64,000 nt of DNA from Halalkalirubrum salinum (GTDB lineage Archaea > Halobacteriota > Halobacteria > Halobacteriales > Haloferacaceae). A program made the position numbers and the translations under genes. Positions 1-64,000 of the stretch are shown here, piece by piece; within the stretch, counting starts at the first letter, position 1; every line of letters starts with the position of its first letter. The stretch lies in NCBI RefSeq assembly GCF_005543295.1, contig NZ_SRSG01000015.1, forward strand, positions 1 through 64,000, read 5' to 3'. A model generated the notes under the pieces. It worked only from the letters and a program-made list of their open reading frames with translations. It ran no database searches and was not told the DNA's origin.

Positions 1-127
1 CACGACTCCCCAGTGACACAGTTAGTTCTGCATTAGAGAACGGTCTATGAGACTGCTACGAAATCGTCTCGACATAGAACTGCTATCCAACTACGATCTC
101 CCAAACCACGCGTTGCGACCTCACTGA

Positions 128-157
128 CCTCTGTCGATGCAAACACATCGATAGAGG
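128..157. other. 12-bp hairpin
   Basis: CCTCTGTCGATG (128-139) pairs with CATCGATAGAGG (146-157) around the loop caaaca, with a single G-T pair. No T-tract follows on either strand, so a simple intrinsic terminator is not shown. Its role is unknown. Confidence 0.35.
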
Positions 158-248
158 GGTGTGTGGTAGCTCTCTATACACAATTCGTTGGCCTCTGTGG
201 TTCTTTTTGTATTTCAGGGATGTAGGACCTGTCTCGACACGACCCATG

Positions 249-292
249 ATTAACCAACGATTCGTGACGAATCAGTGTCTTTGTTGGTTAAT
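249..292. promoter_or_regulatory. Nested palindrome containing the TTAACCAAC/GTTGGTTAA motif
   Basis: ATTAACCAAC (249-258) and GTTGGTTAAT (283-292) form exact 10-bp arms. Between them lies GATTCG-TGA-CGAATC (259-273). The same outer motif with almost the same spacing recurs at 1849-1889, and the half-site TTGGTTAA lies in the promoters of two regulator/effector pairs (955-962 and 4359-4366). A shared operator is a reasonable guess. No protein is known to bind it. Confidence 0.45.
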
Positions 293-418
293 TTTTACCT
301 ATACGCGACGTCTTGTCTCGTGTTCGGGACCAGCTACGACGAGTGTCTTGTGTAGTTAGGAGTAGCAGATCGGCGTACCTTTTCATCAGCGTCGAGAACG
401 ATGCTGTTCGACAACGAA

Positions 419-907
419 CTATCGGGTTGTACCACCATCGACGGCGTTGAGGTCGGGCTCGTCGAACTCGAGTGCTTCTGCAACAGCATCCGGAAGCTCT
501 GGCCGGGGCGCCGATTCGTGGCGCTCGATTTTCTCGGTCTTCCGCGTGTTCTCGTAGAGGGCACGTGCGACCGGAAGGCCACGGAGATACTTGTAGTCGT
601 GCAGGACCTCGACGCCTCGCTCTGTGAACCCGTAGAACTGTGAGGGAAGATCACGTTTTCCCTCACTTGGATCGTACGTGTAGCGTCCGAGGAGGCCGGC
701 GTCGATCAACGTCTCCAATTGATCTTTGATCGCCGCCTGACTCTTTCCGGTCATATACTCAAGTTCGGCGAGTGACATCAGATGGGCAGGGTGGCCCAGC
801 AGCTCCTGGATGATGAGATGGCGCGTATCTTGGGACAGCAGCTTGAACAGCCGCTGCTGTTCCGCGAACGGCCCTGCATCGGCCGCGCCAGCGTCGGTTT
901 CGCTCAT
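419..907 (-). CDS. Winged-helix transcriptional regulator (pair A)
   Basis: A 162-aa cytosolic DNA-binding protein. Residues about 17-80 form a winged helix of the haloarchaeal ArsR/MarR-like type (F-K-L-L-S-Q-D-T-R-H start of helix 1, recognition helix around K-S-Q-A-A-I-K-D-Q-L). The remainder is an acidic helical tail ending in a Pro/Asp-rich stretch. It is divergent from the effector gene starting at 1023, with an imperfect palindrome (946-962) between them, so it probably represses both. It is paralogous to the regulator at 3898-4308: both contain a Q-F/K-F-Y-G-[FI]-[ST]-E-[RS]-G segment and a late E-[ST]-A-P-R-P. The ligand is unknown. Confidence 0.75.
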   Translation of the reverse strand: MSETDAGAADAGPFAEQQRLFKLLSQDTRHLIIQELLGHPAHLMSLAELEYMTGKSQAAIKDQLETLIDAGLLGRYTYDPSEGKRDLPSQFYGFTERGVEVLHDYKYLRGLPVARALYENTRKTEKIERHESAPRPELPDAVAEALEFDEPDLNAVDGGTTR

Positions 908-945
908 ACGTGCTGGTACGGAAAGAGGCGCTATAACAGTTAGGG

Positions 946-962
946 TTATCCAAGTTGGTTAA
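946..962. promoter_or_regulatory. Operator-like palindrome between pair A genes
   Basis: TTATCCAA-g-TTGGTTAA is a palindrome with one mismatch, lying about 40 bp before the regulator start and 60 bp before the effector start. An A-rich TATA-like stretch (964-972) follows on the effector side. The position between divergent genes suggests autoregulation and co-regulation. This is inferred. Confidence 0.45.
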
Positions 963-1022
963 ATCTAAAAAAGCCAAAGTGATTCAGAACAAATAAGCCG
1001 GTGTGGTTTGAATCAACAGCTA

Positions 1023-1823
1023 ATGACCGATCCAAGCCCGCCGCCGGACGCTGCGGACATTATGACCGTTGTTCACGAGGGTGTCGGAGGCATCAAACTT
1101 GAACCAGCGGAGAAACGAGAGATCTGGCGGTTCGTCCAGCGTGAATTGCCGTATCTGTGGAGTCAGCGAACATCGTATTTTATCTTGGGGAGCTATCGCG
1201 ACCCCTATCTCCGCCGGCTTCGCGCCGTCCAAAACGAACTCTCGAAGCAGCTCGGTGCCTATCCGTTCATCATGGGTGATCTCCTCGAACTCCCGACTGA
1301 CCGGCTCAATACGTTCGATATCATGTTTTCGTTGCTCGCAACATACAGCGACTACATCGTCGGGGTCTTCGAAAAGGAGAGTGGTGGGGAGGCGCCTGAA
1401 TTGGGTGAAATTGACGATCCGCCGTATTTCGACAAGTCGTCCGTATTCCCACGTGACTACACGTGGGTGACTGACGCGAACCTTGACTCGAAACAGCACG
1501 TCATTCAGGCCGCCCTCGAGATCGCGTTCGCAGACGATTTATCGGAAAATAAAGTCCAATCAAAGGTTGATTCGCTTATTGATCGCGCTCAAGATAGCGA
1601 TCTTGATATCGACGAACGGGAGGTTTGGAATGTAATTGACCACCGGACAGCAGAGGGCGAAGAGCCAGCAACGTACAGTTGGGTCCATCTCAACAAATTC
1701 CGCAAATTCGAACTCAACGAACGGTGCTTCCCGTGGACGACAGAGGACGAACTCCGAACTCTGGTTGATGAACTCCCGTCCCCGACGCCACGTCCGGAGT
1801 GGGAAGAGCGTGATGACCAGTGA
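1023..1823 (+). CDS. NDT/TIR-like effector protein (pair A), function unknown
   Basis: A 266-aa protein from the ATG at 1023; a TTG at 1008 would add five residues. I do not recognise a named family. A core of about residues 50-135 reads as a Rossmann-like domain: a beta strand ending G-S-Y-R (about 56-59), an R-R-L-x-x-V-x-x-x-L helix, an F-I-M-G-D strand, then D-Y-I-V-G-V-F-E followed by S-G-G and E-L-G (E at about 126). The late glycine plus E-x-G pattern resembles nucleoside 2-deoxyribosyltransferase and TIR-like folds, where that Glu is catalytic. The protein at 4430-5005 shares the same core and a similar W-[TV]-T-E-D-[ED]-L end. Divergent from its own winged-helix gene. An NAD- or nucleoside-cleaving activity is only an inference. 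Confidence 0.6.
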   Translation: MTDPSPPPDAADIMTVVHEGVGGIKLEPAEKREIWRFVQRELPYLWSQRTSYFILGSYRDPYLRRLRAVQNELSKQLGAYPFIMGDLLELPTDRLNTFDIMFSLLATYSDYIVGVFEKESGGEAPELGEIDDPPYFDKSSVFPRDYTWVTDANLDSKQHVIQAALEIAFADDLSENKVQSKVDSLIDRAQDSDLDIDEREVWNVIDHRTAEGEEPATYSWVHLNKFRKFELNERCFPWTTEDELRTLVDELPSPTPRPEWEERDDQ

Positions 1824-1848
1824 ATTACACGACATCGGCTGTCTTGAG

Positions 1849-1889
1849 TTAACCAACTCGGTCTGCTATTCTATCGTTTTGTTGGTTAA
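1849..1889. promoter_or_regulatory. Inverted TTAACCAAC/GTTGGTTAA pair
   Basis: TTAACCAAC (1849-1857) and GTTGGTTAA (1881-1889) are exact 9-bp arms, 23 bp apart. The pair lies just after the pair A effector and before the regulator gene at 1913. It repeats the arrangement at 249-292. It could be the operator of the downstream gene. Confidence 0.45.
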
Positions 1890-1912
1890 GATACTGAGAT
1901 CGGCTCCTCTTC

Positions 1913-2899
1913 TTGCTAGATGTAACATTATCTGAAACTCATTTATATAATAGTTTCGTAACATGTTACACTGTGCTCCGGCGCATCGAACTCGAGGTCC
2001 TTGCAACGGTCGACCGTGGCGACACGATCTCCGAGCTCGCGACGAAGCTCGACCACAGCAAGAGTTACCTCTCTCGTGCCATCGGTGACCTCTCCCAGAA
2101 GGGACTCGTCTACACGGAACGCGACGGTCGCCGAAAACGAGTCTTCCCGTCGGATGCTCGCGCCCTCGAACTCTACCAGGACCTCGTCCGGCAACACTCC
2201 CACATCGACTTTCCTGAACTGTTGACCGGCAAGGCACTCGAGGTACTGTACTACGTTGACCAGCCGCGAACCGTCTCTGAGATCGCCGATCAGAGCGAAA
2301 ACTACCGCAACACGGTCAACCGTGTCCTCAAACGGCTTCGCGACCGCGGCCTCGTCGGGACGATCGACAGTCACTACCAATTCAACGGGGACTTCGACCG
2401 CCTTCATGAGTTAGCTCGTGAACTCGCACACCATCTCCATCGCCAACGCCTCGAATCTGTCGCCCCAAAGGGCACGATTCTTTGGGAGAACTACGACGAA
2501 TTCCTGGCCCAGGTCGAGACGGAGATCGACGCGGAGGGGTTCCACGAAACTGGCCTCGCTCGATTCGCGGCCTTCGACCTCCAGTTCCTGCTGACCGGCC
2601 ACCGCTACTACTTTTACTCCGAGAACCTTGACGTAGTCTCACCGGCAGAGCTCTGCTGTCACACGCTGCTGATTGACGACGGCAGCCGCTACCGATCGTA
2701 CTGTCTCCTCCTGCTTAGTCACGTCGACGTCGACGAGGAAGACCTCCGAGAGCGAGCGGCGAAGTATGAACTTGAAGACGAAATCGACACCTTGCTCCGC
2801 TACCTCGAGACCCACGGCGAGGTCGACGACGACCGTCTTCCAGAGTGGGACGAGTTCCAAGAACTGGCGGCTGACTACGAGGTGCCACTACCAAAATGA
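1913..2899 (+). CDS. Two-wing helix-turn-helix regulator of a nucleotidyltransferase pair
   Basis: Up to 328 aa. Residues about 30-80 form one winged helix (E-L-A-T-K-L-D-H-S-K-S-Y-L-S-R) and about 105-150 a second (E-I-A-D-Q-S-E-N-Y-R-N-T-V-N-R-V). A long C-terminal alpha/beta domain of unknown role follows. The first residues are uncertain: the ATG at 1913 is used, but similarity to regulators is clear only from about residue 20. The stop overlaps by four bases (ATGA) the start of a DUF6036-type nucleotidyltransferase, the usual order of haloarchaeal HTH/nucleotidyltransferase toxin-antitoxin-like pairs. The partner is broken, so this gene now stands without a working mate. Confidence 0.7.
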   Translation: MLDVTLSETHLYNSFVTCYTVLRRIELEVLATVDRGDTISELATKLDHSKSYLSRAIGDLSQKGLVYTERDGRRKRVFPSDARALELYQDLVRQHSHIDFPELLTGKALEVLYYVDQPRTVSEIADQSENYRNTVNRVLKRLRDRGLVGTIDSHYQFNGDFDRLHELARELAHHLHRQRLESVAPKGTILWENYDEFLAQVETEIDAEGFHETGLARFAAFDLQFLLTGHRYYFYSENLDVVSPAELCCHTLLIDDGSRYRSYCLLLLSHVDVDEEDLRERAAKYELEDEIDTLLRYLETHGEVDDDRLPEWDEFQELAADYEVPLPK

Positions 2900-3124
2900 G
2901 ACCAAAATTCGGACGCAAGTACATCGAGAACGAGTTCCAGCGCATCGCGGATGGCCTCACAGCGCCGCGTACAGTTTCTGATCGGTGGTGGCGCGATGTC
3001 GCTGCGCGACCTCAAGGAGGCGACGAAAGATATTGACTTGCTCGTCCCGGATGGTGACGCGTACGGTCAACTGTGGGTAGTCCTGATTGACCTCGGGTAT
3101 GCAGAGGTCATCGTGTTTAGCTAA
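2896..3124 (+). pseudogene. DUF6036-type nucleotidyltransferase, frameshifted and cut off at an IS6-family element
   Basis: The ATG at 2896 opens M-R-P-K-F-G-R-K-Y-I-E-N-E-F and reads to about 2960. A one-base shift then restores the family core, Q-F-L-I-G-G-G-A-M-S-L-R followed by K-D-I-D-L-L-V, which is the nucleotide-binding G-G and catalytic D-x-D region. The shifted frame stops at 3124, inside the left end of the IS6-type element. Intact members are about 180-200 residues, so most of the protein is missing. Two independent lesions make this a dead gene. Confidence 0.7.
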
Positions 3125-3799
3125 GCGAATTCCACCAGACTGCGAACGATTGCAGCCATGTCTCTGCGGTTGCTGGGTCGACGATGTTAAAACTATTGCT
3201 AAACGAAGACGTTGGACGTTTTATTTTTCTGAAGACACGTTCGACAGCATTCCGATTTCCATGGCGAACAGTTTGAAGTCGGAGTCCTGCTCGATTCAAT
3301 GCAGCTGAAAGATGGTGAGCGTGATCAACGAGAAACAAAGCGTCAGAAACATCGTGTTTCTCACGGAGTTCTCGCAAAAATTTCTGCGTCAATGCGGTTG
3401 TTGTAGTTGTAAAGAGCCGTATATGGAGGAATCTGTTTGTCTCCGGATCGACTGCCGCGTACAGCCAATACTGCTTACCATTGACCCGGATCACTGTCTC
3501 GTCCAACGCAATGTGATCCGGACTCGCATCGCTGGCGGGCTGTAAATCTGCCTTCTGAACCCAGTCGTGAATTGCTTTCCGCGAGCGTTGGACACCGAAC
3601 TTCTCAAGTTCTGAGATGGTATTCGAAAGTTATAATCCAGCCAAATGTAAGCGAATACCGAGCTCCATCAGCTCACTCGGTGTCCGCTCTCGTTCCACAA
3701 AATCTAATTCAAGCCAGTCGCTACAGCCGCTGAGGCGAGTGATTTCAGCCATGGACAGCCGAAATTAACTTTCCACATTCTTCAGGCTTAACTAAATAC
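3113..3799 (-). mobile_element. IS6-family insertion sequence (ISH15/ISH29-like), degenerate
   Basis: The ends GTGTTTAGCTAAGC (3113-3126) and GCTTAACTAAATAC (3786-3799) are inverted repeats matching at 12 of 14 bases, and they enclose an IS6-type transposase gene. The size of about 687 bp suits the family. I find no 8-bp target duplication, so this may be a recombined or old copy. It disrupts the nucleotidyltransferase gene ending at 3124. Confidence 0.7.
3117..3752 (-). pseudogene. IS6-family transposase with in-frame stop
   Basis: The frame opens at the ATG at 3752 (M-A-E-I-T-R-L-S-G-C) and carries the IS6 helix-turn-helix N-terminus. It meets a TAA at 3630-3632 and then continues as a 129-aa DDE domain: D-E-T-V-I-R-V-N-G, V-D-H-A-H-H, and N-A-V-E-R-V-F-R-K-I-K, giving the three acidic positions. 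The family usually has V-D-G/N-A at the second position. The stop after about 40 residues removes the DNA-binding part from the catalytic part, so the copy is probably inactive. Confidence 0.75.
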
Positions 3800-3897
3800 G
3801 ACCGAGAAAGTAAAGTCAAAATATAAAACACTCGTCAATTCGGGTGAATAGACGAAGTCTGGAGAGAGACCTGTCTGCGATATGAAAGCCAGCGCTG

Positions 3898-4308
3898 TCA
3901 GTGGTCGGGTCGTGGGGCAGTCTCGTAGCGTTTGATGTCCTCGGTTTTCTCCACGCGGTCGTAGATCTCTCGAAGTGTGTCTTGTGCGCGGAGGAGTTTG
4001 TGCCCCTCAAGGAACTGCCGACCGCTCTCACTGATCCCGTAGAACTTGTACGGCAAATCATTCTGCCGGCGATCATCCGGTAGGAGCACTTCCTTGACGA
4101 TACCGGCGTTGACGAGTTTCTGGAGGTGCTGGCGAATCGTCGTCTGGCTCTTGCTCGGGTTGACGTAGTCGAGTTCCTTCAGCGTCGGTAGTTCCGACGG
4201 ATGTCCGAGGATGTCCTGGAGGAGCGCGAAGCGCGTCTTCTGGGTGACGACGTTGAGCCGCTTCCGGACGGACTCTAGCTCGCTTGGTGGGTGATCGGAC
4301 GTACTCAT
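3898..4308 (-). CDS. Winged-helix transcriptional regulator (pair B)
   Basis: A 136-aa paralogue of the regulator at 419-907. The winged helix spans about residues 15-80 (F-A-L-L-Q-D-I-L-G-H-P; recognition helix near K-S-Q-T-T-I-R-Q-H-L). The two share a D-L-P-x-[QK]-F-Y-G-[IF]-[ST]-E segment and the E-[ST]-A-P-R-P tail, but this one is shorter at the C-terminus. It is divergent from the effector at 4430. A half-site TTGGTTAA and a longer inverted repeat lie in the 121-bp gap. Probably a repressor of the pair; its signal is unknown. Confidence 0.75.
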   Translation of the reverse strand: MSTSDHPPSELESVRKRLNVVTQKTRFALLQDILGHPSELPTLKELDYVNPSKSQTTIRQHLQKLVNAGIVKEVLLPDDRRQNDLPYKFYGISESGRQFLEGHKLLRAQDTLREIYDRVEKTEDIKRYETAPRPDH

Positions 4309-4341
4309 TACTTCGCTGTTTGTGTGGTACGCCCAAAAGCG

Positions 4342-4373
4342 TTTCGCTAAGATACGAATTGGTTAAAAGCGAA
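4342..4373. promoter_or_regulatory. Operator-like inverted repeat between pair B genes
   Basis: TTTCGCT (4342-4348) is inverted relative to AAGCGAA (4367-4373), and the half-site TTGGTTAA (4359-4366) sits inside. The same half-site lies in the pair A promoter. This is consistent with related regulators reading related sites. Confidence 0.4.
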
Positions 4374-4429
4374 TCAGTCTATGATGAGGTCGTCACATTA
4401 AAGCACGCAACCCGAGAAATCTCAATTAG

Positions 4430-5005
4430 ATGAGTGAGAATCCGGTCACTGTCGACGAACTCGCGGAGAAAGCCGACGAATATCTCCATGAAGCCTCACT
4501 CACCCCGGAAGAGTACGAAGCGCTCAAACAGGGCGTCGCGGAGCTCACCCCAATTTTCTCGGCTGAGAAAGCGTACTTCGTCCTCGGCAGCTATGGCCAA
4601 CCCGAGATTCGCCGTCTTCAGTTAGTGAAAGATCGCCTCAACCGAGAGCCTGGCGCGTATGCATTTTTGATGGTCGATATCCGAAGCGAGTGGACGAATA
4701 CCTATCTCAAGTTTCGAATACTCGCCGATTATACGGATACTATCGTCGGTGTCGCCGAACACTCCCAAGGAGGATTTCTGGTCGAACAGGGCTATTTCAC
4801 CGCCCTCGAGGAATATTTCACGAAAACACACGTATTCAAGCGCGAATACGACCCCCTCGATCTGGAGATGGTTGATACCGGAGTCACGAGCGAGAACCCA
4901 TACAGCGGAATGCAGACGGTTATTTTCGAGATGTTGGACGATGGAGGTCGATTATGTCGATGGGTCACTGAAGACGATCTCGTTGAGTGTGTTGATACTC
5001 TCTGA
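4430..5005 (+). CDS. NDT/TIR-like effector protein (pair B), function unknown
   Basis: A 191-aa protein, the compact relative of the one at 1023-1823. The core runs Y-F-V-L-G-S-Y-G (G-S-Y at 53-55), R-R-L-x-x-V-K-D-R-L, A-F-L-M-V-D, D-T-I-V-G-V-A-E and Q-G-G-F-L-V-E-Q-G (E at 119). The order of a glycine-aromatic first strand and a later G-G-x-x-x-E-x-G fits the nucleoside deoxyribosyltransferase/TIR-like superfamily. It ends W-V-T-E-D-D-L-V, close to the pair A effector. No signal peptide or membrane helix. Divergent from its regulator. Substrate unknown; the fold assignment comes from motifs only. Confidence 0.6.
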   Translation: MSENPVTVDELAEKADEYLHEASLTPEEYEALKQGVAELTPIFSAEKAYFVLGSYGQPEIRRLQLVKDRLNREPGAYAFLMVDIRSEWTNTYLKFRILADYTDTIVGVAEHSQGGFLVEQGYFTALEEYFTKTHVFKREYDPLDLEMVDTGVTSENPYSGMQTVIFEMLDDGGRLCRWVTEDDLVECVDTL

Positions 5006-5188
5006 GTGGAGATCGGCGGGCTGAAGGCCAGTTGATAAACTTGGTCGATGTTTGACGCGTAATGGATAGCCTGCTTGAGGCCCCCAGAGTGAGAATGGGA
5101 GTCGTCGGCCGAACACCCCACGTTTCCATCGTTTCTCCACGATGCCCTCATCATCGATGGTACAAACAACAAGAAAATCGTCGGACAC

Positions 5189-5376
5189 ACCCCCGTTTTC
5201 GAGATGTAAATGGCCGAAAACGAGGAGAAAAAGACTATATGCAATAAAACGTCGATACTCCTAGGTCACTCACCCCCCGTTTTCGAGTAGTAATGAGAAA
5301 TCTCGACGGCACCCCCATTTTCGAGTTGTAACGCATCATCCAGAGCACGAATACACACCCCATTTTCGAGTAGTAA
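5189..5376 (+). repeat. Four ORB-like origin boxes downstream of orc1/cdc6
   Basis: Four copies of a 20-22 bp box built as a run of C, then (G/A)TTTTCGAG(T/A)(T/A/G)GTAA, lie at 5189-5209, 5272-5293, 5311-5331 and 5357-5376, all in the same orientation. The sequence matches the boxes on the other side of the orc1/cdc6 gene. A C-run next to a short conserved core is typical of archaeal origin recognition boxes. The stretch 5006-5188 before it shows nothing I recognise. Confidence 0.8.
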
Positions 5377-5399
5377 GTTTGTAAAGAGCGGTGCCGAGA

Positions 5400-6860
5400 T
5401 CAGTTCTTGTTCCGGAACTGCTTCAGCCGTTCGCGGACAACCGCGCTGATAGTCGAATCTTCGTGAGCTAGATCTTCGAACCGAGAATCCTCACGAATCG
5501 TCTCCATGATCGTTTCCGGATCCTCGGAGAGGGAGAAATACATATGCACTCCTCGGCCTCGACCCTTGCCTCGGCGCTCGTAGTCCAACACACCGTACGT
5601 ACTCTGCTCTGTGACGTGGTTGACGAACGTCTCACGACTGTACTGATCCGCATCCATCGTATCAGCAATGAATTGGTACGTTTTGAACGCAGGTCCAGCA
5701 GGTATCCACTCAGGATGTTCTCTTGCGTAGTAGGCAGTGGCCGCCACAGCGTAGATGGAAAGTTTCTTTTGAGTGGATATCCCGCTAATATGGCGGAGTT
5801 TTCGATTTTCAGTGTATTTCTCCTGAGCTTTACGGACATCAGTCTCGGTAACAGTGTCAGCTCCACGCCGCTCGGCTAATTCGCCAGCCCATCTTAGGAG
5901 GTCAATTGCTTTCCGTGCATCTCCATGCGTTTGAGATCCGAACGCGGCAACAAGCGGAACAACGTCATCTGCGAGTGATTCTGGCTTGAAGGCGTCTCGT
6001 CGGTTGTGGAGAATACTACGGAGTTGGTTCGCATCGTAATCGTCAAAAAAGATATCGTCAGGATTGTAAGAGCTCTGTGCGCGGCTGTTGAGGTCCTTCA
6101 TGAAATCCGCGTAATTCGTGATAGTCGTGAGTGAGATCGGCCCATCAAAATCGGCGAGTTTTCGAGCCCGTGAAAGCTGGTAGATGAGAGAATTATACTC
6201 TGCTTCCTGATACGGTCCCTCGAGCATATCGATTTCATCGAGGATGAAGATGACACCGTCGTAGTACTCGCGCATCAGTTCGTACAGCCGTTCCAGCTTC
6301 TGATCCGTTGAGACTCCGGTTTGGGGAACACCAGGATCAACATCAAGGTCGTCGACAGCAGCTTTAACTAACCGATAGACCGCCCGATCTGCAGTCTTCG
6401 GCCCCTCACAGTTGATTGAAATGACCCCAAAGGTCTTGTCTTGAGATTCACACAATTCAACTATCTGTTTGCAGACTGCATGAATGATGAGCGACTTCCC
6501 AGTTCCAGAGGGACCACTCAGAAGCATATCTGGGATGCCTTCGTTCTGGAGCACGGGTTTTAGATTGTCGACGACGCGGCCCAGTTGATCATCACGACCG
6601 ACGATACGATCCTCGTTGATGATGGTATCTGACCGAACGAGGTCTTTGTTCGCGAAGACCCCCCCAGACGACTCAGTTTGTAGTCGATCCCGGATTGAGA
6701 TGCCACCACCGTCACCGTTTGCTGCCTCTTGAGAAGAATCGGCAAGTTCCGAGTCATCCTCAAACGTCAACTGTGACGTATCGGGAGAATCTATCTCCTC
6801 ATCCATCGACTCGGGATTATCAGGTGCAGCAGAGGAGGATTTACGATCCTTTCGTCCCAT
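5400..6860 (-). CDS. orc1/cdc6: Orc1/Cdc6 replication initiator
   Basis: A 486-aa AAA+ origin-binding protein that loads the replicative helicase. After an acidic, low-complexity N-terminus (about 1-55), the ATPase domain shows Walker A G-P-S-G-T-G-K-S (116-123), Walker B F-I-L-D-E-I-D (about 205-211) and a lid domain. A C-terminal winged helix (about 385-480) reads the ORB boxes. The length is slightly above the usual ~400 because of the acidic head. The gene is enclosed by ORB-like boxes on both sides, with an AT-rich unwinding candidate upstream, so it very likely serves this origin. The ATG at 6860 is the natural start. The boxes before it could also make it self-regulated. Confidence 0.9.
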   Translation of the reverse strand: MGRKDRKSSSAAPDNPESMDEEIDSPDTSQLTFEDDSELADSSQEAANGDGGGISIRDRLQTESSGGVFANKDLVRSDTIINEDRIVGRDDQLGRVVDNLKPVLQNEGIPDMLLSGPSGTGKSLIIHAVCKQIVELCESQDKTFGVISINCEGPKTADRAVYRLVKAAVDDLDVDPGVPQTGVSTDQKLERLYELMREYYDGVIFILDEIDMLEGPYQEAEYNSLIYQLSRARKLADFDGPISLTTITNYADFMKDLNSRAQSSYNPDDIFFDDYDANQLRSILHNRRDAFKPESLADDVVPLVAAFGSQTHGDARKAIDLLRWAGELAERRGADTVTETDVRKAQEKYTENRKLRHISGISTQKKLSIYAVAATAYYAREHPEWIPAGPAFKTYQFIADTMDADQYSRETFVNHVTEQSTYGVLDYERRGKGRGRGVHMYFSLSEDPETIMETIREDSRFEDLAHEDSTISAVVRERLKQFRNKN

Positions 6861-6991
6861 TATGAACTCCCTCGAACTCTGGGTATAAAAATGTGGACCC
6901 TTATGGAGTTGTAACCGAGTGAAAACAGGCTACCTAACAACTACAGGCGTGTATTCTCAAAATGATCCAGATACCTTTTTCGGTATCTATC

Positions 6992-7251
6992 ACTCCCCGT
7001 TTTCGAGTTGTAAGGGGTCGCCAAGGACCTCTGTCGCCGAATTCCCTCGATGACCCAGACACCCCGTTGTCGAGTTGTAAGACTTCGCTGAGCGTTATCA
7101 CACCAGGTTCGATTCTCTTACCGACCCCATTTTCGAGTTGTAAGTAACAGTGAGTTTCACTGAGTATAGAAACTAATCTGTATTATCTGAATTTTTCGAA
7201 TGATACTTAGATGAAACGCTGTATCTTACACCCCCCGTTTTCGAGTAGTAA
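6992..7251 (+). repeat. Four ORB-like boxes upstream of orc1/cdc6
   Basis: Direct copies lie at 6992-7013, 7061-7080 (a variant with TTGTCGAG), 7124-7143 and 7230-7251. Each carries the core TTTTCGAGT(T/A)GTAA or a near match after a C-run. They point the same way as the box at 7372 and the four downstream boxes. Confidence 0.8.
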
Positions 7252-7371
7252 CCACCCAAATTGTCGCGGGAGGGAAACGCTCGTAGGAGCTGTTCACGAA
7301 TGAGAGTAATACCGGGTTACAAACACGATGGTTGGTGAAGTTCGTATGGTGTACTCTAATATTTCACCCCC

Positions 7372-7740
7372 TCCCCCCTTTTTCGAGTTGTAAACTCGTA
7401 ACGACGGGCAGGGGTGAACAGGAAGAGGTACTACAAAACAGTCGATTGTAGCAGATACACGCAATAGAAGGCACAGAAATTTATTTCGGTAGTTTATAAC
7501 TAGACATGCGAAAGTTTATATCGTATGTTATCCAATAATGTCCGTAGTATTCACAAAAGAAATAAATCTTCTAATGAGATAGAAGATTGTATAGAGAGAA
7601 CATCTTAATTTATACATAGTCTCGATCTCGAGAATTACCACGTCTCACCGCCTCTATGCCCTATTTTATGAACTCCATTCTTACTCTATTGTATATAGAG
7701 TGTTCTTCAATCGTGGACTTACAACTCGAAAAAGGGGGGA
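7372..7740. other. Candidate replication origin core: inverted ORB pair around an AT-rich unwinding element
   Basis: The box at 7372-7393 and the box at 7719-7740 are exact 22-bp inverted copies (core TTTTTCGAGTTGTAA after a six-C run). The 325 bp between them contain no gene and are much richer in A and T than the surroundings, with several A/T-only stretches around 7480-7620. Facing ORBs around an AT-rich element beside orc1/cdc6 is the standard haloarchaeal origin design. Activity is not shown by sequence alone. Confidence 0.8.
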
Positions 7741-7749
7741 GAGGGTTCG

Positions 7750-8385
7750 TCAGATCCAGTCCGTGATACCGACTACAGGTGTTCCATTGAGCTCGCGTCG
7801 GATGTCATTCTGATTCCAGTCAAGGGAAGACAATATGCTCTCGACAGCTCGGACCTGCTGCATCTCGTAGTACGACGCGTCGTAGGTGTCGATCTCTTCT
7901 GCGACTGCTAGGACGTCTCGGAGGTCCGTTTCCCGGCCACTGTGGGGCTTTGCTGCGACGAGGACAGCCCCATCGATGACTCTGGCTGTCGTCGTCACTG
8001 TACCCTCGCTCATCTCCTGTTGGTGGCTGTGGTCGTACTGGTAGTCGAACAACCACTGTGCCTCCGTCTGACGACACCTGTGTCCGTTTACCAGGGGGTC
8101 GAAGCCGGTCGGCTGCTGCGGCGTGAGCCGCTTCTCGTACTCGATCACTTCGGTGTCGTAGAACTATTTCTTGCCGTGGCTGTCCGTTTCCTCGAACCCC
8201 TGCTGTTCGAGGAATTCGACGAAGTCCGCCATGGATTCCGGCCCGACGAGAATATCGAGGTCCGTGGAGAAGCGTGCATTGAACGCTGAGACAGCGTAAC
8301 CGCCGACAAGGACGTACTCATGGTCCTCTTGGGTGAGCTCCTCGAGCAGTTCGATGAGCGCGTCACTTCAGTTGTGGAAGCTCAT
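7750..8385 (-). pseudogene. Nucleotidyltransferase (AbiEii/MNT-like) with two in-frame stops
   Basis: Reading from the ATG at 8385, the frame meets TGA at 8368-8370 after five codons. It then reads E-Y-V-L-V-G-G-Y-A-V-S-A-F-N and T-D-L-D-I-L-V, the G-G and D-x-D nucleotidyltransferase core, then meets TAG at 8164-8166. It continues in frame to the stop at 7750-7752. The second half alone is a 132-aa open frame. Two nonsense codons in one otherwise well-kept frame show recent inactivation. It follows its regulator gene (8397-9056) on the same strand, so it was the second gene of a regulator/nucleotidyltransferase pair. Confidence 0.75.
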
Positions 8386-8396
8386 GGCTGTGCCCG

Positions 8397-9056
8397 TTAC
8401 GTCTCCCGGTAGCTAACGCCGAGGTCGAGGTCCTCGTACATCCGGTCGAGCATCGCCAGCGCCGACTGGAACTGGGCGTAGTCCTCGCGCATGTACTCGA
8501 TCGTTTCTGCTCTCGGTATCACCGGGTACCCTTCGACGTGCTCGATATCGAGTGACGCCCGTGGCTCGAGGACTATCTGGAGCGGTCCGTCCACCTCGTC
8601 TCGGGGCTGTCGCTCCAATGCGGTCGGGAGGTCGAACCACTCGAAAAATGTCTCCCAGGCGTCGACGTCCTGCTCACGAACCGCAAGGAACAGTGGATAG
8701 TCGTCGGGATCGCGACCGACCTGATAGCCGCCCTGAGTCCACACGTAGACAGCGTCGATCCGCGTGAACGCGAACGGCCAGTCACTGAACTGTGGGATGA
8801 CGTACGTTTCCTCGATGGAGGGTGGACTGACGCCGGCGCTGGCAGCGACGAGCTTGAGCGCTGCGTCGTGCACGCGCTCGTCGACGACAGTGAGGCCGTT
8901 GTCATAGGAAACGTAGCCTGCGTCTTCCAGGCGATTAACGGCCTGTCTCACCGTCTCGTAGGGCGTGTGGAGGTGTTGGGCGACACGGCGGATGGAGTCA
9001 CCACTCTCAATGGCGAGGATGACCTGCGCCGCGGTGTCATCGAGAATCTCGTACAT
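8397..9056 (-). CDS. Winged-helix regulator paired with a nucleotidyltransferase
   Basis: About 219 aa from the ATG at 9056. A longer frame to 9185 exists, but its extra 43 residues are not protein-like and the promoter must lie there. Residues about 8-60 form a winged helix (R-R-V-A-Q-H-L-H-T-P-Y-E-T-V-R-Q-A-V-N-R-L). The rest is an alpha/beta domain of unknown role. It lies upstream of, and on the same strand as, the broken nucleotidyltransferase. The general plan matches the regulator/enzyme pair at 1913-3124. The promoter region contains two TGGTA-type half-sites (about 9060-9085). Likely autoregulator or antitoxin of the pair. Confidence 0.65.
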   Translation of the reverse strand: MYEILDDTAAQVILAIESGDSIRRVAQHLHTPYETVRQAVNRLEDAGYVSYDNGLTVVDERVHDAALKLVAASAGVSPPSIEETYVIPQFSDWPFAFTRIDAVYVWTQGGYQVGRDPDDYPLFLAVREQDVDAWETFFEWFDLPTALERQPRDEVDGPLQIVLEPRASLDIEHVEGYPVIPRAETIEYMREDYAQFQSALAMLDRMYEDLDLGVSYRET

Positions 9057-9185
9057 CTGGTAGTTACCAATAATCTGGTAACAATTAAAACTCTTACTGG
9101 ATCTACCATCTTTCAACCTCGGTAGCCGAGTTTCAATGGATACACTAGTCCACCCACTTGGGTCAGAGGTCAAGCTCACTGACAA

Positions 9186-9209
9186 GCCCTGCGCACGGTG
9201 GCGCGGGGC
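9186..9209. other. GC-rich hairpin
   Basis: GCCCTGCGC (9186-9194) pairs with GCGCGGGGC (9201-9209) with one G-T pair and a 6-nt loop. It lies in the gap between the DUF3800 gene (ends 9341) and the regulator promoter (9056), both on the minus strand. It could end the DUF3800 transcript, but no T-tract is seen. Confidence 0.35.
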
Positions 9210-9340
9210 AGTTGACAGAGCAAAGATTTAATTCGCTAGACGCAGTAATTGAGCATGAGCAGGCGACACGGGAGACGATGATCCCTCCCTGAAGGGGCAT
9301 GAGACTCTCGCTGTTGCCTGGTAGGATCCTTCGTGTTGTA

Positions 9341-10069
9341 TCATTCGTCAGCAAGCCGTAGGTCATTTAATAGTGCAACTCCGCTGCCACAGTCACCGAA
9401 TCTGAGCTGTCGTGCCCAAGTATACGCTGCGAGATCCGCTAACTGCAGTCCTGGTGTTTGAGCACTGTCTCGGGTTTCGAATACGAGGTTTTCAGGCACG
9501 TTTTCGACGACGTCGAGTCCTGCCTCGAGCCGTTCAATGGGAGCTTGCCATACTTGAGCGTCCAATACGACCTTGATCTGGTCGATGCGAGTGAGATCAA
9601 TCATCTCTGCTTGGACAAGTGGATTCAGTATCGTTACCAGCGAAATCGATTGGAGAGCCTCGGGATGAGATGATTTTGCATTCAGATCTGTGCCTCCAAG
9701 TGTTTCTTTCAATATCTCAACCCCGAGATTAGGATTTAGATCATGCATCGTAACCCGGAGTGGGAGGCTGTCTGCCCACGGCAGCTGCTGGTGTTTTACA
9801 GAGGGATCATCATAGGCTGGTCCCCCGTTCAGACACTCGATCACCGAGAGAAGGACGCCTGTGGGAAGCTGGCTACCTTTGAGTTCAGATATTGGTTGTG
9901 AACTGTTCCGTAGTGAATTCGCTATCTCTGCCAGCGAGTCGACTGTTGATTGTAACGTTCGACTGGGATTCAACTCGTTAGAGATACACCATGTCCCCGC
10001 GACGACGTAGTATTTGCCCGAACTTGGATTACCTGATTCGTCGACAAAAATATAGAGATACCTCGTCAT
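9341..10069 (-). CDS. DUF3800 domain protein
   Basis: A 242-aa protein with the family's opening Y-I-F-V-D-E-S-G (residues about 6-12) and closing L-Q-L-A-D-L-A-A-Y near residue 213. These acidic residues form an RNase H-like active site in the family model. DUF3800 proteins are often found in mobile and defence-rich DNA and are suspected nucleases; the substrate is not established. It stands alone on the minus strand, divergent from the gene at 10156. The full length and both acidic motifs suggest it is intact. Confidence 0.8.
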   Translation of the reverse strand: MTRYLYIFVDESGNPSSGKYYVVAGTWCISNELNPSRTLQSTVDSLAEIANSLRNSSQPISELKGSQLPTGVLLSVIECLNGGPAYDDPSVKHQQLPWADSLPLRVTMHDLNPNLGVEILKETLGGTDLNAKSSHPEALQSISLVTILNPLVQAEMIDLTRIDQIKVVLDAQVWQAPIERLEAGLDVVENVPENLVFETRDSAQTPGLQLADLAAYTWARQLRFGDCGSGVALLNDLRLADE

Positions 10070-10155
10070 GGGGCGATGAACTTGTTAATGTATTCTTCAA
10101 ATGGATATGTACATCCCATACTCATAAGTGCTACGGCGTAATAGTATAGGGTACG

Positions 10156-10743
10156 ATGGCTGAGGATGATCCACCGGAGCAGGAGAACGGTTCTGATGCC
10201 CCGGATTTCGGGATGTCCGCGTTACTGACAGAGAATCAACGGAAGTATTTGACCGGCGAATCGGATATTGAGGCCAAATCGGCGCAGGAACGAGCCATAC
10301 GGGCACGGATTAGAAACCGGCTCTATCAGAGTGTTCTGGATCTAGGACTGTTGCAACAGCATCTTGAGCATCGTGACTTATCGAAGGCGTTTGAGGATCC
10401 AAGTGGAACACTGATTTCGGCGACGATCCACGATAATATTGATTCAGCTCTTGGGCTCCTCCTCGAGGGGGCAATCGAAAATCGGGGTGGGGACATCGAA
10501 TACGTCGGACAGACCGAGGAGATCTTGGAGGACGTTCTCGAAGAAGCTCTGACAATTATGTACCTCTCCAGAGGACAGAGCGTGGACCAGGCACGGGTGA
10601 GTCTTGATATTGATTTGGGCGAATCTCTTGATGAAATGGCTGAGGAGGATCTTGAACAGTTACGTCCCGACGAACTCCGACAGTTAGCCATTACTGGACG
10701 TATATCATTTGACAAATATGAGGAGATACTGATGAATATGTGA
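10156..10743 (+). CDS. Haloarchaeal helical protein of unknown function
   Basis: A 195-aa acidic, mostly helical protein. After a disordered head it shows L-L-T-E-N-Q-R-K-Y-L and A-I-R-A-R-I-R-N-R-L, then a leucine-rich helical body. This N-terminal pattern (a short L-T-x-x-x-R-x-Y-L segment followed by an R-x-R-I-R-x-R helix) is common in small haloarchaeal proteins of unknown role. There are no cysteines, no signal peptide and no membrane helix. Divergent from the DUF3800 gene with about 86 bp between them. Confidence 0.6.
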   Translation: MAEDDPPEQENGSDAPDFGMSALLTENQRKYLTGESDIEAKSAQERAIRARIRNRLYQSVLDLGLLQQHLEHRDLSKAFEDPSGTLISATIHDNIDSALGLLLEGAIENRGGDIEYVGQTEEILEDVLEEALTIMYLSRGQSVDQARVSLDIDLGESLDEMAEEDLEQLRPDELRQLAITGRISFDKYEEILMNM

Positions 10744-10791
10744 TCGCCGGTTGCCTTGGCTCCTGATTTTAGCCGAATGCAGGCGCTAAGC

Positions 10792-10851
10792 CCCCTTCCT
10801 CAACGAGCACCGCAGTCCGCATCAGCGGACAAGGTGCGCAGTAGAGAGGGG
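10792..10851 (+). repeat. Structured end of an eroded IS1341/TnpB-type element
   Basis: A multi-armed fold: a C-rich arm at about 10791-10799 pairs with GAGAGGGG (10844-10851), GCACC (10807-10811) with GGTGC (10833-10837), and GTCCGC (10815-10820) with GCGGAC (10825-10830). It resembles the right end of haloarchaeal TnpB-only elements and the similar structure at 11105-11157. No tnpB gene is left beside it. Confidence 0.45.
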
Positions 10852-11009
10852 ATACAGCGCTGTCTTCGTTTCACTTCCACTCTGTGCCAGGTATTTACAA
10901 CACTGCCAGTCGAAGACTCAAAGTGTGATGGCAGCTACTCATCGTCCCGGCTTAGAGCCCGACAAGAAAGGCGGTCGAGATGGATATCGCCATCACCAGC
11001 AAGTAGGAG

Positions 11010-11157
11010 TGGGTCACTCCGAATCCACGCCTGCGGAGACTGCGGTCCCTGCGCGGATGGTCGGCCTCAGTCGAGCATACGCGAAAAAGCGTGTCGCGGA
11101 ACCAGGAAGCCCCTCCCTCAGCGAGCGCGTCAGCGCGAGCAGGGTGGGGTAGTTCAC
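11010..11157 (+). pseudogene. tnpB C-terminal relic plus right-end hairpin
   Basis: The open frame 10925-11152 ends with H-S-E-S-T-P-A-E-T-A-V-P-A and later V-A-E-P-G-S-P-S-L-S-E-R-V-S-A, the typical C-terminal tail of haloarchaeal IS1341-type TnpB proteins. The RNA-guided nuclease domain upstream is gone. The end hairpin follows at about 11105-11157 (C-rich arm, a GCGCGTCAGCGCG stem, then AGGGTGGGG), where the guide RNA scaffold normally lies. Non-functional as a transposon, though the 3' RNA structure seems preserved. Confidence 0.55.
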
Positions 11158-11246
11158 CCTGTTACGGTTTCGGTCTCTTCCGGATCCCAGAAGTACTCCG
11201 TGTTTGGTGGGAAACAACTACAACTCAGACCGTGGAAGTATTGTCT

Positions 11247-11807
11247 ATGACTGTCTACGTGTTTCGTGTCTGGCTCCATCCAAACCCACCGCTGGGCTTC
11301 GACCCCGCCAAGGAAGTCTGGCGCGACATCGAGATGGACGGCTCGCACACGCTGGCGACGTTTCACGAGGCGATTTTCGAGGCGTTCGAGCGCTGGGATA
11401 GCCACGCCTACGAGTTCATCACGCGCGACGAGGACGGCATCGCGCTCCGGAGCTACGTCCTCCCGATGCTCTACGAGGGCAATCCGAGTTGGCAATCGAT
11501 GGATGACGCGGAGATCGACCGCTTCATCGAACAGGCTGTACCCGACGACGCCTCGGATGACGCCAAAGCGCGATTTCGCAAACTCCAGTCGAACCCGCCG
11601 CCAGAGGGCAACGCCGCCGAGACAACGATCGACCGACTCGATCCGGACACGCTGGGCGCGCTCTCCTACACGTTTGATATGGGCGACAACTGGGAACACT
11701 ACATCGAACTACAAGGCACGCAGGAGGGATCGCTGGATGGTGATCCGGTTGTTGTCGACGAACAGGGCGCGGCACCGCCACAGTACCCCGACTCTGACGA
11801 ACAGTAA
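11247..11807 (+). CDS. pRiA4b ORF-3-like (MM3350-type) protein
   Basis: 186 aa from the ATG at 11247; a longer frame from 11091 runs through the tnpB-relic DNA and is rejected. The N-terminus reads V-Y-V-F-R-V-W-L then V-W-R-D-I-E, followed by H-T-L-A-T-F-H-E-A-I-F-E-A-F and later Y-T-F-D-M-G-D-N-W-E-H, the hallmarks of the plasmid pRiA4b ORF-3 family. The family is small, cytosolic and often plasmid- or transposon-borne; its role is unknown. First gene of a plus-strand run whose next gene starts three bases after its stop. Confidence 0.8.
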   Translation: MTVYVFRVWLHPNPPLGFDPAKEVWRDIEMDGSHTLATFHEAIFEAFERWDSHAYEFITRDEDGIALRSYVLPMLYEGNPSWQSMDDAEIDRFIEQAVPDDASDDAKARFRKLQSNPPPEGNAAETTIDRLDPDTLGALSYTFDMGDNWEHYIELQGTQEGSLDGDPVVVDEQGAAPPQYPDSDEQ

Positions 11808-11810
11808 GCT

Positions 11811-12650
11811 ATGCCACGCGACATCGCTCCGTTGACGAGCGCACTCGAGGACACAACGCCTGGCGAACAGAGTGATGTCTACAGTCTGCTTGCCGCGTGG
11901 AACCAGTCGATCGAGACTGCACTCGATCGCGGTGGCTGGAGTCGGTTGCAGGAGATCAGGGGTCAGTATCTCGAAGAAGTAATCGACTTCGTCGACACCG
12001 CTGCAACGACCGACGGGATCGATTGGGCCTTTCTCGAGGAGTGTGCCGATGCGTACCCGCCAGGTGTCGGCGATCACCACTGTTCGTCGATACTCGCCAA
12101 CGTTGTCGCTCGCTGTGTGATCCGCACGCGAATCCGCGAGGGCGTCGATGCGATCCCGACGTGGGCACTCGAATACCTCGCCGATGTCACCGTCGAGGAC
12201 GACAGCGAGTGGGCCTGGGAATCGACCGCCGCGTTCGGCTGGGCAGTCGGTCACCCGGAGATTGCCGTCCTCGATCGGACCCTCGAACGTGCTGAGAGCG
12301 GCGACGAATCGTGGGCGATGGGAATACTCGAACACGCCACGTTCGCCGACCCCGAGGCCGGAATCGACCTTCTCGAACGGCTTCTCGATTCGCCTGACGT
12401 CGTCGAGGATCTCCTGTTCGTCAGCTGTCTGCATGCGCCGTTCGAACAGAACTTTCCAGATTTCCCACAGTACTGGGTGCCAGACACGGAACTCGACTAT
12501 CACGTGGAGGTTTCCGACGACCTACACGAGCGACTGCTCGCCATCATCGGCCAGTCGATCGACCCCGGCCGTCTGCGACACTTCGACGGCTCCTACCGGT
12601 TCGATCTGGAACGGGCCGCAGACGAGTACGGCCCTGGGAACGACGCATGA
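11811..12650 (+). CDS. Helical protein of unknown function, paralogue of the gene at 13715
   Basis: A 279-aa acidic protein, mainly helical, with no metal site or membrane segment. Its middle reads C-V-I-R-T-R-I-R-E-G-V-D-A-I-P, then G-W-A-V-G-H-P-E, and it ends with F-P-Q-Y-W...E-L-D-Y. The same blocks in the same order occur in the zinc-finger protein at 13715-14704. The two are tandem paralogues separated by the SprT-like gene. Its stop overlaps the next start by four bases, so the genes are co-transcribed. I do not recognise the family. Confidence 0.65.
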   Translation: MPRDIAPLTSALEDTTPGEQSDVYSLLAAWNQSIETALDRGGWSRLQEIRGQYLEEVIDFVDTAATTDGIDWAFLEECADAYPPGVGDHHCSSILANVVARCVIRTRIREGVDAIPTWALEYLADVTVEDDSEWAWESTAAFGWAVGHPEIAVLDRTLERAESGDESWAMGILEHATFADPEAGIDLLERLLDSPDVVEDLLFVSCLHAPFEQNFPDFPQYWVPDTELDYHVEVSDDLHERLLAIIGQSIDPGRLRHFDGSYRFDLERAADEYGPGNDA

Positions 12651-13627
12651 CGGGGGACGAAACGCGCGTTCGTGCGGAAATCGAAGCCACGATCGATCGG
12701 GCGGATTTTGAACCGCTGGAGCCAGCGGCGATTCGTATCGACGTCACCGATTCCTTCCGCCGCAAGCTCGGCGAGTGTCGTCGGCTCTCCGTTGCCGACT
12801 GCGATGTCGAGGCCCCAGTCGAATACGAAATCAGAATCGCCTGCCGGCTGTTCGAGGACGGCCACGAGGGTCGGTGGCGCGATACGGTTCGTCACGAGGT
12901 CGCACACGCCTTCGTTTTGGAAACGGTCGGGTCGGATGTCGATCCTCACGGACCGGAGTGGAAGACCGCAGCACGCCGAGCGGGTGCGGACCCGGTTGCC
13001 CGGTGTGAGGATGAGGACCTCGTCGACTCGGCGTACGTACTCGCGTGCCCGAACGGGTGTTTCGAGCGCGGATACGTAAAGCGCTCCAAGCGGATCAAAC
13101 AGCCCTACCAGTACACCTGTGACGAGTGTGGGGCGACCCCGATCAGCTACGATGTCGGCGGGCGACCGGCCGATCCCGACCCGGGCACCTGTTACGTCGA
13201 GAGCATCCCGTGGCAGACAGCCGACGACCGTGATGAGCCAGACGACGCCAGAAGCACTGCCCGCTATCTGTTGGCCTGTCCGAACGGCTGTACGGCCTGG
13301 CCCTACCAGCGGCGCACCAAGCGGATCAAGAACCCGTGGCTGTACTTTTGTCCTGAGTGTGAGGCGACGCTCCTCAGTTGCGACATCGACGACAGTCCGA
13401 CCGACCTCGAACCCGGGCGGTGTCACGTCGGGAGTATCCCCTGGCAGGACCCGCAAATCGTCCACGCCTGCCCCAACGGCTGTTTCAGCACGGGACACGG
13501 ACAACACACCGAACAGACTAGACAGCCCGAGCGCTACCGGTGTGAGGAGTGTGGCGCTCGAACGGTCGCCTATCCAGCGGATGAGCGACCCGAAACCCTC
13601 GATCCAGGAACGAACTTCCTGGAGTGA
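12647..13627 (+). CDS. SprT-like zinc metalloprotease with three zinc-ribbon repeats
   Basis: A 326-aa protein. The protease part (about 1-120) has H-E-V-A-H (about 82-86, the HExxH zinc site) and a downstream H-G-P-E-W typical of SprT/Spartan-like domains. Three repeats follow, each opening A-C-P-N-G-C and closing with a C-x-x-C ribbon (C-D-E-C, C-P-E-C, C-E-E-C), usually with an R-I-K-x-P-x-x-Y-x-C stretch between. SprT-like enzymes of this fold can digest DNA-protein crosslinks, so a DNA-repair role is possible but not shown. The ATGA overlap with the preceding gene marks an operon. Tripled ribbons are unusual for the family. Confidence 0.8.
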   Translation: MTGDETRVRAEIEATIDRADFEPLEPAAIRIDVTDSFRRKLGECRRLSVADCDVEAPVEYEIRIACRLFEDGHEGRWRDTVRHEVAHAFVLETVGSDVDPHGPEWKTAARRAGADPVARCEDEDLVDSAYVLACPNGCFERGYVKRSKRIKQPYQYTCDECGATPISYDVGGRPADPDPGTCYVESIPWQTADDRDEPDDARSTARYLLACPNGCTAWPYQRRTKRIKNPWLYFCPECEATLLSCDIDDSPTDLEPGRCHVGSIPWQDPQIVHACPNGCFSTGHGQHTEQTRQPERYRCEECGARTVAYPADERPETLDPGTNFLE

Positions 13628-13714
13628 CCGTCCAGCCACGCTTTCGAATGCCGTGGGAGTGAGATCCCCGAACACAGATACGTCTCCCTCTCCTATGGCC
13701 AGACGACACAAACG

Positions 13715-14704
13715 ATGCCACACGAATGCGACGCCTGTGGCGAGACGTTCACCACGTTGAGCCGCCTTCGTCTACACGATTGTCCGGCCGACGAGCCAGA
13801 CGATCCGGACCCGCTGTCGTCGTTCGACGCGTTCCTGGATTCGATCTCGGATGGGCTCGAAGCTGACATGCAGCGAAACGTACAGGAGCGCGAGAAACGG
13901 GGACTGCAAGCCGCGAGCGACGCGCTGAAAACCACGCTCGAGGAAGCCGCCCAGGGAGACGTCGACGCTGCGTTCCGGTTAATCGGTCGGTACGAGCGAG
14001 AGCTTCGGGAGTACCACCACAGAGAAGACTACGACACGTATCGCGGGCTCCTCTGGGCGTTTTACGAGCCGGCCGCAACTGCCCTCGACGAGATCGCCAC
14101 GGGCGAGGGGTGGGAGTTTCTCGCCGATCTGATCGACGCGTATCCGCGAGAGAGCTCCGCCGACGAGCCCCTCGCGAGTCCGGTCATCGAGAACGCGGTC
14201 GGACGGCACGTCATCCGGACACGACTGCGCGAGGGCGTCGCGGCGATCCCCGTCGAAGCGCTGGCGTATCTCGGCTCGTTCTGGGAGTCGATGGGTGATA
14301 TCAGCGGGGAGGAATCGTTCACTTACGGATGGGGCATCGGGCATCCCGAGCACTCGATCGCAGACCACGTCCAGGAGGTGGTCACCGAGGAACTGTTCTG
14401 GGTACGGGGCGTGCTCCCGCATACGTTCTACGCCGACCAACACGCCGCGGCCGACCTGCTTGAGGGGTTGCTCACCGACGAGCAGATCGACTACGAGGAC
14501 CGATACCTGCTGGCGTCGATCCTAGCAACGGTCGATCACGATTCGACGCCGAAAATCCCCCGGTACTGGGATCATCGCAAGGAATTGGACTACCGGTTTG
14601 AGCTCGACGAGGCAGTTCGGTCGCGGGTGCGAGAGACGATCAAAGCCGAGGGATTCCACCGGCGACTGGGCGACGACTGGACGTTCAGCGACATGGAGCT
14701 ATGA
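13715..14704 (+). CDS. C2H2 zinc-finger helical protein of unknown function
   Basis: A 329-aa protein. Residues 1-25 form a C2H2-type finger (H-E-C-D-A-C-G-E-T-F, then L-R-L-H-D-C). A coiled, charged linker follows to about residue 95. The remaining ~230 residues match the protein at 11811 (H-V-I-R-T-R-L-R-E-G-V-A-A-I-P, G-W-G-I-G-H-P-E, I-P-R-Y-W...E-L-D-Y). The finger suggests nucleic acid or protein binding. Its stop overlaps the next start (ATGA at 14701). Function unknown. Confidence 0.65.
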   Translation: MPHECDACGETFTTLSRLRLHDCPADEPDDPDPLSSFDAFLDSISDGLEADMQRNVQEREKRGLQAASDALKTTLEEAAQGDVDAAFRLIGRYERELREYHHREDYDTYRGLLWAFYEPAATALDEIATGEGWEFLADLIDAYPRESSADEPLASPVIENAVGRHVIRTRLREGVAAIPVEALAYLGSFWESMGDISGEESFTYGWGIGHPEHSIADHVQEVVTEELFWVRGVLPHTFYADQHAAADLLEGLLTDEQIDYEDRYLLASILATVDHDSTPKIPRYWDHRKELDYRFELDEAVRSRVRETIKAEGFHRRLGDDWTFSDMEL

Positions 14705-16104
14705 GCGACATCGAGGAGACACTCGAAGAGACGCCGCCGGAGGTGCTCCGAGCGTTTCTCGCCCGGGAGTTGGCAACCGACAGGGACCTCGAACGGCGGT
14801 TCCACTCCTTTCTCGACACGTCGGATCTCGATGTCTACGAACTGCGAGACGAAATCGAATCCAAGTACGGGTACCAGTCTGCACCGAACTTCACCACCTA
14901 CGAAGACCGGGCAGCGTCGTACATCGAGAAGGGGCGATACCGCGACGCGGCGACTATCTATCGTGCGATGTTCGAGGCGATGCACGATCACCTCCACGAG
15001 TTCGATCCCCATCGGGGTGGGTTCGAACACGACGAAACCTTCCAGGACGCCATCGCGAACTACGCAACTGCTATCCGTGAAGCGAATCTCCAACACGAGG
15101 AGAAACGCGAGTACATCGAGTACTGTTTCGACCAGTGGTTCGACGAACACGAGGAGGGTGGCTTCCCACAGTACTTCCGAGAGGCACTGTGGGAGTTGTG
15201 CACGACCAAAGACGACTATCGCTACTGGCAAACTCTGCTGGGGGACCGTCTTGACGAGCGGCTCGATCCCGATCGACTCTACGGCGAGAAGTACGACGCG
15301 GACACGGAGACGTGGCACCGTGGTGATCTCACCACCCACGCCGACGAGGACGAGTTACTCGACGGCTTCACCGAAACCGCCTGGCTACGTGGCTACGTCG
15401 AACTGCTCGACCGCATCGACGAGCAGGCGGAGCTCGGAGCTATCCTCAACCGACACTATCCTGCATCTCGGCACCTCTGTCTCCGATATGCTCGACTCCT
15501 CGCGGAGGAAGGTGAACGCGAGGCCGCCATTACCGTCGCAGAGTACGGGACCGAGGCGTTCTCTGGGTCAGATACAATCGGGCTCCGTGAGTTCCTTGTC
15601 GATCAGTACGAGGAGACGGACGCCGACGCCTTCCGGGACACAATGATCGGGTTGTTCGTCGAACGGACGGACTGGCTGTACTACGAGCGGCTGCAGGCAG
15701 AAACGCCCGACGACGAATGGGAGCACGCGGTCAACACGATCGTCGACCGACTGGATAGTCGGTGGGACGCCGACACGATAATCGAAATATACCTGCGAGA
15801 GGATCGGATCGAAGACGCCTTCGAGACGGTCACGAACGCCCGCGATCTCGATCTGTTCGAAGCCTACATCGACCAACTCGGAGCCCACAATCCCGCCGAA
15901 TACTTCGATGCGTACCGTCGCGAGATCAAGAAGGCCGCTGCCGACGCGAGTCGTCGCAAGTATTACAGACAGGTCGCCGAACACCTCCAGACGATACAGA
16001 CGCTGGGACGTGACCGACGGTTCGAAAATCTCGTGTCGTTCTTGCGAGACGAGTACTCGAATCGCCCGGCGTTTCTCGACAAACTGGAGAAAGCTGGGAT
16101 CTGA
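14701..16104 (+). CDS. TPR-like helical repeat protein
   Basis: A 467-aa acidic protein built of helical hairpins. The N-terminus (E-V-L-R-A-F-L-A-R-E-L-A, D-L-E-R-R-F) resembles the region after the SWIM motif in haloarchaeal SWIM proteins, and the C-terminal R-I-E-D-A-F-E and F-L-R-D-E-Y-S segments resemble the C-terminus of the SWIM protein at 17252-19069. The CxCxnCxH motif itself is absent, so this may be a SWIM-less relative. Last gene of the plus-strand operon. Likely a protein-binding scaffold. Confidence 0.6.
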   Translation: MSDIEETLEETPPEVLRAFLARELATDRDLERRFHSFLDTSDLDVYELRDEIESKYGYQSAPNFTTYEDRAASYIEKGRYRDAATIYRAMFEAMHDHLHEFDPHRGGFEHDETFQDAIANYATAIREANLQHEEKREYIEYCFDQWFDEHEEGGFPQYFREALWELCTTKDDYRYWQTLLGDRLDERLDPDRLYGEKYDADTETWHRGDLTTHADEDELLDGFTETAWLRGYVELLDRIDEQAELGAILNRHYPASRHLCLRYARLLAEEGEREAAITVAEYGTEAFSGSDTIGLREFLVDQYEETDADAFRDTMIGLFVERTDWLYYERLQAETPDDEWEHAVNTIVDRLDSRWDADTIIEIYLREDRIEDAFETVTNARDLDLFEAYIDQLGAHNPAEYFDAYRREIKKAAADASRRKYYRQVAEHLQTIQTLGRDRRFENLVSFLRDEYSNRPAFLDKLEKAGI

Positions 16105-16119
16105 GTCTCGACCCCGATC

Positions 16120-16608
16120 TCATCCGAAGTAGTTCGGGAGGATGCCGTACGTTCTGGCGATCGAGATGATCTCTTCGCGGAACTCGTCTGACTCTGTACC
16201 GTGCGATTCCGCAAGTGCTTCGACCTCTGTGGAGTATGCCTCGCGAATTGCACTCGCTTCGGCCCGTCCCTCGACTGTCGGCTCCCAGAGAACTGTCGTC
16301 CCGTAGTCACCCGGTTCGAGTGGTGGACCAAGCCGCTCGCGCTCTCCGACACGCTCGATCAGGCCCAGCTCCTCGAGTGATTCGAGTGTCGTCTCGACCT
16401 CTGGTTCGAGATCCGCGTCCGCTGCGACAAACTGCTCGATCGATGGAAGTCCGGGTTCGTTCCCTGACGTGATGAGATCGAGTTCCGTACAGGCTGCGAC
16501 GAGGTCGTCCGTCGTTTTTTCAACGCCACCGTAATCGTGTTTGTAGCGTCTGTCGTGGGTAGTGAGTTGGTCGATAATGGTCCGTTCGATCCACGTCTCG
16601 GTTTGCAT
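16120..16608 (-). CDS. Conserved-looking protein of unknown function
   Basis: A 162-aa acidic, mostly helical protein with a winged-helix-like middle (V-E-T-T-L-E-S-L-E-E-L-G-L-I-E-R-V) and a C-terminal helical end, T-Y-G-I-L-P-N-Y-F-G. It lies tail-to-tail with the TPR-like gene (15 bp apart) and downstream of two minus-strand genes. I do not recognise it. Confidence 0.5.
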   Translation of the reverse strand: MQTETWIERTIIDQLTTHDRRYKHDYGGVEKTTDDLVAACTELDLITSGNEPGLPSIEQFVAADADLEPEVETTLESLEELGLIERVGERERLGPPLEPGDYGTTVLWEPTVEGRAEASAIREAYSTEVEALAESHGTESDEFREEIISIARTYGILPNYFG

Positions 16609-16688
16609 GAAAGAAGCATGTCCCCGGTGATAGAGAAACGTGTCGCACGAGCAGGAGAGTGCTCATCGAGAGCACCAGAAGATACTGA

Positions 16689-17231
16689 TCAGTCGAGTTC
16701 AGCCCGCTCCTTCAACTCGCCGACCAGAAGATCGAGGATCGCGTCTTTGTCTTCTTCGGGAACGTTTCTGCCGTCGAGGTCGTCGAACTTATCCTCCCAG
16801 TGGTCGATCCATGATCCGAACACGTCCTCGAAGGTCGCTTCCGGATCGTCTGCGGTCTTGACCTTCTCGATTTCCTCTTGGATGGCTCTTCCAACAGGTC
16901 CGTCTCCTAACTCGGCTTCGAGCACCATCCACGGTTCATACTCGAAGGTCGAGGAGAGCTCTTCGATATGCCACGTCTCGTCGTTGAGATCCAGTCGATA
17001 CTCCGTCATGATGTGAAACCGGGCGGGTGAAGTATCGAGCCCTGGCACACCCATGTCCGAGAGATACATCGTCGGATGACGCTCGATCTGAAACGAGAGC
17101 CACTCGTCTGCTTCAAGCTGGAATCCGAAAGCCCGCTCTCTGATCTTTTCCAGTGTCAGCCCATCTTCTGGCAGACCGGTATCGCGCTCGTCCAGCGCGA
17201 TGAGAACGCGGTCTCTAGTCGTCTTGTTCAT
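16689..17231 (-). CDS. Protein of unknown function in the SWIM gene cluster
   Basis: A 180-aa acidic cytosolic protein. It opens N-K-T-T-R-D-R-V-L-I-A-L-D-E and has a short beta-rich middle, M-T-E-Y-R-L-D-L-N-D-E-T-W. No known motif. It begins 20 bp after the SWIM protein gene on the same strand, so the two are probably co-transcribed. Confidence 0.55.
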   Translation of the reverse strand: MNKTTRDRVLIALDERDTGLPEDGLTLEKIRERAFGFQLEADEWLSFQIERHPTMYLSDMGVPGLDTSPARFHIMTEYRLDLNDETWHIEELSSTFEYEPWMVLEAELGDGPVGRAIQEEIEKVKTADDPEATFEDVFGSWIDHWEDKFDDLDGRNVPEEDKDAILDLLVGELKERAELD

Positions 17232-17251
17232 GTTTTCTCATCCGGTTTCTG

Positions 17252-19069
17252 TCAACACGAAAAGTCCTCCAGTAGATCGTCGAGCATCGGTCGGAGCTTG
17301 TACTTTTGGTAGTGTTCGTTCCGGAGTTCCTCCACGTAGGCACACCATTCGTCGAGCTGACCCGACACCCGGGCTGCCTTCCCCGCGTACTCCAGCCACC
17401 GAACGGCGTGTCGATACCGCTGGGATTGGCCCTCCTCGATGATCGGTTCGGCCTGCTCCTTGCAGGCGTCGATCGTCCAGTGAGGGTGTTCCTCCCAGAC
17501 GGCCTCGACGACCGGCTCTACGACCTTGTAGTCTGAAAAGCGATTCGCGATAGTGATGGCCTCGTCGTACCGCTCCGCGTACAGGAAGATCTCGACGTGC
17601 CGCGGCGCAACCCGCTGTCTCGTATTTTTGTCCACAAGCGATTTCAGTAACTCCTCGCGAACGTCCGGCCAGTCCTCACCGGCGAGTTCCTCCGCTGCCT
17701 GGTAGGCCGCAAGCGTCGGCGAGGCGTCGAACGCGGCGATGGCCGCCTCCAGCGCAACCTCGGATTCGCCCAAACTGACGGCCCGATCGCGGAGCCACTC
17801 GGCCAGCTCTGCTTTCCCGCTGCTGTCGTCGAGACGCAATCCGTGCTGGGCGATCTCGAGGGCGGCCTCCGGGCGGTCGTGTTTCCGAAGGGCTTTCGCC
17901 AGCGCGAGTGCTTCGTCCGGGGAGTACAGGTTTCGCCGGCCGTATTTGATTGCCTCGTCGATCCGACCCTCTTCGACGAGCATGGTGACGTAGTCGTCGA
18001 TCAGGTCCGCAGCCTCCGCCAGGTTCAGGTACTCCTCGATGCGGTCCTGACGTTCGAGCACGTCGAGTCGGACCCTGATGAAGTCCTCGGCGTACCACGG
18101 CGGGTCGCCCTCCCAGAGGTCCGCGTAGCCGATGTCACCCTGCATCGCTCGCTGGACTGGCTCGAAGTCCCAGCCCCGCTGGGCGGCTTCGAGGGCAATA
18201 CTGTACGGCGGGTGGTGAGTATAGCTTCCCATCTCCTGTTCCCACGTCCAGAGGCGATCCTCCCAGTCGGCACGCTCGGCCTCCGAGAGGTCGGCGGTGA
18301 GCAGCGCCTCGGCCAGCACTCGGTCAACCTCGTCGAAAAACTCGAAGATCGCGTTGGAATCGTCGTACGAGAGCGCGAGCCACTCCTCGTTCATAAGTTC
18401 GTTGGCCAGCGGTTCGAGGATATTCAGTGCCGTCTCTCCGTCGCCAGCCTCGACGGCTGTCCCTGCCTGGTCGAGCAGGTTTCGCAACTTCTCGACGTCA
18501 GTTTCGACGGCTTCATACGGGTCGTACGCATGGACGCTACGTCCCTCGGTGGGACGGAGAATGTACTGCACCTGCTGGCGGATCGACTCCCGATTGATGT
18601 CGGGCGTGCGGTCGCGAGCGTCATCGTCCGCCTCTTCGGACCGAACTGTTTCGAGCCGGGACTCGACCCGCTCTGCCAGCTCCGGGCGACTCTCGACGAG
18701 GTCAACGAGAACGCCACGGAGATCCTCGGGGTCCGCGTCGGCGACCAGTTCGGAGACTGGCGGTCGCTGGTCGATCCTGTCTGGATCACGGACGTACGTC
18801 AGGAGGACGGCGACACGGTGCTTGCAAATTCCGCCGTGATCGTACGGACAGGAACACGCCGTGTCGACGACCCCAGTTTCGTCGAGCTCGATCCGCACCT
18901 GGTAGGGCTCGTACTGGCTGCCTTCAACCGCCGCTCGGATCGTCTCACCGCGCCGGACAAGTTCGACGACGGCACCCTTGTCGTAGTAGTTCTCCCCCCG
19001 GTCGTATGACTGGGAATGTGCCAGATCCCGGACTGCTGCCTCCGTGAGTATCGGGTTGGGATCAACCAT
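17252..19069 (-). CDS. SWIM zinc-finger protein with helical repeats
   Basis: A 605-aa protein. The SWIM motif is C-S-C-P-Y-D-H-G-G-I-C-K-H (C72, C74, C82, H84), preceded by the usual R-x-x-x-Y-D-R-G-x-x-Y segment. From about residue 190 to the end it is helical repeats of TPR-like character. SWIM domains bind DNA or proteins, and archaeal SWIM proteins are sometimes linked to Swi2/Snf2 helicases, but no helicase is nearby. First gene of the three-gene minus-strand set facing the SprT/zinc-finger operon. The ATG at 19069 fits the family start. Confidence 0.8.
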   Translation of the reverse strand: MVDPNPILTEAAVRDLAHSQSYDRGENYYDKGAVVELVRRGETIRAAVEGSQYEPYQVRIELDETGVVDTACSCPYDHGGICKHRVAVLLTYVRDPDRIDQRPPVSELVADADPEDLRGVLVDLVESRPELAERVESRLETVRSEEADDDARDRTPDINRESIRQQVQYILRPTEGRSVHAYDPYEAVETDVEKLRNLLDQAGTAVEAGDGETALNILEPLANELMNEEWLALSYDDSNAIFEFFDEVDRVLAEALLTADLSEAERADWEDRLWTWEQEMGSYTHHPPYSIALEAAQRGWDFEPVQRAMQGDIGYADLWEGDPPWYAEDFIRVRLDVLERQDRIEEYLNLAEAADLIDDYVTMLVEEGRIDEAIKYGRRNLYSPDEALALAKALRKHDRPEAALEIAQHGLRLDDSSGKAELAEWLRDRAVSLGESEVALEAAIAAFDASPTLAAYQAAEELAGEDWPDVREELLKSLVDKNTRQRVAPRHVEIFLYAERYDEAITIANRFSDYKVVEPVVEAVWEEHPHWTIDACKEQAEPIIEEGQSQRYRHAVRWLEYAGKAARVSGQLDEWCAYVEELRNEHYQKYKLRPMLDDLLEDFSC

Positions 19070-19135
19070 CGCTCGTACGGTATCTACGGACTGGGCCGGT
19101 AGTAATTGTGGTGGATGGCCGCGGTTGCTGTGAGC

Positions 19136-19390
19136 CTACGAATCTGGAACCCAGACGCCGTTCCCGGGCTGGAAGACGACGTAGGTATCGACATCCGACA
19201 TGTTGGCCGGATGGGCGGTATGGAGTGTGAGTTCGCCCACCCGTTCATGTTCGCAGTTCTGTTCAGTCACCCACGCCTCCGCGTCTGCTTTCGAGTCGAA
19301 CGCAATCTGACGGTACTCGGTGAAATCCCCTTCCGCGAGTGGTATCTCGCGAAAGACTGAATCTTTGAGTTCCACGAGGTAGTCGACCAT
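19136..19390 (-). CDS. Small protein of unknown function
   Basis: 84 aa, beginning M-V-D-Y-L-V-E-L-K-D-S-V-F-R and containing A-F-D-S-K-A-D-A-E-A-W-V, an alpha/beta pattern with acidic composition typical of the host. The plus-strand frame at 19106-19360 overlaps it but is less haloarchaeal in composition. It lies upstream of the SWIM gene on the same strand. Confidence 0.5.
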   Translation of the reverse strand: MVDYLVELKDSVFREIPLAEGDFTEYRQIAFDSKADAEAWVTEQNCEHERVGELTLHTAHPANMSDVDTYVVFQPGNGVWVPDS

Positions 19391-19545
19391 GGCTGTTCGT
19401 TCGCGATAGCTCCGATTTAGACGGATCGGATACGGCCGTAACGGAAACGTTCTCCGTCGAAGTGTTCACGGCGACTGCGATCAGGTCGCCTGCAGGCCGG
19501 ACCGTCTGGTGGCGTGAAGACTACGTCGATGACGCCGCCGAGTGA
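19390..19545 (+). CDS. Possible small ORF without clear start
   Basis: An open frame with haloarchaeal-like composition reads F-V-R-D-S-S-D-L-D-G-S-D-T-A-V-T-E-T-F-S and ends W-W-R-E-D-Y-V-D-D-A-A-E at a TGA at 19543-19545. I see no good ATG or GTG start, so it may be a fragment or chance. It sits between two divergent genes. Confidence 0.25.
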   Translation, partial: WLFVRDSSDLDGSDTAVTETFSVEVFTATAIRSPAGRTVWWREDYVDDAAE

Positions 19546-19608
19546 AGAACGGAAATCCTCTCGAAGGCCGATCCAAGGAATTACGCCGTCATCCGATCAA
19601 CAACGCGT

Positions 19609-20205
19609 ATGGATCACACTCGCGAGGCGTTCGCCGACGCGCTCTCCTCGGGCGACACCGAGCACGTGAATCGCGCGATCGACGAAATCGAGAATACCGA
19701 ACTCGAGGAACGAGCCGCCCTGTTCGACGAGTGTTTCGATATGTGTCTCGACCTCTACGAGGCCGACGATGGATACCAGCGACAGTCCGTGATCCGCTTT
19801 GCGGCCGGTCTGTATCCGCGCCTGGCCTATCGAACGGTCGGTGCGGATCTCACCGGCGAGGCGTTACCGGGTGAGTGGACGCTCGACGAAATCGCGACCC
19901 ACCGCGAACGACTGCGGGACCTCTACGTGGACGCGCTCCGCGACGACGACGGCCGCGTACGACGCGCGGCCGCCAAGGCGATCAAGGAACTGGCGCTGAC
20001 CGCCGAGATGCTCGAAGCTGAGGATGAACTTCGGTCGATGATGGACGAACTGGACACGCTCGCCGAGGAGTGTGCAGACTCGAAGCGAAAACACGTCGAT
20101 CAGGCCTACGAGAACGTTGCCTTTCACGGGGAGAAGCCGTTTTCCCTACTCCCGGTCGGGCTTGGGGACGCGCTCGAAGGCGACGATCACAGTAGTGGAC
20201 GGTAG
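19609..20205 (+). CDS. HEAT-like helical protein
   Basis: A 198-aa acidic protein of paired helices; the stretch D-D-D-G-R-V-R-R-A-A-A-K-A-I-K-E-L-A is a typical HEAT-repeat unit. The N-terminus (A-F-A-D-A-L-S-S-G-D) also fits a helical-repeat fold. Probably a protein-interaction module. Not clearly in an operon with the next gene (88 bp gap). Confidence 0.6.
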   Translation: MDHTREAFADALSSGDTEHVNRAIDEIENTELEERAALFDECFDMCLDLYEADDGYQRQSVIRFAAGLYPRLAYRTVGADLTGEALPGEWTLDEIATHRERLRDLYVDALRDDDGRVRRAAAKAIKELALTAEMLEAEDELRSMMDELDTLAEECADSKRKHVDQAYENVAFHGEKPFSLLPVGLGDALEGDDHSSGR

Positions 20206-20292
20206 CTCACTCGAATATACTCGTCTGGAACGTGTGTCGGGGTGAGAGCGTTAGCCGCGGAGTTTTGTGCTCCCGGCGTCATTCATACAGAT

Positions 20293-21255
20293 ATGTCATT
20301 CAGCGTGAGTTGGCACACGCTTCTCGACGAGGCCGAGGAACTTCCCTCGGACGCTACTCTCATCACACCACTCTCGCACAAGCGGTTTCGCATCACCGAC
20401 ACCCAGGAATACCGCGTGATCATCGAGCATCAGGAGTCCGGTGACTCTCATCCGCTCCAGCGCGAGCAGTTCGAGACGCTCTACCGGCGGATCCAAGAGA
20501 GGAATGGTCGCTTCGAGCTGGACCGGATTCCGGCAGACGCAGAGCCGTATGCTGCGGTCCTGACGCTCCATCCCCGATTCGAAATCGACGAGAAAGCTGG
20601 CGTCATCATCGAGACCGAGGAGCCGAGTGCCACGCACGTCATCGATGACGAAGAGTCAACGACAGAAGACCGGGTTGAACCGGATCTCGGAGTGTACTCG
20701 GATACACTCCTTCTGATTGATTCGCTTGAACGCCACGACCTCACTAATCTGACTGAACTCGACACAGACGCACTTGTGAACCTCTACACGCTACTCTCGG
20801 ACGTGCAACGTGGCGCGAACGACCTTCGGAAAGACATCGCCGATACCCTCCTTGATCGAGTCCATCACGACCAGCCAGTTCATGCCCAGTACGGCTCCGT
20901 CCAACGAACTTCGCGCCGGTCGAAGTCACTGAAAGACGACACGGAGGTCCTCGCTGCGTTGGAGGACGCCGGTATCGATCGGGATCGTGTCCTCGGCGTA
21001 GACCCGGACAAGGTTGATGATGCACTTGACGTGACTGACCTCCACGAGCAGGACGTCTACGACATCGATGAGCGAGCGTACGTCAGGAAAGCCGACGTCA
21101 ACGAGGACGTGAAAGAGACGCGATTGCAGGGATTGAAGGACCGACTCGCGGCCACTGAAAGCGAAGAGGCAGACGTACTCCGAAGCGAGATCGAAGACTT
21201 GGAAAATCGAATCGACGAACTCACGAGCTTTCGCACTGGCTCCGAGGTGCAATGA
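20293..21255 (+). CDS. Haloarchaeal protein of unknown function with C-terminal coiled coil
   Basis: 320 aa from the ATG at 20293; an upstream ATG at 20242 is in frame but less likely. The N-terminal ~100 residues are beta-rich (S-V-S-W-H-T-L-L-D-E-A-E-E-L, then H-K-R-F-R-I-T-D). The middle is helical and the last ~45 residues form a likely coiled coil (E-E-A-D-V-L-R-S-E-I-E-D-L-E-N-R-I-D-E-L). No catalytic motif is evident. It faces the pair C effector tail-to-tail. Confidence 0.55.
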   Translation: MSFSVSWHTLLDEAEELPSDATLITPLSHKRFRITDTQEYRVIIEHQESGDSHPLQREQFETLYRRIQERNGRFELDRIPADAEPYAAVLTLHPRFEIDEKAGVIIETEEPSATHVIDDEESTTEDRVEPDLGVYSDTLLLIDSLERHDLTNLTELDTDALVNLYTLLSDVQRGANDLRKDIADTLLDRVHHDQPVHAQYGSVQRTSRRSKSLKDDTEVLAALEDAGIDRDRVLGVDPDKVDDALDVTDLHEQDVYDIDERAYVRKADVNEDVKETRLQGLKDRLAATESEEADVLRSEIEDLENRIDELTSFRTGSEVQ

Positions 21256-21324
21256 GTATCGCTCTCCGGTGACTCTCGCAGCAGCTCTGGCGAAGAGGTC
21301 TTCCCGTGGTGACCGCGAGTCCGA

Positions 21325-21981
21325 TCAATCCAGACGGTCGAGCGATCCATAGAGCTCCTCGTTCTGAATGTGGGTACAGAACTGTGCGCAGAGCCGACAA
21401 CAGTCCGCGGCATCGGTGAACGTCCGGACGCTGGCGTCCCAGCGGGCGTTGACGGACCCAAGCATCGCACTTCGAACCGATGGTTCGGTCGCGACCATCA
21501 CCCGTCGTGTACGCTCCGGTGGGGTCGCGTCGGCCGCAGGCCCTTGCATTCCATCCGACGACAGGAGATCCTCGAGGACGCTCCCGATCTCGATGCCGAC
21601 GCCGAGGTTATCGCCGACCTCTGGGGCGATGAAAATCGTCGCGTTACTCCCCCGCGCAAAGGCTATACTCTGTGTAGCGGCATCCATCTCGTCGAGCGGA
21701 ATCCCGACATCGATAGCGAGGAAGGAATTGAACCCACGGTCGCGGAGACAGTCTCGGGTTTCCTGCAGGAGCCGCAGGACGTCGTCTTCGGCGTACTCCC
21801 CGCTCGCCTCGTCCCACGTCGCAAACGACGGGACGTCGGTATCTTCTGGCAGCAGCGCCTCGACGTCGAACGTCCGGTATGGTCCCATCAGGTAGACGAG
21901 AAACTGTTCCCGCCGGACGGGGGTGAGCACATCCGAGTCTCCAGCGGCACGAGGGAGATCGTCGATAATCCGTTGCCGCAT
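21325..21981 (-). CDS. DUF7509-like NDT/TIR-fold effector (pair C)
   Basis: A 218-aa protein. The first strand reads F-L-V-Y-L-M-G-P-Y-R (G-P-Y at 33-35), then a helix with L-R-D-R-G-F-N-S-F-L-A-I-D-V, A-T-I-F-I-A-P-E-V-G-D-N and G-I-E-I-G (E131). This is the same order of elements as in the effectors at 1023 and 4430: glycine-aromatic strand, helix, a second strand ending in Asp, a third strand, then a glycine-rich turn before E-x-G. A cysteine cluster near the end (D-C-C-R-L-C-A-Q-F-C) is specific to this copy and could bind metal. I recall this as a haloarchaeal DUF7509-type protein. Divergent from its winged-helix gene at 22095. Confidence 0.65.
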   Translation of the reverse strand: MRQRIIDDLPRAAGDSDVLTPVRREQFLVYLMGPYRTFDVEALLPEDTDVPSFATWDEASGEYAEDDVLRLLQETRDCLRDRGFNSFLAIDVGIPLDEMDAATQSIAFARGSNATIFIAPEVGDNLGVGIEIGSVLEDLLSSDGMQGPAADATPPERTRRVMVATEPSVRSAMLGSVNARWDASVRTFTDAADCCRLCAQFCTHIQNEELYGSLDRLD

Positions 21982-22037
21982 TCGACTCGTCGATTCGGAA
22001 CGGTAGTATATAAATATCGGTATTTTCAGGAATATTC

Positions 22038-22053
22038 TAGTCGAGAACGACTA
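22038..22053. promoter_or_regulatory. Perfect palindrome between pair C genes
   Basis: TAGTCGAGAACGACTA has exact 6-bp arms around AGAA. It sits 42 bp before the regulator start and 57 bp before the effector start, next to an A/T-rich stretch with a TATA-like element (about 22007-22016). A likely operator of the adjacent regulator, unlike the TTGGTTAA sites of pairs A and B. Confidence 0.5.
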
Positions 22054-22094
22054 AGTACGTGGCGTCCCAACGTAGGATCTGAGGCATCTCTCAA

Positions 22095-22487
22095 ATGTCC
22101 GAAACCGATCGCCATCCAACAGAGGAGGTTCGTCAGCCGGACCCGCCGCTGCCCGAAGAGAGCGGGCTGACGCTTGAGGAGTACCTCGCGATGCAACAGG
22201 CGATCGGCCACCCGACGCGGTTCCAGATTCTACGTACGCTCGTCGCCAACGACGAACTGAGTGCCGCCGATCTCAAGGCCGCGATCGACGTCGAATCCCA
22301 CAATTTCCATTACCACCTCGACGAACTGGTCGATGTCGGACTCGTCGACAAGCGCCAGCGACGGACTGCCGATAGCCAGGGCTTTTACACGTACTATCGG
22401 CCGACGGCAATGGGGGTAGGTATTCTCGAGCACGGTGTCGAGGAGTTGATGCGCCGTGAACGGGAGTTTAATGACGCTTATTCGTAG
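22095..22487 (+). CDS. Winged-helix (ArsR-like) regulator, pair C
   Basis: A 130-aa protein. The winged helix (about 36-100) opens A-I-G-H-P-T-R-F-Q-I-L-R-T-L and has the family segment H-N-F-H-Y-H-L-D-E-L-V-D-V-G-L-V, typical of haloarchaeal ArsR/PadR-like regulators. Divergent from the DUF7509-like effector with a perfect palindrome between them, so autoregulation and effector control are likely. It differs in sequence from the regulators of pairs A and B. Confidence 0.75.
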   Translation: MSETDRHPTEEVRQPDPPLPEESGLTLEEYLAMQQAIGHPTRFQILRTLVANDELSAADLKAAIDVESHNFHYHLDELVDVGLVDKRQRRTADSQGFYTYYRPTAMGVGILEHGVEELMRREREFNDAYS

Positions 22488-22532
22488 GCTGTCGTAGGAT
22501 TCTCTGCCCCCGATCAGTGATTGAGATCATCG

Positions 22533-22976
22533 TCATGTGGGCTCGAGATCGTATCCCCACTCTCGGAGAATTTCGGCGACGAGTTGCGGATTCTGCTGTG
22601 CAACAACCATTGCTGCCTCCCGATAATCCGATTTGTAGACACTCTCTCCAAGCATCTCTTCGAGGGTGTTTTGCAGTTCGTCCTCAGCGTCGATGATTTC
22701 CTCTCGGAGGAAGTACGGAACCTGTTCACGACCCTCGTTCACTTTCTCGCGACGCAGTTTGTATGGGATTGCACTCATTGCTGGTCGCTGTTCCGTCTCA
22801 TTCGTCTCGGCTGCTGCACTTGCGGCGTCGGTGGGTTCAGATTCAATGGGGTCAGTCCGCTGTTCGCGATCGTTGTTCTCTCCATCTGCTGGTTCGGGTT
22901 TTGTCGTCTCTGCGGATTCCTCGTTTTCTTCTGTCTCTTCGAGCCCTGCGTCGCGTGATCCGGATTTGAGTCCCAT
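22533..22976 (-). CDS. Small partner of ParA
   Basis: A 147-aa protein. The first ~75 residues are disordered and acidic. The rest reads I-P-Y-K-L-R-R-E-K-V-N-E-G-R, V-P-Y-F-L-R-E-E and Y-R-E-A-A-M-V-V-A-Q-Q-N-P, a helical pattern I associate with the small gene after parA on haloarchaeal plasmids. It may serve as the DNA-binding adaptor, though it is not ParB-like. Its start overlaps the parA stop by one base. Co-transcription with parA is almost certain. Confidence 0.6.
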   Translation of the reverse strand: MGLKSGSRDAGLEETEENEESAETTKPEPADGENNDREQRTDPIESEPTDAASAAAETNETEQRPAMSAIPYKLRREKVNEGREQVPYFLREEIIDAEDELQNTLEEMLGESVYKSDYREAAMVVAQQNPQLVAEILREWGYDLEPT

Positions 22977-23833
22977 TATACGGTCACCTCGGGGGTTTTG
23001 AGTCCCGCGTCCCGTTCCAGGTGACGGGCGAGTTCGTCGAACTGATCGAGTGTGTCGAGTTCATACTCGCGTTTTCGATTCCGATGCTCCTCGACGTAGG
23101 TATACGGACTACACTGTTGCTTCCAAGAGCCTTCCATCAGCGACCCCCGTTCACCGATGACGATCGGGACCGGAAAGCCACTGTTGCGAAGATCGGCGAG
23201 GATCTCTCGTTGATCTCGTGTGTCCTTGTATCCGATCGGGACCACCGCAAGCACTCCGACGTCGACACCGATGTTTTCTTCGAGGCCATCAACGAGATCG
23301 TCGAGTCCTTCGATCGATTCTTGTCCCTTCGCTGTCGCTTCGAATGGAATTACGACGTTCCGAACAGCGACAAGCGCATTATAGAGGATTGGACCTGCCT
23401 TCCCTGCTGAATCAACGATGACGACATCGTAATGATCTCGAACATTTGCCTCACGTAGAACGCGGTGAAGCTGATGATACATGCTGTACGATTCACCCAA
23501 CTTTTCTGCTTGATTTTTTTCATTTAGCAGGAACTCGTGGAGGTCCTCCAGCATATTATGTGATGGGATCAGATCGACTCCGTGCTCGACTTCGTGCGTG
23601 AGATTCTGGAAATTGCCTTTGGGTCGTCCGACCAAGTGTCGAACTAGATTATCGATTTTTGGATTGCCCCGATCGTAATCTGGCCCGAAAAAGTAGGTGA
23701 GGCTTCCGTTTTGTGTATCCATATCAATTGCCAGTACGTCGTGTCCTGCTCGTGCATGGCTGACTGCGAGTGTAGCAGCCGTGGTCGTCTTGCCGACCCC
23801 GCCAGCTTCCGACACAGGGGTGTAGGTCAACAT
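22976..23833 (-). CDS. parA: ParA/Soj-type partition ATPase
   Basis: 285 aa from the ATG at 23833. A TTG at 23854 would extend it, but a TATA box at about 23860-23867 points to a leaderless message starting at the ATG. The deviant Walker A S-E-A-G-G-V-G-K-T-T-T (residues about 8-18) and A-I-D-M-D-T-Q-N-G are typical of ParA/MinD ATPases, and V-D-S-A-G-K-A-G-P is the Walker B region. It moves or positions plasmid DNA by ATP-driven binding. The replication origin (7.4 kb) and the iterons at 24.2 kb in the same window support an extrachromosomal replicon. Confidence 0.85.
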   Translation of the reverse strand: MLTYTPVSEAGGVGKTTTAATLAVSHARAGHDVLAIDMDTQNGSLTYFFGPDYDRGNPKIDNLVRHLVGRPKGNFQNLTHEVEHGVDLIPSHNMLEDLHEFLLNEKNQAEKLGESYSMYHQLHRVLREANVRDHYDVVIVDSAGKAGPILYNALVAVRNVVIPFEATAKGQESIEGLDDLVDGLEENIGVDVGVLAVVPIGYKDTRDQREILADLRNSGFPVPIVIGERGSLMEGSWKQQCSPYTYVEEHRNRKREYELDTLDQFDELARHLERDAGLKTPEVTV

Positions 23834-24171
23834 ATGAATAATACTCGTAGACAATGAATATAAATCTTAGTCAGACGTCATAGTCGGATGTTATAGCTGA
23901 TTGATATAGCTATTGATTATAGTTATAATTATCAGCTATACTTTGTGGCTATAGTATTTGATATAACCGGGGGAGGAGGAGTTCTCTATGCTCTTTTTTA
24001 AAAGAATGAGTTTCTGCTATGGTTCTCACATGGGCTCCAGGTATCGGATTACAGTCTACAAATTAGTAGGCACAAGATGTCTCAACAGGTCTACAGACAA
24101 GCCAGGCAGGTGCCTTGGGGCCTGACTCTGAGGCATTCACTGACACCGACCGATTTTGGATCGGAGGCGAT

Positions 24172-24223
24172 CACCTATAGTGTATGCCTATATCGTACAC
24201 CTATAGTCCTCACCTATAATCAA
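24172..24223 (+). repeat. Four tandem 13-bp iterons
   Basis: Units begin at 24172, 24185, 24198 and 24211, exactly 13 bp apart: CACCTATAGTGTA, TGCCTATATCGTA, CACCTATAGTCCT and CACCTATAATCAA. The conserved part is [CT][AG]CCTATA. Regular spacing near parA makes a centromere or replication-control site plausible. Confidence 0.6.
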
Positions 24224-24380
24224 AGCAGGTAAAATCGCCGATGGCTCGCCGCTCGTCGTGAGAGCTGAAGCTCCACTCTGTTTTGTCAAATACTACCTTG
24301 CTGACTCAATTCGACCGATTTAGCCCACTCTATCAAAGGATCTGCCCATACAGATATTTGGAATTGGCCCCCGCCAAAAG

Positions 24381-24399
24381 TTGAGACTGGGGCTCTCAA
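24381..24399. repeat. Dispersed repeat R1 (TTGAGAC palindrome)
   Basis: TTGAGACTGGGGCTCTCAA is a palindrome with one mismatch. It lies about 60 bp before the antitoxin gene at 24460. Copies with the same layout occur at 25393, 26392 and 30257, and a half copy at 47407. Confidence 0.5.
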
Positions 24400-24459
24400 T
24401 GCATATGGCAGTCTGACGTAGTTCATAAATAGTATGAAGACGTAGTCTAGCATGGAACG

Positions 24460-24828
24460 ATGGCACGAATCACCGGCTCCTATCCAGACGACCTCGACCT
24501 CCTGATCGAGGGTGCCGTCGAGGCTGGTGTGTTTGGGGGCAAGAGCGATGCGTTGCGAGAGTTCGTGCGTGAATACTTCGAGGACCACCAGAACGAACGT
24601 ATTGCAGCTGCGGTCGCCCTCTATGAGCGCGAACGAATCACACTCGGTGATGCTGCGAGACTTGCTGATGTCGACCGCTGGACAATGCGTGACATCCTCC
24701 GTGAGCACGGGGTCGAACTCCGCCTCGGGCTCGAAGACGAAGACGACGCAGCCTACGAGGTAGGGACAGCAAGCGGACTTGAATTTGATGATAAGGGTTC
24801 GGACGACGCGGAGTCACCTACGAAATGA
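24460..24828 (+). CDS. UPF0175-type antitoxin
   Basis: A 122-aa protein. The N-terminus resembles a ribbon-helix-helix (A-R-I-T-G-S-Y-P-D-D-L-D-L-L), followed by the UPF0175 core A-L-Y-E-R-E-R-I-T-L-G-D-A-A-R-L-A-D-V-D and W-T-M-R-D-I-L. It binds DNA and neutralises the PIN-type toxin encoded next. The stop overlaps the toxin start by four bases. The TTGAGAC palindrome in front could be its operator. Confidence 0.8.
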   Translation: MARITGSYPDDLDLLIEGAVEAGVFGGKSDALREFVREYFEDHQNERIAAAVALYERERITLGDAARLADVDRWTMRDILREHGVELRLGLEDEDDAAYEVGTASGLEFDDKGSDDAESPTK

Positions 24829-25331
24829 CAGGTGGCGGAATTCCAGCGAATCCAAGCGTCCTGAACACGACTGTCCTCTCGAATTTTGCTTACATCGACC
24901 GGCTGTGGGTGGTTACAGGACTCTCTGGAATCTGTGCGGTTCCAGTTGTTCGCGAGGAACTCGAGGACGGCGTTGGTGACCATCCGTATCTTCAGTTGGC
25001 CCTCGATACACTCGATGACGAGATTCCAGTCGCAACGATTTCGGACACCGTCGCAAACAGGGAGGCGGTTGTCAGTGATCATCTTGACCCCGGTGAAGCA
25101 CAGGCGTTTGCCTTGGCGGACGCTGCGGACGGTCGCCTACTGACCGACGACGGGGATGCCCGATCGTTTGCGAAAGACCAGGGCGTGACCGTTGTCGGGT
25201 CGGTCGGGATTCTGTTGGCTGCGATCGATGCTGGAACGATCGATGAGCCAACTGCCGATGAGTGGCTGTCGACGTGGATCGATGAAATTGGGTACTATGT
25301 TCCGTACCAGTCGATTTCGGAATATCGGTGA
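24825..25331 (+). CDS. DUF3368 PIN-like toxin with altered first acidic residue
   Basis: A 168-aa ribonuclease-type toxin. The opening V-L-N-T-T-V-L-S-N-F carries Asn at residue 14, where PIN/DUF3368 proteins have the metal-binding Asp. The later acidic residues are present: E-E-L-E-D, D-P-G-E-A-Q-A-F-A-L-A-D and L-T-D-D-G-D-A-R. The loss may weaken or abolish cleavage. Paired with the UPF0175 antitoxin (ATGA overlap), a common archaeal toxin-antitoxin arrangement. Full length otherwise. Confidence 0.8.
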   Translation: MTGGGIPANPSVLNTTVLSNFAYIDRLWVVTGLSGICAVPVVREELEDGVGDHPYLQLALDTLDDEIPVATISDTVANREAVVSDHLDPGEAQAFALADAADGRLLTDDGDARSFAKDQGVTVVGSVGILLAAIDAGTIDEPTADEWLSTWIDEIGYYVPYQSISEYR

Positions 25332-25363
25332 TTATGCATGCCGTCTCCTCCATAGCGGGTGTA

Positions 25364-25411
25364 ATCTCAACTTCCAGCCCGGCTTACAGTAGTTGAGACT
25401 GGCCGTCTCAA
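25364..25411. repeat. Dispersed repeat R2
   Basis: ATCTCAACTTCC (25364-25375) precedes TTGAGACTGGCCGTCTCAA (25393-25411), a perfect palindrome. Three GTCTCAA-type half-sites in alternating orientation fit the R3 and R4 copies. It lies in the gap between two toxin-antitoxin pairs. Confidence 0.55.
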
Positions 25412-25526
25412 TATATACAATTCCCGAAGTGCTTCGACGAGGCTACGGGCGAAGTATCTCCTTCAGCATTTTCTCCGCTTTCACACCTAACTCTCATTAC
25501 GGCTGACACCGTATTTCTGCTCAACA

Positions 25527-25898
25527 ATGTCCATCGACCGAGATACCTTCGAGAAGACGAGCGAGGACGAACTCGAGGAGCTTTCCGTCCCGGATCAGGT
25601 CCTCGGATTTCTCGCCGCCAACGATGATCGCGCGTTCAAGGCCCGCGAAATCGCCTCTCAGATCGGCGTCGACGAAGGCGCAGTCAGCACTGCCCTCTCA
25701 AGACTGAAGGACCGAGATCTCGTCGAACACAAAGCGACGTACTGGGCGATAACCGATGACACAGAGCGACTCAACGGCTACAGCGGGTACGAACGAGCGA
25801 CCGCCCTTTTCAACCAGCGACTCGGTACAGAGGACAAGGAGTCCTGGCGCGAACACGCACCCGAGGAACCGCATCCAAGCGTCGAGGACGAACAGTGA
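25527..25898 (+). CDS. Winged-helix antitoxin
   Basis: A 123-aa protein with a MarR-like winged helix (about 20-75: A-R-E-I-A-S-Q-I-G-V-D-E-G-A-V-S-T-A-L-S-R-L) and an acidic tail that may block the toxin. The stop overlaps the next gene's GTG start at 25895. Such wHTH/PemK pairs are known toxin-antitoxin pairs in haloarchaea. Confidence 0.75.
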   Translation: MSIDRDTFEKTSEDELEELSVPDQVLGFLAANDDRAFKAREIASQIGVDEGAVSTALSRLKDRDLVEHKATYWAITDDTERLNGYSGYERATALFNQRLGTEDKESWREHAPEEPHPSVEDEQ

Positions 25899-26245
25899 CC
25901 GACGAAGAGAGACCGATTTTCGAGCGTGGCGACGTCGTCTACGGGGATGATCCGTTCAAAGGCGAGGAAGATGCTCGGCCCTGGCTCATTCTCTCGAACC
26001 ACGAAGGCCGTCCATTCCACGGCGAGCAGTATATCGCGCTCACGTTGACGTCGAAATCCTGGATGGGCGGCCTGATCGACATTCCTCGTGAGAGTTGGCT
26101 TCGTGGTGGGGTCCCGGATGAGAGTCGGATTGTCCCGTGGGGAGTCCAATCAATCGACCACAAGGATATCGACTTCTGGCAAGGTCACCTTGACAGCGAT
26201 CTCGTTGATGAGGCGGTTGCTGCGCTCGTCGAAGAACTACACTAG
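25895..26245 (+). CDS. PemK/MazF-like toxin
   Basis: A 116-aa protein with a GTG start. The SH3-like core reads G-D-V-V-Y-G-D-D-P-F-K, R-P-W-L-I-L-S-N, Y-I-A-L-T-L-T-S-K and later V-P-W-G-V-Q-S-I, matching PemK/MazF mRNA interferases. Likely cleaves mRNA unless bound by the antitoxin encoded upstream. Confidence 0.75.
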   Translation: MTDEERPIFERGDVVYGDDPFKGEEDARPWLILSNHEGRPFHGEQYIALTLTSKSWMGGLIDIPRESWLRGGVPDESRIVPWGVQSIDHKDIDFWQGHLDSDLVDEAVAALVEELH

Positions 26246-26592
26246 TGGAGGCGCGTTGAAATTCTATTTATTCGACGGTCTTCTACTGAAATCGCCGTTA
26301 GGTAGATGTGCTTATTGCTCATTTGCCCGAAACCACGCATCATAGCCCGCTATATCCGCTGTAGTCTCAAGTTCCAAACGGCTCACAGAAGTTGAGACCG
26401 GCCGTTCCAATGCATAGCTGGTAGTGAGTGAACGAATCGGTTGTGTGAATACTATTCTCTTCCGAGCGAAAGCGTAGCTACAACCACCGTGACTGAGAAA
26501 CTGACACAGCCGCTTAATTCGCGTCGTATGACGACACCAAGAGTCTGATAATAACAGTGCTTATCTCCTATCCGGGACGGGTTAGTATTGTG
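26246..26592. other. Intergenic region with repeat R3
   Basis: There is no convincing gene. It holds the longest dispersed repeat copy (26328-26410) and the promoter region of the membrane protein at 26593. Nothing else is recognised. Confidence 0.4.
26328..26410. repeat. Dispersed repeat R3 (long copy)
   Basis: A stretch beginning CCGAAACCACGCATCA, then GTCTCAA (26364-26370) and TTGAGACCGGCCGTTCCAA (26392-26410), an imperfect palindrome. The left ~36 bp match the copies behind the two IS4-type transposases (30192-30228 and 47369-47406). Confidence 0.55.
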
Positions 26593-26976
26593 ATGAATGC
26601 ACAAAATAATCCCACGGGTCGGATCGGATCGCTTACCCAACCCCAGTGGCTAGCAGTTGCGTTAGTCGTGGTCACTGGCGTTCTCCACGTGTATGCTGGT
26701 ATCGTCGAGGGACGGATTCCCGTTGCACTCGCAGGTGTCGGCTACGCCGGTTCACTTGTGCTATTCTTCTTCGACTACCGGCGGCGACTGCTCTACCTGC
26801 TCGGCATTCCGTATACGGCCGTGCAATTCCCCCTCTGGATCGTGGCCAAGTCAGAATACGGGATGATCGACTACGTCGACAAGGCGGTTCAGGTCGCTTT
26901 GATCCTCGTGTTGATCTACCTCTATCTGAACACGCCGGCCGATTCAACCGGAAACACGGCAACGGCAGCGGACTGA
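26593..26976 (+). CDS. Four-helix membrane protein (DUF7475-like)
   Basis: 127 aa from the ATG at 26593, chosen because the region before it is not protein-like. Four hydrophobic segments: L-A-V-A-L-V-V-V-T-G-V-L-H-V-Y-A-G, V-A-L-A-G-V-G-Y-A-G-S-L-V-L-F, L-L-Y-L-L-G-I-P-Y-T-A-V-Q and A-V-Q-V-A-L-I-L-V-L-I-Y-L-Y-L. A D-Y-R-R-R loop lies between helices 2 and 3. This fits a small haloarchaeal membrane family of unknown role. Confidence 0.65.
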   Translation: MNAQNNPTGRIGSLTQPQWLAVALVVVTGVLHVYAGIVEGRIPVALAGVGYAGSLVLFFFDYRRRLLYLLGIPYTAVQFPLWIVAKSEYGMIDYVDKAVQVALILVLIYLYLNTPADSTGNTATAAD

Positions 26977-27006
26977 GCGTGCGAATTCACGGGCCGTCTA
27001 TCTCGC

Positions 27007-27396
27007 TCAGTTATCTCGAATCACCATAATTTTCACCCGATTCACGCCGTCGAAGTCACGAAGGCGGTAGGTCAATTCCCGAACGCGTTCGCCGGTTCCC
27101 TGGCAGAATAAGGACTCAAGACACCACTCCCCCTGATGTGTGTGACTCGTGTTGAGGATCACGTCCTGATAGTCGTGCTGGACACCGTGGAGTTCCCCAA
27201 TCACCTCGTGATGGCGGTAGTCAAAGGCGACGAGCGCGATAACGTCCTCGCTGAGGTTTTCGAGTCGGGAATGCGACTCGATGTACTCTTGCATCGCTTC
27301 ACGGACGGCCCGGGATCGGTTGTCCAATCCCTCATCCTGCCAGACCTGATCGAACTCGTCGACCACTGTATCGGGGATATTGAAACTCGTTCGCAT
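27007..27396 (-). CDS. nikR: NikR nickel-responsive regulator
   Basis: 129 aa from the ATG at 27396. A ribbon-helix-helix head (M-R-T-S-F-N-I-P-D-T-V-V-D-E-F) is followed by an ACT-like nickel-binding domain with H-H-E-V-I-G-E-L-H, H-T-H-Q-G-E-W-C and L-F-C-Q-G. The His and Cys ligands expected for nickel are present. It represses nickel uptake or export genes. Divergent from the transporter gene, with 100 bp between the two starts, where its operator must lie. Confidence 0.85.
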   Translation of the reverse strand: MRTSFNIPDTVVDEFDQVWQDEGLDNRSRAVREAMQEYIESHSRLENLSEDVIALVAFDYRHHEVIGELHGVQHDYQDVILNTSHTHQGEWCLESLFCQGTGERVRELTYRLRDFDGVNRVKIMVIRDN

Positions 27397-27496
27397 ACGA
27401 CCATATTCGATGCCCGGACACAAGAGTCCCGAGTATGATGGTTCCCCCAATCGGGTATTAACAACCGTTATTCGGCCCTATTGCCGAGTTCAGGGT

Positions 27497-28309
27497 ATGA
27501 CGATGGTGTCTGGAGACACGTTTGGACTACTGGCCGGTGCGGTCGCACTTGGGGCTGTCCACGGAGCCGAGCCCGGTCATGGATGGCCCGTCGCCGCTTC
27601 GTACGCATTGGATCAGACGAACAAGTGGCTCTACGGCCTTGCGGCGGGGCTCATCATTGGTGTCGGCCACCTCATCAGTAGTCTCGCGATGGTTGGCGTG
27701 TTCTTCTACGCGAAATCCTATTTTAGTCTCACCCAGATCAACGAGCCAGTCACGATTCTCAATAGTATCCAGGTCGGTGGCCCGGTCAGTCTGGTTGCGG
27801 GCGTACTGCTGATCGGTCTTGGGATCCGAGAGTACCACCACTCTCACTCGCACGAGAGTCACAATCACGAGTCGACGAACCACTCCGAACCCGACGACAG
27901 CCACGGTGATATTCACGAGCATCCAGATTCACAGGACGACGAGAGGCTTATTCCTCGCCTGAAACGCACCGTTCCGTTCATCGGGGGCCACTCACATACG
28001 GACGAGGGTTCCGATGATGTTGCCGAGAGGGGATTGCTCGGAATTGCTTGGTTTGCCTTCGTGCTCGGGTTCGCTCACGAGGAGGAGTTCGAGATTATCG
28101 CTCTCTGTGCCGGGTCGAACTACTGTCTCGAACTGATGAGTGTATACGCAATTACTGTTGTTATCGGAATCGTGGGACTAACAATGCTACTGGTCGCGGG
28201 CTATCAGCACCACGAGGAGACCGTTAAACAGTACACACCGTACTTGCCAGCCTTTTCGGCTGCGATCCTTATTCTCATGGGTATTGGATTCATCATCGGT
28301 GTATTCTGA
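27497..28309 (+). CDS. NicO/RcnA-type nickel transporter
   Basis: 270 aa from the ATG at 27497; the longer frame to 27380 runs into the nikR head. About six membrane helices. H-G-A-E-P-G-H-G-W-P in the first third is the family's metal-binding signature. A long cytoplasmic or external loop (about 115-190) is very His-rich (H-H-S-H-S-H-E-S-H-N-H). NicO/RcnA proteins import or export Ni/Co; direction cannot be told from sequence. Control by the divergent NikR is likely. Confidence 0.75.
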   Translation: MTMVSGDTFGLLAGAVALGAVHGAEPGHGWPVAASYALDQTNKWLYGLAAGLIIGVGHLISSLAMVGVFFYAKSYFSLTQINEPVTILNSIQVGGPVSLVAGVLLIGLGIREYHHSHSHESHNHESTNHSEPDDSHGDIHEHPDSQDDERLIPRLKRTVPFIGGHSHTDEGSDDVAERGLLGIAWFAFVLGFAHEEEFEIIALCAGSNYCLELMSVYAITVVIGIVGLTMLLVAGYQHHEETVKQYTPYLPAFSAAILILMGIGFIIGVF

Positions 28310-28374
28310 ATATATTTCTATCATTCTGTCTAAATTGTCCGTTATAGGGCCTAAACTCACGATTTAGTAAAATC

Positions 28375-30051
28375 ATGTCTCCAACGTTTGTCTCACGTCG
28401 TGATGTTTTTCGACAGATGACCCAGCGCTCGTACGTTACCTGGCCAGCATATGATTCGACACAACTGTACGATCGAACGTCGCTGGTGGGACTGGAGTCA
28501 GATATCCGGACAGTCTCAGAAACGTGGCTCGCCCACGGGATGCATAATTCAGTTGAGGAGTTCGTCTGTGCACTCCCGTTAGCCTACTTCCGGTTCAGTG
28601 CCCACGACCGGTATGTGGGGTCGGCAAGCTACCGGATGGACACCCTCTTTCGGGTATTCGTACTCAAGGAACTCCACGGGTGGGAGCACGAAACAGCGCT
28701 TGTCGACTATCTCGGGACCCGTCCTGAACTCTGCGAGCAACTGGGGCTCGAGACGATTCCAGACCAGTCGACACTGTGGCGAAGTTGGCACCAGAGATTC
28801 ACCGCTGACCTCAGGGAGACAGTCGAAACGGCGGCTCGAACGGTCCTCATCAAAGCCCAAGATGCGGGTGTTGAGGTTCCGCGTGAACCGGCACGAAAAC
28901 TCCGATATCACGGGAACGAGTCTGATGAGTCAGACCTGGATGATCAAACTACGTTGGAGCAGGCAGAGAAGGTCACCGACCACGTCAGTCGCGTCGTTTT
29001 CCCGGCGTTTTCGCTGGACCGTGGGGACAGCTGTGAGATTCACGAGAACGCCTTCTGGGGATTACAGACCTATCTCGGACTTCGTGAGGGTCTGGCTGCT
29101 AACGAGGGCGCTCGTAGTTTCACTTACGAGTCGACTCGGGAGCGGACGCCGTTAGGTCACGCCCATCGGGAGCAGATTCGCGATCTCTCGGTATCAGAGA
29201 CTCGCGAGATGTACCGACAGGCCGCCAACAGGCTCCTGAGCGAAGTCGCGGAGACAGAGCAGTTCTTCCGAGCTGGGATTGTTGCAATCGACATTACCGA
29301 AGCTGATCCCTTCACTGGTGACAGGACTGGGCACGAAGACGAGATCATCGGCACGAAGGAGAAGACCGATGAGTACTCCTACCAATGGGCGACGATCCAG
29401 TTAGTAGGGAATGCAGTGCCGATTGTACTGGACGCACGGCCAGTTCGGAAGGGTGAGTCTCGCTTGGAAATCGTTGAGGACCTCTTGAATTCAGCCGAGG
29501 AAATGGTTCACGTTGATAACGTGCTGATGGACCGTGAATTTGACAGTCAACACATCCTCGAGATGCTCAGCCAGCGTGGCTTGTCGTATGTCGTCCCCAA
29601 ACGAATGCAAACCAGCGAGAAAGCCCAAGCGAAGCGATTGCTCCACCGTGATCAAGACCGATATGAGACTGACCGGAAGCTCCACCTCGGGAAGAACGAG
29701 TGGCACGAGACGACGCTAATCTACCGACGGAAAGAGGACTCTGAACACGAGGACCACCGGCAATACTCGGTGTTCATGACGAATCGGGGGAGCGGGCACC
29801 TCACTGAGTACGGTTACCGGTGGGAGATTGAGAGCGGCTACAAGAGCATCAAGCGGTTCATGGCCGCAACAACCTCGAAGCATTATGGACTCCGGTTTTT
29901 CTACTTCGCATTCGCCTGTCTCCTCTACTCAATCTGGCGGGCTGTCGATCTACTCGTCCAAGCCGAGTTGACTGGCGAGTATGAGCACTCACCGGTGATT
30001 ACAGCGGACAACACGCTGACGCTGCTGAAGAAGGAAACTGGAATCGGGTAG
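28375..30051 (+). CDS. IS4-type transposase (left copy of the flanking pair)
   Basis: A 558-aa DDE transposase. Acidic residues lie in V-A-I-D-I-T-E-A-D, L-M-D-R-E-F-D and the IS4 Y-x2-R-x3-E-x6-K signature (Y-G-Y-R-W-E-I-E-S-G-Y-K-S-I-K). An extra N-terminal helical region (about 1-190) is present. It is closely similar over its whole length to the protein at 45551-47227. The element's exact ends were not found, and the frame is intact. The two copies in the same orientation bracket 18.9 kb. Confidence 0.8.
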   Translation: MSPTFVSRRDVFRQMTQRSYVTWPAYDSTQLYDRTSLVGLESDIRTVSETWLAHGMHNSVEEFVCALPLAYFRFSAHDRYVGSASYRMDTLFRVFVLKELHGWEHETALVDYLGTRPELCEQLGLETIPDQSTLWRSWHQRFTADLRETVETAARTVLIKAQDAGVEVPREPARKLRYHGNESDESDLDDQTTLEQAEKVTDHVSRVVFPAFSLDRGDSCEIHENAFWGLQTYLGLREGLAANEGARSFTYESTRERTPLGHAHREQIRDLSVSETREMYRQAANRLLSEVAETEQFFRAGIVAIDITEADPFTGDRTGHEDEIIGTKEKTDEYSYQWATIQLVGNAVPIVLDARPVRKGESRLEIVEDLLNSAEEMVHVDNVLMDREFDSQHILEMLSQRGLSYVVPKRMQTSEKAQAKRLLHRDQDRYETDRKLHLGKNEWHETTLIYRRKEDSEHEDHRQYSVFMTNRGSGHLTEYGYRWEIESGYKSIKRFMAATTSKHYGLRFFYFAFACLLYSIWRAVDLLVQAELTGEYEHSPVITADNTLTLLKKETGIG

Positions 30052-30191
30052 TGAGGAACTCTGTTCGGGTTAGCGTGCCGTCTGAGTGGCTACGCTGCTG
30101 GAAGTCTCGAAAATTTGTCCATATAGTTGGGTGGATGACAAGAATAGCCGTTTGAGGGCCATCTGGGGCAGTACCCGCTGACCGAATCAGT

Positions 30192-30275
30192 CAAATTCAC
30201 GCATCAGAGCCCTGCTAAACCCGCTGTAGTCTCAACTTCCACAGCCCCGACAATAGTTGAGACTAGTCGTCTCAA
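30192..30275. repeat. Dispersed repeat R4
   Basis: GTCTCAACTTCC (30229-30240) and the perfect palindrome TTGAGACTAGTCGTCTCAA (30257-30275), preceded by a 37-bp stretch like that of R3 and R5. Confidence 0.55.
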
Positions 30276-30507
30276 TGTATACGATGTGTATGCTACATAA
30301 TTTCGTCAGGCTTTGTTGAAATACTCTGCCGGTGATAAGTTTTAGCGGTTGTGCTGACTCGATGGAAACGCTGCTATTTCTGGAGCGTAAAATAAGCATG
30401 GGACGCAAGAGGTTGATCTGTATTCAGAGCCATTGAACACGTCGTGCTGACTGGTTTATGCGCGAAAAAGCCGAGTCATGGGCGCTACAGTCCGGGTGCC
30501 GCGTCGC

Positions 30508-30559
30508 GCGCCAGCCGAGAAAGGCTGAATAGGTAAAGCTCGGCTTCACGCGCTGGCGC
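30508..30559. other. Two-part hairpin
   Basis: GCGCCAG (30508-30514) pairs with CTGGCGC (30553-30559) and CCGAG (30515-30519) with CTCGG (30539-30543), with a 9-nt one-sided bulge. It lies just past the stop of the permease gene (30603, minus strand), so it could serve as that gene's terminator. Confidence 0.4.
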
Positions 30560-30602
30560 CCCGAGTCACGAAATCGTCTATCCCGCGCAGTGCACGGGGA
30601 CT

Positions 30603-32837
30603 CTACTCATCGGTATCATGATTGTCCGCTGAGTTTCCTCGACTACTTTTCGCAATCGCAACGTTGCACGACGTTTGATCGTGTATCCGTTCCGCGATCG
30701 ACCCGGATCGATCTCGGAGTAGGTCGGACCGATCAGATAGTCCGAGACAGACCAGATCGCGTTCGTTAATTGCGTCAATAACTGCCGATTCGATGGTTTC
30801 GCCAACCAGTACTGACGTGTCGTACTCTCCGGGGTCAAGACCGGCCTGTTGGGCGACTCCCTCGATTGTCTCCTCGCCCTGCTCTACAGCGGTCTCGCTC
30901 GATTTCGTCGATCCCTCGCTCGTCTCTCCGTTGACCAACTGAACGTTGACTAGCGTCGGTCGTGCGTTCTCCCCGCTAAGGGTCGCGAATTCCGCTGCTC
31001 GACGTACGGCCGTCGGTGTGTTCGGGCCATCGCCGATGAGTGCCACTACGTCGCTAACAGGCTGTTTTCGGAAATTAGCTAACGTCACGTCCACCGGTGC
31101 ATCCGTGAGAAGAGCGTCCAGATTTGCCCCGAATGCGTACTCGCCTCGGCCGAACGACCCGCGCCAGCCGAGTAGCGCGTGGTCGGCCTCCTCCGATTCG
31201 AGCACCTCAAGGATAGTTTCGCCGATGTCTTGGCCGACAACGGCACGAGTCTGGAGGGAGACGTCCATCTTTTCCGCGGTGCTGCGGGACGCTTCCAGCA
31301 GTTCGCGCTGGTACTCGAGGCGATCGACCTCGACGTTCTGTTGCGTGTCGCCGGCCACTTGGAGAACATTGAGTGCGATGATTTCCACCGATCCGTTCTC
31401 CGCGTTTGCGGACGCGTTAGCCGCGGCGAGTTCCAGCAGCCCCTGCTGTGTCTTCGGGTTCACGATGGGGACGAGGACTGTGTACGTCGGGTCCTGCCCG
31501 GGGAGCGCGTCACGAAGTAATCCCTCCTCAACCACGTTGGTTCTGGCGTAGGCGAGGTACCAGACTCCTCCGAGCCCGATGATTCCCACACCGACGATCT
31601 GGACGATCTGTGCCATCTGTGTGATGACGAACACCGATGCGAGCACACCGAGAACCGGCACGATCGGGTACAGGATCCCGGGCACCTCGAAGTCGGGATC
31701 GTACTCCGGTGGGTCGGCCCGTCGAAACGTGACCAGCGCGACGTGAACGAGACCGTAGGTCACGAGGAAGCTGAAACTCGCTACCTCGGCCAACAGCGCG
31801 ACGATGGCCTCGACCTCCAAGCCGATGCCGATCAGCCCCGCTGTCACTGCCCCGGTCGCAACCACCGCTCGATGGGGCGTGTTGAACCGGTCGTGCGTTT
31901 CGTTCAGCCAGTCGCTCATCAGGTTGTCTCGCCCCATCGCGAACAGTACCCGTGAGGCTGCCAGGATAGAGGAGTTTGAACTTGAGATAGCTGCGATGAC
32001 TGCTGCAAAGACGATAGCGACCACGCCAACCGACCCCGCGAATACAACTGCGACGTCGGCGACGGGAACCAGCGACCCACCGAGCTCCTGATACGGGATG
32101 ACACCGGTCGAGACGATCATAATGATCATGTAGAGGATCGTCACCCCGACAACCGAGAGCACCATCGTTAGCGGGATGAGCTTGCCCGGCTTTTTGATCT
32201 CGCCGGCCACGGTCGCGATGATCTCGAACCCGAGGAACGTCACGAAAACAACCCCTGTCGTGGCGACGATCCCCGAGGGGCCGGTCGGCGCGAAGTCGAC
32301 CAGGTTCGCCGTCTCGATGAAAAAGAGCCCGATCCCGGTGTAGATCAGCACGATGACGAACTCGGTGCCGATCATGATGTTCTGCGCGCCGCTGGACTCC
32401 TCGGTACCGTAGTAGTTCATTCCGACGATGAGACCGAGACCGATGAGTCCGGTCAGAACGATCAGTACACGACCGTCGAGGAACGGGACCGATTCGACGA
32501 TATACTGCCCGAACCCGACCATATAGAAGGCGCTGGCGAACATCAGGCCGGTCCACATCCCCCATCCAACGATGCTGCCGAAGAAGCTCCCGAGCCCGCG
32601 GTTGACGTAGTGGTAACTCCCTCCCGAAATTGGCATCCCCGTCGCCAGTTCCGCCAACGAAAGCGCGGCGAGCAACGCGACGAAGCCCGCGATACCGAAG
32701 GAAATCGAGCTCGCCGGACCAGCGCCTTCGGCCGCAATCGCCGGCAGAATGAATATCCCCGCGCCGATCATCGTCCCTCCACCCAGTGTCATCGCCTCGG
32801 TGAAGCCGAGCGTCCGGTCAAGTTGACTCTCGCTCAC
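30603..32837 (-). CDS. APC-family amino-acid permease fused to UspA domains
   Basis: A 744-aa membrane protein. The first ~440 residues are the APC transporter with about 12 helices, opening G-F-T-E-A-M-T-L-G-G-G-T-M-I-G-A-G-I-F, where the G-x-G-I substrate-binding loop lies. The last ~280 residues are two cytoplasmic UspA-like domains (V-L-V-P-I-V-N-P-K-T, then A-L-L-G-W-R-G-S; and C-L-G-L-S-D-R-S). Haloarchaeal permeases often carry such tails, thought to sense energy or stress. Divergent from the UspA gene at 33008; together they start the stress/ion region. Confidence 0.85.
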   Translation of the reverse strand: MSESQLDRTLGFTEAMTLGGGTMIGAGIFILPAIAAEGAGPASSISFGIAGFVALLAALSLAELATGMPISGGSYHYVNRGLGSFFGSIVGWGMWTGLMFASAFYMVGFGQYIVESVPFLDGRVLIVLTGLIGLGLIVGMNYYGTEESSGAQNIMIGTEFVIVLIYTGIGLFFIETANLVDFAPTGPSGIVATTGVVFVTFLGFEIIATVAGEIKKPGKLIPLTMVLSVVGVTILYMIIMIVSTGVIPYQELGGSLVPVADVAVVFAGSVGVVAIVFAAVIAAISSSNSSILAASRVLFAMGRDNLMSDWLNETHDRFNTPHRAVVATGAVTAGLIGIGLEVEAIVALLAEVASFSFLVTYGLVHVALVTFRRADPPEYDPDFEVPGILYPIVPVLGVLASVFVITQMAQIVQIVGVGIIGLGGVWYLAYARTNVVEEGLLRDALPGQDPTYTVLVPIVNPKTQQGLLELAAANASANAENGSVEIIALNVLQVAGDTQQNVEVDRLEYQRELLEASRSTAEKMDVSLQTRAVVGQDIGETILEVLESEEADHALLGWRGSFGRGEYAFGANLDALLTDAPVDVTLANFRKQPVSDVVALIGDGPNTPTAVRRAAEFATLSGENARPTLVNVQLVNGETSEGSTKSSETAVEQGEETIEGVAQQAGLDPGEYDTSVLVGETIESAVIDAINERDLVCLGLSDRSDLLRDRSGSIAERIHDQTSCNVAIAKSSRGNSADNHDTDE

Positions 32838-32975
32838 GTTATCTCTCGAAAAAAGGGGGGTTCCGGTCGTGCGGTGCTGTACAGATGTTGTTCACCGTCT
32901 GATCTCACGAGATACGATGGGTCGGTGGTATATATATCCCCGGATGTGCACAACGAGAAGTCGGAACGTCACCTC

Positions 32976-32983
32976 TATTTAAG
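32976..32983 (+). promoter_or_regulatory. TATA box of the UspA gene
   Basis: TATTTAAG lies 25-32 bp before the ATG at 33008, which fits a leaderless haloarchaeal transcript. Confidence 0.55.
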
Positions 32984-33007
32984 CGTGGTGGGAATCAGTG
33001 GTAACAT

Positions 33008-33745
33008 ATGGCTGACGGTGACCCGAACAAAGGCGATGGGGGTTCGACGGTGTTGATCCCGATAAACGCCGCCGAACCCGAGGATCTGCCTGTAGCGCTA
33101 GTTGGGACGCTCGCTCCCCTGCGCATCGTCGTGCTGGGCTACTATCCGGTCCCAAGTCAGGCGGCGCCGGAACAGGTCCGGTCGAACCGTGGAGACGAAG
33201 CGACCACCGCAATCGAGGACGCGGTCTCTCAGTTCGCCGACCGAGGCGCAGAGGTTGAGTCCGTCGTCGTCTTTACGCATGACAAAGACGAGACGGTCGA
33301 CCATATCGCCGCCGAGTACGATGTCGATGCGGTTCTCACGCCCGGCGATTACGCCGAGGAACTCACTCGTGTGCTCGTTCCGATGCGGGGCGACGAGAAC
33401 CTCGACAGGATTATTTCGTTTATTATCGATCTGATGCGACAAAGCGATGTTACGGTCACTCTGTACAACGTCGCTGAGTCGGACGAAGAGGCGTCTCGTG
33501 GTGAGTTACTCCTCAGAGGCGCCCGCGATCAGCTGGCGGAAAACGGGGTCGATCCCGACCGCGTTGAGTGGCAGGTCGACCGCGGGGATTCACCGGCAGA
33601 TGCGATCGTCGCGACCGCACAAGAGCACGATGTATTGATCGTCGGTGAGTCTCAGCCGTCACTTCGTGAGCGGATCCTCGGTCGAACAACCGGTCGAGTC
33701 ATAGGGAAGGTGGACCAACCGGTGCTCGCCGTTCGAGATATCTAA
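33008..33745 (+). CDS. Universal stress protein
   Basis: A 245-aa protein of two UspA-like halves. The first opens V-L-I-P-I-N-A and continues I-V-V-L-G-Y-Y-P-V-P-S-Q; the second opens R-V-L-V-P-M-R-G. The C-terminal I-V-G-E-S-Q-P-S-L-R-E-R-I-L-G is a degenerate ATP-binding motif (usually G-x2-G-x9-G-S). Paralogues at 33976 and 43195 share the G-Y-[YW]-x-[VI]-P-x-Q block. Cytosolic. Confidence 0.8.
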   Translation: MADGDPNKGDGGSTVLIPINAAEPEDLPVALVGTLAPLRIVVLGYYPVPSQAAPEQVRSNRGDEATTAIEDAVSQFADRGAEVESVVVFTHDKDETVDHIAAEYDVDAVLTPGDYAEELTRVLVPMRGDENLDRIISFIIDLMRQSDVTVTLYNVAESDEEASRGELLLRGARDQLAENGVDPDRVEWQVDRGDSPADAIVATAQEHDVLIVGESQPSLRERILGRTTGRVIGKVDQPVLAVRDI

Positions 33746-33975
33746 CAGGGAATGTCCCACATCGAAACAGTAGTGAACGGGAAAGGCCTCTATACGTGCT
33801 CGCTGGCACAAGGATTCACTTCTTATGCGTGATCGGGGCAGGAAAGTACAATATGAAGACACTCCTCGTTGGGACAGGAATATATACGGGTTAAATTTAG
33901 AGTTGTCTCCTGTTCTAGGGGTGTTCCACACTGATCACAAGTGACAGGTTCACTCATTGGAATTACTCTTCGGAA

Positions 33976-34698
33976 TTACTCTTCGGTTTTCCGAACGACA
34001 AAAACGGGTTTATCAGTATTTTCGATGGCCCGTGTCGGAATAGTTCCGAGAATCCGCTCCCGCAGTGAAGGCTCTGTTTCCCCGAGTACAAGAACATCGA
34101 AATCCGCTGCCAGCTCAACAATCCCGCTGGAGGGACTACCACCCTCCGAGAGACGCTTGTCGATGCGGTCACGGTCAATTCCAGAAGTGCTCAGACGGTT
34201 GATGGCGTCGTCAAGCAACGAATCTCCGGTGTGACCATTCGTATCGTCGTCGGCAGAGTGAAAAAGTGTGACAGATGTATCGCTAATACGCATCAGGTCC
34301 TCAACGAACGAGAGGATTCTATTGAGATTTGTCTTCCCTCGAAGTGGCACAAGTATCCTCTCGACAGTGTCTACGTCACCCAACGACAGGACAGCATCGC
34401 AGTCGTATTCGTCGGCAATTCGGTCGATCGCGTCCTGGTGGTCATGAGTGAACACGAGAACGTCTGTGACATTGTGGCCCTCATCTGTCAGTGTCTCCGA
34501 TATTGATTCGAGACGCTGTGCTGCCTCTGACTCGTTGTCGTTTTTGATCTGAGCTGGTGCCGTCTGGCTAGGAACTGGATAGTACCCGAGCAGAACAGTA
34601 TTGACTGATCCCAACAGGCGCATAATTCCGTTGGGTGGTGTCTCGGGTCCCGAGACATCGATTGGAATCAGAATTGTCGAATCAGTAGACGCGCGCAT
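33976..34698 (-). CDS. Universal stress protein
   Basis: A 240-aa paralogue of the protein at 33008, sharing T-I-L-I-P-I-D-V, V-L-L-G-Y-Y-P-V-P-S-Q, R-I-L-V-P-L-R-G and L-V-L-G-E-T-E-P-S-L-R-E-R-I-L-G. The order and length match, so the two arose by duplication. It faces the other gene tail-to-tail. Function presumed in stress response; no partner is apparent. Confidence 0.8.
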   Translation of the reverse strand: MRASTDSTILIPIDVSGPETPPNGIMRLLGSVNTVLLGYYPVPSQTAPAQIKNDNESEAAQRLESISETLTDEGHNVTDVLVFTHDHQDAIDRIADEYDCDAVLSLGDVDTVERILVPLRGKTNLNRILSFVEDLMRISDTSVTLFHSADDDTNGHTGDSLLDDAINRLSTSGIDRDRIDKRLSEGGSPSSGIVELAADFDVLVLGETEPSLRERILGTIPTRAIENTDKPVFVVRKTEE

Positions 34699-34754
34699 AC
34701 CGATGACTTACCCCACGAGACATATATCTGTACCGTCGCCATCTTGATTCAGCG

Positions 34755-34948
34755 AGAGAATCCGAAGTACAGTGGAGCGGGATAGTCCATCCCTTGGCAG
34801 TGAGACGAGGACCGGAAGGGAAACGAAGACGATGGCATCGACTACTGCGAACACGTGTACACGGAGGAACGCGCGTAATCGCTGCTCTCGTTCATTTCAC
34901 GAGAGTAAGCGAAGCCGCCAGAGATATTCGCGTATGTATGGATGCAGT
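34755..34948 (-). pseudogene. N-terminal relic of a CPBP-type membrane protease
   Basis: Read on the minus strand from 34948, the translation H-P-Y-I-R-E-Y-L-W-R-L-R-L-L-S, a stop, then N-E-R-E-Q-R-L-R-A-F-L-R-V-H matches the start of the CPBP protein at 36020-36943 (H-S-Y-L-R-E-Y-L-R-R-L-R-F-L-A-W-N-E-R-E-Q-R). Similarity ends after about 60 codons. It carries an in-frame TGA and has no active site, so it is a dead duplicate. Confidence 0.65.
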
Positions 34949-35000
34949 GAACTCGTGTTGTTTGTTGGGCTGGTTCGTACTTATTTTTCTTCAGGCTAGG

Positions 35001-35378
35001 TCAGCGGTCCAGTTTATGGACACGACGGGTATCGGGACCGAAGTACCATGCACCGAGTAACATTAGCCCTGCCGGAACTAACGAAATGAGGCTACTTCCG
35101 AGAATTCCGCGATTCATCGTCGATAGTCCCAGAAAGACTGTCGCCCACCCGACCATGCCCGCCACGAAGCCGAGTGCTACCCGACGGCTTCGTTGCCGAT
35201 AAATGGCTGCTCCAGCCGCAAAGCCGACACTACAGATACTGCTAATCACGAGCCCAGCGTTCGCGTAGTCACTCACATCGAACGGACCGAAAAGTAGAAT
35301 CAGAATAAACACGGCAGTGATGAGTGACCAGACACCAGTTATCCCGGGAATCGTCCTCAACACATGTCGGGAGTCCAT
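35001..35378 (-). CDS. Four-helix membrane protein of unknown function
   Basis: A 125-aa hydrophobic protein with four membrane helices (T-G-V-W-S-L-I-T-A-V-F-I-L-I-L-L-F, L-V-I-S-S-I-C-S-V-G-F-A-A-G, V-A-L-G-F-V-A-G-M-V-G-W-A and L-I-S-L-V-P-A-G-L-M-L-L-G) and a charged end. Not recognised. It stands between two relics. Confidence 0.5.
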   Translation of the reverse strand: MDSRHVLRTIPGITGVWSLITAVFILILLFGPFDVSDYANAGLVISSICSVGFAAGAAIYRQRSRRVALGFVAGMVGWATVFLGLSTMNRGILGSSLISLVPAGLMLLGAWYFGPDTRRVHKLDR

Positions 35379-35423
35379 ACGCTTACAAGTACCTCAGTAT
35401 GAGAGCATCTCGTCCGTCACTCT

Positions 35424-35566
35424 TTAATTCATTTGTTTGTTGAACTGTCGGATTCCGTCGTCAGTCCCTGCGATGATGAGTTCGTCACCCGATTCAACTC
35501 TGATATCTGGCCCTACATCGGTGATGACGATGCCGTTCCGCTCAATGTCGACGACAGTACAGCCGG
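35424..35566 (-). pseudogene. C-terminal relic of a TrkA-C (RCK) domain protein
   Basis: Minus-strand translation from about 35566 to the TAA at 35424 reads T-G-C-T-V-V-D-I-E-R-N-G, then V-G-P-D-I-R-V-E-S-G-D-E-L-I-I-A-G-T-D and I-R-Q-F-N-K-Q. This is the last ~45 residues of a potassium-channel or antiporter RCK_C domain. Upstream of 35566 the sequence switches abruptly to an integrase fragment on the other strand. Nothing else of the gene is left. Confidence 0.6.
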
Positions 35567-35998
35567 TCTTCGATCGTCGACGCGATCATCCGGCCACCAA
35601 CGCTGGCGACGCTCGTACAGGACGAGCCGGCCGACCGGGAACGTCCGGATGCAATCGACGAGCGGCGTCGCGAGTGCGCTCGTGACCTCTTACTGGCGCT
35701 CGATGAGAATATTCGGCCGCCGTCAACTACGACGGATGGGGCACGGTCGATTCTCCAGCGACTTTCAGACGCAGCGGAGATCGACATCAACCATCCGAAA
35801 CACGACTGTCTCGCCCCCCACGGCGGTCGACGTGGGATGGGTGAGGTCCTTGTCCGGGCCTTCGGGTACACGGTCGCAGCTCGATATCTCGACAACTCAG
35901 AGAAGATGGTCCGCGAGCGCTACTCCCATATTGAGGCTGGCGAACTAGATGATGTTGCGACAGAGGGACTCTCGGAGCTTGATGACATCAGGCTGTGA
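35567..35998 (+). pseudogene. C-terminal relic of a tyrosine recombinase/integrase
   Basis: The frame ending at 35998 has H-G-G-R-R-G-M-G-E-V-L (the H-x-x-R box of tyrosine recombinases), then A-R-Y-L-D-N-S and V-R-E-R-Y-S-H-I-E (catalytic Tyr). About 140 residues, with the N-terminal two thirds missing. It abuts a TrkA-C relic at ~35566 on the opposite strand, marking a rearrangement point. It may be what is left of the integrase of an older element. Confidence 0.6.
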
Positions 35999-36019
35999 AT
36001 GGATCGTCTCGATAATCAT

Positions 36020-36943
36020 CTATCTGATCTTCAGTTTGGATGTTATGTCTATACTAATACTATGAGTGCCAGCTCGCCACCAAAGATAGCTTATCATCAC
36101 GAGCGCGGCCGGAATTTGGAGTGCTGTCGGAATGAGGCCGGTCTGAGATATAAGCCAGTTCGGTCCGGTGGTAGAGAGTGAAATAACAGCAAATGACGGA
36201 TCAGCGGCGGTCGGAAAGACGTATGCAGAAACAAAATTGAAGCCAGCGTGGATTCCGATTGGGAGGGCAAGCTGTCCCGAGAGAAGATACGCGAGGCCCA
36301 GTAAGAGTCCAGCACTCAGGAAATGGAGCCCATTGACGAGTTCAGGCGCTGGATGTATGAGTGCGAATAGAAGTGCGGACAATCCCAATGCAGTAGCGAT
36401 CGTCACGGGCTGCGACAGCCACCGAAAATCAAGTCCTTCGATGGCGTTCGAGAGTATGTACCCCCGAAAGACGAGTTCTTCAACAGCCGCGATGCCTACT
36501 GTAATCACGATGGCAAACCCGAGATCTCGGACATAAGTGGCTGTTGGGGTGTACACTGCTTCACCAGCTGTTATCCAGCCACCGAGGAGTCCGAGTACAG
36601 TTGCTACTGTCGGGATTGCGCCCCCGATTATGAGGCCGACGAGTACGTCAACCCCCCACCGCCTGTCAATTTGAAGCCCGTAGGTGTGAATAGGGCGCTT
36701 GTCGATATAGGTTGCTGCCCCAAATAGGAGGCCGATCACACATAGGGTGAAGATCGCGCGAAGCAAAGCGGACCGGAAGAGGCTGTCGCCGGACGGCGCT
36801 ACAAGGAGTGGAATCGATATGAAGATACCGGTGTAGGTTATTAAGAAGATATATACCCGGAGAAACGCCCGAGGTCGCTGCTCTCGCTCGTTCCATGCGA
36901 GGAAGCGAAGCCGCCGGAGATATTCGCGAAGGTACGAGTGCAC
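36020..36943 (-). CDS. CPBP-family intramembrane glutamic protease
   Basis: A 307-aa membrane protein with about eight helices and a GTG start at 36943. The active-site E-E-L-V-F-R-G-Y-I-L (about residues 155-164) and downstream H-P-A-P-E and H-A-G-F-N give the Glu-Glu/His set of the CPBP (Rce1-like) family. Substrate unknown. A dead duplicate of its first 60 codons lies at 34755-34948. It is 100 bp from the trkH stop and on the same strand. Confidence 0.8.
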   Translation of the reverse strand: MHSYLREYLRRLRFLAWNEREQRPRAFLRVYIFLITYTGIFISIPLLVAPSGDSLFRSALLRAIFTLCVIGLLFGAATYIDKRPIHTYGLQIDRRWGVDVLVGLIIGGAIPTVATVLGLLGGWITAGEAVYTPTATYVRDLGFAIVITVGIAAVEELVFRGYILSNAIEGLDFRWLSQPVTIATALGLSALLFALIHPAPELVNGLHFLSAGLLLGLAYLLSGQLALPIGIHAGFNFVSAYVFPTAADPSFAVISLSTTGPNWLISQTGLIPTALQIPAALVMISYLWWRAGTHSISIDITSKLKIR

Positions 36944-37043
36944 TCTGGATCCTTATCTGGTGGTTAGGCTGTAGAGTATTAATCCGTGGTATGGTCGCGG
37001 CGTTCTCTACCCCGAATGCTTGAGTGTCGTTTCTCCTCACTTT

Positions 37044-38540
37044 TCACGATCGCCAGTAGGACGGCGTCAGTAGCACGAGCACCGGAATGATTTCGATCCG
37101 CCCGACCCACATAAGGAAGGTCATAACGAGCTTCGTCGATTGGGGGAACGTTTCGTAGCTTTCGAGTGGACCTGCGATACCGAACGCCGGTCCAATATTA
37201 AAGAACGTTGCTGCTGCAGCACTCATCGCCTCAAACTCCGAGACTGTTAATTGTACCCGGGAAGCGTCGAGCACGACGAAAATCGTCGCCAGAATGAAAA
37301 ACACGATACTCACGAGGGTGTATGCGTAGATGTCCCGAATCGTCTCTTCGTCGATGACGGATCCGCTCAGTCGGACTGGGCGAATCGCGCTTGGACTAGC
37401 TGCCGTAAACAGGTCGCGCCGAAACGCCTTCACGACGACCAACCAGCGCAGAGTCTTGATCGAACAGGTCGTACTGCCAGCCATCCCACCGATGAACATA
37501 CAAACGAACAGGAGGTGTTTGGGCCCCGCAGACCAGAGGTTGAAGTCTGTGCTCGCGTAGCCAGTGGTTGTGACGATTGAGACAACCTGGAAGATAGCGT
37601 GTCGAGCGGTCTCTTCGAGACTCGTGTATGGCCCGCCGTTCGCGAACAGCATTCCGCCAACACCGAGAGAAAAGAACCCGAGGATTGCGACGTAGAACCG
37701 AAACTCGTCGCTGTTTCGAAGCCGGTCGAAGTTTCCTTGAAAGACGAAGTAGAGTAACACGAAACTGGTTGCACCGATCGCCATAAATGGAATAATCGCC
37801 CACTGCACAGCAGGAGAGAAGGCAGCGATACTGTCACCCCGCGGTGAAAAGCCACTCGTCGCGATCGTCGTGAACGCGTGCGCTATCGCATCGTACAACG
37901 TCATCTCCGGTGCATATCCAACCAAGTGAAGCCCGTAGAGAACTGCCACCTGGAGCCCGGTCAGGCCGATATAGAGCTTCCAGAGGAGGGTGGCTGTCTC
38001 CGAAATTTTGGGGGTGAGTTTGTCGAGATCCTGTGTCTGGGTTTCGGTCTCCATGAGCTGTGCCCCACCGACGGATAGCTGGGAGAGGACCGCCGTCGCT
38101 AGCACGAGAATTCCGAGCCCACCGAGCCACTGAAGCACCGCTCGCCACATAAGGATGGCCCGTGAGTGATGTTCGAAGTTTACGATGACCGTCGCACCGG
38201 TTGTCGTGACGCCGCTCATACTCTCGAAAAGCGCGTTCACAGGTTCTGCGAGAGCGCCTTCCCCAGCCAGCAGAAATGGGACTGCACCGACGAGAGCAAT
38301 GCTCAGCCACGTCAGCGACACCATTAGAAATGCCTCTCGCGCTCGGAGGTCACGCTCGTCGGTCAGTTGCTCGAGCCCGAGACCGAGTATCGCTGTGCCA
38401 AGTATCGGGAGGGCGAACGGGAGCAGTGCCGTTCCATCGTAGAGAGCGATTCCGAGTGGGAAGAGTAGTGGCACCCACAGCCACTTGAGGATCGTCCCAA
38501 CCAGTCGGCAGCTAACCCGCCAATCGACGCGAATCCTCAT
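37044..38540 (-). CDS. trkH: TrkH potassium uptake channel
   Basis: A 498-aa membrane protein of the Trk/Ktr/HKT superfamily, with four M1-P-M2 repeats. Filter-like segments include M-S-G-V-T-T-T-G-A-T, T-I-A-T-S-G-F-S, T-T-G-Y-A-S-T-D and a later N-I-G-P-A-F-G. It moves K+ into the cell; halophiles keep molar potassium inside. It overlaps by four bases the trkA gene upstream (38537-39874), whose product gates it. Confidence 0.9.
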   Translation of the reverse strand: MRIRVDWRVSCRLVGTILKWLWVPLLFPLGIALYDGTALLPFALPILGTAILGLGLEQLTDERDLRAREAFLMVSLTWLSIALVGAVPFLLAGEGALAEPVNALFESMSGVTTTGATVIVNFEHHSRAILMWRAVLQWLGGLGILVLATAVLSQLSVGGAQLMETETQTQDLDKLTPKISETATLLWKLYIGLTGLQVAVLYGLHLVGYAPEMTLYDAIAHAFTTIATSGFSPRGDSIAAFSPAVQWAIIPFMAIGATSFVLLYFVFQGNFDRLRNSDEFRFYVAILGFFSLGVGGMLFANGGPYTSLEETARHAIFQVVSIVTTTGYASTDFNLWSAGPKHLLFVCMFIGGMAGSTTCSIKTLRWLVVVKAFRRDLFTAASPSAIRPVRLSGSVIDEETIRDIYAYTLVSIVFFILATIFVVLDASRVQLTVSEFEAMSAAAATFFNIGPAFGIAGPLESYETFPQSTKLVMTFLMWVGRIEIIPVLVLLTPSYWRS

Positions 38541-39874
38541 ACGATATCCATAACGGGAGAAAGGACATCTGTAGCCACAAAGAGAACGACGTGATCGCCG
38601 GGTTCGATGACGGTTTCCCCACGGGGAACGATGAACTCCTGGCTACGAGTGATCGCTCCGATGACGACGTCAGATGGGAGTTCGGTAACGCTCTCGCGGA
38701 TCGGCCGATTGGTGAGGACGCTCCCCTCGTTGACTTCGATCTCCATCACTTCTGCTTGACGATCTTCGATGAGCGAGAGGTTTTCGACCTGCCCCCCCTG
38801 TGTGAAGCGGATAATTTCCTCCGCAGTTGCTTCACGGGGGTTGATTGCGACGTCGATCCCAATCGCCTCGAACAAGCCGGCGTATTGTCCTTCCTCGACA
38901 ATGGCGACTGTTCGTCGAACACCGATGTTCTGTGCGAGCAGCGAGACCATGAGGTTCTTTTCGTCGCTGTCGGTCGCTGCGATGACTGCGTCTGCTTGGT
39001 CGATCTGTTCCCCGACGAGAAAATCTACATCTGTCGCATCGTGTTCCAACACGATTGTCCCCGGGAGGTCTTCTGCGAGTTGCCGGCCACGGTCCGCGTC
39101 TTGTTCGATCAGACGGGGTTCGATACCACTCTCTTCGAGCAGTTTGGCCGTGTGATATCCGATGTCGCTCCCGCCAATGATAACGATATCGTGGGCATTT
39201 TCTGAAGATTCGGCTGAGGCGACCGTTCTCGAAAAGGATTGGACACTCCCAGGACTACCGATGACGATCACCCTGTTCCCAGCTTCGATACGCGTCTCCC
39301 CACGAGCGATCAGGACATCACCGTCTTGAACCAGTGCAGCGAACGTGATTGAGTCGAATATGTCCGCTTGTTCGACGGTCTGTCCTGCGATATCACTTCC
39401 TGCCATTACCTCGAACTCGGCCATCTGGACGAGCCCAGCAGCGAACGGGTCGACATCGATTGCTGCGGGGAGTCCAACGACGCGGACGATATCATTCGCC
39501 GTGAGGATATTCGTCGAGACCATGAAGTTGACGCCGAATGCGTCCTCCGACTCTGTCCACGTCTCGAAGAAATTCGCATTTCGAGTTCTGGCAATCGTAA
39601 AAACGTCACCAACTGTTTTCGCTGTTCCACAGGTGACGAGGTTCGTCTCATCGTCGTCTGTACAGGCGATAAGCATATCTGCTTCGGCGATGCCAGCTTC
39701 TTGGAGTACCTTCAGCGAGGTACCATCACCTTCAATCGCCAATATGTCATACGAGTGGGTGAGTTCCTCGACTTTTTCGGCGTCAACATCGATGACGATG
39801 ACATCGTGACTTTCGACGAGGCTGGCTGCAATATTTGATCCGACTTCACCAGCCCCAACTACGATTACTCGCAT
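38537..39874 (-). CDS. trkA: TrkA potassium uptake regulator
   Basis: A 445-aa cytosolic protein with two RCK units. Each begins with a nucleotide-binding Rossmann motif (V-V-G-A-G-E-V-G-S-N-I, I-I-G-G-S-D-I-G-Y-H) and ends with a TrkA-C domain. It binds NAD(H) or ATP/ADP and gates TrkH. First gene of the trkA-trkH operon, with a four-base overlap. Confidence 0.9.
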   Translation of the reverse strand: MRVIVVGAGEVGSNIAASLVESHDVIVIDVDAEKVEELTHSYDILAIEGDGTSLKVLQEAGIAEADMLIACTDDDETNLVTCGTAKTVGDVFTIARTRNANFFETWTESEDAFGVNFMVSTNILTANDIVRVVGLPAAIDVDPFAAGLVQMAEFEVMAGSDIAGQTVEQADIFDSITFAALVQDGDVLIARGETRIEAGNRVIVIGSPGSVQSFSRTVASAESSENAHDIVIIGGSDIGYHTAKLLEESGIEPRLIEQDADRGRQLAEDLPGTIVLEHDATDVDFLVGEQIDQADAVIAATDSDEKNLMVSLLAQNIGVRRTVAIVEEGQYAGLFEAIGIDVAINPREATAEEIIRFTQGGQVENLSLIEDRQAEVMEIEVNEGSVLTNRPIRESVTELPSDVVIGAITRSQEFIVPRGETVIEPGDHVVLFVATDVLSPVMDIV

Positions 39875-40042
39875 TGGTTTTCCCTCGAAGTGCTCATTAG
39901 ACGTATCTAATGGATGAACCGCATAAAAAAGCCTTTGTCGGCGAGGTCATCGGTATCTGGTATGTCCAGCAGTTCCTGTTTGGGGCGATTTCAGAGGCAT
40001 TCGCATCGTAGTCCCCGAACACGGTGAGTATGACGAAGCACC

Positions 40043-40265
40043 CATTCGTCTTTAGTTAAGCCCATTAGTAATACTTGAGTTCAAATTATGTCTATGAGTA
40101 TTAGGTGTAGTAAAAATCACGGCTAAGATTCTGTTGTTGCTGATATCGAACGACAAGCAACCCTCGCAAACGCCATTTTCCACCCACTGCCGGCACGAGC
40201 GTGTCGAATCTGGACCGAATATGAAGCTGCTGAGTATTACCGAGAGTATTAACTAAAGACGAACG
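40043..40265. mobile_element. MITE with 17-bp inverted repeats and 11-bp target duplication
   Basis: CATTCGTCTTTAGTTAA (40043-40059) and TTAACTAAAGACGAACG (40249-40265) are inverted ends with one mismatch. The exact direct repeat GACGAAGCACC flanks the element on both sides (40032-40042 and 40266-40276). The 223 bp hold no transposase. An 11-bp duplication and the CATT end suggest mobilisation by an IS4/ISH8-type enzyme. The intact duplication implies a fairly recent insertion. Confidence 0.75.
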
Positions 40266-40656
40266 GACGAAGCACCATCTTGTCGTACCCTTGGGGCTGA
40301 AACACCTTTTCCGGAAGATTCGTGATATGCTATTCTCGAATAGCATACGCTCGAAGAGCAGGAGTAACAGCTCTTCGGACGAGCGGGCTTTAACAGCCAT
40401 CCTGGGAGGATATACGTATGCCGACGGCGAATCCTTTGGATATCGACTATCGTTCCCACGGACGGGTCCAACGACTCATCGATATCGTCAGGTTCTGTAT
40501 CGAGGATATCAGTCTCTCTTTCGACCGCTGAGATGTGCCGTATACGACAGGGCCAGGGCCAAGGCTCTATTTCGCTATTGTATCAGGACATATCGTTCGA
40601 GATCACGCAGATCCGATGGGGAATAACCAGTGGCTAGTAGCTGCCTCGCGTCAACC

Positions 40657-40679
40657 GCCTCGGGGTCAAGCCCCGTGGC
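40657..40679. repeat. IS1341/IS605-type end hairpin
   Basis: CCTCGGGG-TCAAG-CCCCGTGG, a hairpin with one mismatch, of the kind also seen at 41269-41289, 61579-61599 and 61900-61920. It is a likely scar of an IS200/IS605-group element. Confidence 0.45.
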
Positions 40680-40722
40680 ATCCGCCTCGCTATTCCGTGA
40701 ACTCTACCAGAAATGGAAGTAG

Positions 40723-41124
40723 TCACAGCAAGCTCAAGACCATTCGAAGTGCGGGAAGGAGTGTAACTCGGAGCAGTGCACCACCAAAGCCGAGACTGAT
40801 GAATCCCATCAGGACTGCGAACTCTGACTTCTCATCTTCGACGCCCACGAGGAAATGATACAGCAAGAGCGAACCAGCATACTGGACGACGAATACCCCA
40901 ACGATTGCGCCTCCAATAACGAAGACTGGATCCGATTCCAGTGATAGTGGGGGATACGGTAGGTTGAACCACCCCAGCGTATCGACTGAAAGCCCGATAA
41001 TGGTATAGAGAACAAACCAACTCCCGAAGAAGATCATTCCACGGATGCCAATATAGACAGCGAGGGAGAGACATCTCTCGAGGAGGGTTACAATCTCAAC
41101 GACTCTTGACTGTGGAGGTTCCAT
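40723..41124 (-). CDS. Membrane protein of unknown function
   Basis: A 133-aa protein with three hydrophobic stretches (G-M-I-F-F-G-S-W-F-V-L-Y-T-I-I-G, V-F-V-I-G-G-A-I-V-G-V-F-V-V-Q-Y, F-A-V-L-M-G-F-I-S-L-G-F-G-G). Not recognised. It lies between two transposon scars. Confidence 0.5.
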   Translation of the reverse strand: MEPPQSRVVEIVTLLERCLSLAVYIGIRGMIFFGSWFVLYTIIGLSVDTLGWFNLPYPPLSLESDPVFVIGGAIVGVFVVQYAGSLLLYHFLVGVEDEKSEFAVLMGFISLGFGGALLRVTLLPALRMVLSLL

Positions 41125-41145
41125 TTCTGGTTGAGACCCTGATTA

Positions 41146-41637
41146 TTGAGAGGGAGTTTACATGCTATGGTTAAAACAGCTTGTGACACCTCCGGGAATA
41201 TCGATAGACAAGATGTGAGTGTCCTAAACCGTGTTGTGCTCCCCATCGAGAACCCCGTCGGTGAATCGCCTCGGGGTCAAGCCCCGGGGCATTCTCCTAG
41301 ACCGCTTGTGAAGTATCCCATGTTCAGAGCGTACGATCCCATCGAGTACGAAGACGATCTCGACGACATTCTTTCGGAAGATGAAGCGGTTGAGCGCGAG
41401 ACTCACAACGTCTTTGGAACGGCACAGCAAATTGCAGACCGGTACAAACGGGATGTCGAAACTGCAACTGAGGAGGGGGACCCGTCGCAAGGGATTCTCA
41501 GGTGGCTCGACGGGAACGATGTCGATCACGTAATGATCGGGGGTCACGGACGAGACTGTGTCGCCAGATTGGTACTCAGGAGCGTCGCAGAGACGGTCGT
41601 TCGTCGCGCAACCGTTCCCGTTAGTGCGATAAAATAA
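41146..41637 (+). pseudogene. UspA protein disrupted by an IS-end scar
   Basis: The first codons read V-L-N-R-V-V-L-P-I-E-N-P-V-G, a UspA-like first strand. A 25-bp IS1341-type hairpin (41268-41292) then interrupts the frame without stopping it. From about residue 60 the reading is a normal UspA C-terminal half: Y-E-D-D-L-D-D-I-L, and V-M-I-G-G-H-G-R-D with L-R-S-V-A-E-T-V-V-R, the ATP-binding motif. The missing N-terminal part makes function doubtful. Confidence 0.5.
41269..41289. repeat. IS1341/IS605-type end hairpin inside a UspA gene
   Basis: CCTCGGGG-TCAAG-CCCCGGGG, the second such hairpin in this orientation. It is in frame within the UspA relic. Confidence 0.45.
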
Positions 41638-41709
41638 CTGATTGAGCTTCCGATATCGCGTTGGGCAATACTGAGGTATAACAAACCAGCCTCTGAAGAG
41701 AACTGTATA

Positions 41710-43109
41710 GTGGACCTGTGGTCGTCACGTACCGGATTTATTCTCGCTGCCACCGGAGCGGCCGTCAGTATCGGGAATATCTGGCGCTTCCCGTCAGTCG
41801 TCGGCCGAAACGGCGGCGGTGCGTATCTGATTCCGCTCCTCATTGCCGTATTTATCTTCGCGGTGCCGCTCATGATCCTCGAAATCCACAGTGGCCAGCG
41901 CACGCGCACCGATATCGTCGCCACGTTCCGTAGCGTCGGACCACGGTTCAGGATTTTCGGCATCCTCATCGTCGCTGTCGTCGTCCTGATTCTCAGCTAC
42001 TATCTCGTCATTACGGGCTGGATTCTCGCGTTTCTGGGGTCAGCGATAACGGGAAGCGACATTTCGTTGGCTAGCTTCACCGCGACATACGCACCGGTAC
42101 TTCCCTTTACTGTCTCGCTCGGTATCGTTGCAGCTATGCTCTCGCTTGGAGTTCGAGATGGGATCGAACGATTGACGACGATACTCATGCCGCTCGTGTT
42201 CGTGATTCTCCTCGGTATGGCAGCCTTCTCAGTGACGTTACCGGGATTTTCCGAGGGAATGGCGTTCTTATTGACGCCCGATCTGTCTGTCCTGGCTGAC
42301 CCGCTCATCTGGAGCGCCGCGTTCGGTCAGGCCTTCTTCTCGCTGTCCGCTGGAATGGGGATTCTCATTACGTATGGGAGCTACGTGGGCGACGAGATGA
42401 ACGTTCCCGAAGCCGCGACTATCATTGCGGTGGCGGACGTAATCGTCGCTGTCTTAGCTGGTATCGTCATCTTCCCCATCGTCTTCACGTTCAACCTCGA
42501 ACCCTCACTCGGAACGGAACTGGCGTTCTCCACCCTTCCTGCAGCGTTTTCGCTCCTCCCGGGTGGACGGATCGTTGCGGGGGCATTCTTCGGTCTCCTC
42601 TTCGCGGCCGCGATTACTTCAGCCGTCTCCATGATGGAGGTTGGTGTCTCGACCGTTCGGGGTGCAACCGGTTCTCACGGCGACAAGCGACAGTACTCGT
42701 CTCCGTCCTCGTGTTCTTCCTCGGGATGCCGTCACTACTGAGTTATTCGCCTCTCCAACTCCAAGTGAGGGGTACGCCCTTTCTCGACCTCTTGGACAAC
42801 TCTGTCGGGACGCTCGGACTACCAGTCACGGCGATCATGATCTCAATCACGTTCGGCTATTTTGCGAGACACGAGGAGGTCCGAGTACCTCGCATCGAGC
42901 GATTGACTGCCACGTCCACAAAATACCTCCTTCCCCCAGTTCTCGTCGCAATTATCGCCTCGCAGCTGCTCCTCGGGTTCGATTTTCCCGGCTGGCATAC
43001 GCTTCCTGGTAGTACGCTGGACCGAGTGCTCGTCTCCGCCGCGATCCTCGTGTTTCTCAGTATTGTGGCCTACATCCTGCTTCGACTCCAACGAGCAGCA
43101 GCTAAGTGA
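41710..43109 (+). pseudogene. SNF-family Na+-dependent transporter, frameshifted
   Basis: A GTG-started frame (41710) encodes the neurotransmitter:sodium symporter core: W-S-S-R-T-G-F-I-L-A-A-T-G-A-A-V-S-I-G-N-I-W-R-F-P, helix 1 with the sodium site, and further helices to about helix 8. Near 42690, after G-S-H-G-D-K-R, the reading continues in another frame (T-V-L-V-S-V-L-V-F-F-L-G-M-P-S-L-L-S) to 43109. A single base change joins the two, giving ~460 residues, the family length. Probably a recent inactivation, or a sequencing error. Confidence 0.75.
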
Positions 43110-43194
43110 CCACTACGTCTGCTTTGAGTCCTCCGACCGACAATAGGAAATGGGATACGAAGTTAACCGATTCGACGCGGCCGTTATCGAGGGA

Positions 43195-43923
43195 TTAGTT
43201 ACTTGTTCTGATCGTGAGCAGCGGTTTCTCCGTCTCGTTAGCGAGCCTTGATTGGACATCGCCAAAGATTCGGGCTCGTACTGTCGGTGTGGATTCGCCC
43301 ATAACCACGAAATCAAAGTCAGGAACTTGCGATAGAATAACCTCGATCCGTTTTCCTTCCATCGATTGCTTCCACTTGACTCGATCACGACTGATTCCGA
43401 GTTCGCTGAGTCGATCAGCGAGCCCCCGAAGCATGTATTCAGTTGCGTCATACAAGTGCTCGTTCTTGCTCCCGACGACATGGAATAGCTGGAGCTCCAC
43501 GTCACTTTTCTCGAATAGTGCCCCCAACGTTGCGATAATCCGATCGAGATCAGTATTCGGTTTGATAAGAACAAGCCCACGTGTCGTTCCCGATGGCGGT
43601 GATTCTGTTCCCGGAATCAATACCGACTGACACTCATACTCGTTTGTGGCCGTATCGATTGACTGATTGCGATCGTTAGTAAACACCAATCGAGTCTGTA
43701 AGTCAACGCCTTGATCGGTAAACCGCTTTGCAACAGTCTGCAGTCGCTGTTGGGCTTCCGCTTCGAACTGATCGCGGGCTTGGTCAGATTGTGTTTGATC
43801 CGGAATCTGCCAGTAACCGAGGAGCACAGTATTTGCCAACGGTAACGTTTCGATGAGGGTTCCACCGAGTGAGAGCGGCTTCGAGACATCAATCGGGATC
43901 AGAACTCGATTGAGGGACTCTGT
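43195..43923 (-). CDS. Universal stress protein
   Basis: 242 aa from the ATG at 43923. It shares R-V-L-I-P-I-D-V, V-L-L-G-Y-W-Q-I-P-D-Q and V-M-G-E-S-T-P-T-V-R-A-R-I-F-G with the two UspA paralogues at 33-34.7 kb. Two UspA-like halves. Cytosolic; ligand unknown. Confidence 0.75.
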   Translation of the reverse strand, partial: TESLNRVLIPIDVSKPLSLGGTLIETLPLANTVLLGYWQIPDQTQSDQARDQFEAEAQQRLQTVAKRFTDQGVDLQTRLVFTNDRNQSIDTATNEYECQSVLIPGTESPPSGTTRGLVLIKPNTDLDRIIATLGALFEKSDVELQLFHVVGSKNEHLYDATEYMLRGLADRLSELGISRDRVKWKQSMEGKRIEVILSQVPDFDFVVMGESTPTVRARIFGDVQSRLANETEKPLLTIRTSN

Positions 43924-44149
43924 CATATGTAGAATGCTACAGACTCTACCCACAATAATGTACTTCTGACCGGGTATCGTCTCGGGGAAACGGAAGGGTG
44001 GAAAATATCTCTTCTCGGTTGCGCCAATAACTAACAGTGTTGTATCATTGATCTCTGCGCGCTGTCAACGATATCGATAATTGCTCGGTACGAGCTATCC
44101 AGAAGGGAGCGAGGTGAGTGTTAATATTCCCCACGCTAAAACGATAGCT

Positions 44150-45004
44150 ATGACCCCGGAGACTCAGACCGAGACGCTCTTGGTCCCCGTCGCGAATCCA
44201 GAGACTGCTGCACGATTACTCGACACGGCTATCGATATCGCACACGGCCAGTCGATGCGAATCGTCGTGTTACACGTCGTCGAGGTTCCTCCCCAAGTTC
44301 CTCTCTCCGCGGGTGACAGCCTTCTCGAAGACGATGGTGAAGAGGTACAGGTACTCGAAGACGCAGTCGAACAAGCCACAGACGCTGGCGTCTCAGTCGA
44401 ATCGCGGATGCGGTATGCCCGAGACATTGCGACCGGGATCGTGGGGGCCGTCGATGTGCACGACGCCGACGCTCTACTCGTGGGATGGCGCGGCCGTCCT
44501 CGTCGGCGCGACATCATCCTCGGGAGTTTTCTCGACCGAATTCTCGGTGAAGCACCGTGCGACGTCTTTGTCAAACGCATCCGCACACCATCGAGACACA
44601 TTGACTCCATCTTGGTTCCAGTCGCAGGTGGCCCACACTGTGAGCTGGCCGTTGAGCTCGCCGGCACAATCGCATCACAGCTTGATGCGACTGTTCATCT
44701 TCTTCACGTTACTCACCCTGAAATAGATGCCTCGACGCAGGAGGACACCTCAACACTTCTCCAGAATTACGGTTCTCCTCTCAGCGAGATAGACATTGGC
44801 GTTGAGTCAACAACACTCCGGAGTGACCACGTTGCAGGCGCAATCACAGACGAAACGACGAACCACGATCTCACCATTCTCGGTGCGACGCGCGAGCCAT
44901 TTCTCAAGCGAAAGCTCGTCGGATCAGTCGCCGAAGGCGTTGGGCGGGCAGCTGCCAGTTCCGTTATTTTGACGCGCAAATCCCCGAAAGCCGAAGACGC
45001 CTGA
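44150..45004 (+). CDS. Tandem-domain universal stress protein
   Basis: 284 aa from the ATG at 44150; the frame to 44081 is less likely. Two UspA domains: T-L-L-V-P-V-A-N-P-E-T...L-L-V-G-W-R-G-R-P-R, then S-I-L-V-P-V-A-G-G-P...I-L-G-A-T-R-E-P-F. The second domain has G-S-V-A-E-G-V-G-R. It resembles the UspA tail of the APC permease at 30603, especially [VL]-G-W-R-G. Confidence 0.75.
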   Translation: MTPETQTETLLVPVANPETAARLLDTAIDIAHGQSMRIVVLHVVEVPPQVPLSAGDSLLEDDGEEVQVLEDAVEQATDAGVSVESRMRYARDIATGIVGAVDVHDADALLVGWRGRPRRRDIILGSFLDRILGEAPCDVFVKRIRTPSRHIDSILVPVAGGPHCELAVELAGTIASQLDATVHLLHVTHPEIDASTQEDTSTLLQNYGSPLSEIDIGVESTTLRSDHVAGAITDETTNHDLTILGATREPFLKRKLVGSVAEGVGRAAASSVILTRKSPKAEDA

Positions 45005-45171
45005 TGATGTGCGGGAGCACTTAGAGCTATGAATCGCTGTTGAAATCATATGAAGTTGATAGTTTCAAACGGGTCAAAATAGTAGATTCAGAAGAGCCAC
45101 ATCAGGTTATCGGACGGTACACCTCAACGCAGAAATACTGTTCCACCAGCCTATGGAAAGCCACGCTACAC

Positions 45172-45450
45172 TTAGGACCCCCTCTCATTGAGCCACTCGG
45201 ATTCTCGAAGCGACCGTAATTTCGATTGCCGGAGGTCTCCTAGGGCAATATCGTCGGCGAACACCGGCTCTAAGCTCTCCAAGAGTGCATCTGCTGTGAG
45301 CTCGTCCGGTATGATCACGTAGTCCGCTGCCGCTTTGTAGGGGGCCTCAGCTTGCTCACGCGTTCTCGTGCGCACGAGGACATCAAGCGAGATGTCGAGT
45401 GCGAGCAGATGCTTTGTTACTCGTTTGTCGGAAATCGTAGTTTCCTCCAA
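45172..45450 (-). pseudogene. C-terminal relic of a Kef/TrkA-N-type cation transporter
   Basis: A 92-aa frame: L-L-A-L-D-I-S-L-D-V-L-V-R-T-R, then Q-A-E-A-P-Y-K-A-A-A-D-Y-V-I-I-P-D-E-L. This resembles the last part of a TrkA-N domain in Kef-type transporters, where the binding region and membrane domain should precede it. Those are absent; the upstream DNA is the start of the transposase element at 45551. Likely cut off by that insertion. Confidence 0.55.
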
Positions 45451-45550
45451 AATCAGCTGTTCGCTGAGGGCTGTGTCCTAAGCGATTTGTGAGTCTCCTA
45501 TACTGATCAGTTAGACGGATTCTTGAGCGTGTCGTGTTCAGTATCTCATA

Positions 45551-47227
45551 GTGGCTGGGACTCGTGAGTCACAACGCATAGTCTTTCGTCGGATTGCACA
45601 CCAGCAGCACGTCGAGTGGCCCACATATGACTCGACACCGCTGTACGATCGAACCTCGCTCGCCGGGGTAGAATCGGACGTTCGAGTCGTCTCAAGTGTC
45701 TGGTTTACGCACCCTGAGCATGACTCACTCGAACAGTTTGTCTGCTCGATTCCTCTGGCCTACTTCCGCTTCGAGGCCCACGACTGCTACGGAAGTTCGA
45801 CACACTACGAGATGGATACCCTCTTTCGCGTCTTCGTGCTGAAAGAACTCCACGGATGGAAGCACGAAACATCTCTCGTCGAGTACCTCGATAGCCACCC
45901 CGCACTCTGCGGACGCCTAGAGTTGGGGACGGTGCCTGATCAATCGACACTGTGGCGCAGCTGGAACGAGCGCTTCACGCGAGATCTCCGCGAGACGATC
46001 CAGAAAGCGGCTCGAACGATCCTCATCAAAGCGCAGAACGCCGATGTCGCCGTACCACGCGAACCAGAACAAAGCCTCCCGCATCGAGGCCACGATGCCG
46101 CTGAATCGAACCCTGACGACCAGGCCATTCTCGACAAGGCAGAGACGATTACCAAGCACGTCAGTCGCGTTGTGTCCCCCGCGTTCTCGCTCAACCGTGG
46201 CGAGGGCTGTGAGATTCCCGAGAACGCCTACTGGGGCTTACAGACCTACTTAGGACTCCGTGAGAACTTGGCCGCCAACGAGGGCGCTCGAAGCTTCATC
46301 CACGAGTCGACACGTGAGCGAACACCACTCGGGCATGGTCATCGCGACCAGATTCGTAATCTCCCTATCGAGCAGATTCGCGAGATGTACCGACAGGCAA
46401 TCCGGCAACTCATTAACGAACTCGCGGAGACGGAGGAGTTCTTCCGCGCAGGTATCGTTGCCATCGACATCACCGAGGACGATCCCTTCACGGGCGATAG
46501 GACGGACCACGAAGACGAGATTATCGGAACGAAGGAGAAGAACGACGAGTACGCCTACCAGTGGGCGACAGTCCAGCTGGTCGGCAACGCTGTCCCACTC
46601 GTGCTCGATGCGCGACCAGTTCAACGAGGCGAGTCACGTAAGGAAATTGTTGAAGATCTGCTTGACTCTGCAGAGGAACTCGTTCACGTCGATAACATCC
46701 TGATGGACAGGGAGTTCGACAGTCAGCACGTCCTGGAGATGATCAGCCAGCGCGGGCTCTCCTACGTCGTCCCAAAGCGGATGCAGACCAGCGAGAAAGC
46801 CCAAGCCAAGCGCCTTCTCAAGCGAGGGAAAGATCGCTACGAGACTGATCGAAAACTGCACTTGGGCGACAACGAGTGGCACTCGACGACGCTGATCTAC
46901 CGTCGGAAAGAGAACTCCGAACACAACGACCACCGGCAATATTCGGTGTTCATGACGAACCGAGGAAGTGGCCTTCTCACTGAGTATAGCTATCGGTGGG
47001 AGATCGAGAGCGGCTACAAGTCGATTAAACGGTTCATGGCGGCGACGACCTCGAAGAATTTTGGACTGCGATTCTTCTACTTCGCGTTCGCCTGTTTGCT
47101 GTACTCGATCTGGCGAGCGGTCGATCTACTCGTGCAGGTCGAGTTGAACGGTGAGTATGAACACTCGCCGATCGTGACAGCTGATAACACGCTGACGCTG
47201 GTGAAGAAGGAAACCGGAATCGGATAG
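45551..47227 (+). CDS. IS4-type transposase (right copy of the flanking pair)
   Basis: A 558-aa DDE transposase with a GTG start at 45551. Acidic residues lie in V-A-I-D-I-T-E-D-D, L-M-D-R-E-F-D and the Y-x2-R-x3-E-x6-K signature (Y-S-Y-R-W-E-I-E-S-G-Y-K-S-I-K). Near full-length similarity to the transposase at 28375-30051, and the same orientation. Intact frame. Element ends not determined; the relic at 45172 suggests its left end is near 45460-45500. Confidence 0.8.
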   Translation: MAGTRESQRIVFRRIAHQQHVEWPTYDSTPLYDRTSLAGVESDVRVVSSVWFTHPEHDSLEQFVCSIPLAYFRFEAHDCYGSSTHYEMDTLFRVFVLKELHGWKHETSLVEYLDSHPALCGRLELGTVPDQSTLWRSWNERFTRDLRETIQKAARTILIKAQNADVAVPREPEQSLPHRGHDAAESNPDDQAILDKAETITKHVSRVVSPAFSLNRGEGCEIPENAYWGLQTYLGLRENLAANEGARSFIHESTRERTPLGHGHRDQIRNLPIEQIREMYRQAIRQLINELAETEEFFRAGIVAIDITEDDPFTGDRTDHEDEIIGTKEKNDEYAYQWATVQLVGNAVPLVLDARPVQRGESRKEIVEDLLDSAEELVHVDNILMDREFDSQHVLEMISQRGLSYVVPKRMQTSEKAQAKRLLKRGKDRYETDRKLHLGDNEWHSTTLIYRRKENSEHNDHRQYSVFMTNRGSGLLTEYSYRWEIESGYKSIKRFMAATTSKNFGLRFFYFAFACLLYSIWRAVDLLVQVELNGEYEHSPIVTADNTLTLVKKETGIG

Positions 47228-47602
47228 TAATGTGGCTCTCCCCGTGGTAGCGCAGCATCTGAGTGGCAACGCTGTCGGACGTCTCCGAAATTCGCGTATA
47301 TGGTTGTAAGTTCAACAAGACAGGCCGTTTGGTGAGCAATCTGAGTCAGTCTCCACTAATTGAACCGGCCGAAACCACGCATCACAGGCCCGCTAAACCC
47401 GCCATAGTCTCAACTTCACAGTTTCGGAGGATGGGGTAGAACTGAGCCGGTTCCCGTTATTTTTCAGCTATCAGAGCTAATCGAGTAGCCGACAGACGAT
47501 TTTCCGTGCTCACTATTTGAGATACACCAGAAATTAATCGTCTTTTGATCTCAAATGGGAGTGTTGCCACTCAAAAAACGCGAGCCGTAGGTGATCTAGT
47601 CG
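47228..47602. other. Intergenic region between two transposase genes with half repeat R5
   Basis: Contains the tail of the second transposase element, the partial repeat R5 (47369-47416), and the left end of the third element around 47560. No gene is seen. Confidence 0.4.
47369..47416. repeat. Dispersed repeat R5 (partial)
   Basis: Opens CCGAAACCACGCATCA like R3 and carries GTCTCAACTT (47407-47416), but the TTGAGAC palindrome half is missing and unrelated sequence follows. Confidence 0.45.
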
Positions 47603-49213
47603 TTAATCGGGTGGTATCAGTTCTCCGCAGACCAACTCTATACATTCTCCGGCTGTGAGAACCGGCGCGTAGTCCATCTCATTGTCGACACCGGCTTTCA
47701 GCAGGAAATCGGTGAGCCGCCAGATATTGTACAGTAGCACGGCGAATACGAAGTAGAATAGCCGTACCCGGTAGTCCTTCGAGGATGTCTTCGCTAGGAA
47801 GTCACCCTTGATGCTCTTGTACTCGTTTTCGATCTGCCAGCGGCGGCTGTAGCGCCGACAGAACGCCTCAGCTTCGTTCGGGCTGACTCGGAGATTCGTT
47901 GCGAAAACGGTCGTCCCATTACCTTTCGTTGACGGTACGTACAAGAACTGCATCGAATGGCTTCCTGCCTCAACATGAACAGACGCTGATTCCACCGCGA
48001 TAGTCTGTCCGTCAGCTTCCATCGTCTCGATCACCTCCTGCTCAGTGCTGTTGATTCGCTTCGGGATGAGATAATTCACCCCGAGATTCGAGAGTGTCTG
48101 GTAGACTCGCTGGGCATCGAATTCTCGATCACAGAGTACCGTCTCAATTGGGACGTGTTCTTTCGCTCGTGTCACGAGTCGGCGGACGACCCGGTGGATC
48201 TGATTCGGTGGGTTCTCGTCCCATGCTGAGCTCTCACGGACAGGTTCCACAGCCAGAATGAGTGGGATGTTCAGCCCGACAATCGACAGGGTGGCGAACT
48301 TGAACGCTCGGTTCTCCTGATCAAGCCCACTAACCATCGGCATCCCGTCGACATCGCCGTAGTATGGTACAGTCGTTATGTCGATAGCAGCCGTGACTGG
48401 TCGACGGAACGAGGCTTCAGATTTGATCGCCGAGAGTAGTCGATCCGTTGCCGCCTCGAACCCATCGATCAAAGAGTCAGGCTCAAACTGTTTGACGACC
48501 CTGAGGTGAGTATCGCCGTGTGGACCGCTATCCGGCCCGTGTCGGTACTGGAAACGGGTTGCACCCTGTGGCGTCCCACAGCCGACTATCCCCATGAACG
48601 TCTGTAACTCGAAGAACTGCGTATCATCGTAGGTAGCGTTCACCGCGCGGCCAGAATCGAACCCACTAAAGCCGTGGTCACGAGCAAGACGGGTCGTCTG
48701 GTAGATTTGCTCGTCAGTGAACTCTCGAACAGCTGCCTCGTCGTCCTCAGTAGAACAATTCTCCTTGTCGACAACCTCTGATTTCGGCCGAACACCAGGA
48801 GCCGAGAAATCGCAGTCGTGGACCTCTTTGACGACGAAGTGGGCGGCAATCCGAACAAACTCGCGGACACCGTCGTCGAAGCGTTTACGCCACGTTCGCG
48901 AGAGGACCGACTCATCTGGGATATGATCTAAACCCAACGGCTTAGCAAGCTTCTGATATCGGGCCAACTCCCGATAACTATCGCCCGTGATCTCTCGGTA
49001 GATGAGGAGTCGGACCATCCCGAGAAACGAAGGCGGAGCAGGATGCCACTCGGGATACCCATCATCAAGTAATTCAGTTCGAATCGAACTTTCTGCAATA
49101 CTCGACGAGAGGGTGTTGCCTGCTCGCAACTGCTCAGTGATTTCGATCCCTGTACTATAGGCGTCGATCATCCAGCAGGCACGATCCGAGAGAGGATCCA
49201 ACGAGTTCCGCAT
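47603..49213 (-). CDS. IS4-type transposase (third element)
   Basis: A 536-aa DDE transposase, distantly related to the other two. A-A-I-D-I-T-T-V, V-L-C-D-R-E-F-D and Y-S-R-R-W-Q-I-E-N-E-Y-K-S-I-K give the DDE set and the YREK signature. GTGTTGCCACTCAAA at 47561 and the complement of a similar stretch at about 49224-49238 are candidate imperfect inverted ends. Intact frame, with the ATG at 49213. It sits between the island and the moaA gene. Confidence 0.75.
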   Translation of the reverse strand: MRNSLDPLSDRACWMIDAYSTGIEITEQLRAGNTLSSSIAESSIRTELLDDGYPEWHPAPPSFLGMVRLLIYREITGDSYRELARYQKLAKPLGLDHIPDESVLSRTWRKRFDDGVREFVRIAAHFVVKEVHDCDFSAPGVRPKSEVVDKENCSTEDDEAAVREFTDEQIYQTTRLARDHGFSGFDSGRAVNATYDDTQFFELQTFMGIVGCGTPQGATRFQYRHGPDSGPHGDTHLRVVKQFEPDSLIDGFEAATDRLLSAIKSEASFRRPVTAAIDITTVPYYGDVDGMPMVSGLDQENRAFKFATLSIVGLNIPLILAVEPVRESSAWDENPPNQIHRVVRRLVTRAKEHVPIETVLCDREFDAQRVYQTLSNLGVNYLIPKRINSTEQEVIETMEADGQTIAVESASVHVEAGSHSMQFLYVPSTKGNGTTVFATNLRVSPNEAEAFCRRYSRRWQIENEYKSIKGDFLAKTSSKDYRVRLFYFVFAVLLYNIWRLTDFLLKAGVDNEMDYAPVLTAGECIELVCGELIPPD

Positions 49214-49292
49214 TCTCCCACTTTAGTTGCCAACATAGAAGCTACCAAGGTTTCGTCTGTTTGCCCTTGCTACTAGACAGTTGAGGTGGAAA

Positions 49293-50282
49293 TTAGGTGA
49301 CGTTGCGTACCCACTCGCTGTCATCATTTTCAGCGAGGTATTCACCGTAGTATGGAATTCGGTTTGCAACAACATCTTCAAAAGTCTCGCGGATCTCGGT
49401 ACGGCTCATCTCGCCCATCGACTGCAAATCATCGTTACGATTCAGGCAGCCCTTAAGATATCCATTGTGTGTGACACGGACGCGATGGCAGTTCGCACAG
49501 AAGGTTGGATTCTCGACTGGGTCGACGATCTCAACCATTCCAGGATCGCCATCGCCTACGGCGTCGGGGTCAGTACTACTAACCCAGTATCGTTTTCGGT
49601 TGTGCATCTCGCGGCGTTCGACTCGATCGGCAATGTCAGCAAGCCAATCGTGGACGCGCCCGATGTCGATGTTCCACTCGGGTCGACCCGCTAACTCGGG
49701 CATATACTCGATGAGCTGGAGTTGGAGTCCCTCACGGTTGGCGACGTGCTCGACCATCCCCTCGACGTAGCCGGCGGTCTGCTCGAAGACGACCATATTT
49801 AGTTTGACAGGGGCTAACCCGGCTTCCAAGGCGGCTTCAACGCCATCAAGTACCGTTTCGTAGGCTCCCGATTTCGTTACTGCGGCGAACTGTTCGGGAT
49901 TGAGCGCGTCCTGGGAGACGTTGACGCGGGCGAGCCCAGCCGCTTTGAGGTCTTCGGCGCGACCACGGAGGAAGCTCCCGTTGGTCGTCAGCGAGACCTC
50001 CATCGATTCCGGCGTCCGACGGATGATATCTTCGAGATCGGCGCGCAGCATGGGCTCACCGCCAGTGAATTTGACTTTTTCAATGCCGAACTCTTCGACG
50101 ACCTCCAGAAACCGTATGACTTCATCGGCGGTCAGCTCGTCATCGGATGGCTCCATGGGCCCTCGTGTATCGCCCAGTCCCTCGTTGTGACAGTAGATAC
50201 AGTCGAAATTACAGCGGTCGGTCAGCGAAATTCGGACTTCAGTCACCTCCCGTCCGAACTCGTCTTCGAGTGGCTCACTCAT
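49293..50282 (-). CDS. moaA: MoaA, GTP 3',8-cyclase
   Basis: A 329-aa radical-SAM enzyme that starts molybdenum-cofactor synthesis by turning GTP into 3',8-cyclo-GTP. The radical-SAM cluster is C24-x3-C28-x2-C31, in C-N-F-D-C-I-Y-C. The SAM site K-F-T-G-G-E-P and the C-terminal cluster (F-C-A-N-C-H-R, G-C-L) are present. It ends with the usual D-D-x2 and hydrophobic tail rather than the bacterial G-G; archaeal forms vary here. Upstream of mobA in the same orientation but separated by 84 bp. It supplies cofactor to the oxidoreductase encoded downstream. Confidence 0.9.
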
Positions 50283-50366
50283 ACATAGCTACGGATTCCG
50301 TGTGAAGTTAAATAAGCAGGCATTACTCAGATGGCGAAACCATATTTGATTACACCCTACCAGATG

Positions 50367-50984
50367 TTAGGTGACACGGTCGAACTCATCGCGTGAATTG
50401 AGATCGTGTAGCGATCGCCATGTTGTACGGTCCGAAACAGTTGTCGGGGGAATCACGACGGTATCGAGTTCGGAAAGCGTTCCGTGGAGGCTACGGCTGT
50501 CGGCGGCGAGTCGCTGTGTGGCAACGGTCACTGTTCGACCGACGTGGTAGACCGCCTGCATCGGCTGTTGGTGGCCGTCTTCGAGTTCGGGAACTGCGGC
50601 GTCGTGTCCCCCTGCTTGGTCGAACAGAAACGCGATGAACGCCGGGTCGACGAAGGGCATATCACAGGCGACGACCGCAGCGTACGTCGAGTCGACCGTG
50701 TCGAAACTGTGTTTGATACCTGCCAGTGGCCCTCTGTCAGGTTCGGGGTCGATGGCAAACCGAACCGGGAGATCGAGATCGAGTTCCGAGATCGAACGCT
50801 CGAACCCCGGCTGTTGGTCGTCCCGACAGCTAACGACGATACTGTCGACGACCTCCGAAAGCCGGTTGACGACGCGGGCGACCATCGGGATGCTGTCGAT
50901 CTCCGCGAGGGCCTTGTCCGCCTCGCCGAAGCGGGTCGAGTAGCCCCCAGCGAGCACGACGCCGGTTCGTGGGTGATCCGTCAC
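50367..50984 (-). CDS. mobA: MobA, molybdenum cofactor guanylyltransferase
   Basis: A 205-aa enzyme that adds GMP to molybdopterin to give the guanine dinucleotide form used by DMSO-reductase-family enzymes. The signature V-L-A-G-G-Y-S-T-R-F-G-x-A-D-K-A-L (about 10-26) binds GTP, and V-A-C-D-M-P-F-V (about 107-114) binds metal. Near moaA and the molybdoenzyme operon, consistent with its job. Confidence 0.9.
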   Translation of the reverse strand: MTDHPRTGVVLAGGYSTRFGEADKALAEIDSIPMVARVVNRLSEVVDSIVVSCRDDQQPGFERSISELDLDLPVRFAIDPEPDRGPLAGIKHSFDTVDSTYAAVVACDMPFVDPAFIAFLFDQAGGHDAAVPELEDGHQQPMQAVYHVGRTVTVATQRLAADSRSLHGTLSELDTVVIPPTTVSDRTTWRSLHDLNSRDEFDRVT

Positions 50985-51084
50985 GAGAGATCCTTAGTCG
51001 ACAACTGTGATATCGAGACATGATTGTTCCTATGGATTCGTAATCGTCACAACAGTTTTTATCAAGTCCGTGAAACTAGGATGT

Positions 51085-51417
51085 ATGGCTGACGAAATCG
51101 AAGATACCGAAGAGCTACCGTCGACCGCGGGCGAACTCGCCGACCAGTACCCAGAGGTCTGGGATGCCTATTCCGATCTCGGGAAAGCCTGCTCCGAGGC
51201 AGGCTCTATCGACGACGAGACCAAACGACTGGTCAAACTTGCGCTCGCGGCTGGCTCCGAGTCCGAGGGTGCGGTCCACTCCCATGTCCGGCGTGCCCTC
51301 GATGAGGGTACCGACCCCGAGACGCTCCGACATGTAGCGATCCTCTCGATTCCGACCCTCGGCTTCCCGAAGGCGATGGCGACGCTGACGTGGATCGACG
51401 ACCTGATCGACGAGTAG
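51085..51417 (+). CDS. Carboxymuconolactone decarboxylase/AhpD-like protein
   Basis: 110 aa from the ATG at 51085; the frame to 51007 has no family similarity. It shows the CMD fold: L-V-K-L-A-L-A-A-G-S-E-S-E-G-A-V-H-S-H-V-R-R-A-L-D-E-G. The C-x-x-C redox pair of AhpD is replaced (E-G-A-V-H-S-H), so peroxidase chemistry is unlikely. It lies between mobA and the HTH_10 regulator. Role unknown. Confidence 0.75.
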   Translation: MADEIEDTEELPSTAGELADQYPEVWDAYSDLGKACSEAGSIDDETKRLVKLALAAGSESEGAVHSHVRRALDEGTDPETLRHVAILSIPTLGFPKAMATLTWIDDLIDE

Positions 51418-51643
51418 CGGCCCTGACGACATCGGTTCGTATCGGCTCCTGATCGCCCGACTTTCATTATTCACATTCGTCCGCGAGCGATACGTGTCGA
51501 TGTTCAGAATCTACTGACCAATGCCATCGCCCGTCTGCTCCGAAGACATTCACAAATGGGGGAATTCTCTTTTTCATCCAGATATGCATAAAGAACATAT
51601 GACTACATAGCATATTTCTCAAAAATAGAGAACCAACACTCGA

Positions 51644-51651
51644 TTTATATA
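51644..51651 (+). promoter_or_regulatory. TATA box of the HTH_10 regulator
   Basis: TTTATATA lies 24-31 bp before the ATG at 51675, giving a leaderless message. Confidence 0.55.
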
Positions 51652-51674
51652 CTCAATCGTCGATCAGCTATTCA

Positions 51675-52343
51675 ATGTCTGCCGGTGAGGGACCATCGAA
51701 CGACGAAACATCGGCGTCGACAGGATCACGACAGCTGTACGTCGAGTTTGAACTCCGATCAGTTCCGTCGCTCGACTGTCCACTGGAGGAGTTCGAGGAT
51801 GAAGTCACGTCGACGAGCCAGCAATTTACAGGTGAGACGTGTCACACCGACACCACCGTCGAAAGGGCCGACGACGGCAAGGATCCCCAACCGGAAGTCG
51901 TCCACACCAGAACCGACATACAGGACGACTGTCACTGTCCGGTGTTTCTCGATTTCGACTGTATTCCGGAGATTATCGCGACCGACGACGACCGGATCGT
52001 CGTCCGAACGTATCTCTCTAACAGGGAGTTGCTCACCGAATTAGTCGAGGATCTCAAGGCGGTAACTGAGACGCTCTCGCTCCGGCGTCTTATGCGCGTC
52101 GAGGCGGCCGAGGAGGGAGCGACCGAAACGACGACGCTGGATCTCTCGACGTTGACCGAACTCGAACAAGAGACGGCGATGCGGGCGGTCGGTGCTGGCT
52201 ACTACCAGCGTCCCCGAGAAATCTCGCTGTCCGAGCTCGCAGCCGAGATGGAGTGTTCAGAATCGACACTCTCCCGACGGCTGAGTGCGGTCGAATCGAA
52301 ACTCGCTCTCGGTGCGTTCGGGGACGCTAGAGACCGGACGTAG
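51675..52343 (+). CDS. HTH_10 (Bat/DmsR-type) transcriptional regulator
   Basis: A 222-aa protein. The N-terminal sensor half contains conserved cysteines: E-T-C-H-T-D-T-T-V and D-D-C-H-C-P-V-F-L-D-F-D-C-I-P. The C-terminal HTH_10 domain (about 155-215) reads L-A-A-E-M-E-C-S-E-S-T-L-S-R-R-L. HTH_10 proteins activate genes such as dms in Halobacterium. It sits 119 bp before the molybdoenzyme operon on the same strand. The cysteines suggest redox or metal sensing. Paralogue at 59981. Confidence 0.85.
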   Translation: MSAGEGPSNDETSASTGSRQLYVEFELRSVPSLDCPLEEFEDEVTSTSQQFTGETCHTDTTVERADDGKDPQPEVVHTRTDIQDDCHCPVFLDFDCIPEIIATDDDRIVVRTYLSNRELLTELVEDLKAVTETLSLRRLMRVEAAEEGATETTTLDLSTLTELEQETAMRAVGAGYYQRPREISLSELAAEMECSESTLSRRLSAVESKLALGAFGDARDRT

Positions 52344-52387
52344 CCCAACCAGTAGCCGGGCGATTCAGCCGATCGACTGCCCCGGAG

Positions 52388-52396
52388 TATATAAAG
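52388..52396 (+). promoter_or_regulatory. TATA box of the molybdoenzyme operon
   Basis: TATATAAAG, about 70 bp before the small ORF at 52463. Transcription should start near 52420, leaving a short leader. A regulator site is expected just upstream but no repeat is obvious. Confidence 0.5.
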
Positions 52397-52462
52397 ACCT
52401 GTATTATTGTGGAATGGGGATATGGTGGAGAGTATTGTTGGAGTAGATAGAGGGTGATACCC

Positions 52463-52582
52463 ATGTTCGAATCTCCAGCAGACATCGACGACGGTTGGAA
52501 ACAGGGGGCGTTGCGGTTGCCCGCTGACGAACCGCCTGAACGCGGTTCGACACACCGATCCCACACGGAGGCAGGCCGATGA
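52463..52582 (+). CDS. 39-residue first gene of the molybdoenzyme operon
   Basis: M-F-E-S-P-A-D-I-D-D-G-W-K-Q-G-A-L-R-L-P-A-D-E and on to H-T-E-A-G-R. It is preceded by an A/G-rich stretch (GAGGGTGA) and overlaps the anchor gene's start by four bases (ATGA), so it is very likely translated. Too short for a fold; it may be a leader or small subunit. Confidence 0.5.
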   Translation: MFESPADIDDGWKQGALRLPADEPPERGSTHRSHTEAGR

Positions 52583-53805
52583 GCCAGTCGACCGGCCGCC
52601 GGGTCGAGAGCCTCAACGATATCCCGACCGGCAAACGGTTCGTCTCGTGGCTCGTGCTGATCGGGGCTGGCTTCCTCGTCGGCCTCTACGGAGCCTTCAG
52701 AGTCCTCACCGAGGGGACGATCGCTCTCGGGATCAGCAACCAGCTCCCATGGGGTATCCTGATTTCGACCTACGAGTTCTTCCTGCTGACGAGCGCCGGC
52801 ATCATGGTCGGCATCGTCTCGCTGGCACTCGTCTTCGACGTCGGGCGGTTCGACCGCCTGCTCAAGCGGGGGTTGCTCCTCGCGCTGGCGACGCTTGCAG
52901 CAGGGCTGTTCACCATCGCCATCGGGCTCGGTCGACCCGAGCGCCCGATCATCCACGCGGTGATAAACGCGAACCCATCGTCGCCGATCTGGTGGGTCAT
53001 CATGTTCGCTGGCACATTCGGAGCTGTCCTCGTGGCGTTGCTCGTGTTGGTCGAGACTGACTGGGTCGACTCCCCGTCGCTGACTAAACTCGTCGGCGTT
53101 GCCGGGCTCGGTGTCGGCCTCGCGGTGATGGTCGCCGCCGGGATGATCTTCGGGACGCTTCCGGCCCGACCCTACTACGGCGGCGCGCTTGCGCCGGTGT
53201 ACTTCATCATCACCGGGATTCTCTCGGGAATCGCCGCGGTCGGTGCGGTCGTCATCGCCGAACACAAACTGACAGGCAGAGATATGAGTCCGGAGCTGTC
53301 GGCGCTCATGACCGACTACGTCGGCAAACTCGTCGGCGTCCTTGCGGGCGCAGGGCTGGTCATTGCCGCAATCAAGGCGATCTACGGGCTGACGTCGACG
53401 AGCGATTCGACGGCGATGGCCTACGAGCAGATGTTGCTGGGATCGTTCGCCCCCATCTACTGGGGACTCGGGATTCTGGTCGGGCTGGTCGTTCCCATCG
53501 CCCTGATGACTGCGAAGCGTACCCGAACACCGACCGGCGTGCTGGCGGCCTCTGCGGCCGCACTCGTCGGCCTGTTCGTGACCCGATACGAGTTCGTTGT
53601 CGGCGGCCAAGTCGTCGCGCTGACGGCCGACCCCGGCCACCAGTACCCGATCGTAAGCTACATTCCGTCGGGTGTCGAGATCGCACTGATCGTCTTCGCG
53701 CTCGCGTTGGCGGCGTTCATCTACACGGCCGGAACGCTGCTAATGCGACTCGACGAACCGCCGGCGGAGCCGACGGCCGACCACGGAGGATACACCCATG
53801 AGTAG
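52579..53805 (+). CDS. NrfD/PsrC-type membrane anchor subunit
   Basis: A 408-aa membrane protein with about ten helices, for example F-V-S-W-L-V-L-I-G-A-G-F-L-V-G-L-Y-G-A and P-W-G-I-L-I-S-T-Y-E-F-F-L-L. It belongs to the NrfD/PsrC family, which exchanges electrons with menaquinone and passes them to the ferredoxin-like subunit. The ten-helix size suits the PsrC branch better than DmsC. It overlaps both neighbours (ATGA at 52579; eight bases at 53798). Confidence 0.85.
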   Translation: MSQSTGRRVESLNDIPTGKRFVSWLVLIGAGFLVGLYGAFRVLTEGTIALGISNQLPWGILISTYEFFLLTSAGIMVGIVSLALVFDVGRFDRLLKRGLLLALATLAAGLFTIAIGLGRPERPIIHAVINANPSSPIWWVIMFAGTFGAVLVALLVLVETDWVDSPSLTKLVGVAGLGVGLAVMVAAGMIFGTLPARPYYGGALAPVYFIITGILSGIAAVGAVVIAEHKLTGRDMSPELSALMTDYVGKLVGVLAGAGLVIAAIKAIYGLTSTSDSTAMAYEQMLLGSFAPIYWGLGILVGLVVPIALMTAKRTRTPTGVLAASAAALVGLFVTRYEFVVGGQVVALTADPGHQYPIVSYIPSGVEIALIVFALALAAFIYTAGTLLMRLDEPPAEPTADHGGYTHE

Positions 53806-54619
53806 CGACTCCCAAACACTCGACGACGAAATGCGCGCCGAACTCAGCGAGACCGACCTCCAGGAGGAGGGCGTCAACCTGAGTATGACCATCGACCTCC
53901 AGCGGTGTACGGGCTGTGCTGCCTGTAACATCGGTTGTGCCCAGGAGAACAACCTCCAGGAGGGGCATGCCTACTCCAGCCGCCTCATCGAGACCAGCGG
54001 CGAGTTCCCCAACGTCAGCTACGAGTACACGCCGACGCTCTGCAACCAGTGTGACGACGCGCCGTGTGCCTCGGGCTGTCCTACCTCGGCGCTCTACAAG
54101 GGCGAGGGCGGGATCACGATGCACGACCACGAACAGTGCATCGGCTGCAAGGCCTGCATGATGAACTGCCCGTACGACGAGATCCACATCAACAAGGAAG
54201 ACCCCCACCCGCGGTGGGAGATCGAGGAGGCCGCCATCGAGAACGGCACCGCGACTCCAAAGGAGGTCAAAGAACGCGCGGGTGTCGAGGAGGACGCCCC
54301 GCCGTACTACAACCCCAACCGGGAGGTCGGCGAACACGAACACCCGACGCGGTATAAGGGTGTCGTCGAGAAGTGTAACTTCTGTGTCCACCGGCTCAAC
54401 GAGGGCGAACTCCCCCGGTGTGTCGAGGAGTGTCCGTGTGAGGCACGGATCTTCGGCGACCTCAACGACCCCGACAGCAAGGTCAACGAGGTCCTCGGGA
54501 AGTACCACCCGGAGGTCCTCCAGGAAGACAAAGGAACCGAACCCAGCGTCAAATACGTGCGCGACTACAACGGCGGCGGCTACGAACAGGGCAAGGGCGA
54601 ACCAGGACTGAGCGATTAG
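53798..54619 (+). CDS. Four-cluster ferredoxin-like electron transfer subunit
   Basis: A 273-aa protein with four [4Fe-4S] cysteine sets: C-T-G-C-A-A-C-N-I-G-C, C-N-Q-C-D-D-A-P-C-A-S-G-C-P, C-I-G-C-K-A-C-M-M-N-C-P, and C-N-F-C...C-V-E-E-C-P. It carries electrons between the membrane anchor and the catalytic subunit, as in DmsB, PsrB and PhsB. It has no own export signal; export with the catalytic subunit is likely. Confidence 0.9.
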   Translation: MSSDSQTLDDEMRAELSETDLQEEGVNLSMTIDLQRCTGCAACNIGCAQENNLQEGHAYSSRLIETSGEFPNVSYEYTPTLCNQCDDAPCASGCPTSALYKGEGGITMHDHEQCIGCKACMMNCPYDEIHINKEDPHPRWEIEEAAIENGTATPKEVKERAGVEEDAPPYYNPNREVGEHEHPTRYKGVVEKCNFCVHRLNEGELPRCVEECPCEARIFGDLNDPDSKVNEVLGKYHPEVLQEDKGTEPSVKYVRDYNGGGYEQGKGEPGLSD

Positions 54620-54623
54620 GACA

Positions 54624-57368
54624 ATGAGCCAACACGATACTACATCCACGGACGACGACGGCGGGAGGTTCGGCTTCTCGTTCGGTCGCAGAGACTTCAT
54701 GAAAGCAGGCGCGGTCGGTGCGGTGGCGGCGAGCCTCGGCACCGGCCTGAGTAGCCTCCAAGCAGCCGCACAGGCAGACGACTACCGCGACGCGCTGGTC
54801 GAACACACCGGCGAATGGCGGCCCAGCAACTGTGCTGGCTGTACCTCATGGTGTTCGGCCCAGATCCTGGTCGACGACAAGACCAACCGCGTGCTCCGAA
54901 CCCGCGGCAACGAGGACTCAAAGGTCCACGGCAGCAACGACTGTCCGCGCCAGGATCTGGCGATCCAGCAGCTGTACGATCCCGACCGGGTCAAACAGCC
55001 AATGCGGCGGACCAACCCCGAGAAGGGCAAGGGCGTCGACCCCGAGTTCGAGCCGATCTCGTGGGAGGAAGCCATCGGCGAGATCGCCGATCGGATCATG
55101 GAACTCCGGGAAAACCAAGAGACCGAGAAGTTCATGCTCACCCGTGGGCGCTACACCTACCTCCGGCCGATTATCTACAACGATCTGCCGAAGATCATCG
55201 GCTCGCCGAACAACATTTCGCACAGTGCGATCTGTGCGGAAGCCGAGAAGTTCGGCCCGATGTACACCGAAGGCGAATGGAGCTACCGCCAGTACGACGT
55301 GACCGAGACCAACTACGTCATCGCGTGGGGGGCCGACCCCATCTCGACGAACCGACAGGTCTCACACTACTCGAACTCCTTTGGTGATCTACTGGACAGC
55401 GCGACGGTCGCGGTCGTCGAACCACGGCTCTCCTCTACGGCGACGAAATCCGACGAGTGGCTCCCGGTCAAGCCCGGATACGACGGCGCGCTCGCCTCGG
55501 CGATGGCCCACGTCCTGCTTCGGGACGGCCTGTGGAACCGCGAGTTCGTCGGCGACTTCGCCGACGGCGAGAACCGCTTCGTCCCCGGCGAGCAGGTCGA
55601 CCCCTCGACGTTCGAGGACTCGGTTAACAGCCAGGGAGTCGTCACCTGGTGGAACGAAGAACTGTATGACAAAGATCCCGAGTGGGCCGCCGAACGCGCA
55701 GGCGTTCCGGCCGAACAGATCGAACGCGTGGCGACCGGCTTCGGCAAGGCCGGGCCACAGGCGATCTCGTGGCTCGGCGGCGGCCCGGTGATGCAGGTCC
55801 GTGGCAGCCCCGCCTCGATGGCGATCCACGCGCTCAACGGACTGGTCGGCTCGGTCGGCAACCGCGGCGGCACGCTGTACGCCCCGGGGACGGCGACCGA
55901 GGGCCTCCCGGCTCCCGACGACTACATCGACGACGTCGCCAAGGGCGGCCTGTACGTCGACGAGGCTAACGAAGTCCCGCGGGAGAAGATGGACCAGCGC
56001 GGCCGCCTGGAGTTCCCGGCACTGAAGAAGGGGAAATCGGGTGGCGGCGTCGTCACCAACAACGCGGCCGACGGTATCCTCCAGGAGGACCCCAACGAGG
56101 TCAAGGTGCTGCTGTCGTACTGGAACAACTTCGCGTTCTCGAACCCCGAGAGCCAGCGCTGGGAGGAGGCACTGGCGAAGATCCCGTTCCACGCGACGAT
56201 CGAGACCCACGCCAGTGAGACGGCGTGGTTCTCGGATATCATCCTCCCGGCGACCCACCACCAGTTCGAACGCTGGGGCCAGCTACAGAGCACCGGGCAG
56301 GGCTACCGGACGATCAACCTGATGACGCCCGTGATGGCCGACAACCCTGACGATCCGCGGGATGTCCTCGAAAACGGTCGGCTCTGGGACACCAAGAGTT
56401 CGGAGACTGAGGTACCGTACCTCATCGCCGAAGCCCTCGCCGAGCGCGGCTTCGACAACATGCTCCGGTTCTTCGAAACCGAGTTCCCGGATCCGGAGAC
56501 CGGCGAGACGGTCCGCGAGGAGTTCCCCGGCGACGACTTCGAGAGCCGTGAACTCCGCGCCCAGGCGTTCGCCCGCAACGCGGCCAAGATCAGAACCCAG
56601 CCGATCTGGGACTCCGACTACCGCAACGGCGACTACGACTGGCCCGGCGGCGAGGAGTTCGACAGCTGGGTCGAGTTCCGCGAGCGGGGCATCTGGCACA
56701 CCGACAAATGGGACTACCGACACCGCTGGCCATCGGAGGGCGGCGAGTTCGGCACCGACTCGGGCGTCTTCGAGTTCGACGGCGAGACGCTCCAGAACGC
56801 ACTCCAGCGTCACGCCGACAGACACGACACGGACATCAACACGGTCCTGGAGGTGTGTAACTACCAGGGACGGGTCGACGACTCCGAGGCACCGAACGCC
56901 TTCGTTCCCCACTACGAGGAGCCCTACAACATGGGCGACCCCGAGGAGTACCCACTAAAGTTCGTCGACCACAAATCGCGGCTCGGCCGCGAGGGACGGG
57001 CGCACAACACGACGTGGGTCTACGAGTTCAACGACGTCAACCCTGGCGACGAGCCCGACATGGAAGTCGCCAAGATCAACCCCAAAGACGCCGCGGAACT
57101 CGGCATCGAGAACGGCGACGACATCGTGATCAAATCGCCAGCGGGCGAAAACGAGACCACGGCCAAACTCTGGGAGGGAGTCCGGCCCGGCACGGTCGCC
57201 AAAACGTGGGGCCAGGGCCACTGGGCCTACGGAACCGAAGCCTCCGAGGAGTTCGGTGAGGAACCCCGCGGGAGCCACAACAACCGCATCATCGGCGCGG
57301 AGTACGACCGACTCAGCGGGAGTTCGGTCTACTACGGCAACGTCCAGGTCAAGATCGAAAAGCGGTGA
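54624..57368 (+). CDS. Molybdopterin oxidoreductase catalytic subunit (Psr/Phs-like)
   Basis: A 914-aa DMSO-reductase-family enzyme. A Tat signal (G-R-R-D-F-M-K-A-G-A-V-G-A-V-A-A-S-L) exports it. The [4Fe-4S] set is C70-x2-C73-x3-C77...C107. In the segment G-S-P-N-N-I-S-H-S-A-I-C204 the likely molybdenum ligand is Cys, as in polysulfide, thiosulfate or arsenate reductases; DmsA uses Ser. The molybdopterin-binding domains follow, with a C-terminal dinucleotide-binding domain (A-A-E-L-G-I-E-N-G-D-D-I-V). It takes electrons from the ferredoxin-like subunit and reduces an external acceptor, probably a sulfur compound. The annotation 'dms' would be only a guess. Confidence 0.85.
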   Translation: MSQHDTTSTDDDGGRFGFSFGRRDFMKAGAVGAVAASLGTGLSSLQAAAQADDYRDALVEHTGEWRPSNCAGCTSWCSAQILVDDKTNRVLRTRGNEDSKVHGSNDCPRQDLAIQQLYDPDRVKQPMRRTNPEKGKGVDPEFEPISWEEAIGEIADRIMELRENQETEKFMLTRGRYTYLRPIIYNDLPKIIGSPNNISHSAICAEAEKFGPMYTEGEWSYRQYDVTETNYVIAWGADPISTNRQVSHYSNSFGDLLDSATVAVVEPRLSSTATKSDEWLPVKPGYDGALASAMAHVLLRDGLWNREFVGDFADGENRFVPGEQVDPSTFEDSVNSQGVVTWWNEELYDKDPEWAAERAGVPAEQIERVATGFGKAGPQAISWLGGGPVMQVRGSPASMAIHALNGLVGSVGNRGGTLYAPGTATEGLPAPDDYIDDVAKGGLYVDEANEVPREKMDQRGRLEFPALKKGKSGGGVVTNNAADGILQEDPNEVKVLLSYWNNFAFSNPESQRWEEALAKIPFHATIETHASETAWFSDIILPATHHQFERWGQLQSTGQGYRTINLMTPVMADNPDDPRDVLENGRLWDTKSSETEVPYLIAEALAERGFDNMLRFFETEFPDPETGETVREEFPGDDFESRELRAQAFARNAAKIRTQPIWDSDYRNGDYDWPGGEEFDSWVEFRERGIWHTDKWDYRHRWPSEGGEFGTDSGVFEFDGETLQNALQRHADRHDTDINTVLEVCNYQGRVDDSEAPNAFVPHYEEPYNMGDPEEYPLKFVDHKSRLGREGRAHNTTWVYEFNDVNPGDEPDMEVAKINPKDAAELGIENGDDIVIKSPAGENETTAKLWEGVRPGTVAKTWGQGHWAYGTEASEEFGEEPRGSHNNRIIGAEYDRLSGSSVYYGNVQVKIEKR

Positions 57369-57464
57369 CAGACTCTCGCTGAACTGACAGTGAACCACAC
57401 GCACGGTCGACACCGACACGCCGTGTCGGCTCCGTCGGCCCGATTTCTGCGCAACCTCTAACCT

Positions 57465-58160
57465 ATGAGCACACGGAACACCACCATGAACGAGACGGAC
57501 GGAGCCGACGACCAGTATGCCCCGGAACGCCGCCGGGCACGGACCTACCAGCTGCTGGCGGCGTGTTTCGGCGAGCCCAGCGACGACCTGCACGACCGGC
57601 TGGCCGAGGAGTCCCCCGAGACGGTCGCAGTCGACGTGTCGGGACTCGACGCGGCGATGACCGACCGCAAGTCGCTACGGTTGGATCACGCCCGGCTGTT
57701 CGTCGGCCCCTTCGAGCTGGAAGCACCGCCCTACGAGTCAGTATATGTCGACGCCGAAGACCGCGTGATGACCGATGCCACCGAGGCCGTCGAAGCCGAG
57801 TACCGACGGGTGGGCGTCGATATGAACCTCAGCGAACCAGCTGACCACATCATTCCGGAACTCGAATTCGTCTACCTGCTCGTTGCGACCGAGATCGAGG
57901 CCCTCGAAGGCGAGGAGTTCGAGGCCGCGGTCCATCTGCTCGAACGCCAGTACGAGTTCCTCAAAGCCCATCTCGGCCGGTGGATCTCGGAGATCGCCGA
58001 TAATATGCGAGCAAACGCCGACACCGAGTTCTACCGGCTGCTGGGCGAAGAACTCCAGACGTTCGTCGAGGGCGACGGCCAGCGACTGGCCGACCGGCTG
58101 AACGCACTGGAGGAGGGCGACGAGTTGATACCGGTGCTGAACGGAGAGGAACCACAATGA
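57465..58160 (+). CDS. TorD/DmsD-type enzyme maturation chaperone
   Basis: 231 aa from the ATG at 57465; the ATG at 57486 is an alternative. All-helical. Family features: A-R-T-Y-Q-L-L-A-A-C-F-G-E-P near the start, L-D-H-A-R-L-F-V-G-P (about residues 70-80) and P-P-Y-E-S-V-Y near the middle. It binds the Tat signal of the catalytic subunit and holds it until cofactor is loaded. It follows the catalytic gene by ~97 bp and overlaps the mrp start by four bases. Confidence 0.85.
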   Translation: MSTRNTTMNETDGADDQYAPERRRARTYQLLAACFGEPSDDLHDRLAEESPETVAVDVSGLDAAMTDRKSLRLDHARLFVGPFELEAPPYESVYVDAEDRVMTDATEAVEAEYRRVGVDMNLSEPADHIIPELEFVYLLVATEIEALEGEEFEAAVHLLERQYEFLKAHLGRWISEIADNMRANADTEFYRLLGEELQTFVEGDGQRLADRLNALEEGDELIPVLNGEEPQ

Positions 58161-59302
58161 CTGTCGACGAAACACAGATCCGCGAACGGCTCCGGGAGGT
58201 AGACGACCCGGTGCTCGGCGAGGATATCGTCTCGCTGAACCTGGTCGACGACATACTAATCAAAGACGGGACGGCCAAGATCGCCGTGGCGTTCAACGCG
58301 CCGTATTCCACCGATGAAAAGACGATGGCCGACCGGATCCGAGAAGAGATCGAGGAGTTGGGGCTGGAACCCGACGTTCGGATCAGCCTCTCGTGGGAGG
58401 ACCCCGACAGTCCCCTCCCGAAGGTTCGAAACGTCGTCCCGATCGCCTCCGGGAAGGGCGGGGTCGGAAAGACGACCGTGGCGACGAACCTCGCCAACGC
58501 GCTGGCGGAGACCGGCGCGCGCGTCGGCCTGCTCGATGCCGACATCTACGGGCCGAACGTCCCGCCGATGATGGGGATCGAAGCCAAACCCGGCCTCACC
58601 GAGGACAACCTGATCATCCCGCCCGAAGCCGACGGGATCAAGATCATGAGCATGGCCTTCCTCGCCGACGACGATACCGACCCCGCCATGCTCCGGGGGC
58701 CGATGGTCGATAAACTCCTCTCGGAGCTGATCGAGGAAACCCAGTGGGGCGAACTCGACTATCTGTTGGTCGACCTCCCGCCGGGAACGGGCGACGAACA
58801 GCTCACCCTCCTGCAGAGCGTTCCCGTTACGGGTGCGGTCGTCGTCACGACGCCCGAGGACATCGCGCTGTCCGATGTCCGAAAGGGGATTCGGATGTTC
58901 CACGACCGCGGGACGCCGGTGCTCGGCATCGTCGAGAATATGAGTTCCTTTACGTGTCCGAACTCCGGGGACGTCTACGACATCTTCGGCAGCGGCGGCG
59001 GCCAAAAGGTCGCCGACGAGTACGACCTCCCGCTGTTGGCCGAGATCCCGATCGATCCGGAGATCCGTTCGGGCGGCGACAGCGACAAGCCCGTGACTGT
59101 CCTCCAAGGGCTGGCTGCGGCCGACCACTTCTACGACCTCCGGGACGCGGTCGCCAACCGGATCGGCGCGGTCAACCGCGCGATCAAGGGCGAACTTCCG
59201 GCCGACGCGCCGAACTCGCCGCTGGTGTTCTCGCCGGAGCACCAAGAACAGATCACACAGCAGGCCGACGAGGCTGCGGGCGACGACGACAGCCTGATCT
59301 GA
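58157..59302 (+). CDS. mrp: Mrp/ApbC-type iron-sulfur carrier ATPase
   Basis: A 381-aa protein: an N-terminal MIP18/DUF59 domain (about 1-85), then the P-loop G-K-G-G-V-G-K-T-T (about residues 98-106). It moves [Fe-S] clusters to target enzymes. The C-terminal motif that usually reads C-P-x-C-G is C-P-N-S-G here, so the second Cys of the bridging pair is missing. Last gene of the molybdoenzyme operon, where it may load clusters on the ferredoxin-like or catalytic subunit. Confidence 0.85.
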   Translation: MTVDETQIRERLREVDDPVLGEDIVSLNLVDDILIKDGTAKIAVAFNAPYSTDEKTMADRIREEIEELGLEPDVRISLSWEDPDSPLPKVRNVVPIASGKGGVGKTTVATNLANALAETGARVGLLDADIYGPNVPPMMGIEAKPGLTEDNLIIPPEADGIKIMSMAFLADDDTDPAMLRGPMVDKLLSELIEETQWGELDYLLVDLPPGTGDEQLTLLQSVPVTGAVVVTTPEDIALSDVRKGIRMFHDRGTPVLGIVENMSSFTCPNSGDVYDIFGSGGGQKVADEYDLPLLAEIPIDPEIRSGGDSDKPVTVLQGLAAADHFYDLRDAVANRIGAVNRAIKGELPADAPNSPLVFSPEHQEQITQQADEAAGDDDSLI

Positions 59303-59363
59303 CTGGCGCGTCGGCTCATCTCGGTAGCTGTTAAAAAACTGCTGAAGCCATCGACCCGGCCGA

Positions 59364-59879
59364 TCAGGACCAGTCGATAATCCGGATCTCTTCGCCGTCG
59401 ACTGAGTCCGGAAGGTTGGCGATCCGCTCGCGGGCCTCGTCGACCAGTGCGGCCGCCGAACGGAACCGGGCGTCCCGCCGGTCGGAGACCTCGCTTCCCT
59501 CCTCAAACCGGCCGCTCGTTGCGTTTCGGACCCGTTTCCAGCGGCCTGCCTCGGTTTCGACGAGGAGATAGTAGGCTCCGGCGGCCGAAAGCGAGTCGGC
59601 GACGGCCTCGAAGCTATTCATGTGGTCGATCTCGGCTTCGGGTGGCTCGCCGACTTCCTCCTTGGTGTCGATCACGAACGGAATGAGGTCGGCAGTGATA
59701 CTTGTGACCGCCGTCCCGAGTGCCATGTCGGCGGCCGCCTCGTCGGGGAAGGCGTCGTCGTCGACACACTCGACGACCGTCGGAGTGTCATCGACCAACA
59801 GCCCGCCGAAGACGAAGCGTGCTTCCTCGACCAGCGATTCGACGTCCGGAGAATCCGAACCGGAGGACGTGTTTCCCAT
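59364..59879 (-). CDS. Protein of unknown function
   Basis: A 171-aa acidic alpha/beta protein. It has an alternating strand/helix pattern with D-L-I-P-F-V-I-D-T-K-E-E-V and A-G-A-Y-Y-L-L-V-E-T-E-A-G-R-W-K-R-V. No known motif. It faces the mrp gene tail-to-tail and is divergent from the HTH_10 gene at 59981. Confidence 0.6.
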   Translation of the reverse strand: MGNTSSGSDSPDVESLVEEARFVFGGLLVDDTPTVVECVDDDAFPDEAAADMALGTAVTSITADLIPFVIDTKEEVGEPPEAEIDHMNSFEAVADSLSAAGAYYLLVETEAGRWKRVRNATSGRFEEGSEVSDRRDARFRSAAALVDEARERIANLPDSVDGEEIRIIDWS

Positions 59880-59951
59880 GCAAACAGGGTTGGAGCGTCA
59901 TCATAACTGTGTTTCTATTACTAATCAGGACGGATCTGGTGCTGGGTCATC

Positions 59952-59959
59952 TATTTAAG
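59952..59959 (+). promoter_or_regulatory. TATA box of the second HTH_10 regulator
   Basis: TATTTAAG lies 22-29 bp before the ATG at 59981; leaderless start. Confidence 0.55.
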
Positions 59960-59980
59960 TATTGGACCGAACCGTCTAGT

Positions 59981-60670
59981 ATGACCGAGGACCAGTCGAC
60001 TGCCCGCTCGACAAGCTCGGTAACGCCCCATCGTCTGTACGCCGAGTTCGAGATCACGCCCTCGGAATCAATCGACTGCCCGCTCGACGAGCTTAACGGC
60101 GAGATAACCGACATCAACCAGCAGTTCGTCGGCAATGACTGCCATACGGATACGACCGTCACCAACTCGCCTGCAACGGTCGACGGCTCCGAAACGACCG
60201 ACACCGATGTCCCTGCGACGACCGATACCCCTGAGCAGGGTGTCGTCCACTCCAAACAGCAGTTCGGATCGATGTGCCACTGTCCGGTGTTTCTCGAACA
60301 CGACTGTATCCCACAGACGACCGTGTTCAACGACGACCATCTGATCGTCGAGACGTATCTTCCCGACCGTGAGCGACTCAGCGAGCTGATCGAGGCGTTA
60401 AAAGACGTGACTGCAGGAGTATCGCTCCGTCGACTCAGCCGAATCGACGACATCGAAGGCGAGCAGTCGACCACTGTCACGCTCGAACTGTACGATCTGA
60501 CACCCAAACAGCGCGAGGCGGCGACCAAAGCGGTCGCGGCTGGCTACTATCAGACGCCGCGTGAGACGACCATTGGCGAGCTCGCAGACGAACTCGACAT
60601 CTCGAAGTCCGCGATGTCCCAGCGACTGAACGCGGTCGAATCCAAACTCGCGCTGGCGGCGTTCCGATAA
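59981..60670 (+). CDS. HTH_10 (Bat/DmsR-type) transcriptional regulator, second copy
   Basis: 229 aa from the ATG at 59981; the longer frame to 59720 has no similarity. Clear paralogue of the protein at 51675: L-Y-A-E-F-E-I, N-D-C-H-T-D-T-T-V, S-M-C-H-C-P-V-F-L-E-H-D-C-I-P and an HTH_10 end with E-L-A-D-E-L-D-I-S-K-S-A-M-S-Q-R-L. All four cysteine positions match. The two copies enclose the molybdoenzyme operon, so both may sense the same signal with different targets. Confidence 0.85.
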   Translation: MTEDQSTARSTSSVTPHRLYAEFEITPSESIDCPLDELNGEITDINQQFVGNDCHTDTTVTNSPATVDGSETTDTDVPATTDTPEQGVVHSKQQFGSMCHCPVFLEHDCIPQTTVFNDDHLIVETYLPDRERLSELIEALKDVTAGVSLRRLSRIDDIEGEQSTTVTLELYDLTPKQREAATKAVAAGYYQTPRETTIGELADELDISKSAMSQRLNAVESKLALAAFR

Positions 60671-60836
60671 TCGGGTCCTGTCGACGCGATGTTGCGGCGC
60701 AGTCGACCGACTCACAATCGTCTCGAGGGACTCGCCTCGCAGCGAGCATTTAAAAAGCTGAATTGTTGAGCCGTAGGTCAATGGACGACGAGCGAGACTA
60801 GGGTGTATACCGGAACGGACACGAGGAGGTCTACCG

Positions 60837-61211
60837 ATGAACACACAGTACACATACGAAATCGAGTTCGACGTGATGGGTGCCTGCCGGGAGCGCTACG
60901 ACCGGTGGGTGTCCGAGGGGAGCCTCAAATGGGTGAGCCATCCCACGATCGCCGCCTTCGAAGTCCAGTACAACACCAACAGGCTGTCGCCGGAAGTCAA
61001 GTTCCTCTTCGGGTTTTCCTCGATCGAAGATTGGACGGCGTTTATAACGAGCGAGATACACGAGGCTGCCAAAGAAACGCTTCGCGGCGTCACCACGCGG
61101 CTTGAGGGGACGCTCTGGGAACAGGGTGGCATCAAGCTCGAGAAACCCGACTCACAGGAGTATAATACCTCCCTCCCGTCGTCGGCACCCGTACGCGAAG
61201 AACTCTCCTAA
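60837..61211 (+). CDS. Protein of unknown function
   Basis: A 124-aa alpha+beta protein with a ferredoxin-like beta pattern (Y-T-Y-E-I-E-F-D-V, L-S-P-E-V-K-F-L-F-G-F). Tryptophans and a conserved-looking W-V-S-E-G-S-L-K-W-V are present. Resembles small ligand-binding folds but no family is clear. Confidence 0.55.
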   Translation: MNTQYTYEIEFDVMGACRERYDRWVSEGSLKWVSHPTIAAFEVQYNTNRLSPEVKFLFGFSSIEDWTAFITSEIHEAAKETLRGVTTRLEGTLWEQGGIKLEKPDSQEYNTSLPSSAPVREELS

Positions 61212-61362
61212 CGTGTCTCGAGGTCTCTTCTCGATGTGGCAGCAGTCGAGTATATTCCGTCCCAACCGGATTCCTTCTCAGTGAGAATGGACACGGTATA
61301 TCATATCGATAGTGACCATCACCACGGTATGGACGGCCACAGGCCGTCGAACGGAGCGCACC

Positions 61363-62039
61363 ATGGACCGCTACACACTCGTGATCCTCGCCGCGAACGC
61401 CACGATACTGTTCGGCAGTGGAACGGTCGCCTTGCTGGCCCGCCGGGCATTCAGACGGAGCCGGATCGCCGCGCTCAGAACGGTCGCAGTCGGATTCGCC
61501 TGTCTCGGCGTCGGTGCCGCAACCGGTGGCTATCTGTATCTCATCGCCGGGAGCCTCTACAGATAAGCAAGGCGAGTGCCTCGGGGCTTGACCCCGAGGG
61601 TGAAGCCGACACGAATGTTTAATTAACCACGTTTCGTACAGTAGAGTACAGTCAGAGAACCCAAAAAACGGGTTAAAGACCTTAATCCAACGCTGACTGA
61701 GCAAACTTATCGAAATGTGGTACCTCTCAACACCCACGTCTTTGGCGTGGTGAGACGGGTATTATCGGGTCGTGGTGGAGCGACCGACCCTCACGGACAC
61801 ACCGAGTGTTCGGGTGTTAATTCCAACCGACTCATTTCGGGAAGGTCGAGGGGAATTAAATTCGCCTGCGGGCGCGGTGCAGAACCCTAAACGGTGAAGC
61901 CTCGGGGCTTGTCCCCGAGGTACTTCACATCGGCGTTGTCGCCCAGAGCACCGCCACGGCAGTCGGCGTGCTGGTCGTCGTCTACTCGCTGTATCAGACG
62001 TCGACCGACGAGATCGTTTCGTCGCCGGTCGACTCGTAG
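61363..62039 (+). pseudogene. DUF7521-like membrane protein split by a TnpB-type remnant
   Basis: The first part (61363-61563) reads L-V-I-L-A-A-N-A-T-I-L-F-G-S-G and ends G-S-L-Y-R at a stop brought by inserted DNA. The second part (61926-62039) reads H-I-G-V-V-A-Q-S-T-A-T-A-V-G-V-L-V-V-V-Y-S-L-Y, the last helix. Joined, they give a ~105-aa, three-helix protein of the haloarchaeal DUF7521 type. The inserted ~360 bp are listed separately. Confidence 0.65.
61567..61928 (+). mobile_element. Non-autonomous IS1341/TnpB-type remnant
   Basis: Two identical-stem hairpins in the same orientation, CCTCGGGG-N5-CCCCGAGG, lie at 61579-61599 and 61900-61920. The 300 bp between them contain no full gene, but a frame ending A-C-G-R-G-A-E-P before the second hairpin resembles a TnpB tail. 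It interrupts the membrane protein gene 61363-62039. No target duplication, as expected for IS200/IS605-group insertion. Confidence 0.6.
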
Positions 62040-62142
62040 TCAGCAGCCGACTCACAGTCAGGGCCAGCGTCTGTGACAATCCGCGAAACGCAACCTGAAT
62101 CAGTTACACGGGTATCCGAAAGTAATCACCGCAGCGCGACCT

Positions 62143-63099
62143 ATGACAGTACAAATGGTTACGAGCTGGACGAACGGATCGCTCTCCCGGCGTCGGGCGC
62201 TCTGTGCGGTCGGCGCATCGGCGCTCGGCGGTCTTGCTGGCTGTCTCGCCGCCGGGAGCGGGGGTTCGGTCGACGTACTGTCGGCCGGGAGTCTCGCCCG
62301 AACCGTCGAGGACCACGTCGGCCCAGCGTTCGAGGCCGACACCGGAATCGACATCCACGGCGAGTATTACGGCACGAACGCAGTCATGCGGATGGTGACC
62401 GATCGAACCAAACACCCCGACGTGATCGTCAGCGCCGACGCAACACTCCTCCAGGACCGGCTGTATCCCGAGTTCGCCGATTGGGATATCGCGTTCGCCG
62501 CCAACAGCCTCGGGATCGGCTACAGTCCCGAGACCGAGTTCGGGCGGCGGCTCGACGGCGGCGAGCCGTGGTACGACCTCGCCCGCGAAACCGACGACGG
62601 CGATCTCGCCATCAGCGATCCGGAGCTCGATCCGCTGGGGTATCGGGCCATCCAGGCGTTCGAACTCGCCGAACGCGAACACGACCTCGCTGGCTTTCGG
62701 GACGCCATGGTCGACCGAGTCTACCGGGAGCCAGAGGAACCCCAGCTCATGGCGGGCGTCGAAACCGGCTCCCGAGTCGGAGCAGTCACCTACCGTAACA
62801 TGGCCGTCGACCACGACCTCTCGTTCGCCGAATTTTCCAACCCCTACAGTTTCGCCGATCCGGCGCTTCGGGACCACTACGCGAGCGTCAGCTACACCTT
62901 CGACGACGACGAGACCATCGAGGGGCGACCGATCCTCTACAATCTCACAGTCAACACCAACGCCGACAACCCCGAGGCGGGCCACCGGCTCGTCCAGTAT
63001 ATCGTCGACAATCCTGGATTGCTCCAAGAAGCCGGGTTGACCGTCGGCGAGGATTTGCCCTCGACGACCGGCGAGGTGCCGGAGGCGATCTCGCTGTGA
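62143..63099 (+). CDS. Molybdate/tungstate ABC transporter, substrate-binding lipoprotein
   Basis: 318 aa. A Tat signal (S-R-R-R-A-L-C-A-V-G-A-S-A-L-G-G-L-A-G-C) with lipobox Cys at about residue 34 anchors it outside the membrane. The mature part is a two-lobe binding protein of the WtpA/ModA type: V-L-S-A-G-S-L-A-R-T-V, Y-G-T-N-A-V and I-L-Y-N-L-T-V. It supplies the metal for the molybdoenzyme and fits next to moaA/mobA. Overlaps the permease start by four bases. Confidence 0.8.
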   Translation: MTVQMVTSWTNGSLSRRRALCAVGASALGGLAGCLAAGSGGSVDVLSAGSLARTVEDHVGPAFEADTGIDIHGEYYGTNAVMRMVTDRTKHPDVIVSADATLLQDRLYPEFADWDIAFAANSLGIGYSPETEFGRRLDGGEPWYDLARETDDGDLAISDPELDPLGYRAIQAFELAEREHDLAGFRDAMVDRVYREPEEPQLMAGVETGSRVGAVTYRNMAVDHDLSFAEFSNPYSFADPALRDHYASVSYTFDDDETIEGRPILYNLTVNTNADNPEAGHRLVQYIVDNPGLLQEAGLTVGEDLPSTTGEVPEAISL

Positions 63100-63911
63100 G
63101 CCTCGCCCGCGGTTGGATCGGCGGCCAGCACCGCCGCCCCGAGTTGCTCGTACCCGCGCTGCTCGGCGGTCTCTTACTGTTGTACTTCGCGCTGCCGTTC
63201 GTCACGTTCCTCGCCCGTGTCGGCTCGACACCGATCCTTGAGCAACTGTCGACGCCGGGCGCACAGGGGGCGATCCGCCACTCGCTCGTGACCGCACCGG
63301 TGTCGACGGCTATTGCGACGGGGTTCGGCGTTCCGCTGGCCTACGTGTTGGCCCGGCGGTCGTTTCCCGGCAAACGGCTCGTCGAGGCGCTGGTCGTGTT
63401 GCCGCTGGTCGTTCCACCCGTCGTCGGTGGGGCGATGCTGCTGACCGCCGTCGGGCGGTTCACGCCGCTGGGGTCGGCTGCCGCGGCAGTCGGGCTTCCA
63501 CTGACCGGGAGCCTGATCGGGGTCGTCCTCGCCCAGACGTTCGTCGCCGCGCCGTTCGTGATTATCACTGCTCGCGCGGGGTTCGGGGCGATCGACGAAC
63601 GGCTCGAACAGGCCTCCCGCTCGCTCGGTTACGGGCCGCTATCGACGTTTCGGAACGTCTCGCTGCCGCTGGCTCGCGGCTCGATCATCGCAGGGATTAT
63701 TCTTACCTTCGCGCGGGCGATGGGGGAGTTCGGTGCGACGATGATGGTCGCCTACAACCCCCGAACGATCCCGACTCAGATCTGGGTCAACTTCATCGGC
63801 GGCGGGATCGATGCCATCCTCCCGCTGGCACTGGCCCTGTTCGGGCTGACGCTACTGGTCGTTGCGGCCCTCCAGCGTGTCGGTCGACTGCCGACGGTGG
63901 TCGAGCGATGA
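63096..63911 (+). CDS. Molybdate/tungstate ABC transporter, permease
   Basis: A 271-aa membrane protein of about six helices. The ABC loop E-Q-A-S-R-S-L-G-Y-G-P-L-S-T-F (about 168-182) binds the ATPase. The ModB/WtpB-type T-A-P-V-S-T-A-I-A-T-G segment is present. The stop overlaps the ATPase start by four bases. Confidence 0.85.
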   Translation: MSLARGWIGGQHRRPELLVPALLGGLLLLYFALPFVTFLARVGSTPILEQLSTPGAQGAIRHSLVTAPVSTAIATGFGVPLAYVLARRSFPGKRLVEALVVLPLVVPPVVGGAMLLTAVGRFTPLGSAAAAVGLPLTGSLIGVVLAQTFVAAPFVIITARAGFGAIDERLEQASRSLGYGPLSTFRNVSLPLARGSIIAGIILTFARAMGEFGATMMVAYNPRTIPTQIWVNFIGGGIDAILPLALALFGLTLLVVAALQRVGRLPTVVER

Positions 63912-64000
63912 CGCTCGATGTCGAAAGCCTCAGCCACCAGTACGGCACCGAACGGGCACTCAACGACGTGTCGTTCGGCCTCGAATCCGGGGAGTTAGTC
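63908..64000 (+). CDS. ABC transporter ATP-binding subunit (partial)
   Basis: Only the first 31 codons are inside the window: M-T-L-D-V-E-S-L-S-H-Q-Y-G-T-E-R-A-L-N-D-V-S-F, the opening of an ABC ATPase before Walker A. It continues past the right edge. Third gene of the transporter operon. Confidence 0.75.
   Translation, partial: MTLDVESLSHQYGTERALNDVSFGLESGELV

Follow-up and report, generated by a model that had tools for sequence, protein, structure and literature searches.

The window analysed, 64,000 nucleotides of Halalkalirubrum salinum DNA, carries a cassette of about nine genes that is shared among plasmids of salt-loving archaea, and independent gene calling on the window recovered all genes of the cluster at the positions given here. 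Five genes lie on the plus strand, RIA (11247-11807), HEL (11811-12650), a SprT-like metalloprotease (12647-13627), zfHEL (13715-14704) and a finger-less solenoid (14701-16104), and their junctions are gaps of 3 nt (first) and 87 nt (third) and overlaps of 4 nt (second and fourth), so that three of the four fit the near-zero gaps or four-base overlaps that the preliminary description saw in most junctions of this operon. They face a minus-strand set of F9 (19390-19136), a SWIM zinc finger protein (19069-17252), F7 (17231-16689) and F6 (16608-16120). The SWIM gene had been taken to lead this set and is indeed part of it, but the 84-residue F9 gene precedes it on its strand. The interval closes with a plus-strand gene for a HEAT-like protein (19609-20205), which is divergent from the SWIM set. 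Compared with Haloterrigena, the window genes show purifying selection in every gene tested (dN/dS 0.20-0.33), and they are therefore not chance open reading frames. Scans for promoters and terminators, which do not cover haloarchaeal promoters, found no more than in shuffled sequence.

The first gene of the operon encodes RIA, a pRiA4b ORF-3-like protein of 186 residues (PF07929, PRiA4_ORF3, E=1.2e-17) with a weak PDB sequence match to 2i1s. HEL (279 residues, dN/dS 0.22) is a helical protein encoded directly upstream of SprT, in which no Pfam domain was found; a known fold was rejected, as no PDB match reached E<=0.001. The body of zfHEL (329 residues) is a paralogue of HEL (31% identity), in which the HEL α-solenoid is fused to a C2HC-type zinc finger. 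Initially described as C2H2, this finger does recur through the family, but it is an atypical C-x2-C-x12-H-x-C that falls below the Pfam threshold (E about 0.13). The zfHEL family is present in 39 of 392 genomes of the order, and its AlphaFold model (pLDDT 90.3) is nearly all helix, again with no PDB match at E<=0.001. The final, 467-residue protein of the operon had been called TPR-like; it is a solenoid, but one that belongs to the SWIM family without the finger, converging with the SWIM family profile, and its nearest plasmid relatives are annotated ‘SWIM zinc finger protein’.

The SprT-like metalloprotease (326 residues) has a SprT-like domain that scores above the curated cut-off (PF10263, E=4.6e-11, 43 bits versus 25.6), and three zinc ribbons, each a copy of a single unit repeated in tandem (31/60 and 25/60 identical). 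The HExxH active site (HEVAH, with H83, E84 and H87), the third histidine (H101) and all 12 ribbon cysteines are invariant in six relatives. Ordinary haloarchaeal SprT proteins have one ribbon at most, without the CPxGC unit. SPRTN digests DNA-protein crosslinks (PMC5128727). The SprT/Spartan (SPRTN) DNA-dependent metalloproteases share with the cassette enzyme, whose own DNA dependence is putative, the SprT-like domain with HExxH, a downstream histidine and a zinc ribbon. The cassette enzyme differs in having three tandem ribbons rather than one, in its co-encoded solenoid partner HEL, and in being plasmid-borne and archaeal.

On the minus strand, the SWIM protein (P0008, 605 residues) combines a SWIM zinc finger (PF04434, 8e-8) with a TPR-like solenoid, the CxCx(n)CxH motif (CSCPYDHGGICKH) scoring 32.1 bits against a cut-off of 19.6. 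Its closest PDB match, by sequence (2.6e-8) and by fold (E 2.2e-10), is ZSWIM8, one of the CUL3 substrate receptors in which a SWIM finger is likewise followed by a long helical solenoid; the global TM of only about 0.27 makes this an analogy of architecture, the comparison covering SWIM finger and solenoid. No cullin is known from haloarchaea. F6 (162 residues), at the convergent end, has no family and is kept in place at loci L010, L019, L022, L027, L029 and L033, F7 (180 residues), also without a family, is matched by a diverged homologue (about 31%) that precedes RIA in a compact variant of the locus, and F9, directly upstream of SWIM, is kept in place at L009, L010, L019, L027, L029 and L033. 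Beyond F9 lies the plus-strand remnant of a deleted gene, c44 (19408-19539), whose intact counterpart in N. pellirubrum has 128 residues, the last 44 of them 86% identical. The HEAT-like protein (198 residues, HEAT score below threshold) has 90-93% identical copies beside SWIM on other plasmids, and its relatives also adjoin XPB-Bax1. F11 (20293-21255, plus strand, 320 residues) recurs often in the wider islands, at 11/30 HEL loci and 8/12 accessory Bax1 loci, and occurs at 0/28 control loci.

The preliminary description had proposed searching other haloarchaea for this gene order, and it does travel as a unit. The entire convergent locus is also present in Haloterrigena sp. H1 and Natrinema hispanicum and is decayed in others, Halovenus salina has the compact variant, a single RIA-HEL-SprT-SWIM operon, and HEL directly precedes the triple-ribbon SprT at nine of ten loci. 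RIA relatives adjoin SWIM at 8/10 SWIM loci, and the finger-less solenoid is broken or truncated at every other locus where it is found. The core is HEL-SprT with RIA and SWIM, the finger-less solenoid is accessory, and the broader set of genes forms a modular island, not a single fixed system. It could be argued that there is no system at all, only plasmid genes piled up at insertion hotspots and linked by common descent, as insertion sequences and TnpB elements are abundant in the loci, and the genes shuffle and decay. We consider this very unlikely: the genes are found together at other loci, in the same order at 80-90% identity among the Natrialbaceae copies and recombined into another operon order in other families, purifying selection acts on every gene tested, and the module families occur in none of the 28 control loci, that is, 0/7 chromosomal Bax1 loci and 0/21 ordinary SprT loci, the last of which shows that the association does not stem from ordinary SprT genes.

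Nearly all named relatives are plasmid-borne, and in the window a ParA lies 3 kb away, so a role in plasmid maintenance or regulation might be envisaged, in which SprT would control copy number or expression by cleaving a regulator or replication protein encoded by the plasmid. This too is unlikely, as a contig the size of a chromosome (G201:C8, 3.1 Mb) also carries the cassette, most related plasmids are without it, and no conserved regulator or target gene adjoins the HEL-SprT pair. Viral origin or carriage was rejected, with neither a P0003 relative nor the HEL pattern in viral contigs, in tests that were weak and covered few patterns.

Relatives of HEL, SWIM and RIA recur in sister islands beside accessory XPB-Bax1-like and MrfA/Hrq1-like enzymes, a link that is new here. 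Bax1 (DUF790) is present in 3/10 SWIM loci and in 10/30 HEL loci versus about 0.14 expected, although six HEL-XPB/Bax1 loci share one arrangement. One island (L158) brings together SWIM, XPB, Bax1, RIA, a second SWIM and MrfA/Hrq1, this helicase adjoining SWIM there, and in another (L091) an MrfA/Hrq1-like helicase adjoins zfHEL and SWIM; a MrfA fragment called in a third (L021) was discounted, being a remnant at most that partly overlaps F11. The MrfA/Hrq1 and wider YprA-family helicases act in mitomycin repair, DISARM, Druantia and Dpd. The structure of XPB-Bax1, a helicase-nuclease complex of DNA repair, has been characterised (PMC7293015), and mitomycin damage is repaired by MrfA/MrfB (PMC11194089). 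The side-by-side XPB-like helicase and Bax1 nuclease are confined to the sister islands, and the DEAD-box helicase with the MrfA zinc-binding domain (9.9e-20) to L091 and L158. The window itself has no XPB or Bax1 match, the only Bax1 of the genome lying on another contig (C19), and its cassette lacks an MrfA/Hrq1-like helicase, the only PF09369 match of the genome being on C25. Several points weigh against taking such neighbours as a sign of repair. HEL is absent from 12 accessory Bax1 loci chosen independently, the neighbours are plasmid genes, and the XPB (2.8e-62) and Bax1 (2.6e-56) matches fall below NCBIfam curated cut-offs. In Halobacterium, moreover, dark repair is explained by the uvrABC genes, and the XPB homologues were judged to have no part in nucleotide excision repair (PMC1590041), so an XPB neighbour is no proof of repair.

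We infer a function for the cassette solely from gene neighbourhood and family identity, and favour, with a probability of roughly 0.45, a mobile and modular plasmid cassette of DNA-repair-like character whose SprT would digest proteins that are crosslinked to DNA or tightly bound to it. What stands as observed is a linked gene set with intact catalytic and zinc residues, under purifying selection and with recurrent neighbours; complex formation, DNA binding, the substrate and a role in repair are suggested. The SprT metalloprotease would be the effector, and the HEL α-solenoid, which shares with it an mRNA in which stop and start codons overlap, would be a dedicated partner holding or positioning it. 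The three zinc ribbons, the zfHEL finger and the SWIM-solenoid would bring the protease to DNA and the attached protein, and its digestion would allow forks or repair enzymes to pass. In the sister islands an XPB-Bax1-like helicase-nuclease or an MrfA/Hrq1-like helicase would take the place of the enzyme on the same scaffold families. The idea of a repair or anti-element system put forward at the outset gains support, because HEL, SWIM and RIA relatives adjoin repair-family enzymes, but any activity in crosslink repair or virus resistance is putative.

The main rival of the repair reading is antiviral or anti-plasmid defence, in which the scaffolds recognise the replication or packaging complex of an invader and SprT digests a DNA-bound protein of that invader, such as its initiator or terminal protein, or in which the cassette sets off an arrest of the cell. 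We regard this as distinctly possible, if short of probable. The patchy, plasmid-borne distribution in 1-2% of genomes, with decayed copies common, fits defence also, and an AbiE-like pair adjoins several loci. In Pseudanabaena a SWIM relative is separated by a few kb from DISARM genes, and in Euhalothece one lies close to CRISPR III-B. Membership in a described defence system was rejected, as PADLOC gave no complete system; the only strong match was that of the SWIM N-terminal part to the candidate single gene PDC-S62 (5e-22), spanning only about 130 of 566 positions. The sister-island MrfA-like helicase resembles SngC, BrxH and Druantia helicases, and XPB resembles PbeA, but these matches may reflect common SF2 domains. 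Nor does PADLOC match RIA, HEL, zfHEL, F6, F7 or Bax1, and the window cassette has no nuclease, methylase or obvious toxin.

The view that no known system has this composition is upheld by the libraries and open-access papers searched, in which none was found. No open-access paper joined SWIM, SprT, defence and archaea, the sole haloarchaeal SWIM paper found merely lists a provirus gene, and papers on YprA and phosphorothioation leave SWIM, SprT and Bax1 unmentioned. To our knowledge, no dedicated SprT pathway with partners has been described in archaea. A fuller proposal, which we hold to be somewhat unlikely as it stands, is that of a new prokaryotic system in which a triple-ribbon SprT, licensed by the HEL solenoid and targeted by SWIM- and finger-solenoid receptors, strips proteins from DNA, with protease, helicase-nuclease and crosslink helicase as interchangeable effectors on one scaffold set. 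If the cassette instead serves defence, archaeal plasmids would carry in it an anti-element system built around a protease. The removal of proteins stuck on DNA is poorly known in prokaryotes, and the cassette is a compact, genetically testable candidate for it, with HEL as a tightly linked partner and a scaffold set that is defined. It ties families without a function (HEL, RIA, SWIM-solenoid and F11) to XPB-Bax1 and MrfA/Hrq1 in one testable hypothesis.

Gene calling recovered the genes of the preliminary description within the first 64 kb of this 136,788-base haloarchaeal contig, in a cluster region whose G+C is 58-63%, against 50-57% across much of the surrounding window. The plus-strand operon encodes a pRiA4b ORF-3-like protein (RIA, 11247-11807, PF07929), a helical protein assigned to no family (HEL, 11811-12650), a SprT-like metalloprotease (SprT, 12647-13627, PF10263), a HEL paralogue with a zinc finger (zfHEL, 13715-14704) and a SWIM-family solenoid lacking the finger (14701-16104). 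Converging on it from the minus strand are the genes for F9 (84 aa), a 605-aa protein joining a SWIM zinc finger to a TPR-like solenoid (SWIM), and the orphans F7 and F6; a HEAT-like gene (19609-20205) and the F11 gene (20293-21255) are again on the plus strand. Given the paralogy of HEL and zfHEL, both scaffolds exist with and without a zinc finger (zfHEL and HEL; SWIM-solenoid and solenoid). A plus-strand remnant (19408-19539) is left of the 128-aa gene c44, deleted here and intact in N. pellirubrum between F9 and the HEAT gene. Upstream of the cluster lie a DUF3800 protein (9341-10069, minus strand, PF12686, E 1.4e-9) and, just before the operon and close to the edge of the high-G+C block, a remnant of the end of a TnpB-like transposase (10949-11149, plus strand, 48% identity). 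A DUF7509 protein (21325-21981, minus strand) has an 89% identical copy adjoining the N. pellirubrum SWIM set.

The genes do travel as a unit, the convergent set being found again in Haloterrigena sp. H1 and Natrinema hispanicum (RIA-HEL-SprT-zfHEL-solenoid facing F6-SWIM-F9, ~72-90% protein identity), where F7 is missing and a TnpB-type insertion interrupts the solenoid gene. Short XPB-clustering fragments directly upstream of RIA in both (Haloterrigena locus 7772-8224; N. hispanicum locus about 8000-8300) are perhaps traces of an ancestral XPB-Bax1 neighbour. The copy in genome G201 is decayed to RIA, the last 48 SprT codons, zfHEL, the solenoid end, F6, F7, a frameshifted SWIM and F9, and partial sets occur in Halococcus thailandensis, Saliphagus and a Halorubrum MAG. 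In a compact variant, Halovenus salina has RIA-HEL-SprT-SWIM as a single operon; genome G105 has HEL-SprT-SWIM preceded by a homologue of F7, and H. thailandensis contig_100 has F7-RIA-HEL-SprT as far as an insertion. On N. pellirubrum pNATPE01, a plasmid of N. breve and the megaplasmid of Halorubrum ezzemoulense, the minus-strand set is present without SprT. Comparison with Haloterrigena, or for F7 with H. ezzemoulense, gave dN/dS of 0.20-0.33 for every gene tested. The finger-less solenoid, broken or truncated in all other copies found, is therefore the least needed part. HEL lies directly upstream of triple-ribbon SprT in nine of ten loci, in two as a C-terminal remnant only, and a TnpB-type gene takes its place in the tenth. 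The claim that no known system has this composition stands for PADLOC, NCBIfam, PHROGs and Pfam and, provisionally, for the open-access papers searched; the component families are individually known or orphan.

The cassette SprT carries three tandem copies of a single 60-residue ribbon unit, whereas ordinary haloarchaeal SprT has at most one ribbon and lacks this unit. Six relatives, down to 60% identity, all preserve its HEVAH motif, the His downstream and the twelve cysteines of the ribbons. Among 392 genomes of the order this rare gene is intact in four, and one more copy survives as a remnant. With high confidence (pLDDT 90.3), zfHEL is predicted to be a helical solenoid that starts with a finger at its N-terminus, a fold for which the PDB gave no match at E<=0.001. 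The SWIM model, a SWIM domain with a TPR-like solenoid (pLDDT 86), best matches ZSWIM8 in the PDB (fold E 2.2e-10, TM 0.27; sequence E 2.6e-8), a dimeric protein-substrate receptor organised by its SWIM domain (PMC13083262), which by analogy only supports a receptor role.

HEL and SWIM families (39 of 392 and 14 of 195 genomes) extend beyond the cassette. With neighbourhoods fetched and genes labelled using profiles built here, accessory pairs of XPB-like helicase and Bax1-like nuclease (Bax1 about 450 aa) were found at 10 of 30 HEL loci (447 kb), against ~0.14 Bax1 expected by chance assuming roughly one per genome. Six of the loci with XPB or Bax1 have a common layout, in which HEL faces a 119-aa gene, XPB and Bax1, reducing the independent arrangements to about five. 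SWIM loci carry RIA (8/10) and Bax1 (3/10); an MrfA/Hrq1-like helicase adjoins zfHEL and SWIM at locus L091, and one island (L158, G083:C53, 1600-14700) unites two SWIM proteins, XPB-like, Bax1-like, CcbP, RIA, MrfA/Hrq1-like helicase and F11. On a Halorussus aquaticus plasmid (L038, 7001-11077) a HEL relative adjoins a macro domain protein and a CDC48-type ATPase. Twelve accessory Bax1 loci picked by DUF790 alone served as controls: ten had at least one of SWIM, RIA, CcbP, HEAT, F11, c12 and MrfA, three had SWIM-family genes and none had HEL, making the association asymmetric for HEL. None of the accessory-island families occurs at the seven Bax1 loci on chromosomes or at the 21 loci of ordinary SprT, so the association is specific to accessory islands rather than to Bax1 or SprT generally. 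It might still partly reflect a general tendency of plasmid genes to cluster, our controls having covered Bax1 and SprT baits.

The main rival to a function in protein removal is defence, for which speak the cassette's rarity, mobility and frequent decay, the similarity of sister-island helicases to those of known defence systems, and AbiE-like pairs close by. One such AbiEii/AbiEi-like pair, its first gene truncated, lies 2-3 kb upstream of the cluster (7750-9056, minus strand), and the same pair adjoins HEL genes at L023, L025/L032, L089 and L103. Halobacterium XPB homologues were judged uninvolved in NER (PMC1590041), cautioning against a plain repair reading. We favour SprT removal of proteins from DNA as the cassette function. 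SprT would, from its residues, be proteolytically active; HEL, from its linkage to SprT and from the overlapping start and stop codons, is a candidate partner that would position it; and the finger and SWIM scaffolds, judged by domain type, may bind DNA or protein and so target it. With XPB-Bax1 and MrfA as neighbours in the sister islands, the outcome would be repair.
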